Below are positions 1 through 64,000 of a stretch of 64,000 bases of DNA, in pieces. Source of the DNA: Salinimicrobium sp. TH3 (lineage in GTDB: Bacteria; Bacteroidota; Bacteroidia; Flavobacteriales; Flavobacteriaceae). The stretch covers positions 1-64,000 of the forward strand of contig NZ_JAPONB010000003.1 in the NCBI RefSeq assembly GCF_026676115.1. Direction: 5' to 3'. Both the position numbers and the translations under genes were made by a program. A model generated the notes under the pieces. It was not told where the DNA came from. It saw only the letters and a list, made by a program, of their open reading frames with translations, and ran no database searches. Each line of letters opens with the position of its first letter. The stretch's first letter is position 1.

Positions 1-1358
1 GGTCACCTCACACTGGGCAGTAACATCTGCTAAAGAAGTTGCATCAGCTACCGGAGCAGTGTCATCAGTGATTATTATATTTTGATTTTGAGAAGAAGTA
101 TTCCCCTGAGCATCCTCAAAAGTCCAGGTCACAACGGTTGTTCCCTGTGCATTAATAGGCAGAGAAGCGTTGTTAGAAACAGTTACTGCAGAACAGTTAT
201 CTGTAGCGGTTGGAGCAGTTAAAGAAGTCACTTCACACTGAGCAGTAACATCTGGTAAAGAAGTTGCATCAGCTACCGGAGCAGTGTCATCAGTGATTAT
301 TACATTTTGATTTTGAGTTGAAGTATTTCCCAGAGCATCCTCAAAAGTCCAGGTCACAACGGTAGTTCCCTGTGCACTAATAGGCAGAGAAGCGTTATGA
401 GAAACAGTTACTGCAGAACAGTTATCTGTAGCAGTTGGAGCAGTTAAAGAAGTCACCTCACACTGGGCAGTAACATCTGCTAAAGAAGTTGCATCAGCTA
501 CCGGAGCAGTGTCATCAGTGATTATTACATTTTGATTTTGAGTTGAAGTATTTCCCTGAGCATCCTCGAAAGTCCAGGTCACGACGGTAGTTCCCTGTGC
601 ACTAATAGGAAGAGAAGCGTTATGAGAAACAGTTACTGCAGAACAGTTATCTGTAGCAGTTGGAGCAGTTAAAGAAGTCACCTCACACTGGGCGGTAACA
701 TCTGGTAAAGAAGTTTCATCAGCTACCGGAGCAGTGTCATCAGTGATTATTACATTTTGATTTTGAGTTGAAGTATTTCCCTGAGCATCCTCAAAAGTCC
801 AGGTCACAACGGTAGTTCCCTGTGCACTAATAGGAAGAGAAGCGTTATGAGAAACAGTTACTGCAGAACAGTTATCTGTAGCAGTTGGAGCAGTTAAAGA
901 AGTCACCTCACACTGGGCGGTAACATCTGGTAAAGAAGTTGCATCCGCTACCGGAGCAATGTCATCAGTGATTATTACATTTTGATTTTGAGTTGAAGTA
1001 TTTCCCTGAGCATCCTCAAAAGTCCAGGTCACAACGGTTGTTCCCTGTGTATTAATAGGCAGAGAAGCGTTGTTAGAAACAGTTACTGCAGAACAGTTAT
1101 CTGTAGCAGTTGGAGCAGTTAAAGAAGTCACTTCACACTGAGCAGTTACATCAGTTAAAGAAGCCGCATCTGGAGTTGGTGCAGTTGTGTCTTCAATAAC
1201 AACATTCTGGGTCTGAGTAGCAACATTTCCTGCAGCATCCTCGAAAGTCCAGATTACCACTGTAGTTCCGGTGGCAGTGATAGGAAGTGTGGTATTATGA
1301 GAAACTGAAACTGTTTCCCCACAATTATCTGTAGCGGTTGGAGCAGTTAAAGAATTCA
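1..1358 (-). repeat. Tandem 225-bp coding repeats
   Basis: The same landmark (CCTCACACTG or CTTCACACTG) recurs at 6, 231, 456, 681, 906 and 1131, exactly 225 bp apart, then at 1359 after 228 bp. The units between 6 and 1130 differ by only a few bases each; the 1131-1358 unit is clearly more diverged. Spacing is a multiple of three, so the frame is kept. The array runs off the left edge of the window. Confidence 0.95.
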
Positions 1359-2448
1359 CCTCACACTGGGCAGTAATATCAGGTAAAGAAGTTGCATCCG
1401 GAGTGGGAGCAGTAGTATCTGAAATTGCAGAAACTATAATACTTTCAGTATCAAAACATCCCTTTTCATCTGTAACAGTAACAGTGTATTCGCCAGCTTC
1501 GGTAACTGTAATGGAAGAAGACGTTGATCCTGTATTCCAGGAATAAGAAGGAGTACCTGCCAGATTTGATCCAGAGGCATCCAACTCTACGGAGGTAACG
1601 TTGCAGGTGAGATCGGAATTACCAGAAATACTGGCTATGACTTCGGTAGGTTTATTAATCGTTAGGCTATAAGAATTTGAAGTGTTTAAACTATCTGTTA
1701 CTATAAGTTTTGTAGTCGTGAAATTTCCTGAAAATTGAAAAGTGGCGTTCTTAGTAGTAGCATCAACTGTTCCATTACTATCAAAATCCCATTTATATAT
1801 AAATGGAGCACGTCCTCCGTTAGTAGTGGAAGTATAGTTAACTGTAGCAACTCCATCTTCAGTACAACCACTGTAGTCAAATTGGACAGCCAAAGGAGCT
1901 GAAACAAAAATGTTCGGTGGAAATTGGCATTGTGACTTGATATAATCAGCGTCATTATAGGTAATGGAAAGATCCTTTTTCTTATTTTCACTTGTGGTCC
2001 ATGCCACTAGAAAATTAGTAAGCTGTAATTCTTCACCACAACTCCAGTTATAAGAGAAATTAGTAATGGTGAAAACTCGTGGGGTATTTGTGGCAGATGG
2101 GAGAAATCCTTTATAATAATTTATTGAAGTAAATTTTTCGCCATCTATTAAAAGGTCAGCAAATATCCGGGCACTATAGTTATCAGCATTAGCATTCGAT
2201 TTATATTTAACCGATACATAAACCTGCCTGGTTTCACCTATTGTGCAGGATTTTAAAGTGCTGGAAATGGGATTTCCAGACGCATCACTTAAAAACACTT
2301 CTTCTATTGTATAGCTATTTGCTGTACAATTACCAGTAAAAGTAGTCCGAAGGTCAGGCTGTGTGCTTGAGAACTGCCCGTAGGAACTTCCAAGGGAGAA
2401 AATAGCAACCAGTAATGTTAGAGTAGTTTTCCAAATCATAGTCGTCAT
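1..2448 (-). CDS. Secreted HYR-like/PKD repeat protein, 5' part (C-terminus outside window)
   Basis: The reading frame is open from ATG at 2448 to the window edge, 816 codons with no stop, so the gene is partial at its 3' end. Residues 1-25 form a signal peptide ending in SYGQ. About 26-185 is unrecognised. About 185-270 resembles a PKD domain (YKWDFDSNG motif). About 270-343 is an Ig/SprB-repeat-like unit (SWNTGSTSSS, TVTVTDEKGC). From about 344 the protein consists of 75-residue HYR-like repeats with a conserved Cys pair (AQCEV and TDNC) and a VTWTFEDAQGN core. Such proteins in Bacteroidota are usually exported by type IX secretion with a C-terminal sorting domain; that end is not visible here. 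A surface adhesin or matrix role is inferred. A second Met (residue 4, 2439) is an alternative start. Confidence 0.85.
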   Translation of the reverse strand, partial: MTTMIWKTTLTLLVAIFSLGSSYGQFSSTQPDLRTTFTGNCTANSYTIEEVFLSDASGNPISSTLKSCTIGETRQVYVSVKYKSNANADNYSARIFADLLIDGEKFTSINYYKGFLPSATNTPRVFTITNFSYNWSCGEELQLTNFLVAWTTSENKKKDLSITYNDADYIKSQCQFPPNIFVSAPLAVQFDYSGCTEDGVATVNYTSTTNGGRAPFIYKWDFDSNGTVDATTKNATFQFSGNFTTTKLIVTDSLNTSNSYSLTINKPTEVIASISGNSDLTCNVTSVELDASGSNLAGTPSYSWNTGSTSSSITVTEAGEYTVTVTDEKGCFDTESIIVSAISDTTAPTPDATSLPDITAQCEVNSLTAPTATDNCGETVSVSHNTTLPITATGTTVVIWTFEDAAGNVATQTQNVVIEDTTAPTPDAASLTDVTAQCEVTSLTAPTATDNCSAVTVSNNASLPINTQGTTVVTWTFEDAQGNTSTQNQNVIITDDIAPVADATSLPDVTAQCEVTSLTAPTATDNCSAVTVSHNASLPISAQGTTVVTWTFEDAQGNTSTQNQNVIITDDTAPVADETSLPDVTAQCEVTSLTAPTATDNCSAVTVSHNASLPISAQGTTVVTWTFEDAQGNTSTQNQNVIITDDTAPVADATSLADVTAQCEVTSLTAPTATDNCSAVTVSHNASLPISAQGTTVVTWTFEDALGNTSTQNQNVIITDDTAPVADATSLPDVTAQCEVTSLTAPTATDNCSAVTVSNNASLPINAQGTTVVTWTFEDAQGNTSSQNQNIIITDDTAPVADATSLADVTAQCEVT

Positions 2449-2995
2449 GTTTGAATGATATAAACCTTCTGATCTCAACTGTTAGAGCATCAAGATCTTT
2501 AGGTTGTATTGTCTTATTTTGTTGATTTTAGGTTAAGTTCATATTATTCGTAGGGGGGAGAATAATCTGAAGTTTTAGGTTTAGAATTCTTACAAAGCAG
2601 TTGATGACCTGGGTGAGTCTGCAGCTTGGTAAAATCTGAATTCTTTAACTTTCCAAGGTAAATGTAGGAGGCAAAAACTGTTAAAAAAAGGAAATTTTCA
2701 TCTTTTAGATGTAGTGTGAGGTTTTACGGACAAACGACACATCAACAGTTAATTATATAGATGAATTGGAATTTTTTTAATGAAAAATTCCTTGTGCAGG
2801 TAATCTTACAACCGTAAAAATTGTGCGAAAAAGAATATTAATTTCTTCTTATTTTTTCATCAATTTGCCCCGGTTTTATTACCCTTTTTCAAGGTGGAGA
2901 TGAATGCTGAAGGGGAGTTTTAATTCTTACAAAATTTCCCTTTTTTGAGCAGGATATGTACTTCGTGTAATTAGTAGATTTTGTAAATTGGCAGT
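2449..2995. other. Intergenic region without recognised gene
   Basis: This 547-bp AT-rich gap separates the divergent repeat-protein gene and pdxH. I see no credible ORF, RNA or clear terminator. It must hold both 5' regions. A TAGATTTTG sequence just upstream of pdxH resembles the TAnnTTTG box with one extra base, but is not convincing. Confidence 0.6.
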
Positions 2996-3640
2996 ATGAA
3001 AAATAAACTCCACGATTACCGCAAGCTCTACCAGAAACATGAGTTGCTGGAGGAGGAAATCCCCCAGGATCCATTTGATTTATTTCATGTCTGGATAAGG
3101 GAAACCGAAAGCAATAAGGAAGTTGACGAAGTCAATACCATGCACCTTTCAACAATTGGCCTGGATGGCTTTCCCATGACACGGGTAGTTCTTCTTAAAG
3201 AATATGATAAAGAAGGCTTTGTGTTTTATACCAATTATGAATCTGAAAAAGGAAGATCTATAGCTAAAAGTCCAAAGGTTTGCCTCTCTTTTTTCTGGCC
3301 CACATCAGAAAGACAGGTGATGGTGAAAGGCATTGCCCAAAAAACTTCTAAAGAAGAATCGGAAACTTATTTTCAATCCAGGCCAAGGGGCAGTCAGCTT
3401 GGGGCCTGGGCTTCTCAACAGAGTTCTGTGATTCCCTCCCGTGAATATCTTCATAAAAAACTGGAACTTCTGGAGCAGGAGTATTCAGGAAAAGATATTC
3501 CAAAACCTGTATATTGGGGAGGATATAAAGTCATACCTTCTGAATTCGAATTCTGGCAGGGCAGGCCAAATCGTCTGCATGATCGTATCTACTATAGCAA
3601 AGAGAATGAAGGATGGAAAATGGATAGATTAGCACCATAA
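2996..3640 (+). CDS. pdxH: Pyridoxamine 5'-phosphate oxidase
   Basis: This 214-residue protein should use FMN and O2 to oxidise pyridoxine or pyridoxamine 5'-phosphate to PLP in the cytosol. The N-terminal FMN-binding split-barrel segment (TRVVLLKEYD, FYTNYESEKG) and the C-terminal family signature (RLHDR, then GWKMDRLAP at the very end) are both present. Length matches the family. It is the first gene of a tight run: sixA begins 2 bp after its stop. The link to polyphosphate genes is positional only. Confidence 0.95.
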   Translation: MKNKLHDYRKLYQKHELLEEEIPQDPFDLFHVWIRETESNKEVDEVNTMHLSTIGLDGFPMTRVVLLKEYDKEGFVFYTNYESEKGRSIAKSPKVCLSFFWPTSERQVMVKGIAQKTSKEESETYFQSRPRGSQLGAWASQQSSVIPSREYLHKKLELLEQEYSGKDIPKPVYWGGYKVIPSEFEFWQGRPNRLHDRIYYSKENEGWKMDRLAP

Positions 3641-3642
3641 TT

Positions 3643-4128
3643 ATGAAGAAATTGATACTTGTTAGGCACGGCAAATCCTCCTGGAAGGAAGATCTGCCCG
3701 ATGATGAACGGCCTTTGAAGAAAAGGGCATTTAAAGACGCCGGGCTTGTACTGAATGCCTTTTCGGGTTTTTGTGAAAAGCCACTAAAGATTTGGAGCAG
3801 TTATGCCACCCGTGCACTTGATACTGCGAAGATCTTTAAAGAAAGGCTGGAGGTGGAAGATAAAGACTTCTTTGTAAAAGATGAGCTTTACACTTTTGAC
3901 AGCAGGAGCCTTCTTGATATAATTCGCTCCTGTGAAAATGAAGTTGATACTCTTATGGTTTTTGGTCATAACCCAGCTATTACAGGAGTAGCAAATCAAG
4001 TGGGAAATCAACATTTTTCGAATATCCCTACTACCGGATTATGCATGATCGAATTTGAAACCGAAGACTGGAAGGAAATACAGGATGGAAAAACATTAAT
4101 GTATTTATTCCCAAAGAACTTAAGATAG
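3643..4128 (+). CDS. sixA: SixA-type histidine phosphatase family protein
   Basis: This 161-residue protein is a short histidine phosphatase. The catalytic LVRHGKSSW motif is at residues 5-13, followed by the second half of the active site (VFGHNPAI, about residue 105). Its size and sequence resemble SixA phosphohistidine phosphatases. It lies between pdxH and ppk1; its TAG stop is directly followed by the ppk1 ATG, so translation is probably coupled. The physiological substrate cannot be read from the sequence; a link to histidine-phosphorylated polyphosphate kinase or to a phosphorelay is only possible. Confidence 0.85.
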   Translation: MKKLILVRHGKSSWKEDLPDDERPLKKRAFKDAGLVLNAFSGFCEKPLKIWSSYATRALDTAKIFKERLEVEDKDFFVKDELYTFDSRSLLDIIRSCENEVDTLMVFGHNPAITGVANQVGNQHFSNIPTTGLCMIEFETEDWKEIQDGKTLMYLFPKNLR

Positions 4129-6237
4129 ATGCAGGAAAACCAGTACATCAACAGGGAATTAAGCTGGCTGCAGTTCAATGCCCGTGTTTTACAGGAGGCT
4201 GCAGACAAAACTGTTCCTTTGATAGAGAGGCTGAGATTTCTTGGGATCTTTTCAAATAATCTTGACGAATTTTTTAAAGTAAGATATGCTACTATTAAAC
4301 GTATCGACCTTGCCGGGAAAGGCGGAAAAAGCGTTTTAGGAGGGATCAAGGCAAATCAACTGCTGGAGGAAATAACCCAGATCGTAATTGAACAGCAGAG
4401 TGAAAGTTTAAAGATCCTGGATTCAATTCAGAATAAGCTTAAGGAGCACAACATTTTCATTATAAATGAGAAGCAGGTTTCTAAAACGCAACAACCTTTT
4501 CTCAAAAATTTCTTTCTTCAGAAAGTGAGTCCCGCCCTGGTTACCATAATATTGAATGATCTGGATGAGTTGCCACGCCTCAAAGACAGTGCGGCCTACC
4601 TGGCGGTGAAAATGGTTATGAAAAATACGGTCTCTAAAAGGGCAAATGCTCATGTCGTTTCCCGACACATAAAGGAAAAGAAATATGTGCTTATAGAAAT
4701 ACCACGAAGTATTGAAAGATTTGTGGTGCTGCCAAAGGAAGGTGAGAAGCAACATGTAATCCTGCTGGATGATCTTATTCGCTACCATTTGCATTCCATC
4801 TTTAATATTTTCGACTACGAGAGTGTAACGGCTCATATGATCAAGATTACCCGGGATGCTGAACTTGATATTGATAGTGATTTAAGTAAATCCTTTATAG
4901 AGAAAATTTCGGCCAGTGTTAAAGATCGTATTGAGGGAGAACCGGTGAGATTTGTATATGATATGAATATTGCCCAGGATACCCTGCAATATTTAATGAG
5001 TAAAATGGGTATTGATGCTACCGATAGTATAATCCCTGGGGGGCGATATCACAACAGGCGGGATTATATGAATTTCCCCAGTTTGGGAGGAGAGGAACTA
5101 CAGTACAAACAGTACGAGCCTCTGCCGTTACCCGGGCTAATTTTACAGGCCAGTCTTTTTAAGGAGATCGCGAAGAAGGATTATTTATTACATACCCCTT
5201 ATCAAACTTTTTCCTACACTGTAAAATTTTTACGGGAAGCAGCACTTGATCCTGCCGTAAAGTCAATAAAGATCACCATTTATAGACTGGCAAAGATCTC
5301 TCATATCGCCAGTTCACTAATTAATGCGGTTAAGAATGGAAAAAAAGTAACTGTTCAGATTGAACTTCGTGCCCGGTTTGATGAAGTTGCCAATATTAAT
5401 TACGCCGAACAAATGCAGCGGGAAGGCGTTAACCTTATTTTCGGAGTAAAAGGTCTTAAGGTGCATTCCAAGGCATGCGTAATTGAAAGACTGGAGAATG
5501 ACAAGATGAGGCGATACGGCTTTATAAGCACAGGAAACCTCAATGAATCTACTGCCCGTGTGTATTCCGACCTCACTCTTTTTACCAGCCATCAAAGTAT
5601 CCTGAAAGAAGTCAATAAAGTCTTTGACTTTTTTGAAGTAAACTACAAAGTGAGTCGATATAAACATCTACTGGTCTCTCCCCATTACACCCGAAGCAGT
5701 TTAGTAAAACTGATACAAACAGAAATAGACAATGCGAAAGAAGGAAAATCTTCCGGAATTCGTCTTAAATTAAACAGTTTATCAGATTATTCACTCATCG
5801 ATAAGTTGTACGAAGCCAGCAGGGCAGGAGTTAAAATGAAATTGATAATTCGTGGAATTTGTTGTCTCGTACCGGGAGTGGAAGGAATGAGTGAAAACAT
5901 TGAGGTCATAAGTATCCTTGACAAGTACCTGGAACATCCAAGAATCTACATATTTGAAAATGGAGGTGACTCCAAAATATATATTTCCTCGGCCGACTGG
6001 ATGACGAGGAATATGGACTATAGGGTAGAAGTAAGTTGTCCTATTTATGATAAGGAAATCCAGAAGGAATTGATGGAAACATTCGAAATTTGCTGGAGCG
6101 ACAATGTAAAAGCAAGGGTTATTTCTTTAAAACAGGATAATGCCTACCGCCGGAATAATAAGCCGCCCCTAAGATCTCAATTCGCCCTGTATGATTATTT
6201 TTATAAGAAACTGGAACTAGAAAAAGAAAAAGTTTGA
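4129..6237 (+). CDS. ppk1: Polyphosphate kinase 1
   Basis: This 702-residue enzyme should reversibly polymerise the gamma phosphate of ATP into inorganic polyphosphate. The N-terminal domain starts with the family motif (INRELSWLQFNARVL). The two phospholipase-D-like C-terminal domains are present, with the phosphorylated His in the KVHSKA motif at about residue 446 and STGNLNEST shortly after. The end of the second domain reads NMDYRVEVSCPI. Length is usual. The start codon abuts the sixA stop, and ppx overlaps its stop by four bases, giving a synthesis/degradation pair in one operon. Confidence 0.96.
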   Translation: MQENQYINRELSWLQFNARVLQEAADKTVPLIERLRFLGIFSNNLDEFFKVRYATIKRIDLAGKGGKSVLGGIKANQLLEEITQIVIEQQSESLKILDSIQNKLKEHNIFIINEKQVSKTQQPFLKNFFLQKVSPALVTIILNDLDELPRLKDSAAYLAVKMVMKNTVSKRANAHVVSRHIKEKKYVLIEIPRSIERFVVLPKEGEKQHVILLDDLIRYHLHSIFNIFDYESVTAHMIKITRDAELDIDSDLSKSFIEKISASVKDRIEGEPVRFVYDMNIAQDTLQYLMSKMGIDATDSIIPGGRYHNRRDYMNFPSLGGEELQYKQYEPLPLPGLILQASLFKEIAKKDYLLHTPYQTFSYTVKFLREAALDPAVKSIKITIYRLAKISHIASSLINAVKNGKKVTVQIELRARFDEVANINYAEQMQREGVNLIFGVKGLKVHSKACVIERLENDKMRRYGFISTGNLNESTARVYSDLTLFTSHQSILKEVNKVFDFFEVNYKVSRYKHLLVSPHYTRSSLVKLIQTEIDNAKEGKSSGIRLKLNSLSDYSLIDKLYEASRAGVKMKLIIRGICCLVPGVEGMSENIEVISILDKYLEHPRIYIFENGGDSKIYISSADWMTRNMDYRVEVSCPIYDKEIQKELMETFEICWSDNVKARVISLKQDNAYRRNNKPPLRSQFALYDYFYKKLELEKEKV

Positions 6238-7142
6238 TCAAACAAAGAAAGTTTGCCGCCATAGATATAGGATCTAATGCTGTGAGGTTGTTGATTATGA
6301 CCATTACAGAGCAGGAGGGGAGAGAACCGCTGTTTAAAAAAACTTCCCTGGTAAGGGTGCCCATTAGGTTGGGAGCAGATGTTTTCCTAACCAAACGTAT
6401 TTCCAGCGAGAATATTAAACGCATGATAGATACCATGCAGGCTTTTAAATTGCTTATGAGATCACATAAGATCGAGAGGTTCAAAGCTTGTGCGACTTCG
6501 GCAATGCGGGAATCTCTTAATGGAGAGGAAGTGGTGCAGCTTATCGAGGAGGAAACAGGAGTAGAAATAAGCATTATTGACGGGACCGATGAAGCCGCAA
6601 TAATTGCCGCAACAGACCTTCATGCCCTCATCCAATCAGATAAAACTTACCTTTATGTAGATGTGGGTGGTGGTAGTACAGAATTTACTCTTTATTCAAA
6701 AGGTAAAACCATTGCTTCCAGGTCCTTCAAATTAGGAACGGTAAGACTGTTGGAGAATATTGTCCCCCAGGAGATGTGGGATGAAGTAGAAGCGTGGATC
6801 AGGGAAGTTACCCGCAAGTTTTCTAAAATTGATCTCATAGGTTCCGGCGGGAATATCAACAACATCTTTAAAAGCAGCGGCAAGGCTAATGGAAAACCTC
6901 TTAGCTTTTTCTACTTAAGCTCTTATTACCAGTTGTTACAATCCTTTACCTACGAGGAAAGGATCACCGAGCTGAACTTAAATCAGGATAGGGCAGATGT
7001 TATTGTGCCGGCGGCTAAAATCTACCTCTCGGCAATGAAGTGGACACGGGCTCGAAGAATTTATGTTCCAAAAATTGGACTTTCAGACGGAATTATTAAA
7101 TCGTTGTACCAGGAAACCCTTGAAGAAGCTAGCCGTGCATAG
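6234..7142 (+). CDS. ppx: Exopolyphosphatase, Ppx/GppA family (TTG start)
   Basis: This 302-residue protein contains the two-lobed actin-like Ppx/GppA phosphatase core: AIDIGSNAVRLL near residue 9, YVDVGGGSTEF near 140 and GSGGNINN near 202. It lacks the extra C-terminal HD-like domains of the 500-residue E. coli Ppx. The start must be TTG at 6234, because the next in-frame Met would remove the phosphate-binding DIGSN loop. TTG and the ppk1 TGA stop overlap (TTGA), consistent with translational coupling. It probably hydrolyses polyphosphate ends; pppGpp hydrolysis is an alternative. Its 3' end overlaps convergent miaE by 14 bp. Confidence 0.92.
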   Translation: MIKQRKFAAIDIGSNAVRLLIMTITEQEGREPLFKKTSLVRVPIRLGADVFLTKRISSENIKRMIDTMQAFKLLMRSHKIERFKACATSAMRESLNGEEVVQLIEEETGVEISIIDGTDEAAIIAATDLHALIQSDKTYLYVDVGGGSTEFTLYSKGKTIASRSFKLGTVRLLENIVPQEMWDEVEAWIREVTRKFSKIDLIGSGGNINNIFKSSGKANGKPLSFFYLSSYYQLLQSFTYEERITELNLNQDRADVIVPAAKIYLSAMKWTRARRIYVPKIGLSDGIIKSLYQETLEEASRA

Positions 7143-7710
7143 TTTCTTTTTTCCCAAGGTTTTTCATAATTTCCGCTTCAAACTCCAGAAGATTTTGCCA
7201 TTTTTGGTCCACCTCCTTGCGATCCCCATATTTGCGGGCAAAGTTGAGGAACATAGTATAGTGATTAGCTTCACTCACCATTAAACTTCTGTAGAATTCA
7301 GCAAGTTCCCTGTCCTCAAGATTTTCCGAAAGCAACCTGAAACGTTCACAGCTGCGGGCTTCAATCAATGCTGCGTAAAGCAGGCGGTGAATTAAATTGG
7401 TAAGCCGACTTCCGCCCTTAGGGAAGAAGGTTAACAGCTTTAATACGTATTCGTCTTTACGGTCCCTGCCAAGCGTTAGCCCCCGTTCCAGGATACGATC
7501 GTGGACCATTTTAAAATGGGCCATTTCCTCCCTTGCAAGTGCCGTCATTTCCGTAACAAGTTCCGAATATTCGGGGTGGGTGACGATAAGGGAAATAGCC
7601 GTCGAGGCAGCCTTCTGCTCACAATAAGCATGATCTGTGAGGATCTCCTCAATATTTTTTTCAACGATATTGACCCATCGAGGGTCTGTGGGTAATTTTA
7701 AGCCTAGCAT
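7129..7710 (-). CDS. miaE: tRNA-(ms2io6A)-hydroxylase, MiaE-like
   Basis: This 193-residue protein matches the ferritin-like diiron MiaE family, which hydroxylates 2-methylthio-N6-isopentenyl-adenosine at tRNA position 37. Diiron ligands are visible as glutamate/histidine motifs: AREEMAHF around residue 78, IEARSCERF around 122 and SEANHYTMF around 155. The start overlaps the dnaX stop (TAATG), so the two genes form a coupled pair. It converges with ppx. Confidence 0.9.
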   Translation of the reverse strand: MLGLKLPTDPRWVNIVEKNIEEILTDHAYCEQKAASTAISLIVTHPEYSELVTEMTALAREEMAHFKMVHDRILERGLTLGRDRKDEYVLKLLTFFPKGGSRLTNLIHRLLYAALIEARSCERFRLLSENLEDRELAEFYRSLMVSEANHYTMFLNFARKYGDRKEVDQKWQNLLEFEAEIMKNLGKKETMHG

Positions 7711-9602
7711 TATACATCCAGATCAAAGGTGGAACGTAATTTCTCAATAAGGGGATTTTTCTCCCTTAACTTTTCAAATTTTTCAATGGCAGTGAAAGCA
7801 AATTTTTTCTCAGCTTTTTCATTCACAGTTACCTTCAGCTGTATGTGAGTATTTTGCAGTTTATCCTTGAGAAAACCCATCAAATGGTACTGCACTCTTT
7901 CCAGCTCCAGCTTCATGGTTTCATTTGGAAGTTCTACACAAATATTCTTACCCATAAGTGCGGGAGTGTCTGTCTGCATGATCGATGCCAGGATCTTTTC
8001 TCCTTTTTCATTCTGTTCTTCAGTAAATTCCTGCCAGGCAGCCTGCATCTGTTCTTCGGTAAATTTTCCGTTCTTCACCACTTCCTCTTCAGCCTTGGCT
8101 TCACGCTTTTGGGCTTCCAGTTCCTTTTTCTTCTGAATGCTCTTCAGGGAAAGGCCCGAAACTTTTTTAGCTGCGATTTCAGTTTTCACCTCCGTTTTTT
8201 CTTCGGAAGGTTGTTCAACAGGAGGAGCCTTTACAACAGTTTCAGCCTGAGAAGCCGATGCCTGATTAAGAATTTCTTCAGAAGTATTAATTCTTTCTGA
8301 AGGTTCCTGTACAGAAGATTCTGTTGCTTCAGATTCCGAAGTTACAGGAGCACAGTCGGTCATTGCTCCGGGTACAGATTTTGGCAGCTGAGAATCTGCC
8401 GGGGCGGCCGAATCTCCCTTTGCGTACTCATTATTGACTATTACTTCCTTCTCTTTGGAAGAAAGTTTAAGTGCCGGTGCAGGGATGGGAGCCCCGGTAA
8501 AATGATTTGGAGGAATTATATAGCTGCTATCCTTTTTTTTTTCGTCGCTAAAAGTGACAGAAGCGAGTTGCATTAAACAGAGTTCCACCAACAGGCGTTG
8601 ATTTCGGCTGCTTTTATACTGCAAATCACAGTCGTTGGCCAGTTCGATCCCCTTTAGAAGAAATGCTGAAGAAGCCTGCTGCGATTGCTGGTAATAAAGC
8701 GCCTTAGTGTTATCCCCCACCTCGAGAAGGTTGATGGTCTTGGGATCCTTACATACGAGTAAATCCCTAAAATGTGAAGCCAGTCCCGCAATAAAATGAT
8801 GACCGTCAAAGCCGTGGCTCAGGATCTCATTGAATAATAAAAGTAGCTGCGGAATGTCATTTTTAAGGATAAGATTGGTAGCCGAAAGATAAGTGTCGTA
8901 ATCCAGTACGTTCAGGTTTTCGGTTACTGCCTGCCGGGTAAGATTTTTTCCGCTAAAGCTTACCACCCTGTCATAGATAGAAAGGGCATCACGCATAGCC
9001 CCATCGGCTTTTTGAGCAATGATGTGTAGCGCATCTTCATCGGCTTCCACTCCTTCCTGTTGTGCTATATATCCCAGATATTCCTTTGCGTCTTTTACCG
9101 TGATTCTCTTGAAGTCGAAAATCTGGCAACGGGAAAGTATGGTAGGAATGATCTTGTGTTTCTCTGTTGTAGCCAGTATAAAAATGGCATGTTTTGGCGG
9201 CTCTTCAAGGGTTTTAAGAAAAGCATTAAACGCTGCCTGGGACAACATGTGTACCTCATCAATGATGTACACTTTATATTTTCCAACTTGTGGCGGGATA
9301 CGCACCTGGTCAATTAGATTTCTTATATCGTCAACCGAGTTATTTGAAGCCGCATCGAGTTCAAAGATGTTAAAAGCAAAGTCCTCATTAGGATCCTGGT
9401 TGCCATCCTGGTTGATCTTTTTTGCAAGAATCCGCGCGCAGGTGGTCTTTCCCACCCCACGAGGGCCGGTAAAAAGCAGTGCCTGTGCCAGGTGATTATG
9501 TTCAATGGCATTTAGTAGCGTGTTGGTAATAGCCTGCTGGCCCACAACATCTTTAAAAGTCTGAGGACGGTATTTTCTGGCCGATACTACAAAGTGTTCC
9601 AT
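7710..9602 (-). CDS. dnaX: DNA polymerase III subunit gamma/tau
   Basis: This 630-residue clamp-loader ATPase has a Walker A (GPRGVGKTT, residues 46-54), a Walker B DEVH motif (YIIDEVHML) and the sensor SRC motif (ILSRCQIF). Domains I-III end near residue 350. They are followed by a low-complexity Pro/Glu/Lys-rich linker and a C-terminal region that should bind the polymerase alpha subunit. The four zinc-module cysteines found after Walker A in E. coli DnaX are absent; that segment is a short Asn/Asp-rich loop. An A10 run at codons 354-357 may produce a short gamma form (see separate entry). A TATATTTG box lies upstream. Confidence 0.97.
   Translation of the reverse strand: MEHFVVSARKYRPQTFKDVVGQQAITNTLLNAIEHNHLAQALLFTGPRGVGKTTCARILAKKINQDGNQDPNEDFAFNIFELDAASNNSVDDIRNLIDQVRIPPQVGKYKVYIIDEVHMLSQAAFNAFLKTLEEPPKHAIFILATTEKHKIIPTILSRCQIFDFKRITVKDAKEYLGYIAQQEGVEADEDALHIIAQKADGAMRDALSIYDRVVSFSGKNLTRQAVTENLNVLDYDTYLSATNLILKNDIPQLLLLFNEILSHGFDGHHFIAGLASHFRDLLVCKDPKTINLLEVGDNTKALYYQQSQQASSAFLLKGIELANDCDLQYKSSRNQRLLVELCLMQLASVTFSDEKKKDSSYIIPPNHFTGAPIPAPALKLSSKEKEVIVNNEYAKGDSAAPADSQLPKSVPGAMTDCAPVTSESEATESSVQEPSERINTSEEILNQASASQAETVVKAPPVEQPSEEKTEVKTEIAAKKVSGLSLKSIQKKKELEAQKREAKAEEEVVKNGKFTEEQMQAAWQEFTEEQNEKGEKILASIMQTDTPALMGKNICVELPNETMKLELERVQYHLMGFLKDKLQNTHIQLKVTVNEKAEKKFAFTAIEKFEKLREKNPLIEKLRSTFDLDV
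8533..8542 (-). other. A10 homopolymer in dnaX, candidate slippage/frameshift site
   Basis: On the coding strand ten consecutive A residues cover codons Glu354-Lys357, just after ATPase domain III. Adding one A, equivalent to a -1 ribosomal shift on the A AAA AAG site, gives Lys-Gly and then TAG, a 358-residue product. Losing one A gives Lys-Arg-Ile-Ala-Ala-Ile and then TAA, 361 residues. Both products would be gamma-like. In Thermus and E. coli gamma is made by slippage or frameshifting at comparable A-rich sites; use here is inferred. Confidence 0.55.
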
Positions 9603-9620
9603 TGAAGTGTTTTAGATTGA

Positions 9621-9628
9621 CAAATATA
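9621..9628 (-). promoter_or_regulatory. Candidate -7 box for dnaX-miaE
   Basis: TATATTTG on the minus strand matches the Bacteroidota TAnnTTTG element and lies 18 bp before the dnaX ATG. No TTG was found at the expected -33 distance. Confidence 0.55.
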
Positions 9629-9741
9629 AAAATACAAAACCGAAGCCGGGAATAATCCCCGTGTTTTTATCCACAAAAACCTGTTGACACAATTGAGGTA
9701 AGCCTGGATTTTTATACTGCTCAAAAGTGGCATTTTAACTG

Positions 9742-9749
9742 TATATTTG
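9742..9749 (+). promoter_or_regulatory. Promoter -7 box of rnpB
   Basis: TATATTTG is a perfect TAnnTTTG match. It ends 5 bp before the first base of the P1 helix of RNase P RNA, so it gives a useful in-window calibration of box-to-start distance. Confidence 0.75.
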
Positions 9750-9753
9750 CCGT

Positions 9754-10084
9754 AAGCAGACCGCCTTATCGCTGCCCCAAATTAATGTGGGGCGGAGGAA
9801 AGTCCGGACACCATAGGGCAGCATAATGGGTAACACCCATCATCCCGAATTATCGGGATAGGACCAGTGCAACAGAAAGGATGTACAGGTAATGCTGTAG
9901 TGAAATCAGGTAAACTCTATGCGGTGCAATGCCATGTATACCGGCTGTTAAGGATTGCCCGTCCGTTGCCGGAGGGTAGGCAGCTAAAGACTTTTGGTAA
10001 CAAAAGTTTCAGATAAATGATAAGGACTTCAATCCCGATAGCTATCGGGAGTTGAGGTACAGAATCCGGCTTACAGGTCTGCTT
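9754..10084 (+). ncRNA. rnpB: RNase P RNA (bacterial type A)
   Basis: The ends AAGCAGACC (9754-9762) and GGTCTGCTT (10076-10084) pair as helix P1 and are followed by a T run. Universal RNase P elements are present: GGAGGAAAGTCCGGAC, ATAGGGCA, ACAGAAA, and the 3' part AGAATCCGGCTTACAGGTC. The RNA provides catalytic 5' processing of tRNA precursors. Two peripheral hairpins (TCCCGAATTATCGGGA near 9843, TCCCGATAGCTATCGGGA near 10033) resemble short palindromes that are dispersed in Bacteroidota genomes. The 3' end overlaps the end of the convergent CDS by 14 bp. Confidence 0.95.
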
Positions 10085-10469
10085 TTTTTCTTTTCTCCTC
10101 CAGAACTTGCTCTGTCCATTCCACAGCCTCCTCAAGATCGGTAAAAATATTAAAAGGTAGTTTGCAGAAATTTTTTTCAAAAAAAGCCATTTTAAGAGAG
10201 GAGGTTTTTTTACTAACCACACCTATACCGGCCAAATTATCTACCTCGTCAAGATTCATGTATACTGTTGGGTTAACATTGTAGTCATTCACCCTGTAGG
10301 ACAGGTATACAAAAGATTCGCTGCCAAAAAAATCGCCGCAGACTTCTATAAGTTTCGCGACCTCTTTTGCCTCTAGTATCTGTCCTTCCCGTGGTTTTGA
10401 TAAAACAAAATCTCTATAGAATTCAAGGACAGTGAATTCCAGTTCCAGTACTTTGCGGGGTAATGCCAT
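10071..10469 (-). CDS. SpoIIAA-like (STAS/SEC14-like) protein, paralogue 1
   Basis: This 132-residue protein resembles small single-domain SpoIIAA-like proteins of Bacteroidota; I assign no function. It has a clear paralogue at 37495-37896: the segments YLSYRVNDYNVNPTVY and YISHRINSYAVNPMVY align, followed by GVVSKK/AVVSKD and a shared end, F-LEEA--W. It starts 8 bp downstream of rsmD and is the last gene of a four-gene operon. Its last codons lie opposite the rnpB 3' end. Confidence 0.75.
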   Translation of the reverse strand: MALPRKVLELEFTVLEFYRDFVLSKPREGQILEAKEVAKLIEVCGDFFGSESFVYLSYRVNDYNVNPTVYMNLDEVDNLAGIGVVSKKTSSLKMAFFEKNFCKLPFNIFTDLEEAVEWTEQVLEEKRKKADL

Positions 10470-10477
10470 TCTCTAAG

Positions 10478-11011
10478 TTAAGAAAAAAAACTAAAAACAG
10501 AATTGCCATATTTTCTCACCTCCAGAAAGTGATCTATATGAGAGAGATCAATTTTTTTACTATGCTCTATGATGAGGGAGCCTCCCTCTTCAAGAAGATT
10601 TCTTGAAAATGTGAGCTCTACAATTTGTTGAAGGGACTCGGTTTCAAAATCATATGGTGGGTCTGCAAAAATAATGTTCGCAGTTTCTCCTGTAGCTTTA
10701 AGAAATTTGAATACATCACTTTTAACCGTCCTTACAGGCAGGTCAAGTTCTCCTTTCATTTTATTGATGAACTTTACGCATTCAAAATGGGCATCAACAG
10801 CAATAATCTCTTTCGCACCACGGGAACCAAATTCATAAGTAATATTTCCCGTTCCGCTAAAAAGGTCAATGACCTTTAATGCAGAAAAATGATACTGATT
10901 ATTAAGAATATTGAAAAGAGCTTCCTTGGCAAAATCTGTAGTAGGCCTTACCGGAAGCTTCTTTGGAGCGATGATTTTTTTCCCTTTATGTATTCCTGAA
11001 ACGATTCTCAT
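10478..11011 (-). CDS. rsmD: 16S rRNA (guanine-966-N2)-methyltransferase, RsmD-like
   Basis: This 177-residue protein carries the RsmD features: N-terminal RIVSGIHKGKKI, the SAM-binding VIDLFSGTGNITYEF motif, and the catalytic FADPPYDF motif near residue 115. It should methylate G966 of 16S rRNA during 30S assembly. The start overlaps the DUF3822 stop by 4 bp, so it is translated as part of the same operon. Confidence 0.93.
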   Translation of the reverse strand: MRIVSGIHKGKKIIAPKKLPVRPTTDFAKEALFNILNNQYHFSALKVIDLFSGTGNITYEFGSRGAKEIIAVDAHFECVKFINKMKGELDLPVRTVKSDVFKFLKATGETANIIFADPPYDFETESLQQIVELTFSRNLLEEGGSLIIEHSKKIDLSHIDHFLEVRKYGNSVFSFFS

Positions 11012-11838
11012 TCGAGTACTTTAAAAAGTGTATAATGCATATAACCTTTTGGAGGCTCTTCCTTACTGTTAAAAAGATAACCAAAAGAAGTTTGCAGGAA
11101 TTTTATTTCCTTCACGTAATTGTAAGCGATATCGTAATAATCTGAATGTTCCTTGATCCTTCCCAACAGGATTAATTCAAAACTTGTAGGGTCAAGATCC
11201 AGTTGTTCTGCGCAAAACAGCAAATAATAGATGAAATCTTCCCGGGTTGAACAATTAAAAGTATTTGCGAGTAATAATTGCCCTTTTTGATACACCAGCA
11301 GGTCGTAACCCCCGGGGAAACAATTGAGGTAAACTCTTGTGCCTTCTGTCTGGAAGCTATTTTGAATCTGGAATTCTTCAGCAAGGACACTTACGCAATG
11401 CCGGTATTCAAATTCACCATACCTGTCAAAAAAGAAATTATTGATATTGGTGTAGGGAATATAAACATTGACAATTTCTGCGGAAGTTATTTCATCATGG
11501 GCAACATAATCTGTTTCCAGGATCTTTGTGTTGTACTTGAGATATTCCGAAGCATTTTCTTCTTCAAAGAACTCCTGTGGTACAAGGCTGTAAAGTTCGT
11601 TGGAAAAAAGAACTACTACTTCGGGATTTTCTTTTCTTAAAAAAGATTCCTGTTCGTACTGTTTTTCTATTTGTTGAAGTACCTGTGCAGGATTCAGCCG
11701 TCTGGAAAAGAGCATGTCCTTAAAGAAGACAATTCTTTTCTCATCTTTGGAAAGGGCACAAAAAGAAAGTCCATTCAGGCTTACCTGAATGGACAACTTT
11801 ATATTTGTGCTTTTTGTTTCCTTATTCTGCGTCACCAT
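11008..11838 (-). CDS. DUF3822 family protein
   Basis: This 276-residue soluble protein matches the Bacteroidota DUF3822 family, whose fold is thought to resemble actin-like/pilus-assembly ATPases; no reaction is established. Visible features are an N-terminal beta-rich part (LSIQVSLNGLSFCAL) and an EDFIYYLLFCAEQL helix near the C-terminus. It overlaps the upstream gene by 17 bp and rsmD by 4 bp. Conserved association with rsmD suggests a housekeeping role, but this is inference. Confidence 0.8.
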   Translation of the reverse strand: MVTQNKETKSTNIKLSIQVSLNGLSFCALSKDEKRIVFFKDMLFSRRLNPAQVLQQIEKQYEQESFLRKENPEVVVLFSNELYSLVPQEFFEEENASEYLKYNTKILETDYVAHDEITSAEIVNVYIPYTNINNFFFDRYGEFEYRHCVSVLAEEFQIQNSFQTEGTRVYLNCFPGGYDLLVYQKGQLLLANTFNCSTREDFIYYLLFCAEQLDLDPTSFELILLGRIKEHSDYYDIAYNYVKEIKFLQTSFGYLFNSKEEPPKGYMHYTLFKVLE

Positions 11839-12472
11839 ACTTTAAAGGCCAGTTCCCGCTGGTATTTACTTCATCCATGGAACCAACGCTAATAAATGGA
11901 CCGTTCACGTTATCTACAGATACTACTTCCTCCTCCTGGTTTATCAAGTCGCTGTCCTGATCAAACAGAATAACCTTCTTAGCTACTTTAGCTTCAAAAA
12001 CCGGGATCTTATTTCCACTCTTGTCTATGGTACCTGCATCAAGCTGGAATTGTGCATCTACTCCTTTAATTGGAACGTTCATCATGGTTTTGTAACGATC
12101 TGATCCTTTAAAAAGAGAATCTTTTACCGACTTGTATCCAAGAGTATCGATTACTACTATTTCGATCCTGCGGTCAACTCCATAGGTTTTTCTATATTCC
12201 TCGTCCATTACCGTAGTATCTCTTCTTTGTGTAAGGGTAAACTGTGCGGTGTCAATAAAGCGAACAAGATTATCCCAATCTCCTTCAAATTCCCCGGTTA
12301 CCGTACGGTGAGCCAGTTCTGCATCTCTAATATCCTTTAAGTTTTCAATAACTTTGGCATATCTTGCCTCTTTGACTTCATTAAATTTAATAGGCTCATA
12401 AATTGAATTAAAAACCAGGTATCCAAGGAAAATAATCACAATCCAAAGAACTAACTGAATGACAAGTTTCAT
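11822..12472 (-). CDS. Membrane-anchored protein of unknown function
   Basis: This 216-residue protein has one N-terminal membrane helix (residues 4-22, IQLVLWIVIIFLGYLVF) followed by a charged domain that would lie in the periplasm or face the inner membrane. EARYAKVIENLKDIRDAELAHR resembles the start of pilin-like/helical stalk segments. I do not recognise a named domain. It is the first gene of the operon that continues with DUF3822, rsmD and the SpoIIAA-like gene, and has a good promoter upstream. Confidence 0.75.
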   Translation of the reverse strand: MKLVIQLVLWIVIIFLGYLVFNSIYEPIKFNEVKEARYAKVIENLKDIRDAELAHRTVTGEFEGDWDNLVRFIDTAQFTLTQRRDTTVMDEEYRKTYGVDRRIEIVVIDTLGYKSVKDSLFKGSDRYKTMMNVPIKGVDAQFQLDAGTIDKSGNKIPVFEAKVAKKVILFDQDSDLINQEEEVVSVDNVNGPFISVGSMDEVNTSGNWPLKYGDAE

Positions 12473-12507
12473 GCGGGTGCAGTTTATGATTTAATTAAGT
12501 ATTCAGG

Positions 12508-12535
12508 CAAATCTACAATTTTTTTTTATTCACAA
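12508..12535 (-). promoter_or_regulatory. Promoter of the DUF3822-rsmD operon
   Basis: On the minus strand TTG (12535-12533), a 17-bp spacer and TAGATTTG (12515-12508) fit the flavobacterial -33/-7 promoter model. The ATG is 36 bp downstream of the box. Confidence 0.65.
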
Positions 12536-12560
12536 AAGATTCTTCCGAAAAAAACCTTGT

Positions 12561-12568
12561 TATCTTTG
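12561..12568 (+). promoter_or_regulatory. -7 box for the RecD-like helicase gene
   Basis: TATCTTTG matches TAnnTTTG and lies 14 bp before the ATG at 12583. It is divergent from the operon promoter at 12508-12535. Confidence 0.55.
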
Positions 12569-12582
12569 GGCTTCGACGGAAA

Positions 12583-14028
12583 ATGACCATGGAAAAAATC
12601 AACGCTGCTTTATTTTACGACCTTTTACTGAATGACCTGAAATTTGAAGCTAAATTAAAACAGGATATTGCACTGCAGCAGCTGGCCTCTTTTGTAATAG
12701 ATGGAAGTAAGGATTCCCTGTTTCTTCTCAAAGGTTTTGCCGGTACAGGAAAGACCACAATTATTAGTTCTTTAGTAAAAAACCTGTGGCAGGTAAAAAA
12801 GAGTGGTATTCTACTCGCGCCTACAGGCAGAGCAGCCAAGGTGATTGCAAATTACTCCGGAAGGGAAGCCTTTACCATTCACAAGAAGATATACTTTCCT
12901 AAAAAGAATTCGGGCGCGGGAGTAAGTTTCGTGCTGCAGCCCAACAAACATCGCAACAGCATTTTTATTGTGGATGAGGCCTCAATGATCCCCGATGTTA
13001 ATAATGACGCCAAAATGTTTGAAAATGGATCTTTGCTCGATGATCTTCTTCAATACGTCTACTCGGGGCATAACTGCAGATTGATCTTGATTGGAGATAC
13101 CGCACAATTGCCGCCCGTCAAACTGGAGGTGAGCCCGGCACTTGAGGAACAAAAACTTCAGAACACTTATTTAAAAGAGGTGACGCATATCGAGCTTGAC
13201 GAGGTAGTGCGCCAAAGTGAAGAAAGTGATATTCTGCACAATGCCACCTTAATACGGGAGGCGCTTCGGGAAGAGTTCTATGAAAGCTTCAGTTTTGAAC
13301 TCAGTAACAAGAAGGATGTTATTAGGTTGACAGATGGTCATGAAATAATGGAGGCCATTGAGGATTCTTATCGCAACCTGGGACATGAAGACACCACCAT
13401 AATCGTTAGGTCCAATAAAAGGGCAAATCTGTATAATCAGCAAATAAGGAACAGGATTCTTTTCCAGGAGGAAGAAATTTCTGCAGGGGATTATTTAATG
13501 GTTGTGAAGAATAATTACTTCTGGGTTAAACCTAACAGTGAAGCCGGTTTTATCGCCAATGGTGATATCATCAAGGTGTTGGAAATCTTTGCGATCAAGG
13601 AACTATATGGCTTCAGGTTTGCCGAAGTTAAAGCGCAGATGGTTGATTATCCAAATATGCAACCCATAGAAACCGTAGTGTTACTTGATACTCTTGAAAG
13701 TAATAATCCATCCCTGACTTATGACGAGTCTAACAGGCTTTACCAGGAAGTCATGAAAGATTACGAAGAAGAAAGGTCAAAATATAAAAAGTTTCTAAAG
13801 GTGAAGAACAACAAGTATTTTAACGCCTTACAAATTAAATTTTCTTACGCCATGACCTGCCATAAATCTCAGGGAGGGCAGTGGAATACTGTTTTCGTGG
13901 AGCAACCTTATCTCCCAAACGGGATCGATAAGGATTATCTGCGATGGCTGTATACAGCCTTAACCCGTGCCCAGAAAAAATTATATTTAATTGGCTTTAA
14001 AGATGATTTTTTTGCCCCGGCTGACTAG
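12583..14028 (+). CDS. ATP-dependent RecD-like DNA helicase
   Basis: This 481-residue protein is a superfamily 1 helicase of the short RecD2/AAA_30 type. Walker A is GFAGTGKTT (about residues 49-57), motif Ia is LAPTGRAAKV, Walker B is IVDEASM (about 129), and motif III is LIGDTAQLPP. The C-terminal UvrD_C_2 part has SYAMTCHKSQGGQW (motif V) and YTALTRAQKKLYLIG (motif VI). It lacks the N-terminal extension of RecD2 and has no recB/recC neighbours. A role in DNA repair is inferred. Met1 and Met3 are both possible starts. Confidence 0.9.
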   Translation: MTMEKINAALFYDLLLNDLKFEAKLKQDIALQQLASFVIDGSKDSLFLLKGFAGTGKTTIISSLVKNLWQVKKSGILLAPTGRAAKVIANYSGREAFTIHKKIYFPKKNSGAGVSFVLQPNKHRNSIFIVDEASMIPDVNNDAKMFENGSLLDDLLQYVYSGHNCRLILIGDTAQLPPVKLEVSPALEEQKLQNTYLKEVTHIELDEVVRQSEESDILHNATLIREALREEFYESFSFELSNKKDVIRLTDGHEIMEAIEDSYRNLGHEDTTIIVRSNKRANLYNQQIRNRILFQEEEISAGDYLMVVKNNYFWVKPNSEAGFIANGDIIKVLEIFAIKELYGFRFAEVKAQMVDYPNMQPIETVVLLDTLESNNPSLTYDESNRLYQEVMKDYEEERSKYKKFLKVKNNKYFNALQIKFSYAMTCHKSQGGQWNTVFVEQPYLPNGIDKDYLRWLYTALTRAQKKLYLIGFKDDFFAPAD

Positions 14029-14029
14029 T

Positions 14030-14046
14030 CAAAAATGCCATTTTTG
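14030..14046. repeat. Dispersed palindrome CAAAAATGCCATTTTTG
   Basis: This perfect-armed palindrome begins 1 bp after the helicase stop codon. The same AAAAATGnCATTTTT core recurs at 29387, 30250, 45360 and 52529, mostly just downstream of stop codons. Confidence 0.6.
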
Positions 14047-14112
14047 GGCACTCTTTACGGCCTGCTTTAAAATAAACTGAAATTTTTGGCAGAATAACAG
14101 AATCAACAAATT

Positions 14113-14868
14113 ATGTCTACACAACAACCTCTCAAAATAATTGCAATGATCCCGGCCAGGTATGCCGCCACACGTTTTCCCGGGAAACTGATGCAGGACC
14201 TGCACGGCAAAACCGTCATTTTGCGAACCTACGAAGCCGCACTAAATACTAACCTTTTTGACGAGGTCTATGTGGTGACCGATAGCGATATGATCTTTGA
14301 AGAGATCATCAAAAATGGGGGAAAAGCCATTATGAGCAAGAAGGAACACGAGTGTGGGAGTGACCGTATTGCCGAAGCAGTAGAAGATATGGATGTGGAT
14401 ATAGTTGTTAATGTGCAGGGGGATGAACCTATGATCGATACCGCCAGCCTGGGGTTACTTCTAAATGTTTTTCGCGGTAAAGATGCCGATCTTATTGATC
14501 TTGCCTCTTTAAAGGCGCCGCTAGTGGATAAGAAGGATATTGAAAATCCCAATAATGTCAAAGTGATCACTAACAAAGAGGATTTTGCGCTTTATTTTTC
14601 CCGTTCGCCCATTCCGTATCCCCGTGAAAAGAATTCTGGCGTAATCTGGTTCAAACACATTGGGATCTATGCTTTTAGAAAACAGGCTTTACTGGATTTT
14701 TACCGTCTTCCAATGCTTAAACTTGAAGCTACGGAAAAAATTGAATGCATACGATACCTGGAATACGGAAAAAACATAAAAATGGTCGAAACAAAAGTGA
14801 AAGGGGTAGGGATAGATACTCCTGAAGATCTTGAGGAAGCGAGGAAGATCATAGCTGCCGAAAAATAG
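14113..14868 (+). CDS. kdsB: 3-deoxy-manno-octulosonate cytidylyltransferase
   Basis: This 251-residue enzyme activates Kdo with CTP to CMP-Kdo for lipopolysaccharide core synthesis. The nucleotide-binding motif [14 protein letters not shown] is at residues 12-25. [15 protein letters not shown]-like [20 protein letters not shown] (metal/CTP site) and the late [13 protein letters not shown] motif are all present. Length is typical. It is monocistronic here; kdsC of the same pathway lies about 9 kb away. Confidence 0.96.
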
Positions 14869-14940
14869 GGGTTGAAAATTATCATTTTTGGCTGCCTTGA
14901 ACCGGTGAATTTTTCGTGCAGGCTGCATGGTGAAAATCTA

Positions 14941-14948
14941 TATCTTTG
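14941..14948 (+). promoter_or_regulatory. -7 box for the DUF2911 gene
   Basis: TATCTTTG matches TAnnTTTG, 23 bp before the ATG at 14972. Because it lies inside the upstream extension of the frame (ATG at 14927), it argues that the downstream ATG is the true start. Confidence 0.65.
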
Positions 14949-14971
14949 GGGAAAACCAACCTGATATTATC

Positions 14972-15817
14972 ATGAAAAAAATTTTATTTGTTCTTTTTGC
15001 AGGGCTAATAAGCAACTTTGCTTCTGCCCAAATCGAAGTCCCACAACCCAGTCCCACTGCTAAAATTGAGCAGGAGGTAGGTCTTACCAATGTGGATATA
15101 AAATATTCCCGCCCGGGGATGAGAGGCAGAACCATTTTTGGAGATCTTGTGCCTTACGGAGAAAAATGGCGTACCGGGGCCAACAGTAATACCATCATTT
15201 CTTTTGATACCAACGTTACGATTGAGGGGAAAGAGCTAAAAGAAGGAACCTATGCTGTGTATACCATTCCGGGGGAAAATGAATGGGAGGTGATCTTCTA
15301 CAAAGACAGCAATAACTGGGGCCTTCCACAGGAGTGGGATGAGAATAAAGTTGCTCTTAAAGCCACTGCCAAAGTACAGGAAATGCCAATGGCTATGGAG
15401 ACTTTTACCATTCTCATAGATGAACTCAAAAACGATTCTGCTGCCCTTAATTTCATCTGGGAAAATACTGTGGCTACTTTGGACTTTAATGTTCCAACAG
15501 ACGAGCGTGCTATGGCCAGTATCCAGCGAGTAATGAATGGGCCTTCGGCAGGAGATTATTTTTCTGCAGCTACTTATTATCACGACGAGAAAAAAGATCT
15601 AGACAAAGCTTATGAGTGGATTAAGAAAGCTGTTGAAATAGGTGGAGAAGATGCCTATTGGGTAGTGCGCAGAAAGGCCTTAATTGAAGCTGATCTTGGA
15701 AAAAAAGAAGAAGCTATTTCCACAGCTAAAAAATCTCTTGCCGCAGCAGAAAAAGCAGGAAATAAAGATTACATAAAATTGAATAAAGACTCTCTAAAAG
15801 AGTGGGGAGCTCAATAA
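14972..15817 (+). CDS. Exported DUF2911 domain protein with C-terminal TPR-like helices
   Basis: With the start at 14972 the protein has 281 residues and begins with a classic signal peptide (MKKILFVLFAG to ASAQ). The DUF2911 domain follows: VDIKYSRPGMRGRTIFG, YGEKWRTGANSNT and KEGTYAVYTIP. The last 90 residues are helical and TPR-like (DKAYEWIKKAVEIGGEDAYW, KKEEAISTAKKSLAAAE). The family is common in Bacteroidota and its function is not known. The longer frame start at 14927 lies upstream of the likely promoter and is rejected. Confidence 0.85.
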   Translation: MKKILFVLFAGLISNFASAQIEVPQPSPTAKIEQEVGLTNVDIKYSRPGMRGRTIFGDLVPYGEKWRTGANSNTIISFDTNVTIEGKELKEGTYAVYTIPGENEWEVIFYKDSNNWGLPQEWDENKVALKATAKVQEMPMAMETFTILIDELKNDSAALNFIWENTVATLDFNVPTDERAMASIQRVMNGPSAGDYFSAATYYHDEKKDLDKAYEWIKKAVEIGGEDAYWVVRRKALIEADLGKKEEAISTAKKSLAAAEKAGNKDYIKLNKDSLKEWGAQ

Positions 15818-15827
15818 AATAACATTT

Positions 15828-15963
15828 AAAAAGGGCTGTCTAAAAAGGTGGTGAAACGTCATTCTGAAATTATTTCAGAATCTCATTGTGTTTGTTTTCA
15901 GAACTTAGTAGAACCTGAAACAAGTTCAGGTTGACGTAAAATCTTACTTTTAGACGGCCTTTT
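15828..15963. repeat. Composite intergenic hairpin repeat (full-length copy)
   Basis: The outer ends AAAAGGGCTGTCTAAAAAG and CTTTTAGACGGCCTTTT are near-complementary. Inside are two further hairpins, ATTCTGAAAT/TATTTCAGAAT (15861-15881) and AACCTGAA-n5-TTCAGGTT (15912-15932). It fills the space between two convergent genes and ends in T-rich sequence on both strands, so it could also serve as a bidirectional terminator. Degenerate relatives are at 31190-31290 and 53400-53520. Confidence 0.7.
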
Positions 15964-15967
15964 CTTT

Positions 15968-16942
15968 TTAATATTCAAGCCCAATTTGCTTCCTTATCTC
16001 ATCCAGCACCGTAATTAGTTCAAGACTTTTTTCAGGGGTCATTACGTTGCTCTCGATCCTTCCTTTCCTCAACATTTCCTGAATGTGTTTTGCCTCATAT
16101 TCATAGCCATACGAAGCCACATCAAAGGTCTTGCTTATGGTTCCTTCGGCTGTAGTAATTGAGACGGTAGAAGGTTCGTGCCACCTTGAGCTTATCCTTA
16201 TGCTTGCTTTCTCCAGTTCAAATTCGGCAGTGGTGGGAGTTTTTTCTGTGATACTGCTTTTTAGTTCAGCCTTTGCTCCATTGGGGTACCTAAAATATAC
16301 ATCACAATTTTCATCCACCTCTGTTGTTCCCAGTTTTGCATTGGCTTCAATATTTTCAGGGACTCCCAGAGTATGAAGAGCAAGAAATACGGGATAGATA
16401 CCAATATCCAGCAAACTGCCGCCTCCAAGGCTCTTTCTAAAAAGCCTTCCGTTCTCGTCAAAAGGCGCATCAAAACCAAAGTCGGCAGTAAGCTTCCTGA
16501 TGCTTCCGTATTTTCCGCTTTGCAGCTCTTCCATTAAATATTGTATGTGAGGCAAAAAGGGTGTCCACATTGCTTCCATGAGGAAAACCTGCTTTTCCCT
16601 GGCTGTCGAGATCATTTCTTCAACCTGCTCCCGGTTTATTGCAAAGGGTTTTTCGCAAAGGACCGGCTTGCCATGATCCAGGCAGAGAAGAGTGTGTTCG
16701 TAATGAAAGACGTGAGGGGTAGCCACATATACCACATCAATTTCCTCATCCTGCAGCATTTCCTCATAAGATCCATAAGCTTTCTTTGCTCCGGCTTCTT
16801 TAGCAAAGGCTGTTGCCCTTTCGGTAGATCTGCTTGCCACTGCAAAGAGTTCTGCGTCTTTGACTTCTTTAAGGCTGGTGGTGAACTTTTTTGCTATTTT
16901 TCCGGGGCCAATAATTCCCCATTTAATCTTCTCAGTCTTCAT
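15968..16942 (-). CDS. Gfo/Idh/MocA family oxidoreductase
   Basis: This 324-residue protein has an N-terminal Rossmann NAD(P) site (WGIIGPGKIAKKF, residues 8-20) and the family motifs VYVATPHVFH and the catalytic CEKPFAIN (Lys near residue 97). The C-terminal substrate domain includes GGGSLLDIGIYP. It resembles dihydrodiol-dehydrogenase/glucose-fructose-oxidoreductase relatives; the substrate is unknown. It overlaps the upstream symporter gene by 11 bp and ends the operon with the PIG-L deacetylase, suggesting sugar-derivative catabolism. Confidence 0.9.
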   Translation of the reverse strand: MKTEKIKWGIIGPGKIAKKFTTSLKEVKDAELFAVASRSTERATAFAKEAGAKKAYGSYEEMLQDEEIDVVYVATPHVFHYEHTLLCLDHGKPVLCEKPFAINREQVEEMISTAREKQVFLMEAMWTPFLPHIQYLMEELQSGKYGSIRKLTADFGFDAPFDENGRLFRKSLGGGSLLDIGIYPVFLALHTLGVPENIEANAKLGTTEVDENCDVYFRYPNGAKAELKSSITEKTPTTAEFELEKASIRISSRWHEPSTVSITTAEGTISKTFDVASYGYEYEAKHIQEMLRKGRIESNVMTPEKSLELITVLDEIRKQIGLEY

Positions 16943-18635
16943 TTTTCACTATTTCTGTAGTATGCGGTTGGGAAGTCTGTATGATCACGGCCAATGTTAT
17001 GACCAGTAGACAACCTACAAGGTTTAACCACAGGTATGGCATCACCTCTTGAAAATACAGCACAAAAATGATTGCCTGTGTTATTAAAGCCGCAATAAAA
17101 GTGGCATTGCTTTTTACGTAGTTTATAAAGAAAGCGAGCAAAAATATTCCCAGCACATTTCCATAGAAGAGGGAGCCTATGATGTTCACTAACTGAATAA
17201 GATTGTCAAAAAGATCTGCTATGCTGGCCACGGCAATGGCGATAAGTCCCCAGCCAAGGGTAAACCATTTGGACATGCGAACGTAATGCTCCTGTGTTTT
17301 TTCACCTACATTCCTTTTGTAGAGGTCAATCATGGTGGTCGAAGCCAGGGCATTTAATTCTGAAGCTGTTGAAGACATGGCTGCCGATAGAATTACTGCC
17401 AGCAGCAATCCAATAAGTCCCCGCGGGAGATTGTTCAGGATAAAATGTATGAACACATAATCCTTGTCATTGGTTTCTATTTCAGGATTTGCCCTGTTGA
17501 TCAATTCTGTTGCTTCCTGCCGTACCTGTAATTCGGCTGCATTGAGCTGCACGAGTTCATTTTTAAAGGAATCACGATCTCCTTCTGAAAATTTTCCGGC
17601 GTTGGCGTAATCAAGGGATTTCTGCTGTTTTTGATCCTGAATTTGCTCCAGTTCTGCCTGAAGCTTGTTGTATTCCGAAGAATGTTCAGAGTTGATGACG
17701 GCATTGGTGGCTGCCGGATTAAAATTTAGTGGTGAATAATTGAACTGGTAAAAAACGAAAACCATGACCCCTACCAACAGAATGAAGAACTGCATAGGGA
17801 CTTTTAGTAGCCCGTTGAAGATTAGTCCCAGCTGACTTTGCTTAACAGATTTTCCCGAAAGATACCGCTGTACCTGGCTCTGGTCTGTTCCAAAGTAGGA
17901 GAGGGCAAGAAAAGTTCCACCTATGATCCCGCTCCAAAAAGTATAGCGGTTGTCAAGATCTAATGAGAAATCCAGAATATCCAATTTTCCGCTGGCACCG
18001 GCTATTTCAAGCGCTTCGGGGAAGCTGATCTCTTCTGGAAGGTATTGAATGATTAGTACCAGGGCTATTATCATTCCCGAGAAGATTACCGCCATTTGCT
18101 GTTTTTGAGTGACATTGACAGCTTTGGTTCCGCCGGAAACCGTGTAGATGGTCACCAGGATCCCAATAATAATATTGAGGGTCGTAAGGTTCCAGCCCAG
18201 GACCGCCGAAAGAATAATAGCCGGGGCAAAAATGGTAATTCCCGCCGCCAGCCCACGTTGAACAAGAAAGAGAAAAGCGGTTAAGGTCCTTGTTTTTAAA
18301 TCGAACCGGGTTTCGAGATATTCATATGCTGTATAAACCTCCAGCCTGTAGTAAATGGGAATAAAGACCATGCAAATGATGATCATCGCAATGGGCAAGC
18401 CAAAGTAGAACTGCACAAAGCCCATCCCGTCATGGAAGGCCTGTCCCGGGGTAGAAAGAAAAGTTATTGCACTGGCTTGTGTGGCCATAACAGAAAGTCC
18501 CACCGTCCACCACCTGGCTTCATTTCCTCCCCTTATATAATCCTGGACATTTTTGCTGCCGCGTGTTTTGTAGACACCGTAGATTACGATGAAAGCTAGA
18601 GTGCCGGCTAAAATGATCCAGTCTATTTGCTGCAT
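16932..18635 (-). CDS. Sodium:solute symporter family transporter
   Basis: This 567-residue membrane protein has the SSS fold with about 13 helices. Recognisable pieces are VYGVYKTRGSKNVQDYIRGG near the N-terminus, the helix-1/2 region SVMATQASAITFLSTPGQAF, and YFGTDQSQVQRYLSGKS near residue 245. A hydrophilic, Gln/Glu-rich loop of about 50 residues (330-380) interrupts the helices. It should couple Na+ entry to uptake of a small solute, possibly a sugar or amino sugar given its operon. The ATG is 1 bp downstream of the stop of a 35-codon small gene. Confidence 0.93.
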   Translation of the reverse strand: MQQIDWIILAGTLAFIVIYGVYKTRGSKNVQDYIRGGNEARWWTVGLSVMATQASAITFLSTPGQAFHDGMGFVQFYFGLPIAMIIICMVFIPIYYRLEVYTAYEYLETRFDLKTRTLTAFLFLVQRGLAAGITIFAPAIILSAVLGWNLTTLNIIIGILVTIYTVSGGTKAVNVTQKQQMAVIFSGMIIALVLIIQYLPEEISFPEALEIAGASGKLDILDFSLDLDNRYTFWSGIIGGTFLALSYFGTDQSQVQRYLSGKSVKQSQLGLIFNGLLKVPMQFFILLVGVMVFVFYQFNYSPLNFNPAATNAVINSEHSSEYNKLQAELEQIQDQKQQKSLDYANAGKFSEGDRDSFKNELVQLNAAELQVRQEATELINRANPEIETNDKDYVFIHFILNNLPRGLIGLLLAVILSAAMSSTASELNALASTTMIDLYKRNVGEKTQEHYVRMSKWFTLGWGLIAIAVASIADLFDNLIQLVNIIGSLFYGNVLGIFLLAFFINYVKSNATFIAALITQAIIFVLYFQEVMPYLWLNLVGCLLVITLAVIIQTSQPHTTEIVKNED

Positions 18636-18636
18636 A

Positions 18637-18744
18637 TCAGGAAAATATTGTCATGAGCACGTAAAACAGGAAAATATAGACAGCATTAGCTATAAGAACT
18701 ACGGTATATGATCTTTTCCACTGATATTTCTTCGGACTTCCCAT
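18637..18744 (-). CDS. 35-aa membrane peptide in the PIG-L/symporter operon
   Basis: This frame has ATG at 18744 overlapping the TAA of the PIG-L gene (TAATG) and a TGA stop 1 bp before the symporter ATG. It encodes 35 residues: a basic head (MGSPKKYQWKRSY) and one hydrophobic helix of about 20 residues (TVVLIANAVYIFLFYVLMTI). The precise coupling on both sides argues that it is a real gene. A role as an accessory subunit of the symporter is inferred from position only. Confidence 0.7.
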   Translation of the reverse strand: MGSPKKYQWKRSYTVVLIANAVYIFLFYVLMTIFS

Positions 18745-21272
18745 TAGTTCGAATTGTGATTATTCGCTGGTGGAGTAGGTTCATTCTTTCCCAGGGAGAT
18801 CATATTAGCAAAAAGCCTAAAGGCCCCGGGTACACCGGCGGGAAATTCCCTGAAAAAACTTAGTCCCGTATAAATAAAGTTGCCCTTACCATAAGGCGCC
18901 ACAAGCAAACTTCCCTTTTTTGAAGTTTCTCCTTTGTCATTCATCGCCAAAATGGGAGTAAATTCTTTTCCCCATTGATCCGGGAAGTAAAGACCGCGCT
19001 CCTGCACCCATCCTTCGAAATCTTTAGAGGTGATTTTATTAGGAGTGTTGAGGATGGGATGAGTTGGCGCCAGGAAATTAACTTCAGCATTTTCATCGGT
19101 CACCCTGTCCCTCGAAAGTTGCAGTTTATAGGGAGCGAGTTCCTCGGTTACGAGTCCGCGGCTGGTGTTGTACTGCAGGATCAAATTTCCGCCTTGTTCT
19201 ACAAACTCAAATAGTGCGGTCTGTCTATGCCGAAGTTCTTCTACAGTGTTGTATGCGCGTATTCCTACAACCACGGCATCATATTTAGCTAATGAGGAAG
19301 CAGAGATATATGCGGGATCCACCATTTCTACCGAATAACCTATTTGTTCCAGAGCCTGCGGAACAACGTCCCCGGCCCCCGAAATATAACCTATCAAATT
19401 TCCCCTTTTTTGGATATCCAGTTTTACAAGTTGTGTTTTATTTGGAAGCACCAGTGTTTGCAGTGGAATATGCGGATAATCCATTTGAAGCACAGTTTTT
19501 GAATATTCTGTTCCGTTCACTACAGCTACAGGATTAAATGTCACCTTATCCTGAACAGCCGGTGGATGCACTTCAAAAGTAAAAGTCACTTCCTCACCTT
19601 TTCGAAGGGTGTCAAAAATGTGATTTTCGGGAGATATTTTCCAGCTGCTGATTTTTCCGGGTTCAAGTATTCCCGAAATATTATTTTTCATGGCCTTCAC
19701 AGTTACCGGGATCTTTCCCGGGGCACCGTTTGCAAAGACCATAACTTCGGTTCCTACTGTGACCGAAACTGCCGGCACAACTTCGAAAGGCCTGTAGGTT
19801 TCCCCTGTAACGGGATCAGTGAACTTATAAGTAATATTTCTTTCAAAAGGAATATGCTCATCGTTGATCCTCACCATAAATTCCACCTTTAGGTCCCGTG
19901 GAGTTTCTGGTAAACCTGTTAGATCCTTGTTTTCGACTTTATACATCCCAAGGCTGCCTTCTTCATTAAGCCAGTAAGGACTTGTAAAATTAATGTTTTC
20001 GGGAATTAAAAAATCCACTTCTTCAACCGAAGGACTGTTATTGGTAAGGGAAAGATTCGTAGAGATTTCTCTTCCTGTCGGCTGTAGTTTTACTGAGACG
20101 AGTTCTGCGGGAATATTACTTCGGTTAATAGCTTCCAGGTTAAGTTTTACTTCTTCTCCCGGAGTAGCCAGTGAAGAACCGGCCACAGCTTCCAGGTACA
20201 GACCCATGGAAGCGGCAATTATACTTTTTATTTGTTCCGATTTGATATCTCTCCAGTGCCTGTCTTCCAGGTTTTGGATTAACCGGTAAGCTTTTACTAA
20301 TTCAGGTACACTGGCAGCGGGGTTCTCAAAATCAAAGTTCTTTTCCACACCGGCGAGGATCTCTCCAATCTTTTTTCCACCTTTTACGCGGGTCCAGGTG
20401 GTGTTGATCCCGTGAAATACATCTTTGTTGTTCTTTGGATGTTCTCCTTTTAGAAGTTCAATATATTCCGCAGCACTTCCTCGGGTTCCTGTGCTTCCAA
20501 AGCCCTGGGATTGATGTTGACTGCGGCTAAGGGAAGCAATCTCGGTATTCGACATGCCTTTTAGCGGGAAATAAACGCCGGTGTCAAAACTGAGGAAATG
20601 GGACTTATCGGCTGCATCAAATGCTTCCTGGGAATTATAGAACCAGGGAGAGGTGTTGAAAAACAGCTTTTTTGGCTGCCATGTTCCCAACTCCTCTGCC
20701 TGCTCCGGATAGGCTGATTTTTCTCCGGCAAGATCAAATGCGCGGCTGCTTAAAATGGCCGATGAGGTATGATGGCCGTGAGTTTCCCCGGCCGAATTAG
20801 CATCAAAGCGGTTGATGACTATGTCCGGTTTAAAAGACCTTATGGTGCGAACTACATCTTTAAGAACCTCTTTTTCATTCCAGATGTTAAGGGTTTCTTC
20901 GGGTGTTTTGCTGTACCCAAAGTCATTTGCGCGGGTGAAGAATTGTTCCCCGCCATCTATTTTTCTTGCAGCCAAAAGTTCCTGGGTGCGTATTACTCCA
21001 AGCAGCTCTCTAAGTTGTGGCCCAATTAAATTTTGGCCGCCATCACCACGAGTTAAAGAAAGATATGCAGTGCGGGCATCAAGTTCATTACTAAAATAGG
21101 AGATGAGTCGGGTATTCTCATCATCGGGATGAGCAGCTACATATAGCACAGAACCAAGAAAATTGAGTTTCTCAATTTCAGAATATATCTCGGAAGAACT
21201 TAATTTTTCAGGTTTTTGAGCCTGAACAAGAGCAGTAATGAAAAAAAGAAAAAGGCAAAAAAGCTTTCGCAT
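18744..21272 (-). CDS. Exported PIG-L (LmbE-like) family deacetylase
   Basis: With the start at 21272 the protein has 842 residues and a signal peptide (MRKLFCLFLFF to VQAQ). The N-terminal PIG-L domain carries the zinc motif AAHPDDE (near residue 43) and the later GETHGHHTSSAI motif (near 165). These enzymes remove N-acetyl groups from amino sugars. About residues 330-590 are beta-rich and Ig-like, and the C-terminal 200 residues resemble a glutamine-amidotransferase-like fold (YDAVVVGIRAYNT, GGNLILQYNTS). The upstream ATG at 21320 lies ahead of the TATATTTG promoter and is rejected. It is first in the operon with the symporter and oxidoreductase. Confidence 0.9.
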   Translation of the reverse strand: MRKLFCLFLFFITALVQAQKPEKLSSSEIYSEIEKLNFLGSVLYVAAHPDDENTRLISYFSNELDARTAYLSLTRGDGGQNLIGPQLRELLGVIRTQELLAARKIDGGEQFFTRANDFGYSKTPEETLNIWNEKEVLKDVVRTIRSFKPDIVINRFDANSAGETHGHHTSSAILSSRAFDLAGEKSAYPEQAEELGTWQPKKLFFNTSPWFYNSQEAFDAADKSHFLSFDTGVYFPLKGMSNTEIASLSRSQHQSQGFGSTGTRGSAAEYIELLKGEHPKNNKDVFHGINTTWTRVKGGKKIGEILAGVEKNFDFENPAASVPELVKAYRLIQNLEDRHWRDIKSEQIKSIIAASMGLYLEAVAGSSLATPGEEVKLNLEAINRSNIPAELVSVKLQPTGREISTNLSLTNNSPSVEEVDFLIPENINFTSPYWLNEEGSLGMYKVENKDLTGLPETPRDLKVEFMVRINDEHIPFERNITYKFTDPVTGETYRPFEVVPAVSVTVGTEVMVFANGAPGKIPVTVKAMKNNISGILEPGKISSWKISPENHIFDTLRKGEEVTFTFEVHPPAVQDKVTFNPVAVVNGTEYSKTVLQMDYPHIPLQTLVLPNKTQLVKLDIQKRGNLIGYISGAGDVVPQALEQIGYSVEMVDPAYISASSLAKYDAVVVGIRAYNTVEELRHRQTALFEFVEQGGNLILQYNTSRGLVTEELAPYKLQLSRDRVTDENAEVNFLAPTHPILNTPNKITSKDFEGWVQERGLYFPDQWGKEFTPILAMNDKGETSKKGSLLVAPYGKGNFIYTGLSFFREFPAGVPGAFRLFANMISLGKNEPTPPANNHNSN

Positions 21273-21295
21273 AGGATTTTCTATTGATATGCTTT

Positions 21296-21303
21296 CAAAT
21301 ATA
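21296..21303 (-). promoter_or_regulatory. -7 box for the PIG-L/symporter operon
   Basis: TATATTTG on the minus strand, 23 bp before the ATG at 21272. It separates this operon from the MscS-type gene upstream. Confidence 0.6.
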
Positions 21304-21326
21304 ACAAGAATCCTCACCAAACCATG

Positions 21327-21866
21327 TTAGAGAGCATCTTTACCTTCATCTGCATGATATTCTTTTTCAACTAAAGAAACTGCTTTTTGCAGGATGAGGT
21401 TATTAGGATAGGTGATCAACTCCCCTTCAAGCGTTCTTAAATGCAGGTGAAAAGCTTTAATGTCTTCAATAATAGCTTCTACAGGCATGTCTTTATCATG
21501 GATCTTGATTCGGCTTCCAATTTTATATGGAAAGGAAAAGAATAGGATAATACCTGCTGTGATATTACTAAGTATCGACCAGATGGCAAACATGGCCACT
21601 CCAATTATCGCGAACAGGGAGGAAAAAATAAGCGCAATTTCCTGCGCATTATAGCCCCATGTAAGGGAAAGCAGAAAGATAGCGATTATTGTGACCAGGA
21701 TATTGATGTACTTAAACATAAGCCTGGTACGGGTTATATGGATCTCACTGCGGTGGCCTACACGGTGGGCTGCCTTTTTCATAATGAATTGCAGGATCCA
21801 TAATCCCAAAAGAATGGCAATAGTGGTAATTATTTGATTCCGGCTGAAAAAAAAGATGTCTAACAT
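21327..21866 (-). CDS. Small MscS-family mechanosensitive channel
   Basis: This 179-residue protein has three membrane helices (about 9-28, 50-70, 74-112) and the MscS beta-domain (FPYKIGSRIKIHDKD, about 115-130). The pore-lining third helix is recognisable (SNITAGIILFFSFPYKIG). It is shorter than E. coli MscS (286) and lacks most of the C-terminal cage. It should release solutes during osmotic downshock. A TATATTTA near-promoter at 21886-21893 could drive it separately from maf, 63 bp upstream. Confidence 0.85.
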   Translation of the reverse strand: MLDIFFFSRNQIITTIAILLGLWILQFIMKKAAHRVGHRSEIHITRTRLMFKYINILVTIIAIFLLSLTWGYNAQEIALIFSSLFAIIGVAMFAIWSILSNITAGIILFFSFPYKIGSRIKIHDKDMPVEAIIEDIKAFHLHLRTLEGELITYPNNLILQKAVSLVEKEYHADEGKDAL

Positions 21867-21929
21867 TCCTGAAAATGAATTTTTGTAAATATACTTTTTA
21901 GGATTAGGATGCTGAAATTAAGCTGAAAA

Positions 21930-22517
21930 TTATTCAGCAATCTCCCGTAGGGTCTGGTACACCAGGTGAGTGGGCAGGCCTACCACATTGAAATAACTGC
22001 CTTCAAGATGTTCTACACCAATAAGGCCAATCCATTCCTGGATACCATAAGCCCCGGCTTTATCAAAAGGTCTGTATTTATCTATGTAATATTTGATCTC
22101 ATCCTCTTCCAGGCTGCTGAAGGTAACCCGAGTGATCGCATGGACGGTTCGTAGCTTTTCTACCGTTTTAAAGCAAACAGACGTAATGACCTCATGCGAT
22201 TTTCCCGAAAGAGCTTTGATCATTTCCAGTGCCTGGGCAGGATCTTTAGGCTTTTCCAATGCTTTTCCTTCGTGCCATACAATTGTGTCACTGGTAATAA
22301 GAATATCACTGGTGGAAAGTTCCCCGTCAAAAGCTGCAGCTTTGAGTTCTGCCAGATAATTAGTGATCTCCACATCCTTTAATTCTGAAGGATATTCTTC
22401 TTTTACCGGCTTTAATCTTATTTCAAAATCTATCTCAAGGTCATTGAAGAATTGTTGCCTTCGGGGAGAACCTGAAGCAAGAATGATATGATGGTCTTTT
22501 AGTTTTTCCTGTAACAT
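21930..22517 (-). CDS. maf: Maf-like nucleotide pyrophosphatase
   Basis: With ATG at 22517, one base after the UbiA-family stop, the protein has 195 residues. It shows the Maf signature at the N-terminus (LASGSPRRQQ) and the motifs ITSDTIV, LEKPKDPAQALEM and the GAYGIQE box. Maf proteins hydrolyse non-canonical or modified nucleoside triphosphates. An upstream in-frame ATG (22547) would overlap the previous gene by about 30 bp and is less likely. Confidence 0.92.
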   Translation of the reverse strand: MLQEKLKDHHIILASGSPRRQQFFNDLEIDFEIRLKPVKEEYPSELKDVEITNYLAELKAAAFDGELSTSDILITSDTIVWHEGKALEKPKDPAQALEMIKALSGKSHEVITSVCFKTVEKLRTVHAITRVTFSSLEEDEIKYYIDKYRPFDKAGAYGIQEWIGLIGVEHLEGSYFNVVGLPTHLVYQTLREIAE

Positions 22518-22518
22518 A

Positions 22519-23439
22519 TTATAGTAATACAAATCTATAAAGGCCAATAGAGAATATCCCTGCGGCCAGGATTAATTTAAGCACCAGGCTAAGGTGGTGG
22601 AAATCTTTTTTAGTTTCGGCTCCCACAATTTTTACCAGAAAATAGAGAAGAGGGGCTACCACGGCAAACATAATGTAAAGCATGGCAGCCCGGCTTTCAT
22701 AAAGGTACGTATATAAATAATAAAGCACTCCCAATAGCGGTAGCAGGGCAATTATGAAAATGATAAAGTTAGTTCGGCCTCTGCCCAGCAGCACAGGTAG
22801 AGTATTATACCCTGCATTGTAGTCGCCGGTGATATCCTCCTGGTCTTTTACCATTTCCCGAAGAAAATTCACTAAAAAAGCAAAAATGCCATAGTCAAGA
22901 AGGATCAAAAAAATTACTTTTTGAGTAGAGAGATTTTTAGGGGTGATGGACGGCACGAGATCAAAAATTCCCACCATGACAATGATCATGGCGACCATCA
23001 CGCTTACCACAAGATTCCCAACCAGGACAGTTCCCTTGATCTGGGTAGCATAGAAATAAAGGAAAGCAGACGGCAGGATAAAAAGTGCAACGAAAGAAGG
23101 TTTGCCAACAATATTACTAAGGTAAAAACCTATTCCCACTCCAATGATATTCAAAGCTATAAACCAGTTCCAGGCAATTTTTTCTGAAATCTTTTGACTA
23201 ATGATTAATTTTTGAGGCTTGTTGATCTTATCGGCCGCTATGTCATAAATGTCATTTATTATATTCCCGGCTGCAGCAAGAGAAATCATGGAAAGAACGA
23301 GCAGAGAAAAATTAAAATGGTTAAGAACTGTTGCAATATTGAAAGGCTCAAACAGGAAATACTTTACCAGTACCTGCGTGAGAATGATCATCAAAAGATT
23401 TGGAAGCCTAATCAGCTTCAAAAATGCGAGTACAGGCAT
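22519..23439 (-). CDS. UbiA-family prenyltransferase
   Basis: This 306-residue protein has about eight or nine membrane helices and two Asp-rich motifs for Mg-diphosphate binding: NIINDIYDIAADKINKP near residue 59 and KDQEDITGDYNAG near 200. It most resembles the geranylgeranylglycerol-phosphate geranylgeranyltransferase-like branch that is widespread in Bacteroidota. The prenyl acceptor cannot be read from the sequence. It is flanked by sugE and maf in a tight operon. Confidence 0.88.
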   Translation of the reverse strand: MPVLAFLKLIRLPNLLMIILTQVLVKYFLFEPFNIATVLNHFNFSLLVLSMISLAAAGNIINDIYDIAADKINKPQKLIISQKISEKIAWNWFIALNIIGVGIGFYLSNIVGKPSFVALFILPSAFLYFYATQIKGTVLVGNLVVSVMVAMIIVMVGIFDLVPSITPKNLSTQKVIFLILLDYGIFAFLVNFLREMVKDQEDITGDYNAGYNTLPVLLGRGRTNFIIFIIALLPLLGVLYYLYTYLYESRAAMLYIMFAVVAPLLYFLVKIVGAETKKDFHHLSLVLKLILAAGIFSIGLYRFVLL

Positions 23440-23442
23440 TGA

Positions 23443-23769
23443 TTAAGCTGAAACGAATTTAAGCCCTATGATCGAAGCTATAAGTGTAAAAAGGAAAAAC
23501 AGCCGCCAAAAATGAACAGGTTCTTTAAAAATAAAGATCCCGATCAAAACCGTACCAAAAGCTCCTATTCCCGTCCACACAGCATAAGCAGTACCAATGG
23601 GAAGGGCTTGAGTGGCTTTGTATAAAAGAGCCATGCTTACACTAAGGCAGGCAAAGAAACCTGCCATCCACCATAAGGAAGTGCTGCCGGTTGTTTCCCG
23701 GGCTTTTCCAAGGCAGGTTGCAAACCCTACTTCAAAGAGTCCGGCGATAATGAGGAGGAGCCAATTCAT
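23443..23769 (-). CDS. sugE: Small multidrug resistance family protein, SugE/Gdx type
   Basis: This 108-residue protein has four membrane helices and the conserved Glu in helix 1 (IAGLFEVGFA, Glu13). The helix-2/3 stretch LPIGTAYAVWTGIGAFG is almost identical to SugE, now known as the guanidinium exporter Gdx, rather than to EmrE. It should exchange protons for guanidinium or small quaternary cations. It overlaps kdsC by 4 bp. No guanidine riboswitch is possible here because the gene is internal to an operon. Confidence 0.88.
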   Translation of the reverse strand: MNWLLLIIAGLFEVGFATCLGKARETTGSTSLWWMAGFFACLSVSMALLYKATQALPIGTAYAVWTGIGAFGTVLIGIFIFKEPVHFWRLFFLFTLIASIIGLKFVSA

Positions 23770-24278
23770 TTGTGGTCATTCCATTTGCCCTGCACTTTTA
23801 AAACCTGCTCGATCACATCCCGTACGCAACCTTTACCGCCTTTTTTGTGAGATACATAGCGGGAAATCTCCTTTATCTCGGCTGCAGCATCCTGTGGGCA
23901 GCAAGGCAGCCCTACTTTTTTCATTGCATATAAGTCGGGGAGGTCATCTCCCATATAAAGCACTTCTTCGGGATTGATATCGTAAACATCAAAAAATTCT
24001 TCCATTTGCTCCACCTTGTCGGGACAGCCCAAATAAATGTCGGTAATTCCCAGACCTTTAAGACGGTGGCGTACGCCTTCATTCTTTCCGCCAGAGATGA
24101 TGCAGATGGTGTATTCTTTGTCTCTGGCATATTTCATTGCGTAGCCATCCTTAATATCCATAGTGCGAAGAAGATCGCCGTTGCTGCTTATTTGAATAGA
24201 TCCATCGGTAAGGACCCCGTCTACGTCAAAAATGAATGTTGTTATCTGGCTAAGGAATTCTTTATAGCTTTTTTCCAT
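23766..24278 (-). CDS. kdsC: Kdo-8-phosphate phosphatase, KdsC-like HAD family
   Basis: This 170-residue enzyme belongs to the small cap-less HAD phosphatases. Motif I is FDVDGVLTDG (residues 17-26), motif II is CIISGG, and the late metal motif is YMGDDLPDL. It should convert Kdo 8-phosphate to Kdo in lipopolysaccharide synthesis. Its start overlaps the DUF2520 gene by 17 bp and its stop overlaps sugE by 4 bp. Confidence 0.9.
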   Translation of the reverse strand: MEKSYKEFLSQITTFIFDVDGVLTDGSIQISSNGDLLRTMDIKDGYAMKYARDKEYTICIISGGKNEGVRHRLKGLGITDIYLGCPDKVEQMEEFFDVYDINPEEVLYMGDDLPDLYAMKKVGLPCCPQDAAAEIKEISRYVSHKKGGKGCVRDVIEQVLKVQGKWNDHK

Positions 24279-25029
24279 GGAAGGTTTGAATTGCTGAAGT
24301 TAAGAGTTTATAGATTTCCCGGTTTTCTTCAGAAGATTCCAGGAGTTGTAGATGAGCATCAATTGTGGAGCGGTCATTTCTTATGGCCGGTCCCGTTTGT
24401 ACTTTTGCCGGGGATGCATGCTGGACTTTCCTTGAAGTTTCTGCAATGAGGGGCTTCAAAATTTCAAACGGAATTCCGCTTTTTTGACAGATCTGTTCTC
24501 CAACCGCGTACAGGTGGTTTACAAAGTTGCACACAAAAACCGCCGAGAGATGTAATTTTTTTCTTTGTGCCGAAGAGATCTCATAGCTTTTCCCAGAGAT
24601 CATTCCCGCCACCTTTTTAAGCAACTCCAGGTCATTGGGAGAATTAGCCTCCAGGCAAAACGGGATCTGCGAATAATCTACTTCATTGTCTTTAGAGAAC
24701 GTCTGGAGCGGATAGAATACTCCTCTTCGGGGGCAGTCGGCCAGGGCATCAATAGCAACAGAGCCCGAAGTATGAACTACCAGTGCGTCTTTTTGCTGAA
24801 GTTTTGCGGCAACTTCAGGAATGACATCATCTTTAAGAGCCATAATATAAATATGGGCAGAGGTAAGTTCAGAAATACTTGTGGTCACTTCAGTTTTATT
24901 TCTGAAGAAGTCGAGGGTATTATTAGAATGATTGTAGACCTGTTTGACATGGATTTCTTCCGAAGCTGTAAAAGCTTTGAAAAGATGTGTAGCAACATTG
25001 CCTGTCCCCAAAAGTACAATTTCTGTCAT
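24262..25029 (-). CDS. DUF2520/Rossmann-like oxidoreductase-like protein
   Basis: This 255-residue protein has an N-terminal NAD(P)-binding fold (VLLGTGNVATHLF, residues 5-17) and a C-terminal DUF2520 helical domain (LHLSAVFVCNFVNHLYAV). It resembles ketopantoate-reductase/F420-dependent-reductase-type proteins. Substrate unknown. It is the first gene of the DUF2520-kdsC-sugE-UbiA-maf operon, and its promoter box is so close to the ATG that the message may have no leader. Confidence 0.85.
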   Translation of the reverse strand: MTEIVLLGTGNVATHLFKAFTASEEIHVKQVYNHSNNTLDFFRNKTEVTTSISELTSAHIYIMALKDDVIPEVAAKLQQKDALVVHTSGSVAIDALADCPRRGVFYPLQTFSKDNEVDYSQIPFCLEANSPNDLELLKKVAGMISGKSYEISSAQRKKLHLSAVFVCNFVNHLYAVGEQICQKSGIPFEILKPLIAETSRKVQHASPAKVQTGPAIRNDRSTIDAHLQLLESSEENREIYKLLTSAIQTFHGKKL

Positions 25030-25033
25030 GCGG

Positions 25034-25041
25034 CAAAAATA
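25034..25041 (-). promoter_or_regulatory. -7 box directly before the DUF2520 ATG
   Basis: TATTTTTG (TAnnTTTG) ends only 4 bp before the ATG at 25029. Using the rnpB spacing of 5 bp from box to start, transcription would begin at or next to the A of ATG, giving a leaderless mRNA. Confidence 0.5.
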
Positions 25042-25123
25042 CCAAATTTCTTTAACTCCGATGGCTGCTGCTGCAGGAGAGAAAATGTAGTATTAATAAA
25101 ATCTTAATTCCTCATAAATTCCT

Positions 25124-25131
25124 TACTTTTG
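25124..25131 (+). promoter_or_regulatory. -7 box for ccsBA
   Basis: TACTTTTG matches TAnnTTTG, 25 bp before the ATG at 25157. It is divergent from the box at 25034-25041. Confidence 0.55.
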
Positions 25132-25156
25132 CAGGGTTTAAAAAAACAACCCCTCG

Positions 25157-28100
25157 ATGCAGAAAAAAATAGCTTCTATCATCTTTTCCACCCGGTTAAT
25201 GGCCTTCCTTTTTATTGTTTTTGCCGTAGCGCTGGGACTGGGAACTTTTATTGAAAACTGGTATAGTACGGCGACAGCCAAGGTATGGATCTACAATGCC
25301 CTTTGGTTTGAAGTCATCATGGCTTTATTCGTTGTTAACTTTTTAGGAAATATATTCAGGTACCGGCTTCACAAAAAAGAAAAATGGTCCTCTTTATTGC
25401 TCCATCTTTCCTTCATTTTTATACTTGTTGGTGCTTTTGTCACCCGTTATATTAGTTATGAAGGCATGATGCCCATAAGAGAAGGGGCGACAGAAAATAC
25501 TTTCCTTTCAGAAAAGACATATTTGATGACTTTCATCGACGGTGAGATGGATGGGGAGCCGCGAAGAAGGGTAGTGGAAAATGAGGTGCTTTTGGCACCC
25601 GGTGCTTCCAATGAATTTTCTTTCAATACAGATTATGATGGGCAGCCGGTAAAACTGGAGATCCTCGATTACATTCACGGAGCCGAAGAAGGTCTTGTAG
25701 AAGATCCCGAAGGTGATAATTACCTTAAGATCGTGGAAGCAGGAGGTGGTGACCGGCATGATCATTTTCTTAAGGAAGGCGAAGTTTCCAATATCCACAA
25801 TGTCTTGTTCGCTTTTAACAAACCTACCGAAGGTGCGATTAACATAACCCATGAAAATGGAGAATACTCTATTTCTTCTCCCTTTGAAGGAACGTATATG
25901 AGAATGGCCGATCAACTGCAAGGTGAAGTTGCCGCCGACTCTGTTCAAACGCTTTTGCTGCGTTCTCTGTACAATATGGCGGGGATGCAATTCGTGTTAC
26001 CCGATCCTGTGATAAGAGGGAAATATGACGTAATTCCTACCGAAGAAAAGACCGAAGGCCAACAGGATGCTGCGGTTGTGCGTGTCACCACTGCCGGGGA
26101 ATCTCAAACAGTTAAATTATTAGGAGGGCAAGGAAGGATCACAGATCCTTTGAAGCTTAACCTTGGCGGACTCGAATTTTATGTCAGATACGGGTCTAAA
26201 GAATATGAGCTTCCTTTTTCCATTAAGCTCAACGATTTTATTGCCGAAAAATACCCCGGCACCGAAAAAAGTTACTCTTCATTTAAAAGTAAAGTGACGG
26301 TCATTGACGAGGAAGAAACTTTTGATTATGAGATTTTTATGAATCATGTCCTGGATTATGAAGGTTACCGCTTTTTCCAGGCCTCCTTTGACCCCGATGA
26401 GAAAGGAACTGTCCTTTCTGTAAACCACGATTTTTGGGGCACCTGGATTACTTATATCGGTTATACATTATTATACATTGGTTTAATGTGGGTCCTGTTC
26501 GCAAAAGGATCCCGTTTTGGAGAACTTAAGCAAATGCTTGAAAAAGTGAAGAAAAAGAAATCTAAACTTACGGCTATTCTACTGGTGCTGTTCTCTACAA
26601 CTGCAGGTTTTGCCCAGGAAGATGGACATGAGCATGAGAATCCTTTAACTATTCCAAAGGCACAGATCGATTCGATTATAAAGGCAAATGTGGTTTCCGA
26701 AGAGCATGCAGCGCAATTCGGCCAACTCGTAGTGCAGGATGCCGGCGGAAGAATGAAGCCTGTCAATACCTATTCTTCAGAATTACTTCGTAAGCTTAGT
26801 AAGAGTTCAGAATATGAAGGTTTGTCTTCGGACCAGATGATCATTTCCCTTACAGAGAATCCAACTATCTGGTATAATGTCCCCATAATCAAGGTCAAAA
26901 AAGACAATGATAGTATTCGTCACATCGTGGGTGTGCCTGAGGAACAGGAATTTATTGCTTTAACCAGCTTTTTTGACAGGGAAGGAAATTATAAACTTTC
27001 TCCCTATCTGGAGCGGGCATATATGGCCTCGGTTCCCAATCAATTTGAAAAGGATTTCATTGAGACAGACAGGCGGGTGAATCTTCTCTATAATGCCCTG
27101 CAGGGGAAGATATTAAGGATTTTTCCAATCCCGGAGCACGAGAACAATAAGTGGGTTTCCTATCCCGAAGCTGCCGAGGCAGGTTTTAAGGGAATGGATT
27201 CAGTATATACCAGGCAGATCCTTCCAATGTATTTTAATGCGCTGCAAACTGCCAAGGAAACCGGAGATTATGCTCAGGCAAACGAATTGCTAAGCAGTAT
27301 CAAGGGCTTTCAAAAGAAATTTGGAGAAGAAGTAATACCTTCCGAAGAGAAGATAAAAACAGAGATACTTTACAACAAATACGATATATTCCGGAATCTG
27401 TTCTGGATGTACATGTTGGCCGGAGTTCTTATGTTGGTCCTGGTGATCTCCCAAATCTTTAGGGATAATAAATTTATAAAGGGGTCTATTACTGTAAGTA
27501 AGGTGGTGATCATTATTCTCTTTGCCTTACATACTGCAGGATTAGCGGCCCGCTGGTATATTTCGGGTCACGCTCCCTGGAGTGACGCCTATGAATCGAT
27601 GATCTATGTGGCGTGGGCTACAATGCTCTTCGGACTTCTCTTCGGAAGAAAAAGTGATCTTACTATTGCATCCACGGCTTTTGTTACGGCCATGATCCTT
27701 ATGATCGCTCACTGGAACTGGATGGATCCTTCTATTGCCAATCTACAGCCGGTATTGGATTCCTACTGGTTGATGATCCACGTTTCGGTTATTGTTGGTA
27801 GTTATGGACCTTTTACTCTGGGGATGATCCTTGGGGCGGTGGCCTTGCTTCTTATGATCTTCACTACAAAGAAGAACAAAAAGAAAATGGACCTTACCAT
27901 TAAGGAGATTACTATTATTACTGAAATGGCTCTCACAATAGGTTTAGTGATGTTAACCATTGGAAACTTTCTTGGAGGGCAGTGGGCCAATGAGAGCTGG
28001 GGCCGTTACTGGGGTTGGGATCCAAAAGAAACCTGGGCTTTGGTGAGTATAATGGTTTACGCTTTTGTAATACACATGCGCCTGGTGCCGGGAATGAGGA

Positions 28101-28366
28101 GCCGTTGGTTGTTTAATTTTATGGCAGTAATTTCCTTTGCCAGTATCATGATGACCTATTTTGGAGTAAACTTTTACCTCTCCGGTCTGCATTCCTATGC
28201 CAGCGGAGATAAAGTAATTACACCAGATTTCATATATTATTCGGTTGCTGTAGTAGCACTTTTAGGAGCAGTCTCTTATTGGAGATTCACTAAATATTAT
28301 AAAAAGGGTAACCGCAGCAGGCTAACTGCAGACTATATCAAGAAGAAAAAGAAGAAAGATAAATAG
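25157..28366 (+). CDS. ccsBA: Fused cytochrome c maturation protein CcsB-CcsA (System II)
   Basis: This 1069-residue protein combines both halves of the System II cytochrome c synthase. The N-terminal ResB/CcsB-like part has helices at about 12-32, 48-66 and 76-95, a periplasmic domain to about 430 and a helix near 435-452. The middle part is periplasmic. The C-terminal CcsA part has about eight helices and the tryptophan-rich haem-handling motif WGRYWGWDPKETW from residue 948. It should export haem and attach it to CxxCH motifs of periplasmic cytochromes. Monocistronic, with its own promoter box and a strong terminator. Confidence 0.95.
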   Translation: MQKKIASIIFSTRLMAFLFIVFAVALGLGTFIENWYSTATAKVWIYNALWFEVIMALFVVNFLGNIFRYRLHKKEKWSSLLLHLSFIFILVGAFVTRYISYEGMMPIREGATENTFLSEKTYLMTFIDGEMDGEPRRRVVENEVLLAPGASNEFSFNTDYDGQPVKLEILDYIHGAEEGLVEDPEGDNYLKIVEAGGGDRHDHFLKEGEVSNIHNVLFAFNKPTEGAINITHENGEYSISSPFEGTYMRMADQLQGEVAADSVQTLLLRSLYNMAGMQFVLPDPVIRGKYDVIPTEEKTEGQQDAAVVRVTTAGESQTVKLLGGQGRITDPLKLNLGGLEFYVRYGSKEYELPFSIKLNDFIAEKYPGTEKSYSSFKSKVTVIDEEETFDYEIFMNHVLDYEGYRFFQASFDPDEKGTVLSVNHDFWGTWITYIGYTLLYIGLMWVLFAKGSRFGELKQMLEKVKKKKSKLTAILLVLFSTTAGFAQEDGHEHENPLTIPKAQIDSIIKANVVSEEHAAQFGQLVVQDAGGRMKPVNTYSSELLRKLSKSSEYEGLSSDQMIISLTENPTIWYNVPIIKVKKDNDSIRHIVGVPEEQEFIALTSFFDREGNYKLSPYLERAYMASVPNQFEKDFIETDRRVNLLYNALQGKILRIFPIPEHENNKWVSYPEAAEAGFKGMDSVYTRQILPMYFNALQTAKETGDYAQANELLSSIKGFQKKFGEEVIPSEEKIKTEILYNKYDIFRNLFWMYMLAGVLMLVLVISQIFRDNKFIKGSITVSKVVIIILFALHTAGLAARWYISGHAPWSDAYESMIYVAWATMLFGLLFGRKSDLTIASTAFVTAMILMIAHWNWMDPSIANLQPVLDSYWLMIHVSVIVGSYGPFTLGMILGAVALLLMIFTTKKNKKKMDLTIKEITIITEMALTIGLVMLTIGNFLGGQWANESWGRYWGWDPKETWALVSIMVYAFVIHMRLVPGMRSRWLFNFMAVISFASIMMTYFGVNFYLSGLHSYASGDKVITPDFIYYSVAVVALLGAVSYWRFTKYYKKGNRSRLTADYIKKKKKKDK

Positions 28367-28425
28367 TTGTTATTGTTAAGTGGTGGCTGAAATTTTGTTT
28401 CCCACTTACTTCAAAATATTGAACT

Positions 28426-28455
28426 AAAAAATCCTGCTGTAAGGCAGGATTTTTT
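28426..28455 (+). terminator. Intrinsic terminator after ccsBA
   Basis: AAAAAATCCTGC, a 6-base loop and GCAGGATTTTTT form a 12-bp stem with a T run. The A-rich left arm makes it potentially bidirectional, also for the pirin gene. Confidence 0.85.
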
Positions 28456-28519
28456 AATTCTATACAGGGTGGAGGAATTTCTTTAGGAATGAAATTTTTC
28501 CGCTGGATTAGCCTGAAAA

Positions 28520-29362
28520 CTACTCAAACTTTCCCTGCTGGTAATCGGCATAGGCCTGTTCTATCTCTTCTACAGTGTTCATAACGAATGGCCCCTGTGC
28601 GATCACGGGTTCATTAAAGGGCTCTGCATGACCAAATAAAACTATACTTTCTGCCAGGGCTTCTATTTGAAGCTCTTCATCATCATTATTGAATTCTACC
28701 AGGTGTAAGGATTGGATGATTTCTCCATTGATCTTTATTTCTCCTTTAATGACATAACACAGGATGTTGTGGTCCTTCGGAACAGTGGCGGTAAAAACAC
28801 CTTCGCGTTCAAAGAATATTGTGCTTAGGTTAATACCTGTAGAGGTTTCAAAGGCCCCTTGGGTATCATTCAAACGTCCCGAAACAACCTGAGCTTTAAC
28901 CTTGCCATCCTTGAAAGTTGTAACTGGAATTTCCTCTTTTTGCAAGCCTTTATACTTTGGTTCTGTCATTTTAAGTCGGGCCGGGAGGTTAACCCACAGC
29001 TGCAGGATCTCCAGTGGTCCACCTTCTGCTTTAAATTTTTCCGAAGAAACTTCTGCATGAGTTAAGCCTTTACCGGCAGTCATCCACTGCACCCCGCCGC
29101 TCTCGATCACGCTATTGTTTCCGCCGGAATCTTTATGAGCGATGTCTCCATCCAGTATGAAAGTAACAGTTTCCATTCCGCGGTGAGGATGAGGACCAAA
29201 AGGCAAACCTTTATTTCCCGGAGAATACCTTTGTGGCCCATGATGGTTGAGGAAAAGAAATGGATCTATCATTCTTAATGACCTTGTGGGCATTGGAGAA
29301 TAGGTAATAAGGTCGGCTATGGGACGATATTCCGCTTTATAGGTTCTTTTAATGGTTCTCAT
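28520..29362 (-). CDS. Pirin family protein
   Basis: This 280-residue bicupin has the pirin N-terminal metal site (GPHPHRGMETVTFIL, about residues 57-71, and GKGLTHAE near 101) and a second cupin in the C-terminal half. Some pirins act as quercetin 2,3-dioxygenases and others as redox-dependent regulators; the role here is unknown. It lies 43 bp downstream of the NYN-domain gene, with a dispersed palindrome between them. Confidence 0.92.
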   Translation of the reverse strand: MRTIKRTYKAEYRPIADLITYSPMPTRSLRMIDPFLFLNHHGPQRYSPGNKGLPFGPHPHRGMETVTFILDGDIAHKDSGGNNSVIESGGVQWMTAGKGLTHAEVSSEKFKAEGGPLEILQLWVNLPARLKMTEPKYKGLQKEEIPVTTFKDGKVKAQVVSGRLNDTQGAFETSTGINLSTIFFEREGVFTATVPKDHNILCYVIKGEIKINGEIIQSLHLVEFNNDDEELQIEALAESIVLFGHAEPFNEPVIAQGPFVMNTVEEIEQAYADYQQGKFE

Positions 29363-29385
29363 TAAGCAATATATTTAAGAGGTGT

Positions 29386-29401
29386 CAAAAATGTCATTTC
29401 T
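29386..29401. repeat. Dispersed palindrome copy (AAAAATGTCATTTCT)
   Basis: An imperfect copy of the AAAAATGnCATTTTT element. It begins 4 bp after the stop of the NYN gene on the minus strand. Confidence 0.5.
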
Positions 29402-29405
29402 GGAC

Positions 29406-30134
29406 CTATTCCTTGTTACGTACGTAGATAAGTTTATATTTTCCCCTGCCTTGATTTTCCCGTGATTCAATCTCAAATTTGTCGATGGAATTGATCATAG
29501 GGGTTAGTTTTTGGAAACCGTAGTTACGGGAATCAAAGTTTGGTTGCTTTTTTTGCAGTAAACTTCCCACATCTCCAAGGAATGCCCAGCCATCATCATC
29601 GGCAACATCAGAGATCGTGGAAGCTATCAATTTGATCACTTTATTGGTGATCTTGTCGTAATCACTTTTCTTGGTCGTCTTTTCCTTGCTTGATTCCTTG
29701 GACTCATTTTTTAGGATCTCGATGTAAATGAATCTATCGCAGGCTACGATAAAAGGATCTGGGGTTTTCTTTTCTCCAATTCCAATCACATTCATACCGG
29801 CCTCTCTTAGTCTTGTTGCAAGACGGGTAAAATCACTGTCACTGGAAACCAGGCAAAAACCATCTACTTTTTGTGAATAAAGAATATCCATGGCATCGAT
29901 GATCATAGCCGAATCTGTCGCATTTTTTCCTTGTGTATATCCATATTGCTGAATAGGAGTGACAGCATTTTCAAGCAGCACATTTTTCCATTTTACAAGA
30001 TGGGGTTTGGTCCAGTCACCGTAAATTCTTTTTATCGTTGGGTTGCCGTATTTGGCGATCTCTTCCATCATTTCCTTGACATAGGCCGAAGGTATATTGT
30101 CGCCGTCTATTAAAACCGCTAATTTTACATCCAT
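29406..30134 (-). CDS. NYN domain (LabA/DUF88-type) putative RNase with OST-HTH domain
   Basis: This 242-residue protein has an N-terminal NYN/PIN-like nuclease domain with acidic residues in LIDGDNIP (about 8-15), ATDSAMIIDAMD (about 72-83) and LVSSDSDF (about 95-102). The C-terminal 75 residues (KVIKLIASTISDVADDDGWAF, NYGFQKLTPMI) look like an OST-HTH/LOTUS domain, which binds RNA. An RNA-processing or decay role is inferred from domain content. Related two-domain proteins are widespread in bacteria. Confidence 0.88.
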   Translation of the reverse strand: MDVKLAVLIDGDNIPSAYVKEMMEEIAKYGNPTIKRIYGDWTKPHLVKWKNVLLENAVTPIQQYGYTQGKNATDSAMIIDAMDILYSQKVDGFCLVSSDSDFTRLATRLREAGMNVIGIGEKKTPDPFIVACDRFIYIEILKNESKESSKEKTTKKSDYDKITNKVIKLIASTISDVADDDGWAFLGDVGSLLQKKQPNFDSRNYGFQKLTPMINSIDKFEIESRENQGRGKYKLIYVRNKE

Positions 30135-30249
30135 TAATTTAAAATTTCTTGATTATCCTATAAAGATAGGGAATTGGCTTCTACCCTGCAGGCGGGGGAG
30201 CAGGATTAGTATTTATTTAGCAGAGGGGAAGGTTAAAAAAAAGGATGTC

Positions 30250-30265
30250 AAAAATGGCATTTTTT
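30250..30265. repeat. Dispersed palindrome copy (AAAAATGGCATTTTTT)
   Basis: It overlaps the last base pairs of the CDF gene stop codon on the minus strand. The core is identical to the other copies. Confidence 0.55.
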
Positions 30266-31160
30266 AGGAGTGGTTTGTGTCGTGCGGCTCGATGTGGATG
30301 AGGATATCGGCCACCTCGGGCATTTCATGCAACAGGCGATCTTTAAGATTGTGAGCAATTTCATGACCCTGGTTGACCGAAAGTTCACCATCAACAATTA
30401 CGTGGAGATCTACATGAAAAGTCATTCCGGTTTTACGGATAAAACATTTTTCGGTCTCAATTACTCCCTGCTCTTTTTGAGAGATCTCCCGAATTTCTTC
30501 AACCATGTCATCATAAAGATGTTCATCCATGATTTCTCCCAGGGCAGGCCTTAAGATGAGATAGGCGTTGTAAAGAATAAATCCTGAAGCAAACAGAGCC
30601 GCCCAATCATCGGCAGTTTCGTATCCTTTTCCCATAAAGAGGGCAATGGAAATTCCAATAAAAGCCATTAGGGAAGTGATAGCATCACTACGGTGGTGCC
30701 AGGCATCGGCTTTTAAAGAGCTGCTTTTTGTTTCCTCACTTTTTTTATTGATGAACCTGTAAAAGATCTCTTTGGTCAAGATTATTGCCGCCAGAACTAT
30801 CAGGGTATAAGGTTTTGGTACCTTGTGCGGAGTTTGTATGTTTTCAATACTTTCCATTACAATAATGGTAGCCGAAACAACCAGGAAACCCACCACAGCA
30901 AATGTGATAAGAGGTTCTACACGACCGTGCCCATAAGGGTGATTTTCATCTGCCGGGCGGGCAGAATATTTTAAGCCAAAAAGCACGAGAAGGCTTGAAA
31001 AAACATCGGTGGTAGACTCTATGGCATCGGCGATAAGCGCATAGGAATTTCCGAAGATACCGGTCACACCTTTTATTACGGCTAAAGCCGCATTTCCAAA
31101 AATGCTATAGTAAGAGGCTTTGATTGCCTTTTGGTGCGCGTCGGTTTTCATGGAATCCAA
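30264..31160 (-). CDS. Cation diffusion facilitator family transporter
   Basis: This 298-residue protein has about six membrane helices and a C-terminal cytosolic ferredoxin-like domain. The metal-site motifs are recognisable: LIADAIESTTDVFSS (helix 2, near residue 40) and ADAWHHRSDAIT (helix 5, near 150). It should export a divalent metal such as Zn2+, Fe2+ or Mn2+ in exchange for protons. Met4 (31151) is an equally good start. Confidence 0.92.
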   Translation of the reverse strand: MDSMKTDAHQKAIKASYYSIFGNAALAVIKGVTGIFGNSYALIADAIESTTDVFSSLLVLFGLKYSARPADENHPYGHGRVEPLITFAVVGFLVVSATIIVMESIENIQTPHKVPKPYTLIVLAAIILTKEIFYRFINKKSEETKSSSLKADAWHHRSDAITSLMAFIGISIALFMGKGYETADDWAALFASGFILYNAYLILRPALGEIMDEHLYDDMVEEIREISQKEQGVIETEKCFIRKTGMTFHVDLHVIVDGELSVNQGHEIAHNLKDRLLHEMPEVADILIHIEPHDTNHS

Positions 31161-31189
31161 TCTAAAGAGGCTGCTGGAAAAGCAATTTA

Positions 31190-31290
31190 AAAAGTCTTTT
31201 CTCAGTTTAATTTTAATCTGAATTTCAGTAATGATGAAAACCTGAAAACAAGATTAGGTTGACAAAAATAAGGCTTTTAAAACAGGCTCT
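31190..31290. repeat. Degenerate composite hairpin repeat
   Basis: AACCTGAAAACAAGATTAGGTT followed by GACAAAAATAAGGCTTTTAAAAC aligns with the right half of the repeat at 15828-15963. It lies in the gap between yebC and the CDF gene. Confidence 0.45.
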
Positions 31291-31295
31291 TATAG

Positions 31296-32024
31296 TTATT
31301 CTTCCTCTTCAGTAGATTCTTCCATGGTGTGATATACATGCTGTACATCATCGTCCTCCTCCAGCTTTTCCAGAAGTTTCTCAACATCGGCTGCTTCTTC
31401 GGAAGATAATTTCTTTGTTACCTGTGGAATGTATTCGAATCCTGAAGAAATGATCTCAATGTCGCGGCTTTCCAATTCCTTCTGAAGGGCTCCAAAAGCT
31501 TCAAAAGGAGCATAAATAATAATGCCGTCTTCATCTTCGAAAACTTCTTCGGCACCAAAATCGATTAGTTCAAGTTCAAGTTCTTCGGCATCAAGACCCT
31601 CTTTTGGGATCCTGAAGTTACAGGAATGATCAAACATAAATTCTACAGAGCCTGAAGTGCCTAAGTTCCCGTCGCATTTGTTGAAATAGGACCGAACATT
31701 GGCAACCGTACGGTTATTATTATCTGTAGCGGTTTCCACCAACACAGCAATCCCGTGTGGGGCATAACCTTCAAAAAGAACAATTTTATAGTCGCCCTGG
31801 CTTTTATCTGACGCCCGTTTAATCGCGCGTTCGATATTATCTTTGGGCATGTTGACACTCTTTGCATTTTGGATCACGGCCCGCAACCTGGAGTTGGTGT
31901 CGGGATCTGGACCGCCTTCTTTTACGGCCATTACAATATCTTTCCCAATGCGAGTAAAAGCTTTGGCCATAGCAGACCAACGTTTCATTTTGCGTGCTTT
32001 CCTAAATTCGAATGCTCTTCCCAT
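31296..32024 (-). CDS. yebC: YebC/PmpR family protein
   Basis: This 242-residue protein has the family N-terminus (MGRAFEFRKARKMKRWSAMAK), the KDNIERAIKRA helix and the GYAPHGIAVLVE motif. Its acidic C-terminus (EEDDDVQHVYHTMEESTEEEE) is also typical. The family was annotated as transcriptional regulators; some members are now seen as translation factors that relieve ribosome stalling. Which applies here is not clear from the sequence. Confidence 0.93.
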   Translation of the reverse strand: MGRAFEFRKARKMKRWSAMAKAFTRIGKDIVMAVKEGGPDPDTNSRLRAVIQNAKSVNMPKDNIERAIKRASDKSQGDYKIVLFEGYAPHGIAVLVETATDNNNRTVANVRSYFNKCDGNLGTSGSVEFMFDHSCNFRIPKEGLDAEELELELIDFGAEEVFEDEDGIIIYAPFEAFGALQKELESRDIEIISSGFEYIPQVTKKLSSEEAADVEKLLEKLEEDDDVQHVYHTMEESTEEEE

Positions 32025-32081
32025 TTCTTTGTATTAATTGTCGGGTAAAAATAGGAAAAATCATCAAGCTCTTAAAAAAGA

Positions 32082-32372
32082 TTATTCCCCTGCATCTACT
32101 ATATTTTCAATGGTCCGGGCCAGTTTGAAATCTTTTTCGGTCACTCCGCCGGCATCGTGGGTGGAAAGGGAAATTTGGAGTTCATTATAAACATTTGACC
32201 AGTCGGGATGGTGTTGCTGGGCTTCGGCTTCAAATGCGATCCTTACCATAACCGAAAATGCTTCTTTAAAATTTTCAAATTGGAAAGAGGTATGAATGGC
32301 ATCATCTTTAAACTCCCATCCTTCAAGGTCTTCCAGTCTCTTTTTGATCTCGTTTTTGTCTAGAATTTGCAT
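32082..32372 (-). CDS. phhB: Pterin-4a-carbinolamine dehydratase
   Basis: With ATG at 32372 the protein has 96 residues and starts with the usual helix (LDKNEIKKRLEDLEGWEF). The active-site motif is intact: AQQHHPDWSNVYNELQISLSTHD (about residues 58-80), with the two adjacent His and Pro-Asp-Trp. It should recycle tetrahydrobiopterin or act in molybdopterin-type metabolism. No phenylalanine hydroxylase gene is nearby. A 16-codon upstream extension has no family similarity. Confidence 0.9.
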   Translation of the reverse strand: MQILDKNEIKKRLEDLEGWEFKDDAIHTSFQFENFKEAFSVMVRIAFEAEAQQHHPDWSNVYNELQISLSTHDAGGVTEKDFKLARTIENIVDAGE

Positions 32373-32445
32373 AACTTCAGGTTTAGTTTTTCTAAAGTTA
32401 CATAACCTTATAGAGGCCAAAATAGAATTAGTAGAAGATTAACAA

Positions 32446-33264
32446 CTAGGAAACAAGGGTGCTTGCCACTACATCCTGGATTGAGATCTGTAAATTCTTT
32501 GGCAGCAGGTTATCTTTTGGTATTACGGCCAGAAAACGGTCAAAGTTGGAGTCGTAAACATTCTTAAGCAGTGGCTTCTTTTCTCCCAGAGCTTCACAAA
32601 TTTCGCCTACCAGGTCATTGTGATGAATGAGATCATTGCTTCCCAGGTGGAACACGCCCTGGCGGTTTCTATTGACGATGTAGTGAAGTTGCTGGGTTAA
32701 CTTTGCTTCAAAAGTTGCATTCACAACTACATTGGAGAAAACTTCAATAGCCTCATGTTCCTTCAGCTGGCGTTTGATCTCGTTCACGCGGGGGGAGTTG
32801 GCTCCAAAAACCATAGGCAGCCTGGCAATAACATATTTATTGTTGGGCAGTCGCAGCAGTGCATTTTCAATTTTGATCTTGAACCTTCCGTAAACACTTT
32901 GAGAAAGAGTTTTGTCATATTCGTAAGAAGGGTAATTTGTAAAGGCGTCAAAAACATTGGCCGAAGAAAGAAAAATAACCTTAGTGTTCTTGTTCTTTTG
33001 AATATAATCTATGATTTCAAAATGGGTGTGTACCTGTGCGAGGAAATTTCCGCGAAGAGCAGAAACGATGACATTAGGACGCAGGTTTTCCAGAAGGATA
33101 CTTGCACTTTCCCGCTCCATGTCAAATTGATGGAATTTTTGGTTCTTGGCAAAAAAAGCATTTTCTGTGCGGTAAGTAGCGTGGGTATCAAAATAGGGGT
33201 AAAGCTCTTTATACAGGGAATTCCCGATAAAGCCGCTTCCCCCTAAGATCAATATTTTTTTCAA
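32446..33264 (-). CDS. NAD-dependent epimerase/dehydratase-like protein (TTG start)
   Basis: This 272-residue short-chain-dehydrogenase-type protein has an N-terminal Rossmann motif (LILGGSGFIGNSLY, residues 4-17) and the YDKTLSQSVYGRFK region with the catalytic Tyr and Lys. It resembles RmlD-type sugar-nucleotide reductases. The start must be TTG at 33264: an in-frame TAG (the gcvT stop) lies two codons upstream and the next ATG would cut the fold. The gene starts 3 bp after gcvT ends. Substrate unknown. Confidence 0.82.
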   Translation of the reverse strand: MKKILILGGSGFIGNSLYKELYPYFDTHATYRTENAFFAKNQKFHQFDMERESASILLENLRPNVIVSALRGNFLAQVHTHFEIIDYIQKNKNTKVIFLSSANVFDAFTNYPSYEYDKTLSQSVYGRFKIKIENALLRLPNNKYVIARLPMVFGANSPRVNEIKRQLKEHEAIEVFSNVVVNATFEAKLTQQLHYIVNRNRQGVFHLGSNDLIHHNDLVGEICEALGEKKPLLKNVYDSNFDRFLAVIPKDNLLPKNLQISIQDVVASTLVS

Positions 33265-33267
33265 AAA

Positions 33268-34350
33268 CTATCCTTTATAAAATGGCATTTTTACCACCGT
33301 AGCAGGAAGGGTTTTTTTACGTATCTGAATATTAATTTGACTTCCCGGCTTGGCCAACTCTACAGGAACATAGCCCATTCCAATACCTTTTTCAAGAGAT
33401 GGGGACATGGTTCCTGAAGTTACATTGCCAATAACCTTGCCATTATCATCCACGATGTCATAGCCCTGGCGAGGAATTCCACGTTCGTTAAGTTCGAAAC
33501 CAACCAGCTTTCGGGCGGGACCATTTTCTTTTTGTTCTTTAAGAGCTTCAGAATTCACAAAATCCTTTGTGAATTTTGTGATCCACCCAAGACCTGCTTC
33601 TATTGGAGAAGTAGTGTCATCAATGTCATTTCCGTAGAGGCAAAAGCCCATTTCTAGCCGCAAAGTATCTCTTGCAGCAAGACCAACCGGTTTTATGCCA
33701 TAGGCTGCACCTGCTTCAAAAACCTTATCCCATACCCTTTGGGCATCTTCGTTCTTTACATAGATCTCAAATCCGCCGCTGCCGGTATATCCCGTAGCCG
33801 ATATGATCACATTTTCGGCTCCGCCAAAAGGTGCCACTTCAAAGGTGTAGAATTTTATTTCTTTAAGGTCAACATTTGTAAGAGACTGCATAGCTTCGGC
33901 AGCCTTAGGTCCCTGGATGGCCAGCAGCGAATATTCATTTGAAAGATCGCGCATGTTGGCATCCATGGAATTGTGCTGAGAGATCCAGTTCCAGTCCTTC
34001 TCAATATTTGATGCATTTACTACAAGTAGGTATTTCTCCTCGTTGAAGCGATAAATGATAAGGTCATCTACAATACCACCTTCGTTGTTGGGCATGCAGC
34101 TGTACTGGGCCTTTCCATCTGTAAGTTTGGAAGCATCGTTGGAACTTATTTTCTGGATCAATGCTAGAGCATTTTCCCCGGTGATGAGGAATTCTCCCAT
34201 GTGAGAAACGTCAAATACACCTACCGCTTTTCTCACGGTTTCGTGTTCAATATTTACACCATCATAAGAAACAGGCATGTTATAACCTGCGAAAGGAACC
34301 ATTTTGGCTCCAAGTTCTATATGGGTAGAGGTAAGGGCAGTATTTTTCAT
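33268..34350 (-). CDS. gcvT: Aminomethyltransferase (glycine cleavage T protein)
   Basis: This 360-residue enzyme transfers the methylene group of glycine from the H-protein lipoyl arm to tetrahydrofolate. The N-terminal [24 protein letters not shown] and the [14 protein letters not shown] folate-site motif are all present, as is LGLRxxA-like [20 protein letters not shown]. Length is normal. gcvH and gcvP are not in the window. Downstream gene follows after 3 bp. Confidence 0.96.
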
Positions 34351-34367
34351 TTAAAAATTATTTTGCG

Positions 34368-34375
34368 CAAATTTA
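34368..34375 (-). promoter_or_regulatory. -7 box for gcvT
   Basis: TAAATTTG on the minus strand, 17 bp before the gcvT ATG. Confidence 0.5.
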
Positions 34376-34457
34376 TTAATTTCAGAAAAGAATGAGGGTT
34401 TAATAAGGAAATTTTCAACAGAAATAGATAAGGCAGGAATAGGGCCAATGGAAATTC

Positions 34458-34465
34458 TATATTTG
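34458..34465 (+). promoter_or_regulatory. -7 box for nnr-hutH
   Basis: TATATTTG, 25 bp before the ATG at 34491; it matches the rnpB box exactly. Confidence 0.6.
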
Positions 34466-34490
34466 TATAACTTTCAAAAAGCAAAGACCA

Positions 34491-36020
34491 ATGAAGATCC
34501 TTACCGCCAAACAGATAAAAAAGGCCGATAAGCTCACCATTGAAAAGCAGGGGATATCCTCCACCGAACTCATGGAAAGAGCTGCCAGCCTGGTTTTTGA
34601 GGAGATCCACAGGCGATTGGAGGGAGCTCCTATTCCTGTAAAGATCTTTTGCGGAATAGGTAATAATGGAGGGGACGGCCTGGTAGTTGGCCGGCAATTG
34701 ATAGAAGCAGGTTACGATGTTACCATATATATAGTAAACTACAGCGACCAACGTTCCCAAGACTTTTTGCTGAATTATGACCGGGTAAAGAACCATAGTA
34801 AAGAATGGCCCATACTTCTAAAATCTGAAGAAGATTTCCCCGAAATAAAATATGGGGACTTTGTTGTGGATGCCATCTTTGGAGTAGGATTAAACCGTCC
34901 ACTGCCCGATTGGGTTGCTTCGCTGGTAAGGCACATTAACGGTTCAGGTGCTTTTGTTCTGGCTATTGATATGCCGTCGGGACTTATGGCCGATGCCGCG
35001 GTTGAAGACGAGGAGTCGATCATTCGGGCCAGCTATACCATTACCTTTCAGGTGCCAAAAATGGCATTTTACATGCCCAGTACTGCGCCTTTTGTGGGGG
35101 ACCTTCAAATTCTGGATATTGGCCTGGACACCGACTTTCTTCAGAATGCCCCGGCTGCAGCCCAGTTAATTTCAAAACCTGAAGCCAAAGCACTTTACAC
35201 TCCCCGTAAAAGGTTTTCCCATAAGGGCACTTACGGCCATGCACTCATTATTGGAGGGAGCTACGGGAAAATAGGCAGCGTTTGTCTTTCTGCAACTGCC
35301 GCAATGCGGGCGGGTGCTGGGTTGGTGACTATTTTTGCACCTAAATGCGGGTATGAAATACTCCAAACATCACTTCCTGAAGCTATGGTTTTAACCGACT
35401 CTCATAGTGAGATACTTACAAACCTGAAATTTGATCTTGAGCCAGATGTGATAGGATTTGGAATAGGAGTAGGGACTAATGAAGAAACAGTAAAGGCTTT
35501 TGAACAATTGCTGAAAAATTACAGGAAACCCATGGTCATAGACGCCGATGGGCTAAACATACTTTCGAAAAATAATAATTTACTTGATCATTTACCCGAA
35601 GGAAGTTTGTTGACTCCTCATCCCAAAGAACTGGAGAGATTAATTGGTTCCTGGAAAGATGATTTTGAAAAACTTGAGAAGGTAAAATCCTTTGCCACCA
35701 AATATAAGGTCGTGGTGGTTATAAAAGGCACTTTCACATTTACTGTAGCCCCAAATGATTTTTTTATCAACACAACCGGAAATCCCGGGATGGCCACGGC
35801 AGGTAGCGGGGATGTTCTAACGGGTATACTTACCGCCCTAATAGGCCAGGGTTATGAGCCTTTACGCGCAGCAGTCCTGGGAGTTTACCTGCATGGGAAG
35901 TCGGGCGATCTTGCAGCCGAAAAACTTAGCTATGAGGGAGTAATAGCTGGAGATATTGCTAAAAATACAGGAGCGGCCATTTTTGATCTTTTTGAAAACA
36001 AACAAACTAACAATTCCTAA
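34491..36020 (+). CDS. nnr: Bifunctional NAD(P)H-hydrate epimerase/dehydratase
   Basis: This 509-residue protein repairs hydrated NAD(P)H. The N-terminal epimerase (YjeF_N, about 1-215) has CGIGNNGGDGLVVGRQL. The C-terminal ADP-dependent dehydratase (ribokinase-like, about 225-500) has SHKGTYGHALIIGGSYGKIG, VIDADGLN, LTPHPKELERL and the TAGSGDVLTGI nucleotide-site motif. The stop overlaps the hutH start (TAATG), so the two are translationally coupled. Confidence 0.95.
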   Translation: MKILTAKQIKKADKLTIEKQGISSTELMERAASLVFEEIHRRLEGAPIPVKIFCGIGNNGGDGLVVGRQLIEAGYDVTIYIVNYSDQRSQDFLLNYDRVKNHSKEWPILLKSEEDFPEIKYGDFVVDAIFGVGLNRPLPDWVASLVRHINGSGAFVLAIDMPSGLMADAAVEDEESIIRASYTITFQVPKMAFYMPSTAPFVGDLQILDIGLDTDFLQNAPAAAQLISKPEAKALYTPRKRFSHKGTYGHALIIGGSYGKIGSVCLSATAAMRAGAGLVTIFAPKCGYEILQTSLPEAMVLTDSHSEILTNLKFDLEPDVIGFGIGVGTNEETVKAFEQLLKNYRKPMVIDADGLNILSKNNNLLDHLPEGSLLTPHPKELERLIGSWKDDFEKLEKVKSFATKYKVVVVIKGTFTFTVAPNDFFINTTGNPGMATAGSGDVLTGILTALIGQGYEPLRAAVLGVYLHGKSGDLAAEKLSYEGVIAGDIAKNTGAAIFDLFENKQTNNS

Positions 36021-37525
36021 TGAGAGATTGTCATTATATAAGTTCTTCTGTTCTTGATATTGAAGAAATAAGAGAGATACTGGAAAAGAAAAAAAATCTT
36101 GCTTTAAGTGAGGAGGCTGTTTATCACATCGAGAAGGCGAGAATGTATCTCGACAATAAGATGAAGGAGAATAAAACTCCGATATATGGAATAAATACAG
36201 GCTTTGGATCTTTGTGTAATGTGAAGATATCTTCTGAAAATCTTACTAAACTTCAGGAGAACCTGGTAATGTCTCACGCCTGCGGAACAGGGGAAAAAGT
36301 CTCAAAACCTATCATAAGATTGATGCTTCTTCTTAAAGTTCAGTCATTGAATTATGGACATTCGGGGGTGTCACTTGAAACAGTTAACAGATTAATAGAT
36401 TTTTTTAATGAAGATGTGTTGCCGGTCGTATACTCCCAGGGTTCGTTGGGAGCTTCGGGCGATTTGGCTCCGCTAGCGCATTTGTCGCTGCCTTTAATTG
36501 GAAAAGGAGAAGTATATCTTGACGGAAAAATAATTCCTTCAGAAGAAATGCTGAAGAAATTCGGTTGGGAACCTATCACGCTTCAATCAAAAGAAGGGCT
36601 GGCCCTGCTTAACGGGACCCAGTTCATGAGTGCTCATGGAGTTTATGCGCTTCTTAAAGCTAATAGGCTTTCAATGTGGGCCGATGTTATTGGGGCTCTG
36701 TCTGTGGATGCTTTTGATTGTAATATTTCTCCCTTTAATGAGCTGGTACATCTTGTAAGACCACACAGGGGGCAGATAAAAACAGCCGAAAGAATAAGGA
36801 AGATCCTGGCCGGTAGTGAGATTGCGGAGCAGGTAAAACAGAATGTGCAGGATCCATATTCTTTTAGGTGTATTCCACAGGTGCATGGTGCGAGTAAGGA
36901 TACTCTTGATTTCGTTTATAAAAGTTTTAAAACAGAGATCAATTCGGTCACCGATAATCCGAACATTTTTGTCGATGCCGATAAGATCATTTCCGGAGGG
37001 AATTTTCACGGGCAACCAATTGCCCTGCCTCTCGATTACCTGGCCATTGCCATGGCAGAGCTGGGGAATATTTCAGAAAGAAGAATTTATCAACTGGTTT
37101 CGGGCTTGAGAGGGCCTGCATTCCTGGTGGATACTCCCGGCCTCAACAGCGGATTCATGATTCCGCAGTATACTGCTGCCAGTATTGTTAGCCAGAACAA
37201 ACAACTTTGCAGCCCTGCAAGTATTGATTCTATTGTGTCTTCGAACGGGCAGGAAGACCACGTAAGTATGGGGGCTAACGCGGCAACAAAAGTTGTGAAG
37301 GTAATTGATAATGTTGCGACGGTACTGGCGATAGAACTTTATAATGCATCCCAGGCGCTTTCCTATAGAGGAAAAAATAAAACTTCTCCTGTACTGCAAA
37401 AACTTATAGATGATTTCCGAAAGGAAGTTCCATTAGTGAGGGAGGATGTTGTGATGGCACCTTATATCCAAAAAGCCAGAAAATTTCTAAAAGATTACAA
37501 CCTTACAGAATTTGCAATTGAATAG
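36020..37525 (+). CDS. hutH: Histidine ammonia-lyase
   Basis: This 501-residue enzyme belongs to the MIO-dependent aromatic amino acid lyases. The GSLGASGDLAPLAHLSLPL motif (about 140-158) supplies the Ala-Ser-Gly that cyclises to MIO. YGINTGFGSL near residue 55 contains the catalytic Tyr. The MSHACG segment has the His found in histidine rather than tyrosine lyases. It would deaminate histidine to urocanate. No hutU, hutI or hutG is nearby. Its last 31 bp overlap the convergent SpoIIAA-like gene. Confidence 0.92.
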   Translation: MRDCHYISSSVLDIEEIREILEKKKNLALSEEAVYHIEKARMYLDNKMKENKTPIYGINTGFGSLCNVKISSENLTKLQENLVMSHACGTGEKVSKPIIRLMLLLKVQSLNYGHSGVSLETVNRLIDFFNEDVLPVVYSQGSLGASGDLAPLAHLSLPLIGKGEVYLDGKIIPSEEMLKKFGWEPITLQSKEGLALLNGTQFMSAHGVYALLKANRLSMWADVIGALSVDAFDCNISPFNELVHLVRPHRGQIKTAERIRKILAGSEIAEQVKQNVQDPYSFRCIPQVHGASKDTLDFVYKSFKTEINSVTDNPNIFVDADKIISGGNFHGQPIALPLDYLAIAMAELGNISERRIYQLVSGLRGPAFLVDTPGLNSGFMIPQYTAASIVSQNKQLCSPASIDSIVSSNGQEDHVSMGANAATKVVKVIDNVATVLAIELYNASQALSYRGKNKTSPVLQKLIDDFRKEVPLVREDVVMAPYIQKARKFLKDYNLTEFAIE

Positions 37526-37896
37526 GAATTAATCAATTCAAACATCCAGGCTGTGGCTTCTTCCAGTGAGCTAAATATCTTAAAGCAGTTCTTGTTTGCG
37601 TAAAACTGCTGTTCAAGAAGTGCAGTTTCACGGGTCACTGGATCTTTGGAAACGACGGCTATTGCTTTTAATTGAGGGTTTTCTGCAGATTCTCTATATA
37701 CCATGGGATTTACGGCGTAAGAGTTTATCCTGTGGGAGATGTATCCAAAAAAGTCATTATTAAAACTATCACGACCAATTTGCAATATTTTCCTGTTTGT
37801 CTCCACATCCAGTAGAGCCCCTTCATTCATTTCATTTATAAGTATCCTGTCATGAACCCAGATCACTCCGCAGTTGAGTTCAACTTTTTTTATCAT
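37495..37896 (-). CDS. SpoIIAA-like (STAS/SEC14-like) protein, paralogue 2
   Basis: This 133-residue protein is the paralogue of the 10071-10469 product, sharing a WVHDRILINEMNEG-type start, YISHRINSYAVNPMVY and IFSSLEEATAW near the end. No catalytic residues stand out and the function is unknown. It is monocistronic and converges with hutH with a 31-bp overlap. The two copies sit 27 kb apart in different contexts. Confidence 0.72.
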   Translation of the reverse strand: MIKKVELNCGVIWVHDRILINEMNEGALLDVETNRKILQIGRDSFNNDFFGYISHRINSYAVNPMVYRESAENPQLKAIAVVSKDPVTRETALLEQQFYANKNCFKIFSSLEEATAWMFELINSYSIANSVRL

Positions 37897-37974
37897 TAGG
37901 CGTAGGGAATAAGGATGTGAAAATAGGATTTTTTACCGAAATATGAGGATACTGAAAACAGGATTTTATAAAAT

Positions 37975-38015
37975 AAAATAGGGTCTTAAAATTTAAGTTT
38001 TAAGACCCTATTTTT
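37975..38015. terminator. Bidirectional terminator next to fumC
   Basis: TAGGGTCTTAAAA (37979-37991) and TTTTAAGACCCTA (37998-38010) form a 13-bp stem with T-rich sequence on either strand. It lies 15-20 bp after the fumC stop on the minus strand. Confidence 0.8.
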
Positions 38016-38029
38016 GATATAGTTACAAT

Positions 38030-39427
38030 TTATTTTAAGGAACCGACCATATCCTGAGGTTTCACCCATTCATCAAATTCGTCGGCAGAGACATATCCTA
38101 AATTTACTGCCTCCTCTTTTAATGTAGTGCCGTTTTGATGCGCAGTATTTGCGATTTCGGCTGCTTTGTAATACCCTATTTTTGTGTTAAGGGCAGTTAC
38201 CAGCATGAGGGAATTGTTAAGGAGCTCCTGTATTCTTGGCTTGTTAGGTTCAATTCCTGCAGCACAATGTTCGTCAAAAGATGCACAGGCATCTCCCAGA
38301 AGTTGTGCACTTTGAAGAATATTCGCTGCCATTACGGGTTTAAATACATTGAGTTCAAACTGTCCCTGCATACCTCCAACATTAATGGTAACATCGTTTC
38401 CTATCACCTGGGCGCAAACCATGGTTAAGGCTTCTACCTGCGTAGGGTTTACTTTACCGGGCATAATCGAGGATCCTGGTTCATTAGCAGGAATAAGGAT
38501 TTCCCCAATACCACTTCTAGGACCAGATGCCAGCATACGAACATCATTGGCGATTTTATTAAGGGAAACTGCAAGTGTTTTCAAAGCGCCGCTGGTCTCC
38601 ACAAAAGCGTCATGTGCAGCAAGAGCCTCGAACTTATTTGGTGCAGAAATAAATGGGAGCTCTGTGAACTTTGCAATGAATTCTGCAACACGTTTAGAAT
38701 AACCTTTAGGAGTATTCAAGCCTGTTCCAACGGCTGTTCCTCCCAAAGCCAGTTCCGAAAGGTGGGGCAGAGTGTTTTCAAGAGCATTTAGACCATGGTC
38801 AAGCTGTGATACATAACCGCTGAATTCCTGTCCCAGGGTTAGGGGAGTGGCATCCATGAAATGGGTACGTCCAATTTTAACCACGTCCTTGAATTCTTCC
38901 GATTTCTTCTTTAGAGTATTTCGCAGTTTCTTAACTCCGGGAATTGTTGTTTCTACGATTTTCTTGTAAACCGCTATGTGCATCCCTGTAGGGAAAGTAT
39001 CGTTGGACGATTGGGATTTATTCACATCATCATTGGGAGAAAGTACTTTTTCACCCTCACCAATCCCTTTTCCTGCAATTTGCTGGGCACGATTTGCTAT
39101 GACCTCGTTTAAGTTCATATTACTTTGAGTCCCACTTCCTGTTTGCCATATCACCAAAGGAAATTGATCATCGTGCTTTCCTTCAAGGATCTCATCGCAT
39201 ACCCTTGCGATGTAATCTCTTTTGTCTACAGTAAGAGCGCCAAGCTCACAGTTGGTAAAAGCTGCCGCTTTTTTGAGGTAGGCAAAGCCATAAATGATCT
39301 CCAGAGGCATAGAACCGGGAGCACCAATTTTGAAGTTGTTCCGGGAGCGTTCTGTTTGCGCTCCCCAAAGTTTATCTGAAGGAACTTTCACTTCCCCCAT
39401 GGTATCTTTTTCTATTCTGTATTCCAT
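38030..39427 (-). CDS. fumC: Class II fumarate hydratase
   Basis: This 465-residue enzyme interconverts fumarate and malate in the TCA cycle. It has [12 protein letters not shown] near residue 22, the substrate-site [10 protein letters not shown] (about 100) and the class II signature [13 protein letters not shown] (about 318). Length fits the family. It has its own promoter box and a strong terminator, so it is monocistronic. Confidence 0.97.
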
Positions 39428-39446
39428 GATTGTATTAGGTTTGTTA

Positions 39447-39454
39447 CAAATTTA
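39447..39454 (-). promoter_or_regulatory. -7 box for fumC
   Basis: TAAATTTG on the minus strand, 19 bp before the fumC ATG. Confidence 0.5.
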
Positions 39455-39565
39455 CATTTTCGCCAAAATTTAAGCACTTTAAAAAGAACAAAATTAGAGG
39501 GCACAAGAGAAAAAAATCCCACAAAATCTCTGAAGCTCAGTGAACAAAAAATAAAATAAAAACTT

Positions 39566-39596
39566 TTGTGATTACCTCCCAGAGTTTCTATCTTTG
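39566..39596 (+). promoter_or_regulatory. Near-ideal promoter of the 57-aa membrane protein gene
   Basis: TTG (39566-39568), a 20-bp spacer and TATCTTTG (39589-39596) form one of the best -33/-7 matches in the window. The ATG follows after 25 bp. Confidence 0.75.
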
Positions 39597-39621
39597 GCAA
39601 AGATTCAATAAAATAGCAAAC

Positions 39622-39795
39622 ATGTTTGAATTTGATCAATATCTGGGCTTTTTAGCTTTTCTTATTATACTGCTCATCGGGTTTTGGGTAATGTTGTTCT
39701 TAACAGCCATAATTCCTTATTGGATTGGAGGAGCAGTTAAAGAAATGCTCGATGAAAGAAAAGAAAAGAAACGCCTGGAAAGAGAAAAAGCTTAA
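39622..39795 (+). CDS. 57-aa single-pass membrane protein
   Basis: ATG at 39622 gives 57 residues: a short acidic N-terminus (MFEFDQY), a long hydrophobic stretch (about 8-36, FLAFLIILLIGFWVMLFLTA) and a highly charged tail (EMLDERKEKKRLEREKA). It has an excellent promoter and a matching terminator, so it is a free-standing small gene. I recognise no family. The upstream in-frame start (39568) lies within the promoter and is rejected. Confidence 0.75.
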   Translation: MFEFDQYLGFLAFLIILLIGFWVMLFLTAIIPYWIGGAVKEMLDERKEKKRLEREKA

Positions 39796-39819
39796 AAAGG
39801 ACTTCATGTCCTTTTTTTT
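39794..39819 (+). terminator. Terminator of the small membrane protein gene
   Basis: AAAAAGGAC, TTCAT loop and GTCCTTTTTTTT; it starts at the stop codon of the 57-aa gene. Confidence 0.85.
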
Positions 39820-39844
39820 GTGGCATCCCCCAATTCATATAATG

Positions 39845-39899
39845 TATATATAAAACTACAAAAGCCGTCATTTCGACGGCTTTTGTAGTTTTATATATA
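39845..39899. terminator. 25-bp perfect hairpin, likely bidirectional terminator
   Basis: The left arm (39845-39869) and right arm (39875-39899) are perfectly complementary over 25 bp around an ATTTC loop; the core is AAAGCCGTC/GACGGCTTT. It ends 10 bp before the stop of the minus-strand TonB-dependent receptor and probably terminates that transcript. Confidence 0.8.
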
Positions 39900-39909
39900 T
39901 TCAAGGATC

Positions 39910-42450
39910 CTAAAATTCTCCTTCCCCTCCATTGTCTTCACCATTTCCGGAATCCCGCTCATTACGTCCCTGATCTCTTTTCTGCTGATTAAATCTGTAA
40001 GTAAGGGATAGGGTAACACTGCGCTGCCTCCACTGGAATCGACTATCTCTCGTATAGAAGTCGGTGGTAGAAATGGATTCACGTTTTCTAGAGTTCAACA
40101 AGTCTCTTACGTTAAGTGATAGAGAAAGGGTTTCATTAAAGAACTCTTTGGCCACGGCCATATCTATCGAAAGCAATCCATCTTGAGTTCCCTGGATATC
40201 TTCGGAGGCACCTCTATAGAAAGCATTAGTCTGCCACTGTATTTCGGCCGGTAAGGTAAGTTTAGAACTAAATCGTGCAAACCAGCTGGTGTTCTTAGCA
40301 CTGTAGAAGTCACCTCTGTATTCTCCTTCTGTGTCGAATTGAAAAAAGTTAATACTTCCGTTAAGCCTTAACCAGTCGGTAGGGTTGTAAAGAGCACCGG
40401 CTTCCGCACCAATCCTTGTATTGGTAGCGAAATTAACCGGGATCGTTCTTATAATTAGGATTCCATCTTCTTCAGTGAATTCTCCCGTAGATTCCTCAAT
40501 TCGCTGGAAGGAATTGGTTTCCCGCTGGTAATAGACAGAGGAAGTAAGCGTTAGTTTTTCATCCCATCTCTTCAGATAACCTACATCGAAAGCATTTGAA
40601 AAAGCCGGTTCAAGATTTGGATTTCCCTGGAAAATATTAATTCTGCTTGATCTCGAAGGGAATGGGTTCATATACCAACCACGCGGCCTGTTGATCCTTC
40701 TGTTGTAACCTATGGTTATATTTTCTCTTTCATCAATTTCATAAATTATATTCACAGTTGGAAAGAGTCCGAGATAATTGTTGTCAAAATCTGTATCAAT
40801 CGGGATACCATAAGCATCCTGTAGTTCAGCTTCAGTTAATTCTGACTCAATTTTACCTTTTAGCTGAGTATTTTCCAGCCTTAGTCCCAGGAGGAAAGAG
40901 AAATCTCCGATCTTCGTTCCATATTGAGAGTATAAGGAAAGAACATTTTCATTATATGTGAAGTCATTCGAAAGAGTATCATTAATTACGAAATTCCTCG
41001 TCATAGGATCTCCCAGTTCCAAAACGTACTCTGTTAATTCCTCTTCAAAATTCCCACGGAAACCCGCTTCGAATTGAGATTCTTCCCCAATGGGAAGTAC
41101 ATAATCTGCCTGAACCAGGTATTCCTCTTGCGTCTCTTCAGTAACTGCTTCCTCGTCAAAGAAATCTGGCTCATCGGGCAGCTCGTTCAAGAGCAATTCC
41201 TCATTCACAACACTGGTCTGAGTTTCCGCATCGTTTTCATATTGAAGATCTGCCGTGAGTTGATGCCCGCTATTGTTGAATTTATTGATGTAGTTAATCG
41301 AAAATTGATAACTGTTATCTTCTTCCATTTCAGCTTCGACCCGCTCAGTTCTGCGCACCAGGCTTCCCCTGTTGTCGGGATCTGATGTATCAAATCTTCG
41401 GCTCATATTTGTAGTGAGATCTTCATCTTCTCCATACCTCAAAAAAGCTGTGGCAGTAATAGAAGACATATCTGTAATATAATATTCAACTCCAAAGTTA
41501 GTGTTGAAATTCCTGTTTAACCGCTGCATATCCCTGTTCTCAATGAGTCGATATGGATCTGCTTCGTTTCTTGCAAAATAATAAGTGTCGGAAAAAGCAT
41601 TACCGGGAGCATCAAAATATCTGAATCCTGTAGTATTAAAAAAGTTGAATTTATCGGTTCTAAGATTCACATTGGCCGAAAGTCCCAACTGGTCGGGGTG
41701 TCCTGCCTGGGCTGAAACAGATCCATTAAAGCCAAGGGTCTTTTCTTTTTTCAAAATGATATTTAAAATACCTGCCGTACCTTCTGCATCATATCTTGCT
41801 GAAGGGGAGGTAATCACTTCAACCCTTTCAATAGCATCTGCAGGCAGTTGTGAAAGAACATCTGTATTTCCAAACCCGGCCATGGCCGAAGGTTTTCCAT
41901 TAATAAGGATGCGAACATTTTCATTTCCCCTCAGGCTAATGCCGCCTTCGATGTCAACAGAGACAGACGGTACATTGTTAAGTGCATCGGCCACTGTACC
42001 TCCTGCAGTGGTAAGGTCTTTTCCTATATTGTATATTTTTTTATCGAGCCGAATTTCCACCTGGGTTGTTTCTGCTGTTACAATTACTTCTTCCAGTTCT
42101 CCCGCGGCCATTCCCAATACAATCCGGCCCATTTGTATATCTGAATTGATTTCACGGGCCGAAAATTTCTTTGGACTAAAACCTATAAATTCTGCAGTGA
42201 TAACATAATTTCCTTCCGGTACTTCAATAGCAAAATTTCCCTGTGCATCTGTAATCCCTCCCGTGAGTTTATTAGGGTCATTGGTGCTTTGAAAAGATAT
42301 TGTGGCGTATTCGAGGGGAGTTCCCTGCTCATCGGTCACTTTTCCCGAAACCTCGTACTGGGAGTCTTGTGCAAAGGCTGAAAAAGAAAGAAGAAAAAAG
42401 AAGGAAAAAAATAAGGCACTGAAGCGGTGCCGGGTTATGCTCGCAATCAT
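39910..42450 (-). CDS. TonB-dependent receptor-like outer membrane protein
   Basis: This 846-residue protein begins with a signal peptide (SFFFLLSFSAFAQ), followed by a carboxypeptidase-regulatory-like domain (about 32-115: SGKVTDEQGTPLEYATISF). Next is a plug domain (about 140-225: GGTVADALNNVPSV, GISLRGNENVRILINGKPS, IERVEVITSPSARYDAEG). The rest is a beta-barrel of the outer-membrane beta-barrel type, including INRPRGWYMNPFP. A Glu/Asp/Gly-rich tail ends the protein. There is no SusD partner, so a peptide, metal or siderophore substrate is as likely as a glycan. Monocistronic. Confidence 0.92.
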   Translation of the reverse strand: MIASITRHRFSALFFSFFFLLSFSAFAQDSQYEVSGKVTDEQGTPLEYATISFQSTNDPNKLTGGITDAQGNFAIEVPEGNYVITAEFIGFSPKKFSAREINSDIQMGRIVLGMAAGELEEVIVTAETTQVEIRLDKKIYNIGKDLTTAGGTVADALNNVPSVSVDIEGGISLRGNENVRILINGKPSAMAGFGNTDVLSQLPADAIERVEVITSPSARYDAEGTAGILNIILKKEKTLGFNGSVSAQAGHPDQLGLSANVNLRTDKFNFFNTTGFRYFDAPGNAFSDTYYFARNEADPYRLIENRDMQRLNRNFNTNFGVEYYITDMSSITATAFLRYGEDEDLTTNMSRRFDTSDPDNRGSLVRRTERVEAEMEEDNSYQFSINYINKFNNSGHQLTADLQYENDAETQTSVVNEELLLNELPDEPDFFDEEAVTEETQEEYLVQADYVLPIGEESQFEAGFRGNFEEELTEYVLELGDPMTRNFVINDTLSNDFTYNENVLSLYSQYGTKIGDFSFLLGLRLENTQLKGKIESELTEAELQDAYGIPIDTDFDNNYLGLFPTVNIIYEIDERENITIGYNRRINRPRGWYMNPFPSRSSRINIFQGNPNLEPAFSNAFDVGYLKRWDEKLTLTSSVYYQRETNSFQRIEESTGEFTEEDGILIIRTIPVNFATNTRIGAEAGALYNPTDWLRLNGSINFFQFDTEGEYRGDFYSAKNTSWFARFSSKLTLPAEIQWQTNAFYRGASEDIQGTQDGLLSIDMAVAKEFFNETLSLSLNVRDLLNSRKRESISTTDFYTRDSRFQWRQRSVTLSLTYRFNQQKRDQGRNERDSGNGEDNGGEGEF

Positions 42451-42637
42451 ATTTGGTTTTTAATCTTGGACAGCTAAAAATCAAAATGGTTTAATTTTTT
42501 CTCTAAAAAAATAAACATTTTTTATAAGCCGCTGATTAAAAAGCGGTTAAGGTGTAGGTGCTAAAAGAAAAATATAGGTGCCTAAAAATTTAACTTCTGC
42601 AGGAAATTATTTCTTCTGCTCAACCGTAATTTGTTTT

Positions 42638-42982
42638 TTAAGCAATAAGATCTTCAATATTGGAGGCCGGTCGTCCAACTACGGCTTTGGTGTTGGTTTC
42701 TACCACCGGGCGCTGAATAAGTTTAGGATGTTCAGCCATTATCCTTATCAATTCTTTATCGCTGAGGTCCCGGTCCCGATAATTTTCTTTCCAGATCTTT
42801 TCTTCAGTCCGTACAAGTTCAATAGGAGCCATGTTTAATTTCTGAAGAAGATCTGTAATTTCTTTTTCATTAAGTGGTTCCTTCAGGTATTCTCTAATCT
42901 CAAAATCCTTTCCAGATTCCTTCAGGATTTCCAGCCCTTCCCTGGACTTTCTACATCTGGCGTTGTGGTAAATTGTAATCAT
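42638..42982 (-). CDS. arsC: ArsC/Spx family thioredoxin-fold protein
   Basis: This 114-residue protein resembles glutaredoxin-dependent arsenate reductases. The active-site loop is YHNARCRKSREGL with Cys10, and the later segment QRPVVETNTKAVVGRP contains the family Arg residues. No other ars genes are adjacent, so a general oxidoreductase role (as in YffB-like relatives) is possible. Confidence 0.85.
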   Translation of the reverse strand: MITIYHNARCRKSREGLEILKESGKDFEIREYLKEPLNEKEITDLLQKLNMAPIELVRTEEKIWKENYRDRDLSDKELIRIMAEHPKLIQRPVVETNTKAVVGRPASNIEDLIA

Positions 42983-43082
42983 GTTTAATAGATATTAGAT
43001 GTTAGATTTTAGATGTTAGACCTGAGATAGTTGACTTTGTTGTTGGATGAAAGGATTTTTTTATCTCAAATCTCAAATCTTG

Positions 43083-44181
43083 TTACTCTTCGACTTTTTG
43101 TCCCATCATCATGAGATAGGCTTTAAGGAACCGGTTGATATCTCCATCCATCACCGAATCTACATTTCCTGTTTCTTCACCGGTTCGCACATCCTTCACC
43201 AGTTTATATGGGTGCATCACGTAATTTCTAATCTGCGATCCCCATTCAATTTTCATCTTTGAATCCTCAATCTCCCTTCGCTGTGCCTGTTGCTTCTGAA
43301 GTTCGATTTCATAAAGCTGACTCTTAAGTAACTGCATCGCCTTTGTCTTGTTATCCAATTGAGACCTGGTTTCAGAATTTTCTACCACAATTCCAGATGG
43401 GGCATGGCGAAGCCTCACGGCGGTTTCAACCTTGTTCACATTTTGTCCTCCCGCACCCGAAGATCTCATGGTTTCCCAGGAAATATCTGCAGGATTGATG
43501 TCAATTTCGATAGTGTCATCGGCTAAAGGATATACATAGACGCTGGCAAAGGAAGTGTGTCTTTTGGCATTACTGTCAAAGGGAGAGATTCTCACCAGGC
43601 GGTGTACCCCGTTTTCCCCTTTTAGCCAGCCAAAGGCAAATTCTCCTTCTATTTCAATGGTGACGGTTTTTATACCGGCAACTTCCCCGGCCTGGTAATT
43701 AAGTTCACGTACAGAGTAGCCGCGATCTTCGGCCCAGCGCAGGTACATTCGCATAAGCATTTCTGCCCAGTCGCAACTCTCGGTGCCACCGGCACCGGCA
43801 GTTACCTGGAGAACCGCACTCAAATTATCTCCTTCTTCCGAAAGCATGTTTTTAAATTCCAGGTCCTCAATTAGAGTTTTGGATTTCTCATGCCTTTCCT
43901 CGACGTCTTCGGCGGTGGCTTCCCCTTCTTTGTAGAATTCAAAAATTACTTCGAGGTCATCCACAAGAGTGACCGCCTCTTCATAGTCATCAACCCATTT
44001 TTTTTGGGAATTGAGTTCTTTCAGAAGAAGTTCAGCCTTTTTTGGATCGTTCCAGAAATCGGGTGCCAGGGTTTTTTCCTGGAGATTGGATATCTCTATT
44101 TTTTTGGCATCAACGTCAAAGATACCTCCTTAACGCAACCAGGCGATCTTTGAGATCTTTAATAGTATCTATAGTAAGCAT
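43083..44181 (-). CDS. prfB: Peptide chain release factor 2, with programmed +1 frameshift
   Basis: RF2 ends translation at UGA and UAA. The start is ATG at 44181. Codon 22 is an in-frame TGA (44118-44116); skipping its T restores the main frame (44117-43083), for 365 residues in total, the usual RF2 length. The sequence before the shift is MLTIDTIKDLKDRLVALRRYL, consistent with RF2 N-termini. Domain motifs include the SPF tripeptide (ISPFDSNAKRHTSF) and the catalytic GGQ loop (SSGAGGQNVNK). The gene is not a pseudogene: the frameshift is the classic autoregulatory device. Confidence 0.96.
44115..44130 (-). promoter_or_regulatory. prfB programmed frameshift signal
   Basis: The coding strand reads AGG AGG TAT CTT TGA C. 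An internal Shine-Dalgarno-like AGGAGG lies 3 bases upstream of the CTT slippery codon and the poorly terminating TGAC stop. The arrangement matches the E. coli RF2 site apart from one base in the SD-like part. Confidence 0.95.
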
Positions 44182-44195
44182 ACTTGAATTTTGAA

Positions 44196-44203
44196 CAAAA
44201 ATA
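44196..44203 (-). promoter_or_regulatory. -7 box for prfB
   Basis: TATTTTTG on the minus strand, 14 bp before the ATG at 44181. Confidence 0.5.
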
Positions 44204-44316
44204 GAATTTATGAGGGTTCCCGGAAACTATTTTACAATTATTTTATAGTTTTATACGCCTTCAAAAATGCCGGTTTCCAACTTTTTTTCTGAAGGTTGAA
44301 CGTTTAAAATTGAATC

Positions 44317-45345
44317 ATGAAAGAAATAGATCTTAGAAGTGACACAGTCACTAAACCTACTGAAGGTATGATGCAGGCTATTATCCACGCCCAGGTAGGG
44401 GATGATGTTTATAAAGAAGATCCCACAGTAAATAAGCTGGAAAGAAAACTGGCCGACATGTTTGGAATGGATGAAGCGCTTTTTTTTCCTACCGGGAGTA
44501 TGGCAAACCAGGCGGCCATTAAGCTGCACACCCAACCTGCCGATCAATTGATTTGTGATAAATGGGCTCATGTCTACAATTATGAAGGAGGTGGGGCTTC
44601 CTTTAACAGCGGAGTTTCCTGCAAATTAGTAGACGGGGACCGGGGTATGATCACGGCCGCCCAGGTGGAGGAAAATATCAATCCTCCCGATTTTTATCAC
44701 AGTCCGCTTACTACGCTCGTTTGTCTGGAAAACACAACAAATAAGGGTGGCGGAGCTTGTTATGACTTTGAAGAGATAAAAAGGATTAGAAAGGTTTGTG
44801 ATGAGCATAATCTTGGTTTCCACCTGGATGGAGCGCGGCTTTTTAATGCTCTTGTTGCCAAAAAAGAAGATCCTAAGGAATACGGGAAGGTATTTGATAC
44901 AGTGTCTGTCTGTCTATCCAAGGGGCTTGGCACCCCAATGGGAACTGTGCTTATCGGGAACAAAAAAGTTATGAGAAATGCCATGCGGGTGAGAAAAGTT
45001 CTCGGGGGCGGAATGCGCCAGATAGGTTTTATGGCCGCTGCGGGAATTTATGCTCTTGATAACCATGTGGAGCGTTTAGCCGAAGATCACAATAGAGCTT
45101 CAGAAATTGGCAGGACCCTAAAAGAGCAAAGTTATATTGGGGAAGTAGAGCCTGTTGAAACCAATATTGTCATTTTTTATTTAAAAAATCCTTCAGATGA
45201 AGCTGCTTTCATGAAAGCTCTTCAGCAGGAGAATATAAGGATTAGCAATATGGGGCAGGGAAAACTGAGAGTAGTGACCCATTTGGATTATTCAGAAGAA
45301 ATGCATAGAAGATTTCTGGAGGTATTGAAAGGAATTGAATTGTAA
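44317..45345 (+). CDS. ltaE: Low-specificity L-threonine aldolase
   Basis: This 342-residue PLP enzyme cleaves threonine or allo-threonine to glycine and acetaldehyde. The N-terminal DLRSDTVTKPTEGM motif, DDVYKEDPTVNKLE, LDGARLFNA and the PLP-lysine region SVCLSKGLGTPMG (Lys near 200) are all present. It is monocistronic, divergent from prfB, with a terminator built round a dispersed palindrome. Confidence 0.94.
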   Translation: MKEIDLRSDTVTKPTEGMMQAIIHAQVGDDVYKEDPTVNKLERKLADMFGMDEALFFPTGSMANQAAIKLHTQPADQLICDKWAHVYNYEGGGASFNSGVSCKLVDGDRGMITAAQVEENINPPDFYHSPLTTLVCLENTTNKGGGACYDFEEIKRIRKVCDEHNLGFHLDGARLFNALVAKKEDPKEYGKVFDTVSVCLSKGLGTPMGTVLIGNKKVMRNAMRVRKVLGGGMRQIGFMAAAGIYALDNHVERLAEDHNRASEIGRTLKEQSYIGEVEPVETNIVIFYLKNPSDEAAFMKALQQENIRISNMGQGKLRVVTHLDYSEEMHRRFLEVLKGIEL

Positions 45346-45350
45346 AAAAA

Positions 45351-45387
45351 ATACCCTCCAAAAATGTCATTTTTGAAGGGTATTTTT
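45351..45387. terminator. Terminator containing the dispersed palindrome
   Basis: ATACCCT (45351-45357) pairs with AGGGTAT (45377-45383). The space between is CAAAAATGTCATTTTTG, itself a copy of the dispersed palindrome. A T run follows on the plus strand. Confidence 0.75.
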
Positions 45388-45455
45388 CAGAATGTTGTCT
45401 TTAGACGTCAGAATTTTAAAAAGTTATCTTAAATCTCACGTCTGAAATCTAAGAT

Positions 45456-45785
45456 CTACTGACCGAGCATATCATTCATTCCGGGAATATCGGGCATACC
45501 TTCTTTTGCAACGGCTGCAAGTTCGGCTTCATTTACCTCGGTAGCACGGGCAACGGCTTTATTAATGGTTAGAACCAGGTAATCTTCCAGCTGTTCTTTA
45601 TCTTCAAGAAGTTTATCGGCAATTTCAATGTTCTTGATCTCACGGCTTGCGGTAATTGTTACTTTAAGAAGTCCGTCGGCAGACTGCTCATCAAGCATTA
45701 CGGTTTTTAACCTTTCTTTAGTTTCTTCAACTTTTTTCTGGGTCTCTTTGATCTTATTCATCATGCCCATCATATCTCCAAACAT
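45456..45785 (-). CDS. ybaB: YbaB/EbfC family nucleoid-associated protein
   Basis: This 109-residue DNA-binding protein has a Met-rich N-terminus ([14 protein letters not shown]), a coiled-coil helix, and the family core [19 protein letters not shown]. It should form dimeric tweezers on DNA. In many bacteria ybaB lies next to dnaX-recR; here it is separate. A TAATTTTG box precedes it. Confidence 0.92.
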
Positions 45786-45807
45786 AGTGTCATTTTTATG
45801 GTTGTAA

Positions 45808-45815
45808 CAAAATTA
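45808..45815 (-). promoter_or_regulatory. -7 box for ybaB
   Basis: TAATTTTG on the minus strand, 22 bp before the ybaB ATG. Confidence 0.45.
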
Positions 45816-45877
45816 CCTAAAAAGGTCATATAAGAGAACTTATAGATACAGTTTTAAGTTTTCTTTATTAGAAATCG

Positions 45878-45885
45878 TAACTTTG
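45878..45885 (+). promoter_or_regulatory. -7 box for the oligopeptidase gene
   Basis: TAACTTTG, 17 bp before the ATG at 45903. Confidence 0.5.
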
Positions 45886-45902
45886 CAGCCGGTAAAATTA
45901 AG

Positions 45903-47981
45903 ATGGGAAAAATGAAAGTTGCTGCAAAAGAAATAATTGCTCCGCGGATCAAAAAAGTTCCGGTAAAGCTTGAAAAACATGGAGATGTGCGTACAGATGA
46001 CTACTTCTGGCTGCGCGAACGTGACAACCCCGAAGTTCTGGATTACCTAACCCGGGAGAATATTTATAATGATGAAATGACAGCTCATACCAGGGAGCTG
46101 CAGGAAAACCTTTTTCAGGAGGTAAAGAAGAGGATAAAAGAGGATGACTCCTCTGTTCCATATAAATTGAATGGCTACTGGTATATCACGCGTTTCGAAA
46201 AAGGAAAAGATTATCCTATTTATTCACGTAAAAAAGAAACGCTTGATGCCCCCGAAGAAATACTCTTTGATGTTAATGAAATGGCCAAAGGTCACGATTA
46301 TTACAGGTTGACCGGGTTAAGTGTAAGCCCTAATAATAAATTGATCTCCTATGCGGTGGATACAGTAAGCCGAAGGAAATATACAATCTTTATAAAAAAC
46401 CTGGAGACAGGGGAAATATATCCCGAAAAGATACACAATACTACCGGTGGCGCTACATGGGCAAATGATAACAAAACACTTTTTTATGCCCGGAAGGATG
46501 AAGAAACCCTGCGCAGTAACAAAATTTTTAAACATCATTTTGGAACAAAAGCTAAAGATGATGAGCTTGTTTTCTTCGAGGAAGATGAAACCTTCCACAC
46601 CTATGTCTACAAATCAAAATCTCATCGCTACATAATAATTGGATCTGATAGTACCTTGACTTCGGAATTTCGCTTTATTGCTGCCGATGATCCCGATGGG
46701 GAAGTGCAGATTGTTCAGCCAAGAATGAGAGGGGTGGAATATAGTATCGCCCACTACAGGGATTGTTTTTATATCCTTACCAATTTGGATGGGGCTACCA
46801 ACTTTAAATTAATGAAAGCTCCTGTTCATAATCCGGGAATGGAGAACTGGCAAGAGGTGATACCACACCGGGAAGATGTGCTCCTGGAGGATATAGACCT
46901 GTTTAGGGAATACCTGGTAGTTAGTGAAAGAAGTGAAGGATTGAATAAGATCCATATTCGTAGGTGGGATGGCACAGATTCTTACTTTTTGCCGTTCGAC
47001 AACGAAACTTATACCGCGCTCACCGGTATCAACCCCGACTTCGATACAGAGACCCTTAGATACATGTACAATTCTTTGACAACGCCTACACAGGTCGTTG
47101 ATTTCAATATGCGCACCAAAGAAAAAGATGTCAAAAAGGAACTGGAGGTCCTGGGAGGGAAGTTTAAAAAAGAGAATTATGTTTCCGATCGTATTTGGGC
47201 AACTGCCCAGGATGGGACTAAGATCCCGATGAGCCTGGTGTACCGAAAGGATCTTAAAAAAGACGGAACAAATCCTGTTTTACAATATGCTTATGGATCT
47301 TACGGGTCTACCATTGACCCGTATTTCTCCAATGTTCGTTTGAGTCTTCTGGATCGCGGTTTTATCTTTGTCATAGCTCATGTTAGAGGTGGTGAATATC
47401 TGGGCCGGCAGTGGTATGATGACGGTAAACTTTTGAAAAAGAAGAACACCTTTACAGATTTTATAGATTGTACCAGGCACCTGCTCAATGAGAATTATAC
47501 TTCCAGTGAACATATGTACGCAAGTGGAGGCTCTGCCGGTGGATTGTTAATGGGAGCAATAGCCAACATGGCTCCGCAGCTATATAAAGGAATTATAGCG
47601 TCAGTTCCATTTGTAGATGTTGTAACGACAATGCTGGATGAAACCATTCCATTGACTACCGGGGAGTATGATGAATGGGGAAATCCAAATGATCCTGAGT
47701 TCTATTTCTATATGAAATCCTACTCGCCTTATGACAATGTCACTGCGCAGGAGTATCCACACATGCTGGTTACCACAGGATTACATGATTCGCAGGTGCA
47801 GTACTGGGAGCCGGCGAAGTGGGTGGCGAAATTGAGGGAGTTAAAGACAGATTCGAATAAACTACTTTTTCATACTAATATGGAGGCGGGCCATGGAGGA
47901 GCATCAGGGCGATTTGAGGCTTTGAGAGAAGTAGCCGAAGAGTATGCATTTCTCCTCGATTTAGAGGGAATCCACGAATAA
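45903..47981 (+). CDS. ptrB: Oligopeptidase B-like S9 family serine peptidase
   Basis: This 692-residue protein has an N-terminal seven-bladed propeller (about 75-410) and a C-terminal alpha/beta-hydrolase domain. The catalytic Ser lies in ASGGSAGGLLMG (near 544), the catalytic His in EAGHGGASGR (near 665), and VTTGLHDSQVQYWEP contains the Asp. VDVVTTMLDETIPLTTGEYDEWGNP is typical of oligopeptidase B, which cuts short peptides after Arg/Lys. There is no signal peptide, so it is cytosolic. Met4 is an alternative start. Confidence 0.94.
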   Translation: MGKMKVAAKEIIAPRIKKVPVKLEKHGDVRTDDYFWLRERDNPEVLDYLTRENIYNDEMTAHTRELQENLFQEVKKRIKEDDSSVPYKLNGYWYITRFEKGKDYPIYSRKKETLDAPEEILFDVNEMAKGHDYYRLTGLSVSPNNKLISYAVDTVSRRKYTIFIKNLETGEIYPEKIHNTTGGATWANDNKTLFYARKDEETLRSNKIFKHHFGTKAKDDELVFFEEDETFHTYVYKSKSHRYIIIGSDSTLTSEFRFIAADDPDGEVQIVQPRMRGVEYSIAHYRDCFYILTNLDGATNFKLMKAPVHNPGMENWQEVIPHREDVLLEDIDLFREYLVVSERSEGLNKIHIRRWDGTDSYFLPFDNETYTALTGINPDFDTETLRYMYNSLTTPTQVVDFNMRTKEKDVKKELEVLGGKFKKENYVSDRIWATAQDGTKIPMSLVYRKDLKKDGTNPVLQYAYGSYGSTIDPYFSNVRLSLLDRGFIFVIAHVRGGEYLGRQWYDDGKLLKKKNTFTDFIDCTRHLLNENYTSSEHMYASGGSAGGLLMGAIANMAPQLYKGIIASVPFVDVVTTMLDETIPLTTGEYDEWGNPNDPEFYFYMKSYSPYDNVTAQEYPHMLVTTGLHDSQVQYWEPAKWVAKLRELKTDSNKLLFHTNMEAGHGGASGRFEALREVAEEYAFLLDLEGIHE

Positions 47982-47996
47982 TTAAAATATTTGACT

Positions 47997-48045
47997 TAAA
48001 TTTGCTTCGTTTGTGATCGCATTCGGAATAAAATCTCTGAATGCG
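47997..48045 (+). promoter_or_regulatory. -7 box and leader hairpin of the cysteine-synthase-like gene
   Basis: TAAATTTG (47997-48004) is followed by CGCATTC (48018-48024) and GAATGCG (48039-48045), which can pair in the 5' leader, 23 bp before the ATG. The hairpin could also be a weak terminator of the upstream gene, but it lacks a proper T run. Confidence 0.4.
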
Positions 48046-48068
48046 ATTATTGTAAATAACTTCAATTT

Positions 48069-49109
48069 ATGAGAGAAGATTTACAGGTTTTCGATAATGT
48101 ATTACAACTAATTGGTAATACCCCTTTAATTCACTTAAATCGTATTACTCAGGATCTTAAAGGACATTATTTCGCAAAAGTGGAAGCCTTTAATCCCGGG
48201 CACTCCACCAAAGATAGAATCGCATTACATATTATAGAAGAAGCCGAAAGAAAAGGAATTCTTAAACCGGGAGATACAATTATTGAGACTACCTCGGGGA
48301 ATACCGGCTTTAGTATTGCCATGGTTAGCGTTATAAAAGGTTACGAGTGCATCCTTGCGGTGAGCTCAAAATCTTCCAGAGACAAGATCGATATGCTACG
48401 TTCTATGGGTGCAAAGGTCTATGTATGTCCTGCTAATGTGACTGCCGATGATCCCAGGTCTTATTACCAGGTTGCAAAAAGAATGCATGACGAGATCAAA
48501 GGATCGGTTTATATCAATCAATATTTTAATGAGCTTAATATAGAAGCTCATTACCGTTCTACCGGGCCCGAGATATGGAAACAGACCGAAGGAAAGATCA
48601 CGCATCTGGTAGCCTGCAGCGGTACCGGGGGAACAATCTCGGGAACTGCAAGATTCCTAAAGGAACAAAATCCCAACATCAGGATCCTTGGAATTGACGC
48701 CTATGGTTCTGTTCTCAAGAAATATCATGAAACCAAAGAATTCGATGCTGCAGAGATCTATCCTTATCGCATTGAAGGATTAGGGAAAAATCTTATTCCA
48801 ACAGCTACAGATTTCGAGAGCATAGACAAATTCGTGAAGGTAAGTGATGAAGACAGCGCACATGCTGCACGTGAGCTTGCCCGTACCGAAGGACTTTTTG
48901 TTGGTTACACCAGTGGTGCTGCTTTACAGGGAGTGCGACAACTGGCCGAAGAAGGTGAATTCAACGACGATAGCAATATTGTGATAATTTTCCCCGATCA
49001 TGGTTCCCGTTACATGAGCAAAGTCTTTAGTGATGACTGGATGAATGAGCAGGGGTTCTTCGACAGCAAGAACGAAAAGGCAGAGAATCAAATAGAATTT
49101 ATAAAGTAA
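48069..49109 (+). CDS. Cysteine-synthase/cystathionine beta-synthase-like PLP enzyme (candidate cysteate synthase)
   Basis: This 346-residue fold-type II PLP enzyme has the Schiff-base lysine at residue 48 in [10 protein letters not shown], the TTSGNTGFS loop and the phosphate-binding GTGGTISGT motif. The usual P-x-x-S-V-K-D-R motif has Thr in place of Val and His before Ser. The protein resembles the catalytic part of cystathionine beta-synthase without regulatory CBS domains. It lies just upstream of an alpha-oxoamine synthase and may supply that enzyme with cysteate for sulfonolipid synthesis. Ordinary cysteine synthesis is the alternative. Confidence 0.75.
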
Positions 49110-49266
49110 CAGCAGGAGGCCTTTACCGGGCTGCTTTATTGATTCCTTTCAAACAATTTAGGTTTAAATAGCGACAGGGAGCAGCTGCTCTTAAGAATAA
49201 AGCTGAAAAGTGCATGTTTTTCAATGCAGTTGACCGGCCATGATTCTGCAGTTGCTATTTATTTGT

Positions 49267-49274
49267 TACTTTTG
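49267..49274 (+). promoter_or_regulatory. -7 box for the alpha-oxoamine synthase gene
   Basis: TACTTTTG, 21 bp before the ATG at 49296; it suggests that the gene can be transcribed separately from its neighbour 186 bp upstream. Confidence 0.5.
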
Positions 49275-49295
49275 TTGAAGTGAAAAATATATAAA

Positions 49296-50555
49296 ATGGC
49301 AGATTTATTCGATAAAATATATAAGGACAAAGGGCCTTTAGGCAAGTGGAGTGAAGTAGCTGAAGGTTATTTTGTTTTTCCTAAACTGGAAGGTCCCATT
49401 TCCAATCGTATGAAATTCCGCGGGCAGGATGTAATTACCTGGAGTGTCAACGATTACCTGGGTCTTGCAAACCATCCCGAAGTGCGCAAAGTAGATGCTG
49501 AAGCCGCTGCAGAATGGGGCTCTGCCTATCCAATGGGCGCCAGGATGATGAGTGGTCACACCTCTCTACATGAAAAATTGCAGGAGGAACTCGCTTCTTT
49601 TGTGAGCAAGGAGGCTGCATACTTACTTAATTTTGGTTACCAGGGAATGGTTTCTACCATTGATGCCCTAGTTTCTAAAAAAGACGTTATTGTTTATGAC
49701 GTGGATGCTCATGCATGTATTATTGACGGGGTGCGCCTGCACTTAGGTCAGCGCTTTACTTACAAGCATAATGATATGGAGAGCATCGAAAAGAACCTCC
49801 AGCGTGCCGAGAAGATCGCAGAGCAAACCGGTGGCGGAATCCTTGTAATTTCTGAAGGTGTTTTTGGAATGAGGGGAGAGCAGGGAAAACTTAAAGAAAT
49901 CGTTGCTCTTAAAGAAAAATATAATTTCAGGTTACTTGTAGATGATGCTCACGGCTTTGGTACTCTTGGTAAAACAGGAGCAGGAGCAGGTGAGGAGCAG
50001 GGAGTGCAGGATCAAATCGATGTTTATTTTGCAACCTTTGCAAAATCTCTTGCCAGTACCGGGGCTTTTATCGCAGGAGACCAGGAAATCATGGATTATC
50101 TTAAGTACAATCTTCGTTCTCAAATGTTTGCCAAGTCCCTGCAAATGCAGCTGGTAATTGGCGCTCTTAAACGTCTTGAGATGCTTAGAACAATGCCCGA
50201 ACTAAAAGAAAAGCTTTGGGAGAATGTGAATGCTCTTCAAAACGGCTTAAAAGACAGTGGCTTTGATATAGGAACAACTCAAAGTTGTGTGACTCCGGTT
50301 TATCTCAAGGGAAGTATTCCTGAAGCTATGGCCCTGGTCAACGACCTTAGGGAAAATCACGGGATCTTCTGTTCTATCGTAGTTTATCCGGTTATTCCTA
50401 AAGGAATGATACTTTTAAGATTAATTCCAACAGCTACTCATACCTTAGAGGATGTGGAAATTACTTTGACTGCTTTTTCAGCAATTCGTGAGCGCCTGGA
50501 AAATGGTACTTACAGAAGGCTTTCCGCAGGAGTTGCTGAGGCAATGGAAAAATAG
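49296..50555 (+). CDS. Alpha-oxoamine synthase family enzyme, candidate cysteate fatty-acyltransferase (capnine/sulfonolipid)
   Basis: This 419-residue PLP enzyme belongs to the AONS/KBL/serine palmitoyltransferase family. The PLP lysine is Lys250 in TFAKSLAST; DDAHGFGTLGKTG and DVDAHACIIDG carry the other cofactor residues. It joins an amino acid to an acyl thioester with decarboxylation. The long N-terminal part (MADLFDKIYKDKGPLGKW) and overall sequence look like the flavobacterial group that includes the cysteate-fatty acyl transferase of capnine synthesis. Serine palmitoyltransferase is the main alternative; substrate cannot be fixed by reading. Confidence 0.75.
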   Translation: MADLFDKIYKDKGPLGKWSEVAEGYFVFPKLEGPISNRMKFRGQDVITWSVNDYLGLANHPEVRKVDAEAAAEWGSAYPMGARMMSGHTSLHEKLQEELASFVSKEAAYLLNFGYQGMVSTIDALVSKKDVIVYDVDAHACIIDGVRLHLGQRFTYKHNDMESIEKNLQRAEKIAEQTGGGILVISEGVFGMRGEQGKLKEIVALKEKYNFRLLVDDAHGFGTLGKTGAGAGEEQGVQDQIDVYFATFAKSLASTGAFIAGDQEIMDYLKYNLRSQMFAKSLQMQLVIGALKRLEMLRTMPELKEKLWENVNALQNGLKDSGFDIGTTQSCVTPVYLKGSIPEAMALVNDLRENHGIFCSIVVYPVIPKGMILLRLIPTATHTLEDVEITLTAFSAIRERLENGTYRRLSAGVAEAMEK

Positions 50556-50577
50556 TCTTTTTAAAAATATAACTTAT

Positions 50578-50606
50578 AAATCCCCTTTTTAAAAGGGGAT
50601 TTTTTG
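50578..50606 (+). terminator. Terminator of the alpha-oxoamine synthase gene
   Basis: AAATCCCCTTTT and AAAAGGGGATTT form a stem with a following T run; it begins 23 bp after the stop codon. Confidence 0.85.
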
Positions 50607-50707
50607 TTCCGCTGCGTATTAACTTTTATAATTTGTTTAGCAGAAAAGTAGATATTTTCAGGTTATCTTATTGAAAATGAATTAACAACTATAAAACAAG
50701 ATAGACT

Positions 50708-51316
50708 ATGGAAGATTTAAAAGTAGCTGTGATCTATTACAGTTCTACAGGAACAAATTATCAACTTGCAAAGTGGGCGGAAGAAACAGCCAAAGAAAAT
50801 GGAGCAGAGGTGCGCTTTAGAAAAGTAAAGGAGCTGGCACCAAAAGAGGCAATTGAGGCCAATAAGGACTGGAAGAAGCACCTGGAAGCCACACAAGATG
50901 TAAAGGAAGCTTCCATGGATGACCTGGATTGGGCAGACTGTTATATTTTTAGTGCTCCAACCCGTTATGGAAATTTGCCATCCCAGTTCAAGCAGTTCCT
51001 CGATATGACCGGCGGCCTTTGGTTTAACGGGAAACTGGCCAATAAAGTGGTGAGTGGAATGACCAGTGCGAGTAATGTTCACGGGGGGCAGGAATCTACC
51101 TTACTTTCTTTGTACAAAACCATGTTTCACTGGGGAGCAATAGTTGCCGCACCGGGATATACCAATGAAGCCATATTCAATGCAGGAGGAAATCCCTATG
51201 GAGTAAGTATAACGGCAGGTAAAGAAGAACTGGGGGATAAGGTTAAAAAGGCAGTTGCCCATCAGGTAAAGAGAACCATGACCATGGGAAGTTGGGTGAA
51301 AAAGGGAAGTAAATAA
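50708..51316 (+). CDS. wrbA: NAD(P)H:quinone oxidoreductase, WrbA-like flavoprotein
   Basis: This 202-residue protein has the flavodoxin-like FMN loop (YYSSTGTNYQLAKW, residues 10-23), the second FMN segment FSAPTRYGNLPSQFKQFLD, and the ASNVHGGQESTLLSLYKTMFHWGA stretch typical of WrbA. It should reduce quinones by two electrons and protect against redox stress. Monocistronic. Confidence 0.92.
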   Translation: MEDLKVAVIYYSSTGTNYQLAKWAEETAKENGAEVRFRKVKELAPKEAIEANKDWKKHLEATQDVKEASMDDLDWADCYIFSAPTRYGNLPSQFKQFLDMTGGLWFNGKLANKVVSGMTSASNVHGGQESTLLSLYKTMFHWGAIVAAPGYTNEAIFNAGGNPYGVSITAGKEELGDKVKKAVAHQVKRTMTMGSWVKKGSK

Positions 51317-51340
51317 TACCTTTTTTAAAAGGTAAGTTAC

Positions 51341-51365
51341 AAAAGCTGCTTTGGCAGCTTTTTTT
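51341..51365. terminator. Terminator between wrbA and the DUF3037 gene
   Basis: AAAAGCTGC, TTTG loop, GCAGCTTTTT followed by further Ts. It can serve both convergent genes. Confidence 0.8.
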
Positions 51366-51747
51366 ATAATACCAACTCAGAGAATAGCCTGTCAAGGGTT
51401 TTGTCCAAATCAACACACAAGCCCGGGTGAGGCCTCGAAGTCTGGATTACAGAACTTCGTATTGCTGTGAGCCATCGAAACCGCGAGGGTATATCCATTT
51501 GGGCAATTGGGCCTCCATCTTTGGAACCAAGGCAGATCTTTTCGAAAGATTCCAGGTTCTTTCCCAGCTGGTCCAGGTCGAGATCTTTGCAAAGCATGTG
51601 CAACTTTTCTGAATCCACTTTATACCTTACCTGCAGGTATTTCTCTTTTTTACAAAACACCACAACCCCCACATTGAGGAACTCTTCCCGTTCCACCCGC
51701 GGTACCACCCTTATGGTAGCATATTCATATAAGTGCCTGTCTTGCAT
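51364..51747 (-). CDS. DUF3037 family protein
   Basis: This 127-residue protein matches DUF3037 (YATIRVVPRVEREEFLNVGVVVFC at residues 9-32, and RFRWLTAIRSSVIQTSRPH). Its function is unknown. It overlaps the HipA-like kinase gene upstream by 23 bp, an arrangement that I associate with HipA-like/DUF3037 gene pairs in other bacteria, so the two products probably work together. Confidence 0.85.
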   Translation of the reverse strand: MQDRHLYEYATIRVVPRVEREEFLNVGVVVFCKKEKYLQVRYKVDSEKLHMLCKDLDLDQLGKNLESFEKICLGSKDGGPIAQMDIPSRFRWLTAIRSSVIQTSRPHPGLCVDLDKTLDRLFSELVL

Positions 51748-52519
51748 TTTTTGCTTCTTTTATAAAGATATTTGAATTCCTGAGACGAATTTCAAGAAAC
51801 TTAATATATGCTGCTCTAATCTCTTGCGGAGAAAGATCGGTCTCCCTCCATTGTAACCATTCATCGGGTAGACATTCCACGATCTCCCTTATTTTTTCGA
51901 TTTTCAGCAGCTGTTTGATCTGTTCATCTACTTCCTTGAGTTGAGTGGCCTGGGGAAGCAGTACGTGATCTTTTATTAAGCTGAAAGGGCTTTGTGCATG
52001 CTTCTCCAGGTTAGTCCAGGAATGGTGGAAATAAAAGGAAGCTCCATGGTCAATTAGCCAAAGCTCCTGGTGCCACATAAGCATATTTGTGTTCCTGAAG
52101 GTGCGGTCCACATTCGTGATAAAAGCATCCAGCCATACAATTTTGGAGGCAGTTATTTCATCTACAACAGTCACTGCCGGATCAAAATTAATTGCCCCCG
52201 AAAGAAAATGCAGGGCAAGGTTGAGCCCCTTACTGCCCTGAAGCAAATCCTGAATTTCTTCATCCCCTTCTGTACGACCAAAGGCTTCATCAAGATTAGC
52301 GAATACTAGCTCGGGAACTCTTAGCCCAATAGCCCTGGCAATTTCTCCGCCAAGGAATTCGGCTATTAATGCTTTAACTCCATGTCCCGCTCCTCGAAAC
52401 TTTAGGACGTATTTGAAATCATCATCGGCCTCGGCCAGTGCCGGGAGAGAGCCACCCTCTCGTAAAGCGGTGATATAGCGGCAAACGGTGACTGTGCGTA
52501 TATCTATTATTTCTCCCAT
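51725..52519 (-). CDS. HipA-like kinase domain protein
   Basis: This 264-residue protein is a compact HipA-like kinase. The putative catalytic loop is LDAFITNVDRTFRNTNM (D-x4-N-x-D-R-x3-N, about residues 130-146), followed by a metal-binding-type motif LWLIDHGASFYFHH. The N-terminus has a conserved basic ALREGGSLP and the KYVLKFRGAGHG nucleotide loop. No HipB-like antitoxin is adjacent; the partner gene is DUF3037. A toxin, signalling or phosphotransfer role cannot be decided. A TAAATTTG box lies upstream. Confidence 0.8.
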   Translation of the reverse strand: MGEIIDIRTVTVCRYITALREGGSLPALAEADDDFKYVLKFRGAGHGVKALIAEFLGGEIARAIGLRVPELVFANLDEAFGRTEGDEEIQDLLQGSKGLNLALHFLSGAINFDPAVTVVDEITASKIVWLDAFITNVDRTFRNTNMLMWHQELWLIDHGASFYFHHSWTNLEKHAQSPFSLIKDHVLLPQATQLKEVDEQIKQLLKIEKIREIVECLPDEWLQWRETDLSPQEIRAAYIKFLEIRLRNSNIFIKEAKNARQALI

Positions 52520-52528
52520 AGAAGGTTT

Positions 52529-52556
52529 AAAAATGGCATTTTCTGAAGCAAATTTA
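52529..52556 (-). promoter_or_regulatory. -7 box plus dispersed palindrome before the HipA-like gene
   Basis: TAAATTTG (52556-52549, minus strand) is directly followed by AAAAATGGCATTTTC (52529-52543), a copy of the dispersed palindrome, which would cover the transcription start. The ATG is 10 bp further on. Confidence 0.5.
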
Positions 52557-52604
52557 AGATTCTTCGGCAGAGTCCCGGGATTATTCCGGAAATATAAATA
52601 GTTT

Positions 52605-53222
52605 TTACACTTTTTGGGCCTTTAGGTTTACTTCATAAGGAAAAGCAAATTCCTTATGTGAGGCTCCTTCAAGCCAGGCAGAGTGATCCCTGTGGTGAAG
52701 CACCACCGGCATTCGTTGCTTGTTGTTGTGAATCTCGCTCATCAATTCATTCGCCTGGGTGGTGGTGATGCTGTAAGAGCCAATAGACTTGCCGGTTGCA
52801 GGATCCTGCCAGTGAGAATATATTCCGGCGAAGGCAAAAATATCTTCTTCAGATGATGTTATGAGGTACTTTTGCTTGGTTTTTCCTTTTTCGTCCAGCC
52901 ACTGCCACTCATAAAATCCATTAGCGATTACAAGGCATCTATTATCTACCGAATTCCGAAAAGCAGGTTTTTCGTCGAGGGTTTCAATTCTTGCGTTGAG
53001 GGTGGATTTCTTCAGGCTGTCATTTTTTGCCCAGAAGGGGATAAGGCCCCAGTTAAAAAAAAGGATCTCTCCCGGGGCATCATTTGTGATGACAGGATTG
53101 GTTAAAAAGTCGAAGCCATTGATCTCTTCTTGCGGAGTATAAAGCTCCGGTTCGGAGAAAGTAGCTTTAAAAGTTTTTTCGATCTCGGTGATCCTGGAGT
53201 TTAATTTTGTCCGGAAACACAT
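52605..53222 (-). CDS. yedK: SOS response-associated peptidase (SRAP/YedK/HMCES family)
   Basis: This 205-residue protein starts MCFR; Cys2 becomes the N-terminal nucleophile that cross-links to abasic sites in single-stranded DNA. Other family residues are visible: NARIETLDEKPAFRN, NGFYEWQW (Glu) and the final TTQANELMSEIHN...RMPVVL segment with the active-site His. It protects abasic sites during replication. It lies upstream of the HipA-like/DUF3037 pair, with about 85 bp between. Confidence 0.93.
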   Translation of the reverse strand: MCFRTKLNSRITEIEKTFKATFSEPELYTPQEEINGFDFLTNPVITNDAPGEILFFNWGLIPFWAKNDSLKKSTLNARIETLDEKPAFRNSVDNRCLVIANGFYEWQWLDEKGKTKQKYLITSSEEDIFAFAGIYSHWQDPATGKSIGSYSITTTQANELMSEIHNNKQRMPVVLHHRDHSAWLEGASHKEFAFPYEVNLKAQKV

Positions 53223-53555
53223 ATGTTTTTTCTAAAGATAAATTTTCTTCAGAAAAAAGCATTCAAAAATGCCATCCTAAATTGCCTTTTTTGAGAAGTA
53301 TTACCGGTAACTGTAATTTGGCAGGCCCTTTTTCCGTAGTTCTTAAAACTATAAACCTTATTGAGGTTTAAAAAAAAAGGAGAATGTCAAAAAGCCATTT
53401 TCCGTTCACCTAAGATTTCAGGAGTTTTAAGTTCTGGTTCGTTCTGAAAAATTTGTTTAATAAGCTTCAGAACAAATTCAGATTAACGATCAATAGCAAT
53501 TTAGACAGTCTCCATTTCAAATAAAAAAATGTGCTTTTTAAATATTTTTAAGCAC
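53223..53555. repeat. Gene-free region with degenerate dispersed repeats
   Basis: This 333-bp gap holds a partial dispersed palindrome (AAAAATGCCATCC, 53265-53277), a related CAAAAAGCCATTTTC at about 53388, and a degenerate composite hairpin repeat (about 53400-53520: TTCTGAAAAA, CTTCAGAACAAATTCAGATTAACG and the end motif TTTAGACAGTCTCC). I see no credible gene. Confidence 0.55.
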
Positions 53556-53999
53556 TTAGGCCAGTAGCCTTTTCTGTTTTTGTTGTTTCATTACCTTACT
53601 TATGATTTCAAAAATTTCCTTTTTAAGTCGTTTGTACTGTCTGGAAAAGTGAGTGACATCATTAAGGATTTCCTTATGTTCTTTGCGATATACACGGCCC
53701 TCTTTTGGTTCGTCCACGTCGTCAAGCAAGTTTCGAAGCCGGTTAATATGTTCGGAAACCCTTTTTTCCAGAACTTTTAGATCTTTAACCGAAAGATCTA
53801 ACTGGTTTATAAGTTCCTTTACCCGTGTAAAAAGTTGGGATTCAATTATGGGTAAAGTATATTCTTTAAGCATATCTTCAAAAAAGCGATGTTCGTCCTT
53901 AATGAAGCTGAGTTCAGATTTCCACTGTAAGGAGGAGAAATGCATTTCGTCGGGTGTTTTCCACTCGATGTACCTGTAGTTATGGGCTTTATTCTTCAT
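53556..53999 (-). CDS. Coiled-coil protein of unknown function (paralogue A)
   Basis: This 147-residue, charged, largely helical protein has no signal or membrane segment. It shares a layout with the 54020-54451 product: a Trp-containing start (QWKSELSFIKDEHRFFEDML), an EHINRLRNLLDD-type helix, a Y-x2-EH-x2-L segment (YRKEHKEIL) and a KKEIFEIISKVM end. I recognise no named family. It lies 20 bp downstream of the second gene in an operon with a TGACA-N2-TGTCA operator-like site, so a stress role is inferred. Confidence 0.7.
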   Translation of the reverse strand: MKNKAHNYRYIEWKTPDEMHFSSLQWKSELSFIKDEHRFFEDMLKEYTLPIIESQLFTRVKELINQLDLSVKDLKVLEKRVSEHINRLRNLLDDVDEPKEGRVYRKEHKEILNDVTHFSRQYKRLKKEIFEIISKVMKQQKQKRLLA

Positions 54000-54019
54000 G
54001 GCAAAAAAAATTAGACTTG

Positions 54020-54451
54020 TTAATGCTCCTTGCTGGTTCGTCGTAACAGGCGCCCGGTATAGGAAAAAATTTCCATTTTGAATTCTCTGAATTTTTGGGC
54101 AAAATCCAGGATCCTTTGTTCGAGTTTTAAATGTTCATCGTGGTAAAAGACTTCACAGCTTATATCCTCACATTCCAGTATTCCTTCAATGTCATACCGG
54201 TGGTTATGGACTTCCCTGGTAAGCTCCAGGATCTCCTGTTTAAAATTCTGCAGGGCATCATAGAAAAGCTGAAGCCGCTCATATAGGTTTAGTATATTCT
54301 TTTGAAAGATATCTGCACCCAGGTACAGGTTTAAGAAGTTGATTTCTTCATTGAAGTAGGCTAATCTTTCTTTCCACCTGCTGTTTTCTTTTAACAGGCG
54401 ATCTATGTCCTTTTCATTTGCGGAAAAACTTCTGGATGTGTTCCGGCTCAT
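54020..54451 (-). CDS. Coiled-coil protein of unknown function (paralogue B)
   Basis: This 143-residue helical protein resembles paralogue A: WKERLAYFNEEINFLNLYL near residue 26, REVHNHRYDIEGIL, the YHDEHLKLEQRILDFAQKF segment and the KMEIFSYTGRLLRR end. Neither protein has recognisable catalytic motifs. It is the first gene of a two-gene operon. The palindrome 52 bp upstream links it to the neighbouring UspA/Hsp20 group. Confidence 0.7.
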   Translation of the reverse strand: MSRNTSRSFSANEKDIDRLLKENSRWKERLAYFNEEINFLNLYLGADIFQKNILNLYERLQLFYDALQNFKQEILELTREVHNHRYDIEGILECEDISCEVFYHDEHLKLEQRILDFAQKFREFKMEIFSYTGRLLRRTSKEH

Positions 54452-54471
54452 AATCTTCTGTATTTAAGTTA

Positions 54472-54514
54472 TTAAGGTAAGAATAAAAACTGTTCATCAA
54501 ACTGACAAATGTCA
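54472..54514 (-). promoter_or_regulatory. Crp/Fnr-type operator and -7 box of the coiled-coil operon
   Basis: TGACAAATGTCA (54503-54514) is a perfect 5+2+5 palindrome. Its centre is 33 bp from the centre of TACCTTAA (54479-54472, minus strand), an imperfect TAnnTTTG box. The same geometry occurs at 59765-59807 and 60443-60485. Confidence 0.65.
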
Positions 54515-54601
54515 CATAAGAAATTTTTTTTGGGGTGTAAAACAAGAAAAATACCGCATTTTAGAAAACTCATAAAATTTAACTAAAATATTTTTTGGCC
54601 G

Positions 54602-54634
54602 TTGTATTGAGTGTCAAAAAATGATATACATTTG
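54602..54634 (+). promoter_or_regulatory. Promoter of the small lipoprotein gene
   Basis: TTG (54602 or 54607) with a 22- or 17-bp spacer and TACATTTG (54627-54634) fit the -33/-7 model; the ATG at 54665 is 30 bp downstream. The box excludes the longer frame start at 54611. Confidence 0.7.
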
Positions 54635-54664
54635 ACCCCTCAAACAATTAATAATTCATTAAAA

Positions 54665-54892
54665 ATGAAAAAATCCTTTTTGACTTTTGCTGCTATCGCA
54701 TTAGTATTCTCATTTACTTCTTGTAAAGAAACAACTACTGAAACTACTGAAGACACTACAGTAGAAGTGATCGAAACTCCTGAGGCTCCTGTTGAGGTTG
54801 AGGCTGTTGAGACTGAAGAAGTTGTTGTTGATACAACAAGCACTGGCGGTACTGTAGTAGAAGACATTACAAATACTCCTTCTGTAGAATAA
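54665..54892 (+). CDS. Small acidic Thr/Val/Glu-rich lipoprotein
   Basis: The product has 75 residues. A lipoprotein signal peptide (MKKSFLTFAAIALVFSFTSC) ends with the lipidated Cys20. The mature part is low-complexity and rich in Thr, Glu and Val (ETTTETTEDTTVEV, EEVVVDTTSTGG). A strong promoter and a strong terminator enclose the gene. I recognise no domain; an abundant envelope lipoprotein is the likely reading. Confidence 0.75.
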   Translation: MKKSFLTFAAIALVFSFTSCKETTTETTEDTTVEVIETPEAPVEVEAVETEEVVVDTTSTGGTVVEDITNTPSVE

Positions 54893-54936
54893 TTTCAATT
54901 CTTAAGAAATCCGGGCATTTAAAAATGTCCAAACAA

Positions 54937-54967
54937 GAATCCGTGGTGAGAGCCACGGATTTTTTTT
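54937..54967 (+). terminator. Terminator after the small lipoprotein gene
   Basis: GAATCCGTGG, TGAGAG loop, CCACGGATTTTTTTT. It may also serve the convergent beta-CASP gene. Confidence 0.9.
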
Positions 54968-54969
54968 GT

Positions 54970-56343
54970 TTATACTTCTACCGTTATGGTATCTCCCAGG
55001 TGTGGAATCTCGGCATGCCAGCCGTAACGGTCTTTAATTTTAACCCTAAGAACATCTGAAGCTTTTTTCTCGCCGTGGATAAGGAAAATCCGATTCGGGT
55101 TATTGTCCAGGTCAATGAGCCAATCCAGTAATTCATGTTGATCTGCATGGGCAGAAAGGCTGTTAATGTTCTTTACTGCGGCTTTTACCTCATAGTAATT
55201 TCCAAAGATCTTTACATCGGCCACGCCTTCCTGAAGTTGTCTTCCTCTTGTTCCTTCGGCCTGGAAACCGACCAAAAGAATGGTGGTATTGGGGTCTTTA
55301 AGATGAAATCTCAAATAAGTTAAGATCCTGCCTCCAGTGACCATCCCGCTACCCGCTATGACAACCTTGGGTTGAGGATCGTCAATTACTTTCCAGGTGT
55401 CTTTATATTGAGTAATGATCCTGAAGAATCTTTTCATCTTTTTAAATTCTTCAGTATTTAATTTGTGCCAGGACATAAAACTGCTAAAGACTTTAAGCAC
55501 CTCGTTGCCCATGGGACTGTCAATATAAACGGGAATGGTTAGGTCCTTATTCTTTTGATAAAGTAGATAGATCCTGTACATCAATGTTTGGAGACGCTCT
55601 ACTGCAAAACTGGGGATAATTAATGTTCCATTGTTTTCAATGGTATTTGTGATGCAGGAATCAAGGATCTCATCAACGTCTTCCTCGGGATGTATCCTAT
55701 CCCCGTATGTGCTCTCCATAAAAAGGAAATCTGCATGCCCCGGTTTGCGAGGGGCTTCCAGAAGAGTGTCTGACTTTCGGCCGATATCTCCTGAGAAGAC
55801 GAAGATCTTACCGTTAATATCTAATTCAATAAAGGTTGCTCCCAGGATGTGCCCGTTCCTAAGAAAGCGAAATTTGACCTTTTCTGAGGCCTCCATCCAT
55901 TCATCTGTCTTAACAGATTTGAATAATTTAACAGTTTCTTCAACATCTTCTTCGTTATAAAGTGGCAATGCCGGCTCATGGATTGAATAATGTTCTTCAT
56001 TAGCCCTCTTAGCATCCTCCTGCTGAATTTTAGCGCTGTCTGTGAGGATAATTTCGGCTATAGCCAGCGTGGGAGAGGTTCCCAGAATTTCGCGGGTAAA
56101 GCCGCCTTTAACTAATTTTGGCAGGTAACCTGTGTGATCCAGGTGTCCATGAGTGAGAAGTACAAGGTCAATATTTTTCGGTGGAAAGGGAAAAGGTTTC
56201 CAGTTGAGTTCTCTTAATTCCTTGAGTCCCTGAAATAATCCGCAATCAATGAGAATATTCATCCAGGGGGTCTCAAGCAGGAACTTTGACCCTGTGACGG
56301 TACCTGCGGCACCCAGAAAACGAATATTTACTTTTTCAGGCAT
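54970..56343 (-). CDS. MBL-fold beta-CASP ribonuclease-like protein
   Basis: With ATG at 56343 the protein has 457 residues. The metallo-beta-lactamase site is complete (LLTHGHLDHTGYLP near residue 58, and RNGHILGATF), and the beta-CASP motifs follow (PSFAVERLQTLMY, AGSGMVTGGRI, HADQHELLDWL, LIHGE). It resembles the YSH1/CPSF73-like bacterial RNA nucleases. It overlaps the upstream ATP-cone gene by 8 bp and is last in an operon with three UspA genes, which suggests RNA turnover under stress. Confidence 0.9.
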   Translation of the reverse strand: MPEKVNIRFLGAAGTVTGSKFLLETPWMNILIDCGLFQGLKELRELNWKPFPFPPKNIDLVLLTHGHLDHTGYLPKLVKGGFTREILGTSPTLAIAEIILTDSAKIQQEDAKRANEEHYSIHEPALPLYNEEDVEETVKLFKSVKTDEWMEASEKVKFRFLRNGHILGATFIELDINGKIFVFSGDIGRKSDTLLEAPRKPGHADFLFMESTYGDRIHPEEDVDEILDSCITNTIENNGTLIIPSFAVERLQTLMYRIYLLYQKNKDLTIPVYIDSPMGNEVLKVFSSFMSWHKLNTEEFKKMKRFFRIITQYKDTWKVIDDPQPKVVIAGSGMVTGGRILTYLRFHLKDPNTTILLVGFQAEGTRGRQLQEGVADVKIFGNYYEVKAAVKNINSLSAHADQHELLDWLIDLDNNPNRIFLIHGEKKASDVLRVKIKDRYGWHAEIPHLGDTITVEV

Positions 56344-57181
56344 TTGCTTTTTTACAGGGCACAACCAGTTCTTCCATTTCCCGAAGAATTCTTCTCTTTC
56401 TGTTTTCTTTTACCTCCAGCTGGTCGAGAAAAAAGTTGTCTTTTAATAATTGCCTACACAGCACTACATCTCTGCTTAAGAGAAATTGTTTTTCTCTGGC
56501 AGACAAAAGAGTGGAAACGGTAATGGGGTAAAGTCCTAATTTGTCTATTCTTTCTTTTAAAGCATTCCCTTTAGGATAATCCCAGCTTAAAAGGTGTAAA
56601 CCTACACATTTGCCATAGGTGATAGCATCCTGTGTAAACCTCGTATTTGTAACTACCCAACCCTCATGGCGAAAACCTTCATTTTTGTGCCTATTAAGGT
56701 GAAAGCTTTCCAGATCTATAAACCGGGAGTTGATATACAGAGGAACTTTTACGTCACATTTTTTTCCCTGTTCACTATGGAATTTACATTCCATGAACAT
56801 TTTGAGGTCCTTTTTCTGTGCTACTACATCTACTTCATGACTTACACAAGATCCCTGGAGAGTTTTTCCGACTTCTACTTTATAACCGCTATTCTCAAAA
56901 ATGGCAGCTACAAATTTTTCAAAAGGGAATCCTGTAGGTCCCAGTTCATAGATAGCTTTTTTAAGTTTAAAACGGGAGGCAGTGAGGCCGTCCTGCTTTC
57001 GAAGGAGATCAAAAGCCTGCTTGTATATTTCTTTCGTAGAAATATCGGGATGTAAGTGCCCGCGCAGGCTTTTAAGAATATCTTTGATAACGGGCTCATG
57101 TGCACCGGCTCTTCTTAGGGAAGATGCCACTTTTGACTCCGAAAACTCTGATCTTTCCCCCGAGGCGGTAATAACTTTCAT
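56336..57181 (-). CDS. ATP-cone domain plus restriction-endonuclease-like (PD-(D/E)XK) protein
   Basis: This 281-residue protein joins an N-terminal ATP-cone (about residues 1-88, VITASGERSEFSESKVASSLRRAG) to an Mrr-like nuclease core (about 90-205). The catalytic pattern is visible as HEVDVVAQ, then MECKFH (D, then E-x-K). A Tyr/Phe-rich start (PFEKFVAAIFENSGY) is typical of such folds. The C-terminal 75 residues are helical and basic. ATP-cones sense adenine nucleotides, so a nucleotide-gated nuclease is plausible but not shown. It sits between UspA and beta-CASP genes. Confidence 0.85.
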   Translation of the reverse strand: MKVITASGERSEFSESKVASSLRRAGAHEPVIKDILKSLRGHLHPDISTKEIYKQAFDLLRKQDGLTASRFKLKKAIYELGPTGFPFEKFVAAIFENSGYKVEVGKTLQGSCVSHEVDVVAQKKDLKMFMECKFHSEQGKKCDVKVPLYINSRFIDLESFHLNRHKNEGFRHEGWVVTNTRFTQDAITYGKCVGLHLLSWDYPKGNALKERIDKLGLYPITVSTLLSAREKQFLLSRDVVLCRQLLKDNFFLDQLEVKENRKRRILREMEELVVPCKKANA

Positions 57182-57191
57182 GACGTTTTCT

Positions 57192-58043
57192 TTAATCTGC
57201 CTTTGGAGGCTGGTGGAGTACCAAAACCGGTACTTTTGAATAGTGGGCTAAATTCTTGTATAATGGGTTTAGGAGCAGGTTTTCTAAAAAGGTATGTTTT
57301 TTATTTATAAAGGCGACTAATCCACTTCCCCGGCTTTCTAAAAAAGAATAGATACCCAGAGGTACACTAAGATATTCCAGGGAATGAAACGAGTGTTTTA
57401 CCTCCTCGAGTTTTTCACTAAGTAACTTCCTGTGATGATGTTGAGATTTGTTAAGGCCACCTTCTTCGGCTATGTGGAGAATTCTAATAGCGGCTTTAAA
57501 TTTTTCCGCCAGGGAAATAAGGAAATCCAGGTCGTCGGGAGTCAGTTCAGCTTTAAAGCTGTTGGCAAGAACAATTTCTTTTGGAGGTGCAAAAACCATG
57601 TTAGAAGGAACAGTCAAAACCGGACAATTTTCAATCTCCTCCATGATGTTTAATGTATTTGTCCCATAGATAACTTCCTTGGCCCCGGTATGGCCCTGGC
57701 TTCCTATAATGATCAACTCAATTTTTCTTTTTCGTAATTCTTTTGAAATGGCATCTGTAAGAAGTAAATTGTGTGCCGCTATTTCAAATGAATGGTCTTT
57801 TCCTGCATTGATTTTTAATTCTTCGACTACCTTATTAAGCTTAATATCTGCATCCTGACGGGTTTTTTCAAGTACAGCCTTTCCCGGCGTAGCAGATAAC
57901 TGGCTTTTTTCATGGTAATCGAAAACCTTATATGCATGCATTACAATAAAATCCACTTTTTCTTCCAGGTACATATCCAGGGCGTATCTTGCCGCATTAA
58001 AGGAATTGGCAGAAAAATCTGTAGGCAAAAGCACTTTTTTCAT
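57192..58043 (-). CDS. Universal stress protein family (double-domain), copy 1
   Basis: This 283-residue protein has the UspA start KVLLPTDFSANSFNAARYAL and the nucleotide-loop region IIGSQGHTGAKEVIYGTNT (G-x2-G-x9-G-S/T type) near 115-135. A second, degenerate Usp-like domain follows (about 150-280). It lies in a tandem set of three; the start overlaps the stop of copy 2 (TAATG). Confidence 0.9.
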   Translation of the reverse strand: MKKVLLPTDFSANSFNAARYALDMYLEEKVDFIVMHAYKVFDYHEKSQLSATPGKAVLEKTRQDADIKLNKVVEELKINAGKDHSFEIAAHNLLLTDAISKELRKRKIELIIIGSQGHTGAKEVIYGTNTLNIMEEIENCPVLTVPSNMVFAPPKEIVLANSFKAELTPDDLDFLISLAEKFKAAIRILHIAEEGGLNKSQHHHRKLLSEKLEEVKHSFHSLEYLSVPLGIYSFLESRGSGLVAFINKKHTFLENLLLNPLYKNLAHYSKVPVLVLHQPPKAD

Positions 58044-58888
58044 TATTTCCTTTTTTTAGATGGAATGACCAGGAATGGTACCTTAACATTAAAACCTATT
58101 TCATTGACAACAGGTGTAAATAAAAGATTCTCAAAAAAAGAATGCTTATTATTTATCATCACCAGCAGGTCAACGTCATTTTCTTCCTGAAAGTCATAAA
58201 TAGCCCTGGTGACACTTTTTTCGGATATGCTGTAAAAATGATGACCAATATCTTTAAATGCCCTTCCCAAAGCTTTTTTTCGACTGGTTTGGGTAGGGGT
58301 AAGGTTTACTCCAAAATAGACATGAAGAATATGCACCTTTGAGGAGTGACTCAATGCAATTTCCTTTAAAATATTCAGGAGCTTAGGGATCTCCACTTCA
58401 TAATCTGTGGGGAAAAGTATCTCTTTGGGAGCCTTGTAATCATAATGTGCCGGAATTGCCATTAATGGGCAGCGGGCCTTTTTTATTGCGTGCACCGTAT
58501 GGGTGCCAAAAAGAATTTCTTGAGCTCCAGTAGCTCCTTTCGTTCCCATTACGATAAGATCTATTTCTTTCTTTAAAACCAGCTCTTTAATCTCATCATT
58601 CAAAAGATTGAAGGAGGAAATCTTCTCAAAGTGATGTTTTTCGTTCTTAAAATTTCGCTTGATCCTTCTTAGCACCCTTTCCAGTCCTTCCATGGATTTG
58701 TTTCTGTAGATTTCAGTTAGGGTGGGTTGAGAAGCACTGTAGACCAGGTACTCGTTATCATAAAGCACCGGGGTATAGGTATTGAGCAAATAAAAAGTAC
58801 ACTCCTCCCCATTGAAAAGCTGAACGGCGTATTTCGCTGCATTATACGCATTTTCTGAAAAGTCGGTTGGCAACAGGATCTTTTTCAT
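58043..58888 (-). CDS. Universal stress protein family (double-domain), copy 2
   Basis: This 281-residue protein has the same layout: KILLPTDFSENAYNAAKYAV at the start, the ATP-loop VMGTKGATGAQEILFGTHT near 115-135 and a diverged second domain. The end is basic (VIPSKKRK). It follows copy 3 after 11 bp and is coupled to copy 1. Confidence 0.9.
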   Translation of the reverse strand: MKKILLPTDFSENAYNAAKYAVQLFNGEECTFYLLNTYTPVLYDNEYLVYSASQPTLTEIYRNKSMEGLERVLRRIKRNFKNEKHHFEKISSFNLLNDEIKELVLKKEIDLIVMGTKGATGAQEILFGTHTVHAIKKARCPLMAIPAHYDYKAPKEILFPTDYEVEIPKLLNILKEIALSHSSKVHILHVYFGVNLTPTQTSRKKALGRAFKDIGHHFYSISEKSVTRAIYDFQEENDVDLLVMINNKHSFFENLLFTPVVNEIGFNVKVPFLVIPSKKRK

Positions 58889-58899
58889 GGCCTAAGGAT

Positions 58900-59748
58900 T
58901 TATAAGCGATAAAAATTTTGGAGTACCAAAAAGGGGATTTTTGGGTGGAGCCCTATTTTATCGATTGTTGAGGTATATAAAATGTTTTCAAGATAGCTGT
59001 GGCGGGAATTGACCAGGATAAGCAGATCAATGTGGAGGTTGTCAATCATCTTTTCAATGGCTTGTGTCTTTTCCAATTCCTTTTCATGATGATCATGCAC
59101 CTTTACATCATAAAATTGCTGCAAAATGGCTTCTTTATTATCTCTCTGTCTCAATGTCTCCTCGGCAAAACGTGAAACATACAGCATGTGAATCTCTGAA
59201 CAGAAAGACCGTGCTATTCCACCCACTAATTTAAGTTCGCGACGTTGATAGGGCAGAAGGTAATTTGTAGGAAATAATATCCGGCTGGGATCTGAAAATT
59301 TGTAATTTTCGGGGATACTTAACACAGGACATTGCACATATTTAATGATTTGCAGGGTGTTGCTGCCAAAAGTTAATTTACGGTCATTGGTTGCCCCACG
59401 GGTCGAAGTAATGATAAGATCGGCATTTTCTTTTTCGGCAAGATCATTCACTTCATCTATTAAAAGCCCGAAAGCCGGCACGGGATGAAAGGAATGTTTG
59501 GGATTGGAATACAATTCTTTTATCCGGGAGATAGTGTTCTCCAGCTCCCGGCTACACTTTTCTTTTACGGTTGCTTTATATTCCTCCAGAAAATCCTGGG
59601 TAATTACTCCTTCAAAATTGTAAACTTCATCGGCATAAGCGTGCAGCACATAAAATTCGCTTCTCTCATATTTAAAGAGTTCTGCAGCATATCTTAATGC
59701 ATTAAATGCGTTTTCTGAAAAGTCTGTAGGAATAATTATCTTTCTCAT
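58900..59748 (-). CDS. Universal stress protein family (double-domain), copy 3 (first in operon)
   Basis: This 282-residue protein starts KIIIPTDFSENAFNALRYAA and has the nucleotide loop ITSTRGATNDRKLTFGSNT near 115-135. It is the first gene of the usp-usp-usp-ATPcone-betaCASP operon, whose genes are separated by 11 bp or less or overlap. The TGACA-N2-TGTCA palindrome upstream places it under the same control as hsp20 and the coiled-coil operon. Confidence 0.9.
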   Translation of the reverse strand: MRKIIIPTDFSENAFNALRYAAELFKYERSEFYVLHAYADEVYNFEGVITQDFLEEYKATVKEKCSRELENTISRIKELYSNPKHSFHPVPAFGLLIDEVNDLAEKENADLIITSTRGATNDRKLTFGSNTLQIIKYVQCPVLSIPENYKFSDPSRILFPTNYLLPYQRRELKLVGGIARSFCSEIHMLYVSRFAEETLRQRDNKEAILQQFYDVKVHDHHEKELEKTQAIEKMIDNLHIDLLILVNSRHSYLENILYTSTIDKIGLHPKIPFLVLQNFYRL

Positions 59749-59764
59749 TTCCTGGCGTTTTGAT

Positions 59765-59807
59765 TAAAGTTAGAGAAAGTTTCCTAAAAGAAACATGACA
59801 GGTGTCA
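59765..59807 (-). promoter_or_regulatory. Crp/Fnr-type operator and -7 box of the UspA operon
   Basis: TGACAGGTGTCA (59796-59807; arms extended to ATGACA/TGTCAT) is centred 33 bp from the centre of TAACTTTA (59772-59765, minus strand). The box differs from TAnnTTTG only in the last base. The ATG is 16 bp further on. Confidence 0.7.
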
Positions 59808-59818
59808 TAAAAAGAAAA

Positions 59819-59934
59819 AGAGACTGTCCTAGTGATAAGTTCTCGTCAAACCAAACCTTGTTCGGTGAGCAATTTGCTTCTTTTTAGGATGCAAATTATT
59901 ATAATGACGATTCTCTATCAGTACGGCAGTCTCT
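59819..59934. repeat. Inverted-repeat-bounded intergenic element
   Basis: AGAGACTG (59819-59826) and CAGTCTCT (59927-59934) bound a 116-bp segment in the gap between hsp20 and the UspA operon. The GACTGTC end resembles the ends of the composite hairpin repeats. No ORF inside. It may also act as an hsp20 terminator. Confidence 0.4.
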
Positions 59935-59942
59935 CCCCCAGG

Positions 59943-60410
59943 TTAGGAAACCTTAATGGTTTTTGGCTTTTTGGCTTCCGAACCTTCTCTTTTGTTCAAT
60001 TTAAGCTTGAGAACTCCATCTTCGTAACGGGCAGAAATATCTTTATCCTCATCTACAGATTCTGGAATGCTTACAGATCTTGAGAAGGAATTATAACTAA
60101 ACTCCCTGCTCACATAACCTTCTTTTTCTTCTTCTTTTTTTTCTTCTTTTTCGGCTGAAACAGTAAGAATACCGTTGTCAAGAGTGATCTTAAAATCATC
60201 TTTTTTAAGTCCGGGTGCGGCAAGCTCTACTTCAAATTCTTTTTCTTTTTCTTTTATGTTCATTGCCGGACTAAAATCCAAATCTCCGTTTGTTTTAAGG
60301 AAGTTCTTCATCATTCCGCTACGGTCAAAGAAATTTGAAAAGAAAGGATCGTTGATAAAGGCATTACTCAACATTGGAGTCCTGCGCTTTTTTGTGGTTA
60401 CTAATGACAT
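59943..60410 (-). CDS. hsp20: Small heat shock protein, Hsp20/alpha-crystallin family
   Basis: With ATG at 60410 (MSLVTTKKRR) the protein has 155 residues. The alpha-crystallin domain covers about 45-145, with ELAAPGLKKDDFKITLDNGILTV and the late YEDGVLKLKLNK motif (GVL box). It should hold unfolding proteins as an ATP-independent chaperone. The upstream ATG at 60458 has no family similarity and lies close to the predicted promoter. A Crp/Fnr-type palindrome lies upstream. Confidence 0.93.
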   Translation of the reverse strand: MSLVTTKKRRTPMLSNAFINDPFFSNFFDRSGMMKNFLKTNGDLDFSPAMNIKEKEKEFEVELAAPGLKKDDFKITLDNGILTVSAEKEEKKEEEKEGYVSREFSYNSFSRSVSIPESVDEDKDISARYEDGVLKLKLNKREGSEAKKPKTIKVS

Positions 60411-60442
60411 AACTTTAGGTTTTTTGTTAGTAATTTTTCTTT

Positions 60443-60485
60443 CTAATTTACAGAGCATTAGCTCTAAATAGAATGAGAAATGTCA
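60443..60485 (-). promoter_or_regulatory. Crp/Fnr-type operator and -7 box of hsp20
   Basis: TGAGAAATGTCA (60474-60485, one arm mismatch) is centred exactly 33 bp from TAAATTAG (60450-60443, minus strand), one mismatch from TAnnTTTG. This is the third site with the same geometry in 6 kb. Confidence 0.6.
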
Positions 60486-60515
60486 TGTTTAGTAAAAAAT
60501 TAAGTGCGAAAAATC

Positions 60516-61553
60516 CTAATGTATTTCTCTTAATTTTTCAAGCTGAAGGATCTTAATATTTCGTCCTATTATGTCAATCAAGCCATCCCTTTTTAGACAG
60601 GACAAACTTCTTATAAAGCTTTCTGTAGATATCCCGGCTACACTTGCCATGTCACTTCGGGAAACTTTGATTATTGGAGTGGCATCATTTTTTACTTTTT
60701 CAGCAAATTCCAGCAAAGTGCTGGCAGTCTTCTTAAGTACTGAACTATAAGCCATCTCCAGGAGATGTGTTTTTAGAACATCAAGATTGTGAGAAAGTAC
60801 TTCGGCAAACTCCAGGGTCAATTCGTGATTTTTCTTTAGTAACTGGATGAATTCTTCAAGCGAAATCCTATAAAGAATACTCCTTTCCAGGGCATGCGCA
60901 CTCTCGGGATACCTGGAGAATTTAAAACTGTAGAAGCCCAGAAAATCTCCTTTTTGAGGTATACTCGTTATAAGTTCTTTTCCATGTTCATCCAGCTTAA
61001 AGGTTTTTACCAGGCCGTGCTCAAGAAGTAATACGTTTGAAGCCATCCTGTTTTCCATATAGATTTCTTCATTTTTCTCTACCTGTATCTGTTCCCCGTA
61101 AGTTCGAATGTACTCCTTAAATTCTTCCAGATGAAATTGTGGCTTCTTTCTTCTTTCTTCTTCTTCCTCCCTTAGTATTTGTGTTCGTTTGGCTATGCGC
61201 CTTTCCAGGGCAAGAATAAGGTCTTCTTCATTAAAAGGTTTCGTGATGTAGTCATCTGCCCCAAGATTCATACCCCGCCGAACATCAGCTGGATCAGCTT
61301 TAGCAGAGAGGAAGATGAAAGGAATATTCCTGGTGTAACGGTTTTGCTGAAGAGCCTGATATACTTCATAACCATTAACATTAGGCATCATGATATCTGA
61401 AATTATGACATCGGGAAGTTCTTTAAATGCCTTTATTAATCCAGATTTTCCTTCGTGAGCAAGCATAACCCGGTAACCGGAAAGCTCCAACAATTCCTGA
61501 ATATTTTCAGCAAGCACAAGATCATCTTCTATAAGGAGAACCGAACTTTCCAT
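60516..61553 (-). CDS. Response regulator with Crp/Fnr-type DNA-binding output
   Basis: With ATG at 61553 the protein has 345 residues. Residues 5-120 form a receiver domain: LIEDD acidic pocket, phospho-accepting Asp in VIISDIMMP, and LSAKAD plus ITKPF (conserved Lys). A short charged coil (ILREEEEERRKK) leads to a cyclic-nucleotide-binding-like barrel (about 165-270), then a winged helix of HTH_Crp type (VSRSDMASVAGISTESFIRSL, about 293-313). No Fnr-type N-terminal Cys cluster is seen. No histidine kinase gene is adjacent. It most likely activates the nearby palindrome-bearing promoters. Confidence 0.92.
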   Translation of the reverse strand: MESSVLLIEDDLVLAENIQELLELSGYRVMLAHEGKSGLIKAFKELPDVIISDIMMPNVNGYEVYQALQQNRYTRNIPFIFLSAKADPADVRRGMNLGADDYITKPFNEEDLILALERRIAKRTQILREEEEERRKKPQFHLEEFKEYIRTYGEQIQVEKNEEIYMENRMASNVLLLEHGLVKTFKLDEHGKELITSIPQKGDFLGFYSFKFSRYPESAHALERSILYRISLEEFIQLLKKNHELTLEFAEVLSHNLDVLKTHLLEMAYSSVLKKTASTLLEFAEKVKNDATPIIKVSRSDMASVAGISTESFIRSLSCLKRDGLIDIIGRNIKILQLEKLREIH

Positions 61554-61767
61554 TGGTGTTGATTTACAGTCTAATACAGGAGGAGTTTTTGGTGAAAACA
61601 CATCTCATTATCAGCTAGTTAATAACCTTAATAAAGATACATTAGAAAAGTTTATTTAGGAAATATTTAAGAGCTTAAAATCTCTTTTTTTTGTTCACAG
61701 TTTTTATCTTTAAAGAAACCCTCTATTAACCTAACAACCTGAACAGTAGTTGTTTAAAAAAGTTGCT

Positions 61768-62034
61768 ATGAAACCACTTATTTGTCAATCCTGCGGACTT
61801 CCTTTTTCAGAAAAAATGAGAGGTACAAACAGGGACCAAAGTAAAAATTCAGATTATTGCCTGGGATGTTTTAAAGATGGAAAATACACAGATCATCACC
61901 TCACTATAGATGACATGAAAAAAAGGCTGCTGGATATGGCCAGGCACCATGACGAAGTGAGCATTGAGGAAGCCCATCAGGTTATCCAAATCCTCCCAGA
62001 TCTTAAAAGGTGGAAGATGACTCATATCCTTTAG
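61768..62034 (+). CDS. Putative zinc-ribbon protein
   Basis: With ATG at 61768 the protein has 88 residues. Four cysteines (CQSCG at residues 5-9 and YCLGC near 31-35) form a zinc ribbon of the 'putative zinc ribbon' family, followed by a helical tail (IDDMKKRLLDMARHHDEVSIEE). Function unknown. A TATCTTTA near-box lies at 61705-61712. The longer start at 61750 adds no family sequence. Confidence 0.8.
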   Translation: MKPLICQSCGLPFSEKMRGTNRDQSKNSDYCLGCFKDGKYTDHHLTIDDMKKRLLDMARHHDEVSIEEAHQVIQILPDLKRWKMTHIL

Positions 62035-62092
62035 TATACTCACTTTAGACTTTCCTTAACTTAAGCTTTTAAGAAAAAATCGTTTTATTATC

Positions 62093-62123
62093 TACCTTTG
62101 ACTATTATCTCAAAGAATGAGAT
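62093..62123 (+). promoter_or_regulatory. -7 box and 5' hairpin of the azurin-like gene
   Basis: TACCTTTG (62093-62100) is followed by ATCTCA-AAGAA-TGAGAT (62107-62123), which would form a hairpin at the very 5' end of the mRNA or serve as an operator overlapping the start site. Confidence 0.55.
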
Positions 62124-62153
62124 GAAATTATAAACCAAAAAACGATTAATAAA

Positions 62154-62711
62154 ATGAAAGATCTTACGAGATTTCTTGCACTTTTTTTGACTATAGTTTT
62201 AATAAGCTGTGGTGATGAAAAGAAGGAACAGGAAAGAATAACTATTGGAGAAGAAGGTAGTTTAGAAGAAGTTGAAACCACTGCAGAGACAACTACCGAA
62301 GATGCTCAATCTGGAGAGGCTGTGATACGCCAGGATGGAGTAGTACAGGTGAACCTGACCGGTAACGACCAAATGCAGTACAACCTCAACGAAATAAAGG
62401 TGAAGGCAGGAGAGAAAATACGCCTTACTCTTACTCATGTGGGACAACTGCCCGAAAATGCTATGGGGCACAATTTTGTGCTACTTAAGCAAGGAACAGA
62501 TGTAGTGGATTTTGCTCAAAAAGCTGCTACCGCTTCAGGTAACGAATACATTCCTGAAGGAACAGACGCAGTAATTGTCCATACAGAGATGATTGGCGGT
62601 GGAGAAGAGACTACTATTGAGTTTACTGCTCCAGAGGCAGGAACTTATGAATATATCTGTAGCTTCCCCGGCCATTATATCCAAATGCGCGGGAATTTTA
62701 TTGTAGAATAA
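62154..62711 (+). CDS. Azurin-like cupredoxin lipoprotein
   Basis: This 185-residue protein begins with a lipoprotein signal (FLTIVLISC, lipidated Cys near 19), followed by an acidic linker and an azurin/plastocyanin-type domain (about 60-185). Copper ligands are visible: His in AMGHNFVLL, Cys and His in YICSFPGH, and Met in the YIQMRGNF end. It should be a membrane-anchored periplasmic electron carrier. Monocistronic, with its own promoter and terminator. Confidence 0.93.
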   Translation: MKDLTRFLALFLTIVLISCGDEKKEQERITIGEEGSLEEVETTAETTTEDAQSGEAVIRQDGVVQVNLTGNDQMQYNLNEIKVKAGEKIRLTLTHVGQLPENAMGHNFVLLKQGTDVVDFAQKAATASGNEYIPEGTDAVIVHTEMIGGGEETTIEFTAPEAGTYEYICSFPGHYIQMRGNFIVE

Positions 62712-62732
62712 ATTTCATTCCTCAAAATGTAT

Positions 62733-62761
62733 AAGGCTTTCCTCACAGGAAGCCTTTTTTT
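62733..62761 (+). terminator. Terminator of the azurin-like gene
   Basis: AAGGCTTTCC, TCACA loop, GGAAGCCTTTTTTT, with one bulged base. Confidence 0.85.
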
Positions 62762-63758
62762 ATTCATCGGGTTTTGCTTCTTCCCTTTGTTTTATTCTCG
62801 CCTGCTTCTCAAAATACCTTCTTAATAAAATATTGTGCTGCAGCGCTTCCATGCTTTCATCGAATTTTTTAGTGGCTTTTGCAATATTCTCCAGGGTTGC
62901 ATCGAGTTTGTCTACGGCCCCGGGATCATTGAGCAAATAGTCAAGAGTACCTTCACCTTTCCTTATATCATACGATACCTGCTCGAGATTAGTGGTCATG
63001 TTGCTTATTTGCAGAGCAGAAATTTCCAGGTTGGTAATGATCCCCTCAATTTGTTTGGCAGCTGTGGTATCGCTAAGTAATACCCCTGCAACACTCTCTT
63101 TATAACTCACTTCATTAATAATAGCATTGATACGGTTGACCATCGCTGAAACATTTTGAGTGGTTTGCCGCAAACCTTCTATGCTCTTTTTAAAGTTGCC
63201 CGCCATCTCCTCATCCTTAATTAGAGCCCCGAGTGTGCCTTCACCCTTGTTTATACTATTTGTGATCTTTAAAAGGTCGGCAGTTAGGAGCGCCGCGTTT
63301 TCATTTGTGGTATTTAAAGTGGTAAGCATGTCGGCAGTGGCAATTTTACTTATAGAAGCAATAGTATCCCCAAACTTTACCGGAGGCGCCAGGCCCGAAT
63401 TATTTTCCCCCGGCAGGAGATTAACCACCATACTGCCCACCAATCCATCGGAACTTATGGTGGCAAGAGAGTTCTTTCTAATGAGGTTCATGGTGCGTTC
63501 ATCAACCCTCATACTCACTGCTATGCTGGTATCATTGATTATTTGGATATCCTTTACTGTTCCCACGTTGACTCCGGCAAAACGCACGTTGTTCCCACGT
63601 TGCAGGCCACTTACATCCTTAAAGACCGAAATGATGATACTATTATCTCCAAACAGGTTCTGGCGGTTACCAATAAAATAAACCGCTAAAACAAAGATGG
63701 TGATTCCAAGGATCACAAAGATTCCCAATCTCAGGTTTTGTGTATTTGAATTTTTCAT
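62760..63758 (-). CDS. mlaD: MlaD/MCE family lipid-transport protein
   Basis: This 332-residue protein has one N-terminal membrane helix (about 10-30, LGIFVILGITIFVLAVYFI) and an MCE domain (about 38-120: VFKDVSGLQRGNNVRFAGVNVGTVKDI, SDGLVGSMVVNLLPG). The C-terminal 200 residues are helical and coiled-coil-like. It should form the periplasmic hexamer that carries phospholipids between the membranes. It begins 6 bp downstream of the ATPase gene. Confidence 0.92.
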   Translation of the reverse strand: MKNSNTQNLRLGIFVILGITIFVLAVYFIGNRQNLFGDNSIIISVFKDVSGLQRGNNVRFAGVNVGTVKDIQIINDTSIAVSMRVDERTMNLIRKNSLATISSDGLVGSMVVNLLPGENNSGLAPPVKFGDTIASISKIATADMLTTLNTTNENAALLTADLLKITNSINKGEGTLGALIKDEEMAGNFKKSIEGLRQTTQNVSAMVNRINAIINEVSYKESVAGVLLSDTTAAKQIEGIITNLEISALQISNMTTNLEQVSYDIRKGEGTLDYLLNDPGAVDKLDATLENIAKATKKFDESMEALQHNILLRRYFEKQARIKQREEAKPDE

Positions 63759-63764
63759 CTTTTT

Positions 63765-64000
63765 TCATTTAAAGAAGGCCTGAATTTTCGGGTCTTCAGA
63801 AGTTGATAGTTCCTTAAAAGTTCCTTCTGCGTAATTGGTTCCCTCCAGTAACAGTATCATTCGGTCTGAGATCACCCTGGCGCAGTCCACATCATGAGTA
63901 ATGATCAAGGATGAAGTCTTGTATTTTTTCTGAATATCCATCATCAATTTAATAATTTCTTTTGCGGTTATAGGATCCAGCCCTGTTGTAGGCTCATCAT
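63765..64000 (-). CDS. mlaF: ABC transporter ATP-binding protein, MlaF-like (3' part only)
   Basis: The frame is open from the window edge to its stop at 63765. The visible C-terminal part begins with the Walker B end and D-loop (DEPTTGLDP) and contains the H-loop IITHDVDCARVISDRM. It ends TSEDPKIQAFFK. Together with the downstream MCE gene this marks an Mla-type phospholipid transporter; the permease gene is presumably beyond the right edge. Confidence 0.88.
   Translation of the reverse strand, partial: DEPTTGLDPITAKEIIKLMMDIQKKYKTSSLIITHDVDCARVISDRMILLLEGTNYAEGTFKELSTSEDPKIQAFFK

Follow-up and report, generated by a model that had tools for sequence, protein, structure and literature searches.

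Candidate class II sites of a receiver-Crp/Fnr regulator ahead of stress and anaerobic genes in Salinimicrobium

Three transcription units in the window, the 64,000-nucleotide stretch of Salinimicrobium sp. TH3 DNA that was analyzed, are each preceded by a palindrome. This arrangement raises the question of whether the palindromes are regulatory and, if so, which protein reads them and in response to what signal. The initial annotation took them to be class II sites through which an adjoining response regulator activates all three units as one stress regulon. We are moderately confident of a broader reading, in which the palindromes are class II sites for a regulator of the Crp/Fnr type, most likely the adjoining protein (termed RRcrp1), and form part of a low-oxygen switch of the stress genes and of distant genes.

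Palindromes and their spacing from -7 boxes

All features of the locus lie on the minus strand. RRcrp1 (60516..61553), the proposed reader of the sites, matches the Pfam domains Response_reg (4e-27), cNMP_binding (5.2e-13) and HTH_Crp_2 (1.8e-13), in agreement with its initial description as a receiver-Crp/Fnr regulator. Beside it lies hsp20, encoding a small heat-shock protein (59943..60410; HSP20, 7.8e-24). The predicted usp operon comprises the universal stress protein genes usp1 (58900..59748; Usp, 2.9e-24), usp2 (58043..58888; Usp, 3.3e-26) and usp3 (57192..58043; Usp, 6.4e-20), followed by genes for an ATP-cone-like plus Mrr_cat nuclease-like protein (56336..57181; Mrr_cat, 1.8e-6, with the ATP-cone match at E 0.00024, under the curated cut-off) and a beta-CASP metallo-beta-lactamase RNase-like protein (54970..56343; Beta-Casp, 2.2e-29; RMMBL, 1.3e-17). 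The predicted coil operon consists of coilB (54020..54451; 143 aa) and coilA (53556..53999; 147 aa), both of which are without a Pfam match, have relatives in the genus and carry the coiled-coil label of the initial annotation.

The palindromes TGACAAATGTCA (54503-54514), TGACAGGTGTCA (59796-59807) and TGAGAAATGTCA (60474-60485) are present as described and, read on the minus strand, have coilB, usp1 and hsp20 downstream of them; the corresponding candidate activator sites are TGACATTTGTCA, TGACACCTGTCA and TGACATTTCTCA. The -7 boxes TACCTTAA (54472..54479), TAACTTTA (59765..59772) and TAAATTAG (60443..60450) are imperfect, as claimed, and each lies downstream of its site at exactly 33 bp, centre to centre.

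The proposed position of the site centres, about -41.5, was originally derived from a distance of 8.5 bp between box centre and start in the rnpB promoter. That figure requires a start at 9754, whereas the Rfam 5' edge of rnpB (9753) lies 7.5 bp from the centre of the box TATATTTG (9742-9749). The position itself stands: in a start-site mapping study of F. psychrophilum, the sigma-A box is placed at -12 to -5, with its centre at -8.5 (PMC9723704). This value, combined with the 33-bp spacing, therefore puts the site centres near -41.5, the class II position, with the start taken from the F. psychrophilum mapping.

Taken by itself, the palindrome is no more than mildly unusual within the window: four matches with up to one mismatch are found (1.36 expected), a number reached in 3 of 100 shuffles. 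The 33-bp spacing is the stronger signal. The 38 TGA-N6-TCA sites in the window give four boxes at 33 bp, and no other spacing between 12 and 69 bp yields more than two. Across the whole genome, a TA..TT box stands at 33 bp for 14 of 18 intergenic TGAYANNTRTCA sites versus 0 of 10 sites inside ORFs (a division made by hand, in which a site in a 92-aa ORF taken as spurious was counted as intergenic), and for the same 18 intergenic sites the other distances hold a mean of 0.27 boxes, with a maximum of 2. Thus, although the window shuffles leave some room for chance, this contrast leads us to reject a chance origin of the palindromes, and the fixed spacing and conservation in the genus also contradict it; we assign it a negligible probability.

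Raw genome counts show a modest excess over a backward control, with 6 versus 2 exact sites, 28 versus 14 TGAYANNTRTCA sites and 84 versus 77 sites at one mismatch. In 12 genus genomes, exact sites number 34 versus 10 in the control; the figures are 30 versus 23 in 13 further members of the family and 11 versus 11 in 8 further members of the order. The exact palindrome is therefore clearly enriched only in the genus, and the excess was dropped as stand-alone proof. Where the genome lacks an RRcrp orthologue, a TA..TT box occurs at 33 bp for 9 of 35 exact sites in the loci analyzed (other distances: mean 0.93, largest 5), a weaker peak than in the Salinimicrobium sp. TH3 genome. A further peak at 55 bp is partly due to tandem sites 22 bp apart.

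Conservation of sites in the genus and beyond

The check suggested for the original proposal was run on orthologous promoters of the genus, and palindrome and spacing are kept in 26 of 29, the window included, with the box at 33 bp in 21 cases, at 32 bp in 4 and at 34 bp in 1. A site with a -7 box is found in all 8 hsp20 promoters, in 9 of 11 usp1 promoters and in 9 of 10 promoters of the coil operon; a partial hsp20 match in G005 was excluded from the count. Searches gave no hsp20 match at the loci of G004 and G008, nor a coilB match at that of G004. The gene order RRcrp1-hsp20-usp-coil is largely preserved.

Identity at the sites is 0.94, 0.77 and 0.94 for the three genes, versus 0.51-0.65 for flanks and spacer. 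These values are based on seven rows each (from 8 for hsp20, 11 for usp1 and 10 for coilB; L046, L047 and the site-less L051 and L053 were left out), and because rows were picked for containing TGA-N6-TCA, the six core letters are at 1.00 by construction. Identity of the coilB box is only 0.64, because the spacing moves by one base in some rows.

Exceptions occur in three genomes. G005 has zero exact sites, and G011 lacks the site at usp1. In G008, sites are absent at usp1 and coilB despite an RRcrp1 whose recognition helix is unchanged, which rules out an altered helix as the cause; by hand count, its AACATGTT palindromes lie 29 and 26 bp from a box, not 33.

Among the 11 genus genomes that carry RRcrp1, 11 of 32 exact sites fall within 10 kb of this gene and 1 of 32 within 10 kb of its paralogue RRcrp2. 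Beyond the genus, the RRcrp loci of G021, G023 and Aquimarina have several 33-bp sites ahead of usp genes. Both exact sites of G021 are in its own RRcrp locus, and in the Aquimarina locus a 33-bp site also precedes ccoN. The 13 named RRcrp loci and a set of 17 loci used for the spacing both include L077, which belongs to Salinimicrobium itself, so that neither set is wholly foreign.

It is conceivable that RRcrp1 is a repressor here, since a dimer bound at -41.5 might conceivably stand in the way of polymerase, or that the palindromes have no regulatory role. However, repressor sites would not be expected to hold one spacing, and a single spacing over many unrelated promoters with imperfect boxes better suits class II activation. 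We consider both options very unlikely.

The candidate reader of the sites and its possible signal

Orthologues of RRcrp1 were found in 10 of the 11 other genus genomes searched. Its cNMP-binding fold and Crp-type HTH, both above the curated Pfam cut-off, place it in the Crp/Fnr superfamily, and near it lie sites with a TGA-N6-TCA core, whose half-sites are spaced as in Crp/Fnr sites. Receiver residues D10, D11, D53, S83 and K105, which we take to be the phosphoacceptor Asp, acidic pair, Ser/Thr and Lys, are invariant across 12 aligned RRcrp proteins. In the recognition helix, the family's Glu and Arg are retained. The N-terminal 4Fe-4S cysteines of FNR are absent from RRcrp1, whose one cysteine is in the HTH region. 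In none of 11 genomes do the 200 bp upstream of RRcrp1 combine TGA-N6-TCA with a box at 33 bp; in G002 and G008 they contain this core without the box.

We infer from sequence that RRcrp1 reads the sites. Consistent with this assignment, half-sites have A at position 5 in 44 of 52 cases, as opposed to 1 of 56 for promoters near rival regulators (six promoters over related genomes, so that the counts are not independent), and exact sites cluster at RRcrp1. Nonetheless, the palindrome is not diagnostic of this protein, because it is present at 33 bp ahead of hemN in G016 and G017, where an RRcrp orthologue is absent (the best RRcrp match is partial). At least two further genus proteins have a compatible recognition helix, and another Crp/Fnr protein might read the sites, with RRcrp1 as a bystander or sharer. 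One candidate is a 197-aa Crp, whose family-compatible helix (LRVETVIRATK) was read in G000, G002 and G009 and could recognize TGA sites; the other genus genomes searched also have HTH matches of similar length. However, none of 40 half-sites in genus hemN and cco promoters has A at position 5, even though the cco genes are only 9-12 kb away from the 197-aa-type Crp match (the G003 cco promoter has two matches, of which the first, TGAGCCTAATCA, was counted and not TGACCGAAATCA). Another candidate is Crp218 of the Salinimicrobium sp. TH3 genome, whose own gene is preceded by a site, but a close relative occurs only in G000 and G007 among 12 genus genomes searched. The missing sites of G008, which does have RRcrp1, also fit a different reader. 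On balance, we regard a reader other than RRcrp1 as rather unlikely.

The sites extend beyond the stress genes. Elsewhere in the genome they precede nrfHA, an alcohol dehydrogenase gene (adh), another usp, a Crp/Fnr regulator gene and a pfl fragment. (The labels hemN, ccoNO and NrfH exceed NCBIfam cut-offs, which nrfA, pfl and acetate-CoA ligase, truncated by the edge of the locus, do not reach.) The initial proposal of one regulon of three stress units is thus upheld in its conserved Crp/Fnr-type site, class II position and several units beside the regulator, but the set is wider than three, and the regulon ascribed to RRcrp1 now extends to anaerobic genes. Because anaerobic genes are among the site-bearing set, oxygen or redox is pointed to as the signal, and the set is probably a low-oxygen regulon under a one-piece receiver-FixK-like activator.

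Neighbors of related regulators are consistent with this signal. Although no cognate kinase of RRcrp1 was recognized by eye among neighboring ORFs, the ORF immediately upstream of RRcrp encodes a His kinase in 12 of 13 named loci (two of the 13, L078 and L080, span less than 4 kb, leaving room for few neighbors). RRcrp relatives stand behind kinases with a FixL-like PAS, and several adjoin hemN, cbb3 oxidase or usp genes. The PAS of the kinase beside RRcrp2 has DosP and FixL as best matches. The FixL-type PAS His, presumably the heme ligand, is found in 16 of 16 aligned kinases, and also in a PDB match labelled multi-sensor kinase; the Arg, presumably the regulatory residue, is found in 10 of 16.

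Alternatively, RRcrp1 may read the same sites but respond to nitric oxide, redox or other stress instead of oxygen, a reading compatible with our view of sites and reader. The incomplete occurrence of the Arg would suit such a signal, as would the RRcrp2 locus, which has the order kinase-RRcrp2-usp-RIC-NorB. Against it stand nrfHA, adh and the pfl fragment behind sites in the genome, together with 7 of the 13 named RRcrp loci that contain genes of the type hemN, ccoN, ccoI or D-2-hydroxyacid dehydrogenase (ccoI and D-ldh are our labels for heavy-metal P-type ATPase and D-2-hydroxyacid dehydrogenase). We therefore see a non-oxygen signal as a real but lesser possibility.

Given the observed sites, spacing, conservation and associated genes, a low-oxygen switch acting through RRcrp1 might operate as follows. 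Falling oxygen would lead to phosphorylation of the RRcrp1 receiver, probably by the FixL-like heme-PAS kinase beside RRcrp2 or a related one. The RRcrp1 dimer would then bind the TGA-N6-TCA core at about -41.5, a short way ahead of the imperfect -7 boxes, and contact RNA polymerase. This would turn on hsp20, the predicted usp1-3/ATP-cone/beta-CASP operon and coilB-coilA, and co-activate, at distant loci, nrfHA, pfl, adh and another usp.

Relation to known systems

Little was found in the literature on oxygen control in Flavobacteriia, for which a concrete site, spacing and regulator family are now proposed. A literature search covering mainly open-access papers turned up no Crp/Fnr response regulator of Bacteroidota that governs a regulon of usp genes, and the consulted part of PMC8510549 contains nothing on an RRcrp-type regulator. 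Large usp clusters of unknown role become tied to a likely low-oxygen circuit. As a tentative generalization, which we hold with less than even confidence, a FixL-like kinase and a one-piece receiver-FixK-like regulator may form a Bacteroidota-wide low-oxygen switch, whose paralogues split TGA-N6-TCA into separate codes (RRcrp1, TGACA-N2-TGTCA; RRcrp2, TGAT-N4-ATCA; RRcrp3, TGACC-N2-GGTCA), all at -41.5, with RRcrp1 of Salinimicrobium in charge of a usp/Hsp20 dormancy regulon resembling that of DosR and, in addition, of anaerobic genes for nitrite and pyruvate. Paralogues with distinct half-sites and one spacing would be a clean system for studying the evolution of Crp/Fnr specificity.

In the FixL-FixJ-FixK cascade of rhizobia, the FixL kinase acts with a separate FixJ, and the Crp/Fnr-type output FixK recognizes TTGA-N6-TCAA. 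The RRcrp system resembles this cascade in its FixL-like PAS kinase, Crp/Fnr-type output and TGA-N6-TCA core, and in the cbb3 oxidase and hemN genes close by in several loci. However, receiver and Crp/Fnr output are fused in RRcrp, no separate FixJ-like regulator was recognized between kinase and RRcrp, and the promoters use the Bacteroidota -7 box. In addition, the outer T and A of the FixK site are not conserved, the base before TGA being variable here.

According to a study of Rhizobium leguminosarum, an hsp20-type gene with a TTGA-N6-TCAA anaerobox is induced in microaerobic cells, and FnrN, a CRP/FNR-superfamily regulator, acts via the anaerobox (PMC11784457). The FnrN system as described there shares with ours an hsp20-type gene behind a TGA-N6-TCA-type site; RRcrp1 differs in having a receiver.

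Fnr-like proteins of other Flavobacteriaceae have a family-compatible helix, and in G016 and G017 the 33-bp palindrome stands before hemN. Unlike RRcrp1, these proteins are single-domain, with an N-terminal CxxC in those read (L301, L302, L304, L305 and L309). Apart from the Crp218 types in G000 and G007, no equally close relative was found in the genus.

The mycobacterial DosRST system combines heme-sensing kinases with a response regulator that drives usp genes and an Hsp20. DosR has a NarL/LuxR-type output, and its DNA site is unrelated to TGA-N6-TCA. Both DosR and RRcrp1 thus link a response regulator to usp and Hsp20 genes through different outputs, so that the resemblance would be convergent, which suggests a counterpart of the mycobacterial DosR dormancy program built on a different DNA-binding domain.

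Promoter sites in the window and the genome

The initial annotation described TGACA-N2-TGTCA sites and imperfect -7 boxes before three transcription units beside RRcrp1, a response regulator with receiver and Crp/Fnr domains (60516..61553, minus strand). This observation is confirmed: the sites, in transcription sense TGACATTTGTCA (coilB, 54503-54514), TGACACCTGTCA (usp1, 59796-59807) and TGACATTTCTCA (hsp20, 60474-60485), and their boxes lie at the positions claimed. The palindrome includes a TGA-N6-TCA core, the half-site spacing of Crp/Fnr proteins. The number of palindromes in the window (4, versus 1.36 expected; a count attained in 3 of 100 shuffles) is by itself only mildly unusual. The 33 bp between site centre and box centre is a stronger signal, in that 4 of the 38 TGA-N6-TCA sites in the window have a box at this distance, and at most two at any other.

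According to a start-site mapping study in F. psychrophilum, the TAnnTTTG box spans -12 to -5 (PMC9723704). The box centre would therefore be at -8.5 and the site centre at -41.5. The initial annotation had derived its position from a distance of 8.5 bp at rnpB; we find 7.5 bp (box 9742-9749, Rfam 5' edge 9753), one base off, and it is the F. psychrophilum mapping that upholds -41.5.

The whole genome (3.69 Mb) contains 28 TGAYANNTRTCA sites, versus 14 in a backward control. A TA..TT box is found at 33 bp on one side of 14 of 18 intergenic sites versus none of 10 inside ORFs, with a mean of 0.27 at other distances. Downstream of such sites lie, among others, nrfH with nrfA, genes for an acetate-CoA-ligase-type enzyme, a Zn-alcohol dehydrogenase, a ferric-reductase-like protein, an outer-membrane barrel, a Crp/Fnr regulator and a phosphoribosyltransferase, and usp (universal stress protein); some of the remainder are membrane-type or without known function. 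A pfl gene has a site with an imperfect box, GAAATTTG, at 33 bp. The complete genome G009 has 14 sites (control, 4); those at 33 bp include coilB, hsp20, usp, an outer-membrane protein and a TonB-like gene, and others lie within genes or lack a box. The exact sites are concentrated around RRcrp1, with 11 of 32 no more than 10 kb away; G021 has two, both in its RRcrp locus. Beyond the genus, counts of the exact palindrome scarcely exceed the control (30 versus 23 in 13 genomes of the same family, 11 versus 11 in 8 of the same order).

Conservation in Salinimicrobium

Orthologues of RRcrp1 (56-100% identity) occur in 10 of 11 other Salinimicrobium genomes searched; in G001 (74% complete) the search gave a paralogue only. 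The order RRcrp1-hsp20-usp1-3-ATP-cone-beta-CASP-lipoprotein-coilB-coilA, in which coilA and coilB are ORFs without a Pfam match, is mostly retained. The scan of orthologous promoters suggested in the initial annotation finds, before most of them, sites whose box lies 32-34 bp away: hsp20 8/8, usp1 9/11 and coilB 9/10, the window counted (33 bp, n=21; 32 bp, n=4; 34 bp, n=1). Such sites are missing at usp1 in G011 and at both usp1 and coilB in G008. In alignments of seven promoters per gene, picked for containing TGA-N6-TCA, site identity is 0.94, 0.77 and 0.94, and that of flank and spacer 0.51-0.65. Given the conserved sites, the fixed 33 bp and the centre at -41.5, the proposed regulon of class II activator sites is well supported as a prediction.

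Other features were observed in these loci. Upstream of usp1 (3197) and coilB (5516) in G008 (locus L053), AACATGTT palindromes occur nearby at other spacing, and TGA-N6-TCA is absent. TGAGAGATATCA lies 33 bp from a box 5' of the gene for a conserved protein of 259-260 aa that may be an ABC permease (L046:4577, L047:4310, L048:11686, L049:15010, L050:14820, L051:14743). In the usp operon, 56336-57181 encodes a protein that combines an ATP-cone-like stretch with an Mrr_cat nuclease-like domain, next to a beta-CASP RNase-like protein.

Candidate regulators of the sites

The initial annotation assigned the sites to the adjacent regulator. The single contig of G009 encodes four HTH_Crp_2 proteins (E up to 0.001): RRcrp1, its paralogue RRcrp2, a 211-aa protein without the family glutamate in its recognition helix, and a 197-aa protein whose helix reads LRVETVIRATK. 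This inventory and these helices make RRcrp2 and the 197-aa protein rival readers of the sites. However, the usp gene beside RRcrp2 has a different half-site (TGAT-N4-ATCA in 8/8, at 33 bp), and the TGA-N6-TCA sites of hemN (10/10) and the cbb3 oxidase genes cco (10/10), all at 33 bp, never show A at position 5 (0 of 40 half-sites). In the RRcrp1 cluster an A occupies this position in 44 of 52 half-sites, versus 1 of 56 near the rival regulators, a contrast that is suggestive and not a test because the same six promoters are repeated across related genomes.

In the rivals' favour, hemN in G016 and G017, which lack an RRcrp orthologue, carries the same palindrome at 33 bp, and in G008 the RRcrp1 helix is unchanged, yet the sites are absent at usp1 and coilB. 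No kinase was recognised among the ORFs neighbouring RRcrp1, and its own upstream region showed no site 33 bp from a box. These observations, together with the scant enrichment of the exact palindrome outside the genus, weigh against the assignment to RRcrp1, and conservation, spacing and site clustering argue for it; RRcrp1 is the likely reader.

Related loci and the probable signal

Across 17 RRcrp loci (16 from other genera), 32 of the TGA-N6-TCA sites followed by a gene have a box at 33 bp, and no other distance accounts for more than 8. In Aquimarina (L076) the order is kinase, RRcrp, usp, hemN, with a ccoNO gene that has a site at 33 bp. Among 13 of 80 loci, those matching RRcrp along the whole protein, a histidine kinase ORF is immediately 5' of RRcrp in 12, and hemN-, ccoN-, ccoI- or D-2-hydroxyacid dehydrogenase-kind genes occur in 7. 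Sites with this spacing to a box were not found in some distant loci (L078, L080-L083, L092). In G012 and G021 a third paralogue is surrounded by six sites at 33 bp, of which three read TGACC-N2-GGTCA; the genes behind the six are hsp20, the kinase of this paralogue and a 109-aa gene (L232:1812, 5550, 11079; L233:8572, 12808, 14450).

TGA-N6-TCA sites also occur as tandem pairs offset by 22 bp, with boxes at 33 and 55 bp (L084:11048 and 11070; L086:11045 and 11067; L085:17426 and 17448); in L084 and L086 they are directly 3' of RRcrp and 5' of D-2-hydroxyacid-dehydrogenase-like and hemN-like genes. Next to RRcrp2, the promoter of the RIC (ScdA) gene carries a variant of TGA-N6-TCA (TGAC....CTCA or TGACTCATCTCA) in all three loci read (L056, promoter of 7930-8649; L057; L058). 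L062 (5992-6393) and L076 (8250-8654) each encode a conserved 133-134-aa protein without a Pfam match, divergent to the kinase-RRcrp pair and with a site at 33 bp.

The PAS domain of the kinase beside RRcrp2 best matches the heme PAS domains of DosP and FixL. Among 16 aligned kinases, the putative heme-ligand histidine is present in all and the FixL arginine in 10. The initial annotation proposed a stress regulon; stress genes (hsp20, usp) do lie behind the sites, but low oxygen is a more probable signal than stress in general.

FixLJ-FixK is among the nearest known systems. So is FnrN, on which a Rhizobium sHSP is reported to depend (PMC11784457). The proposed Salinimicrobium arrangement differs from both in that a one-piece receiver-Crp/Fnr protein is combined with a Bacteroidota promoter.
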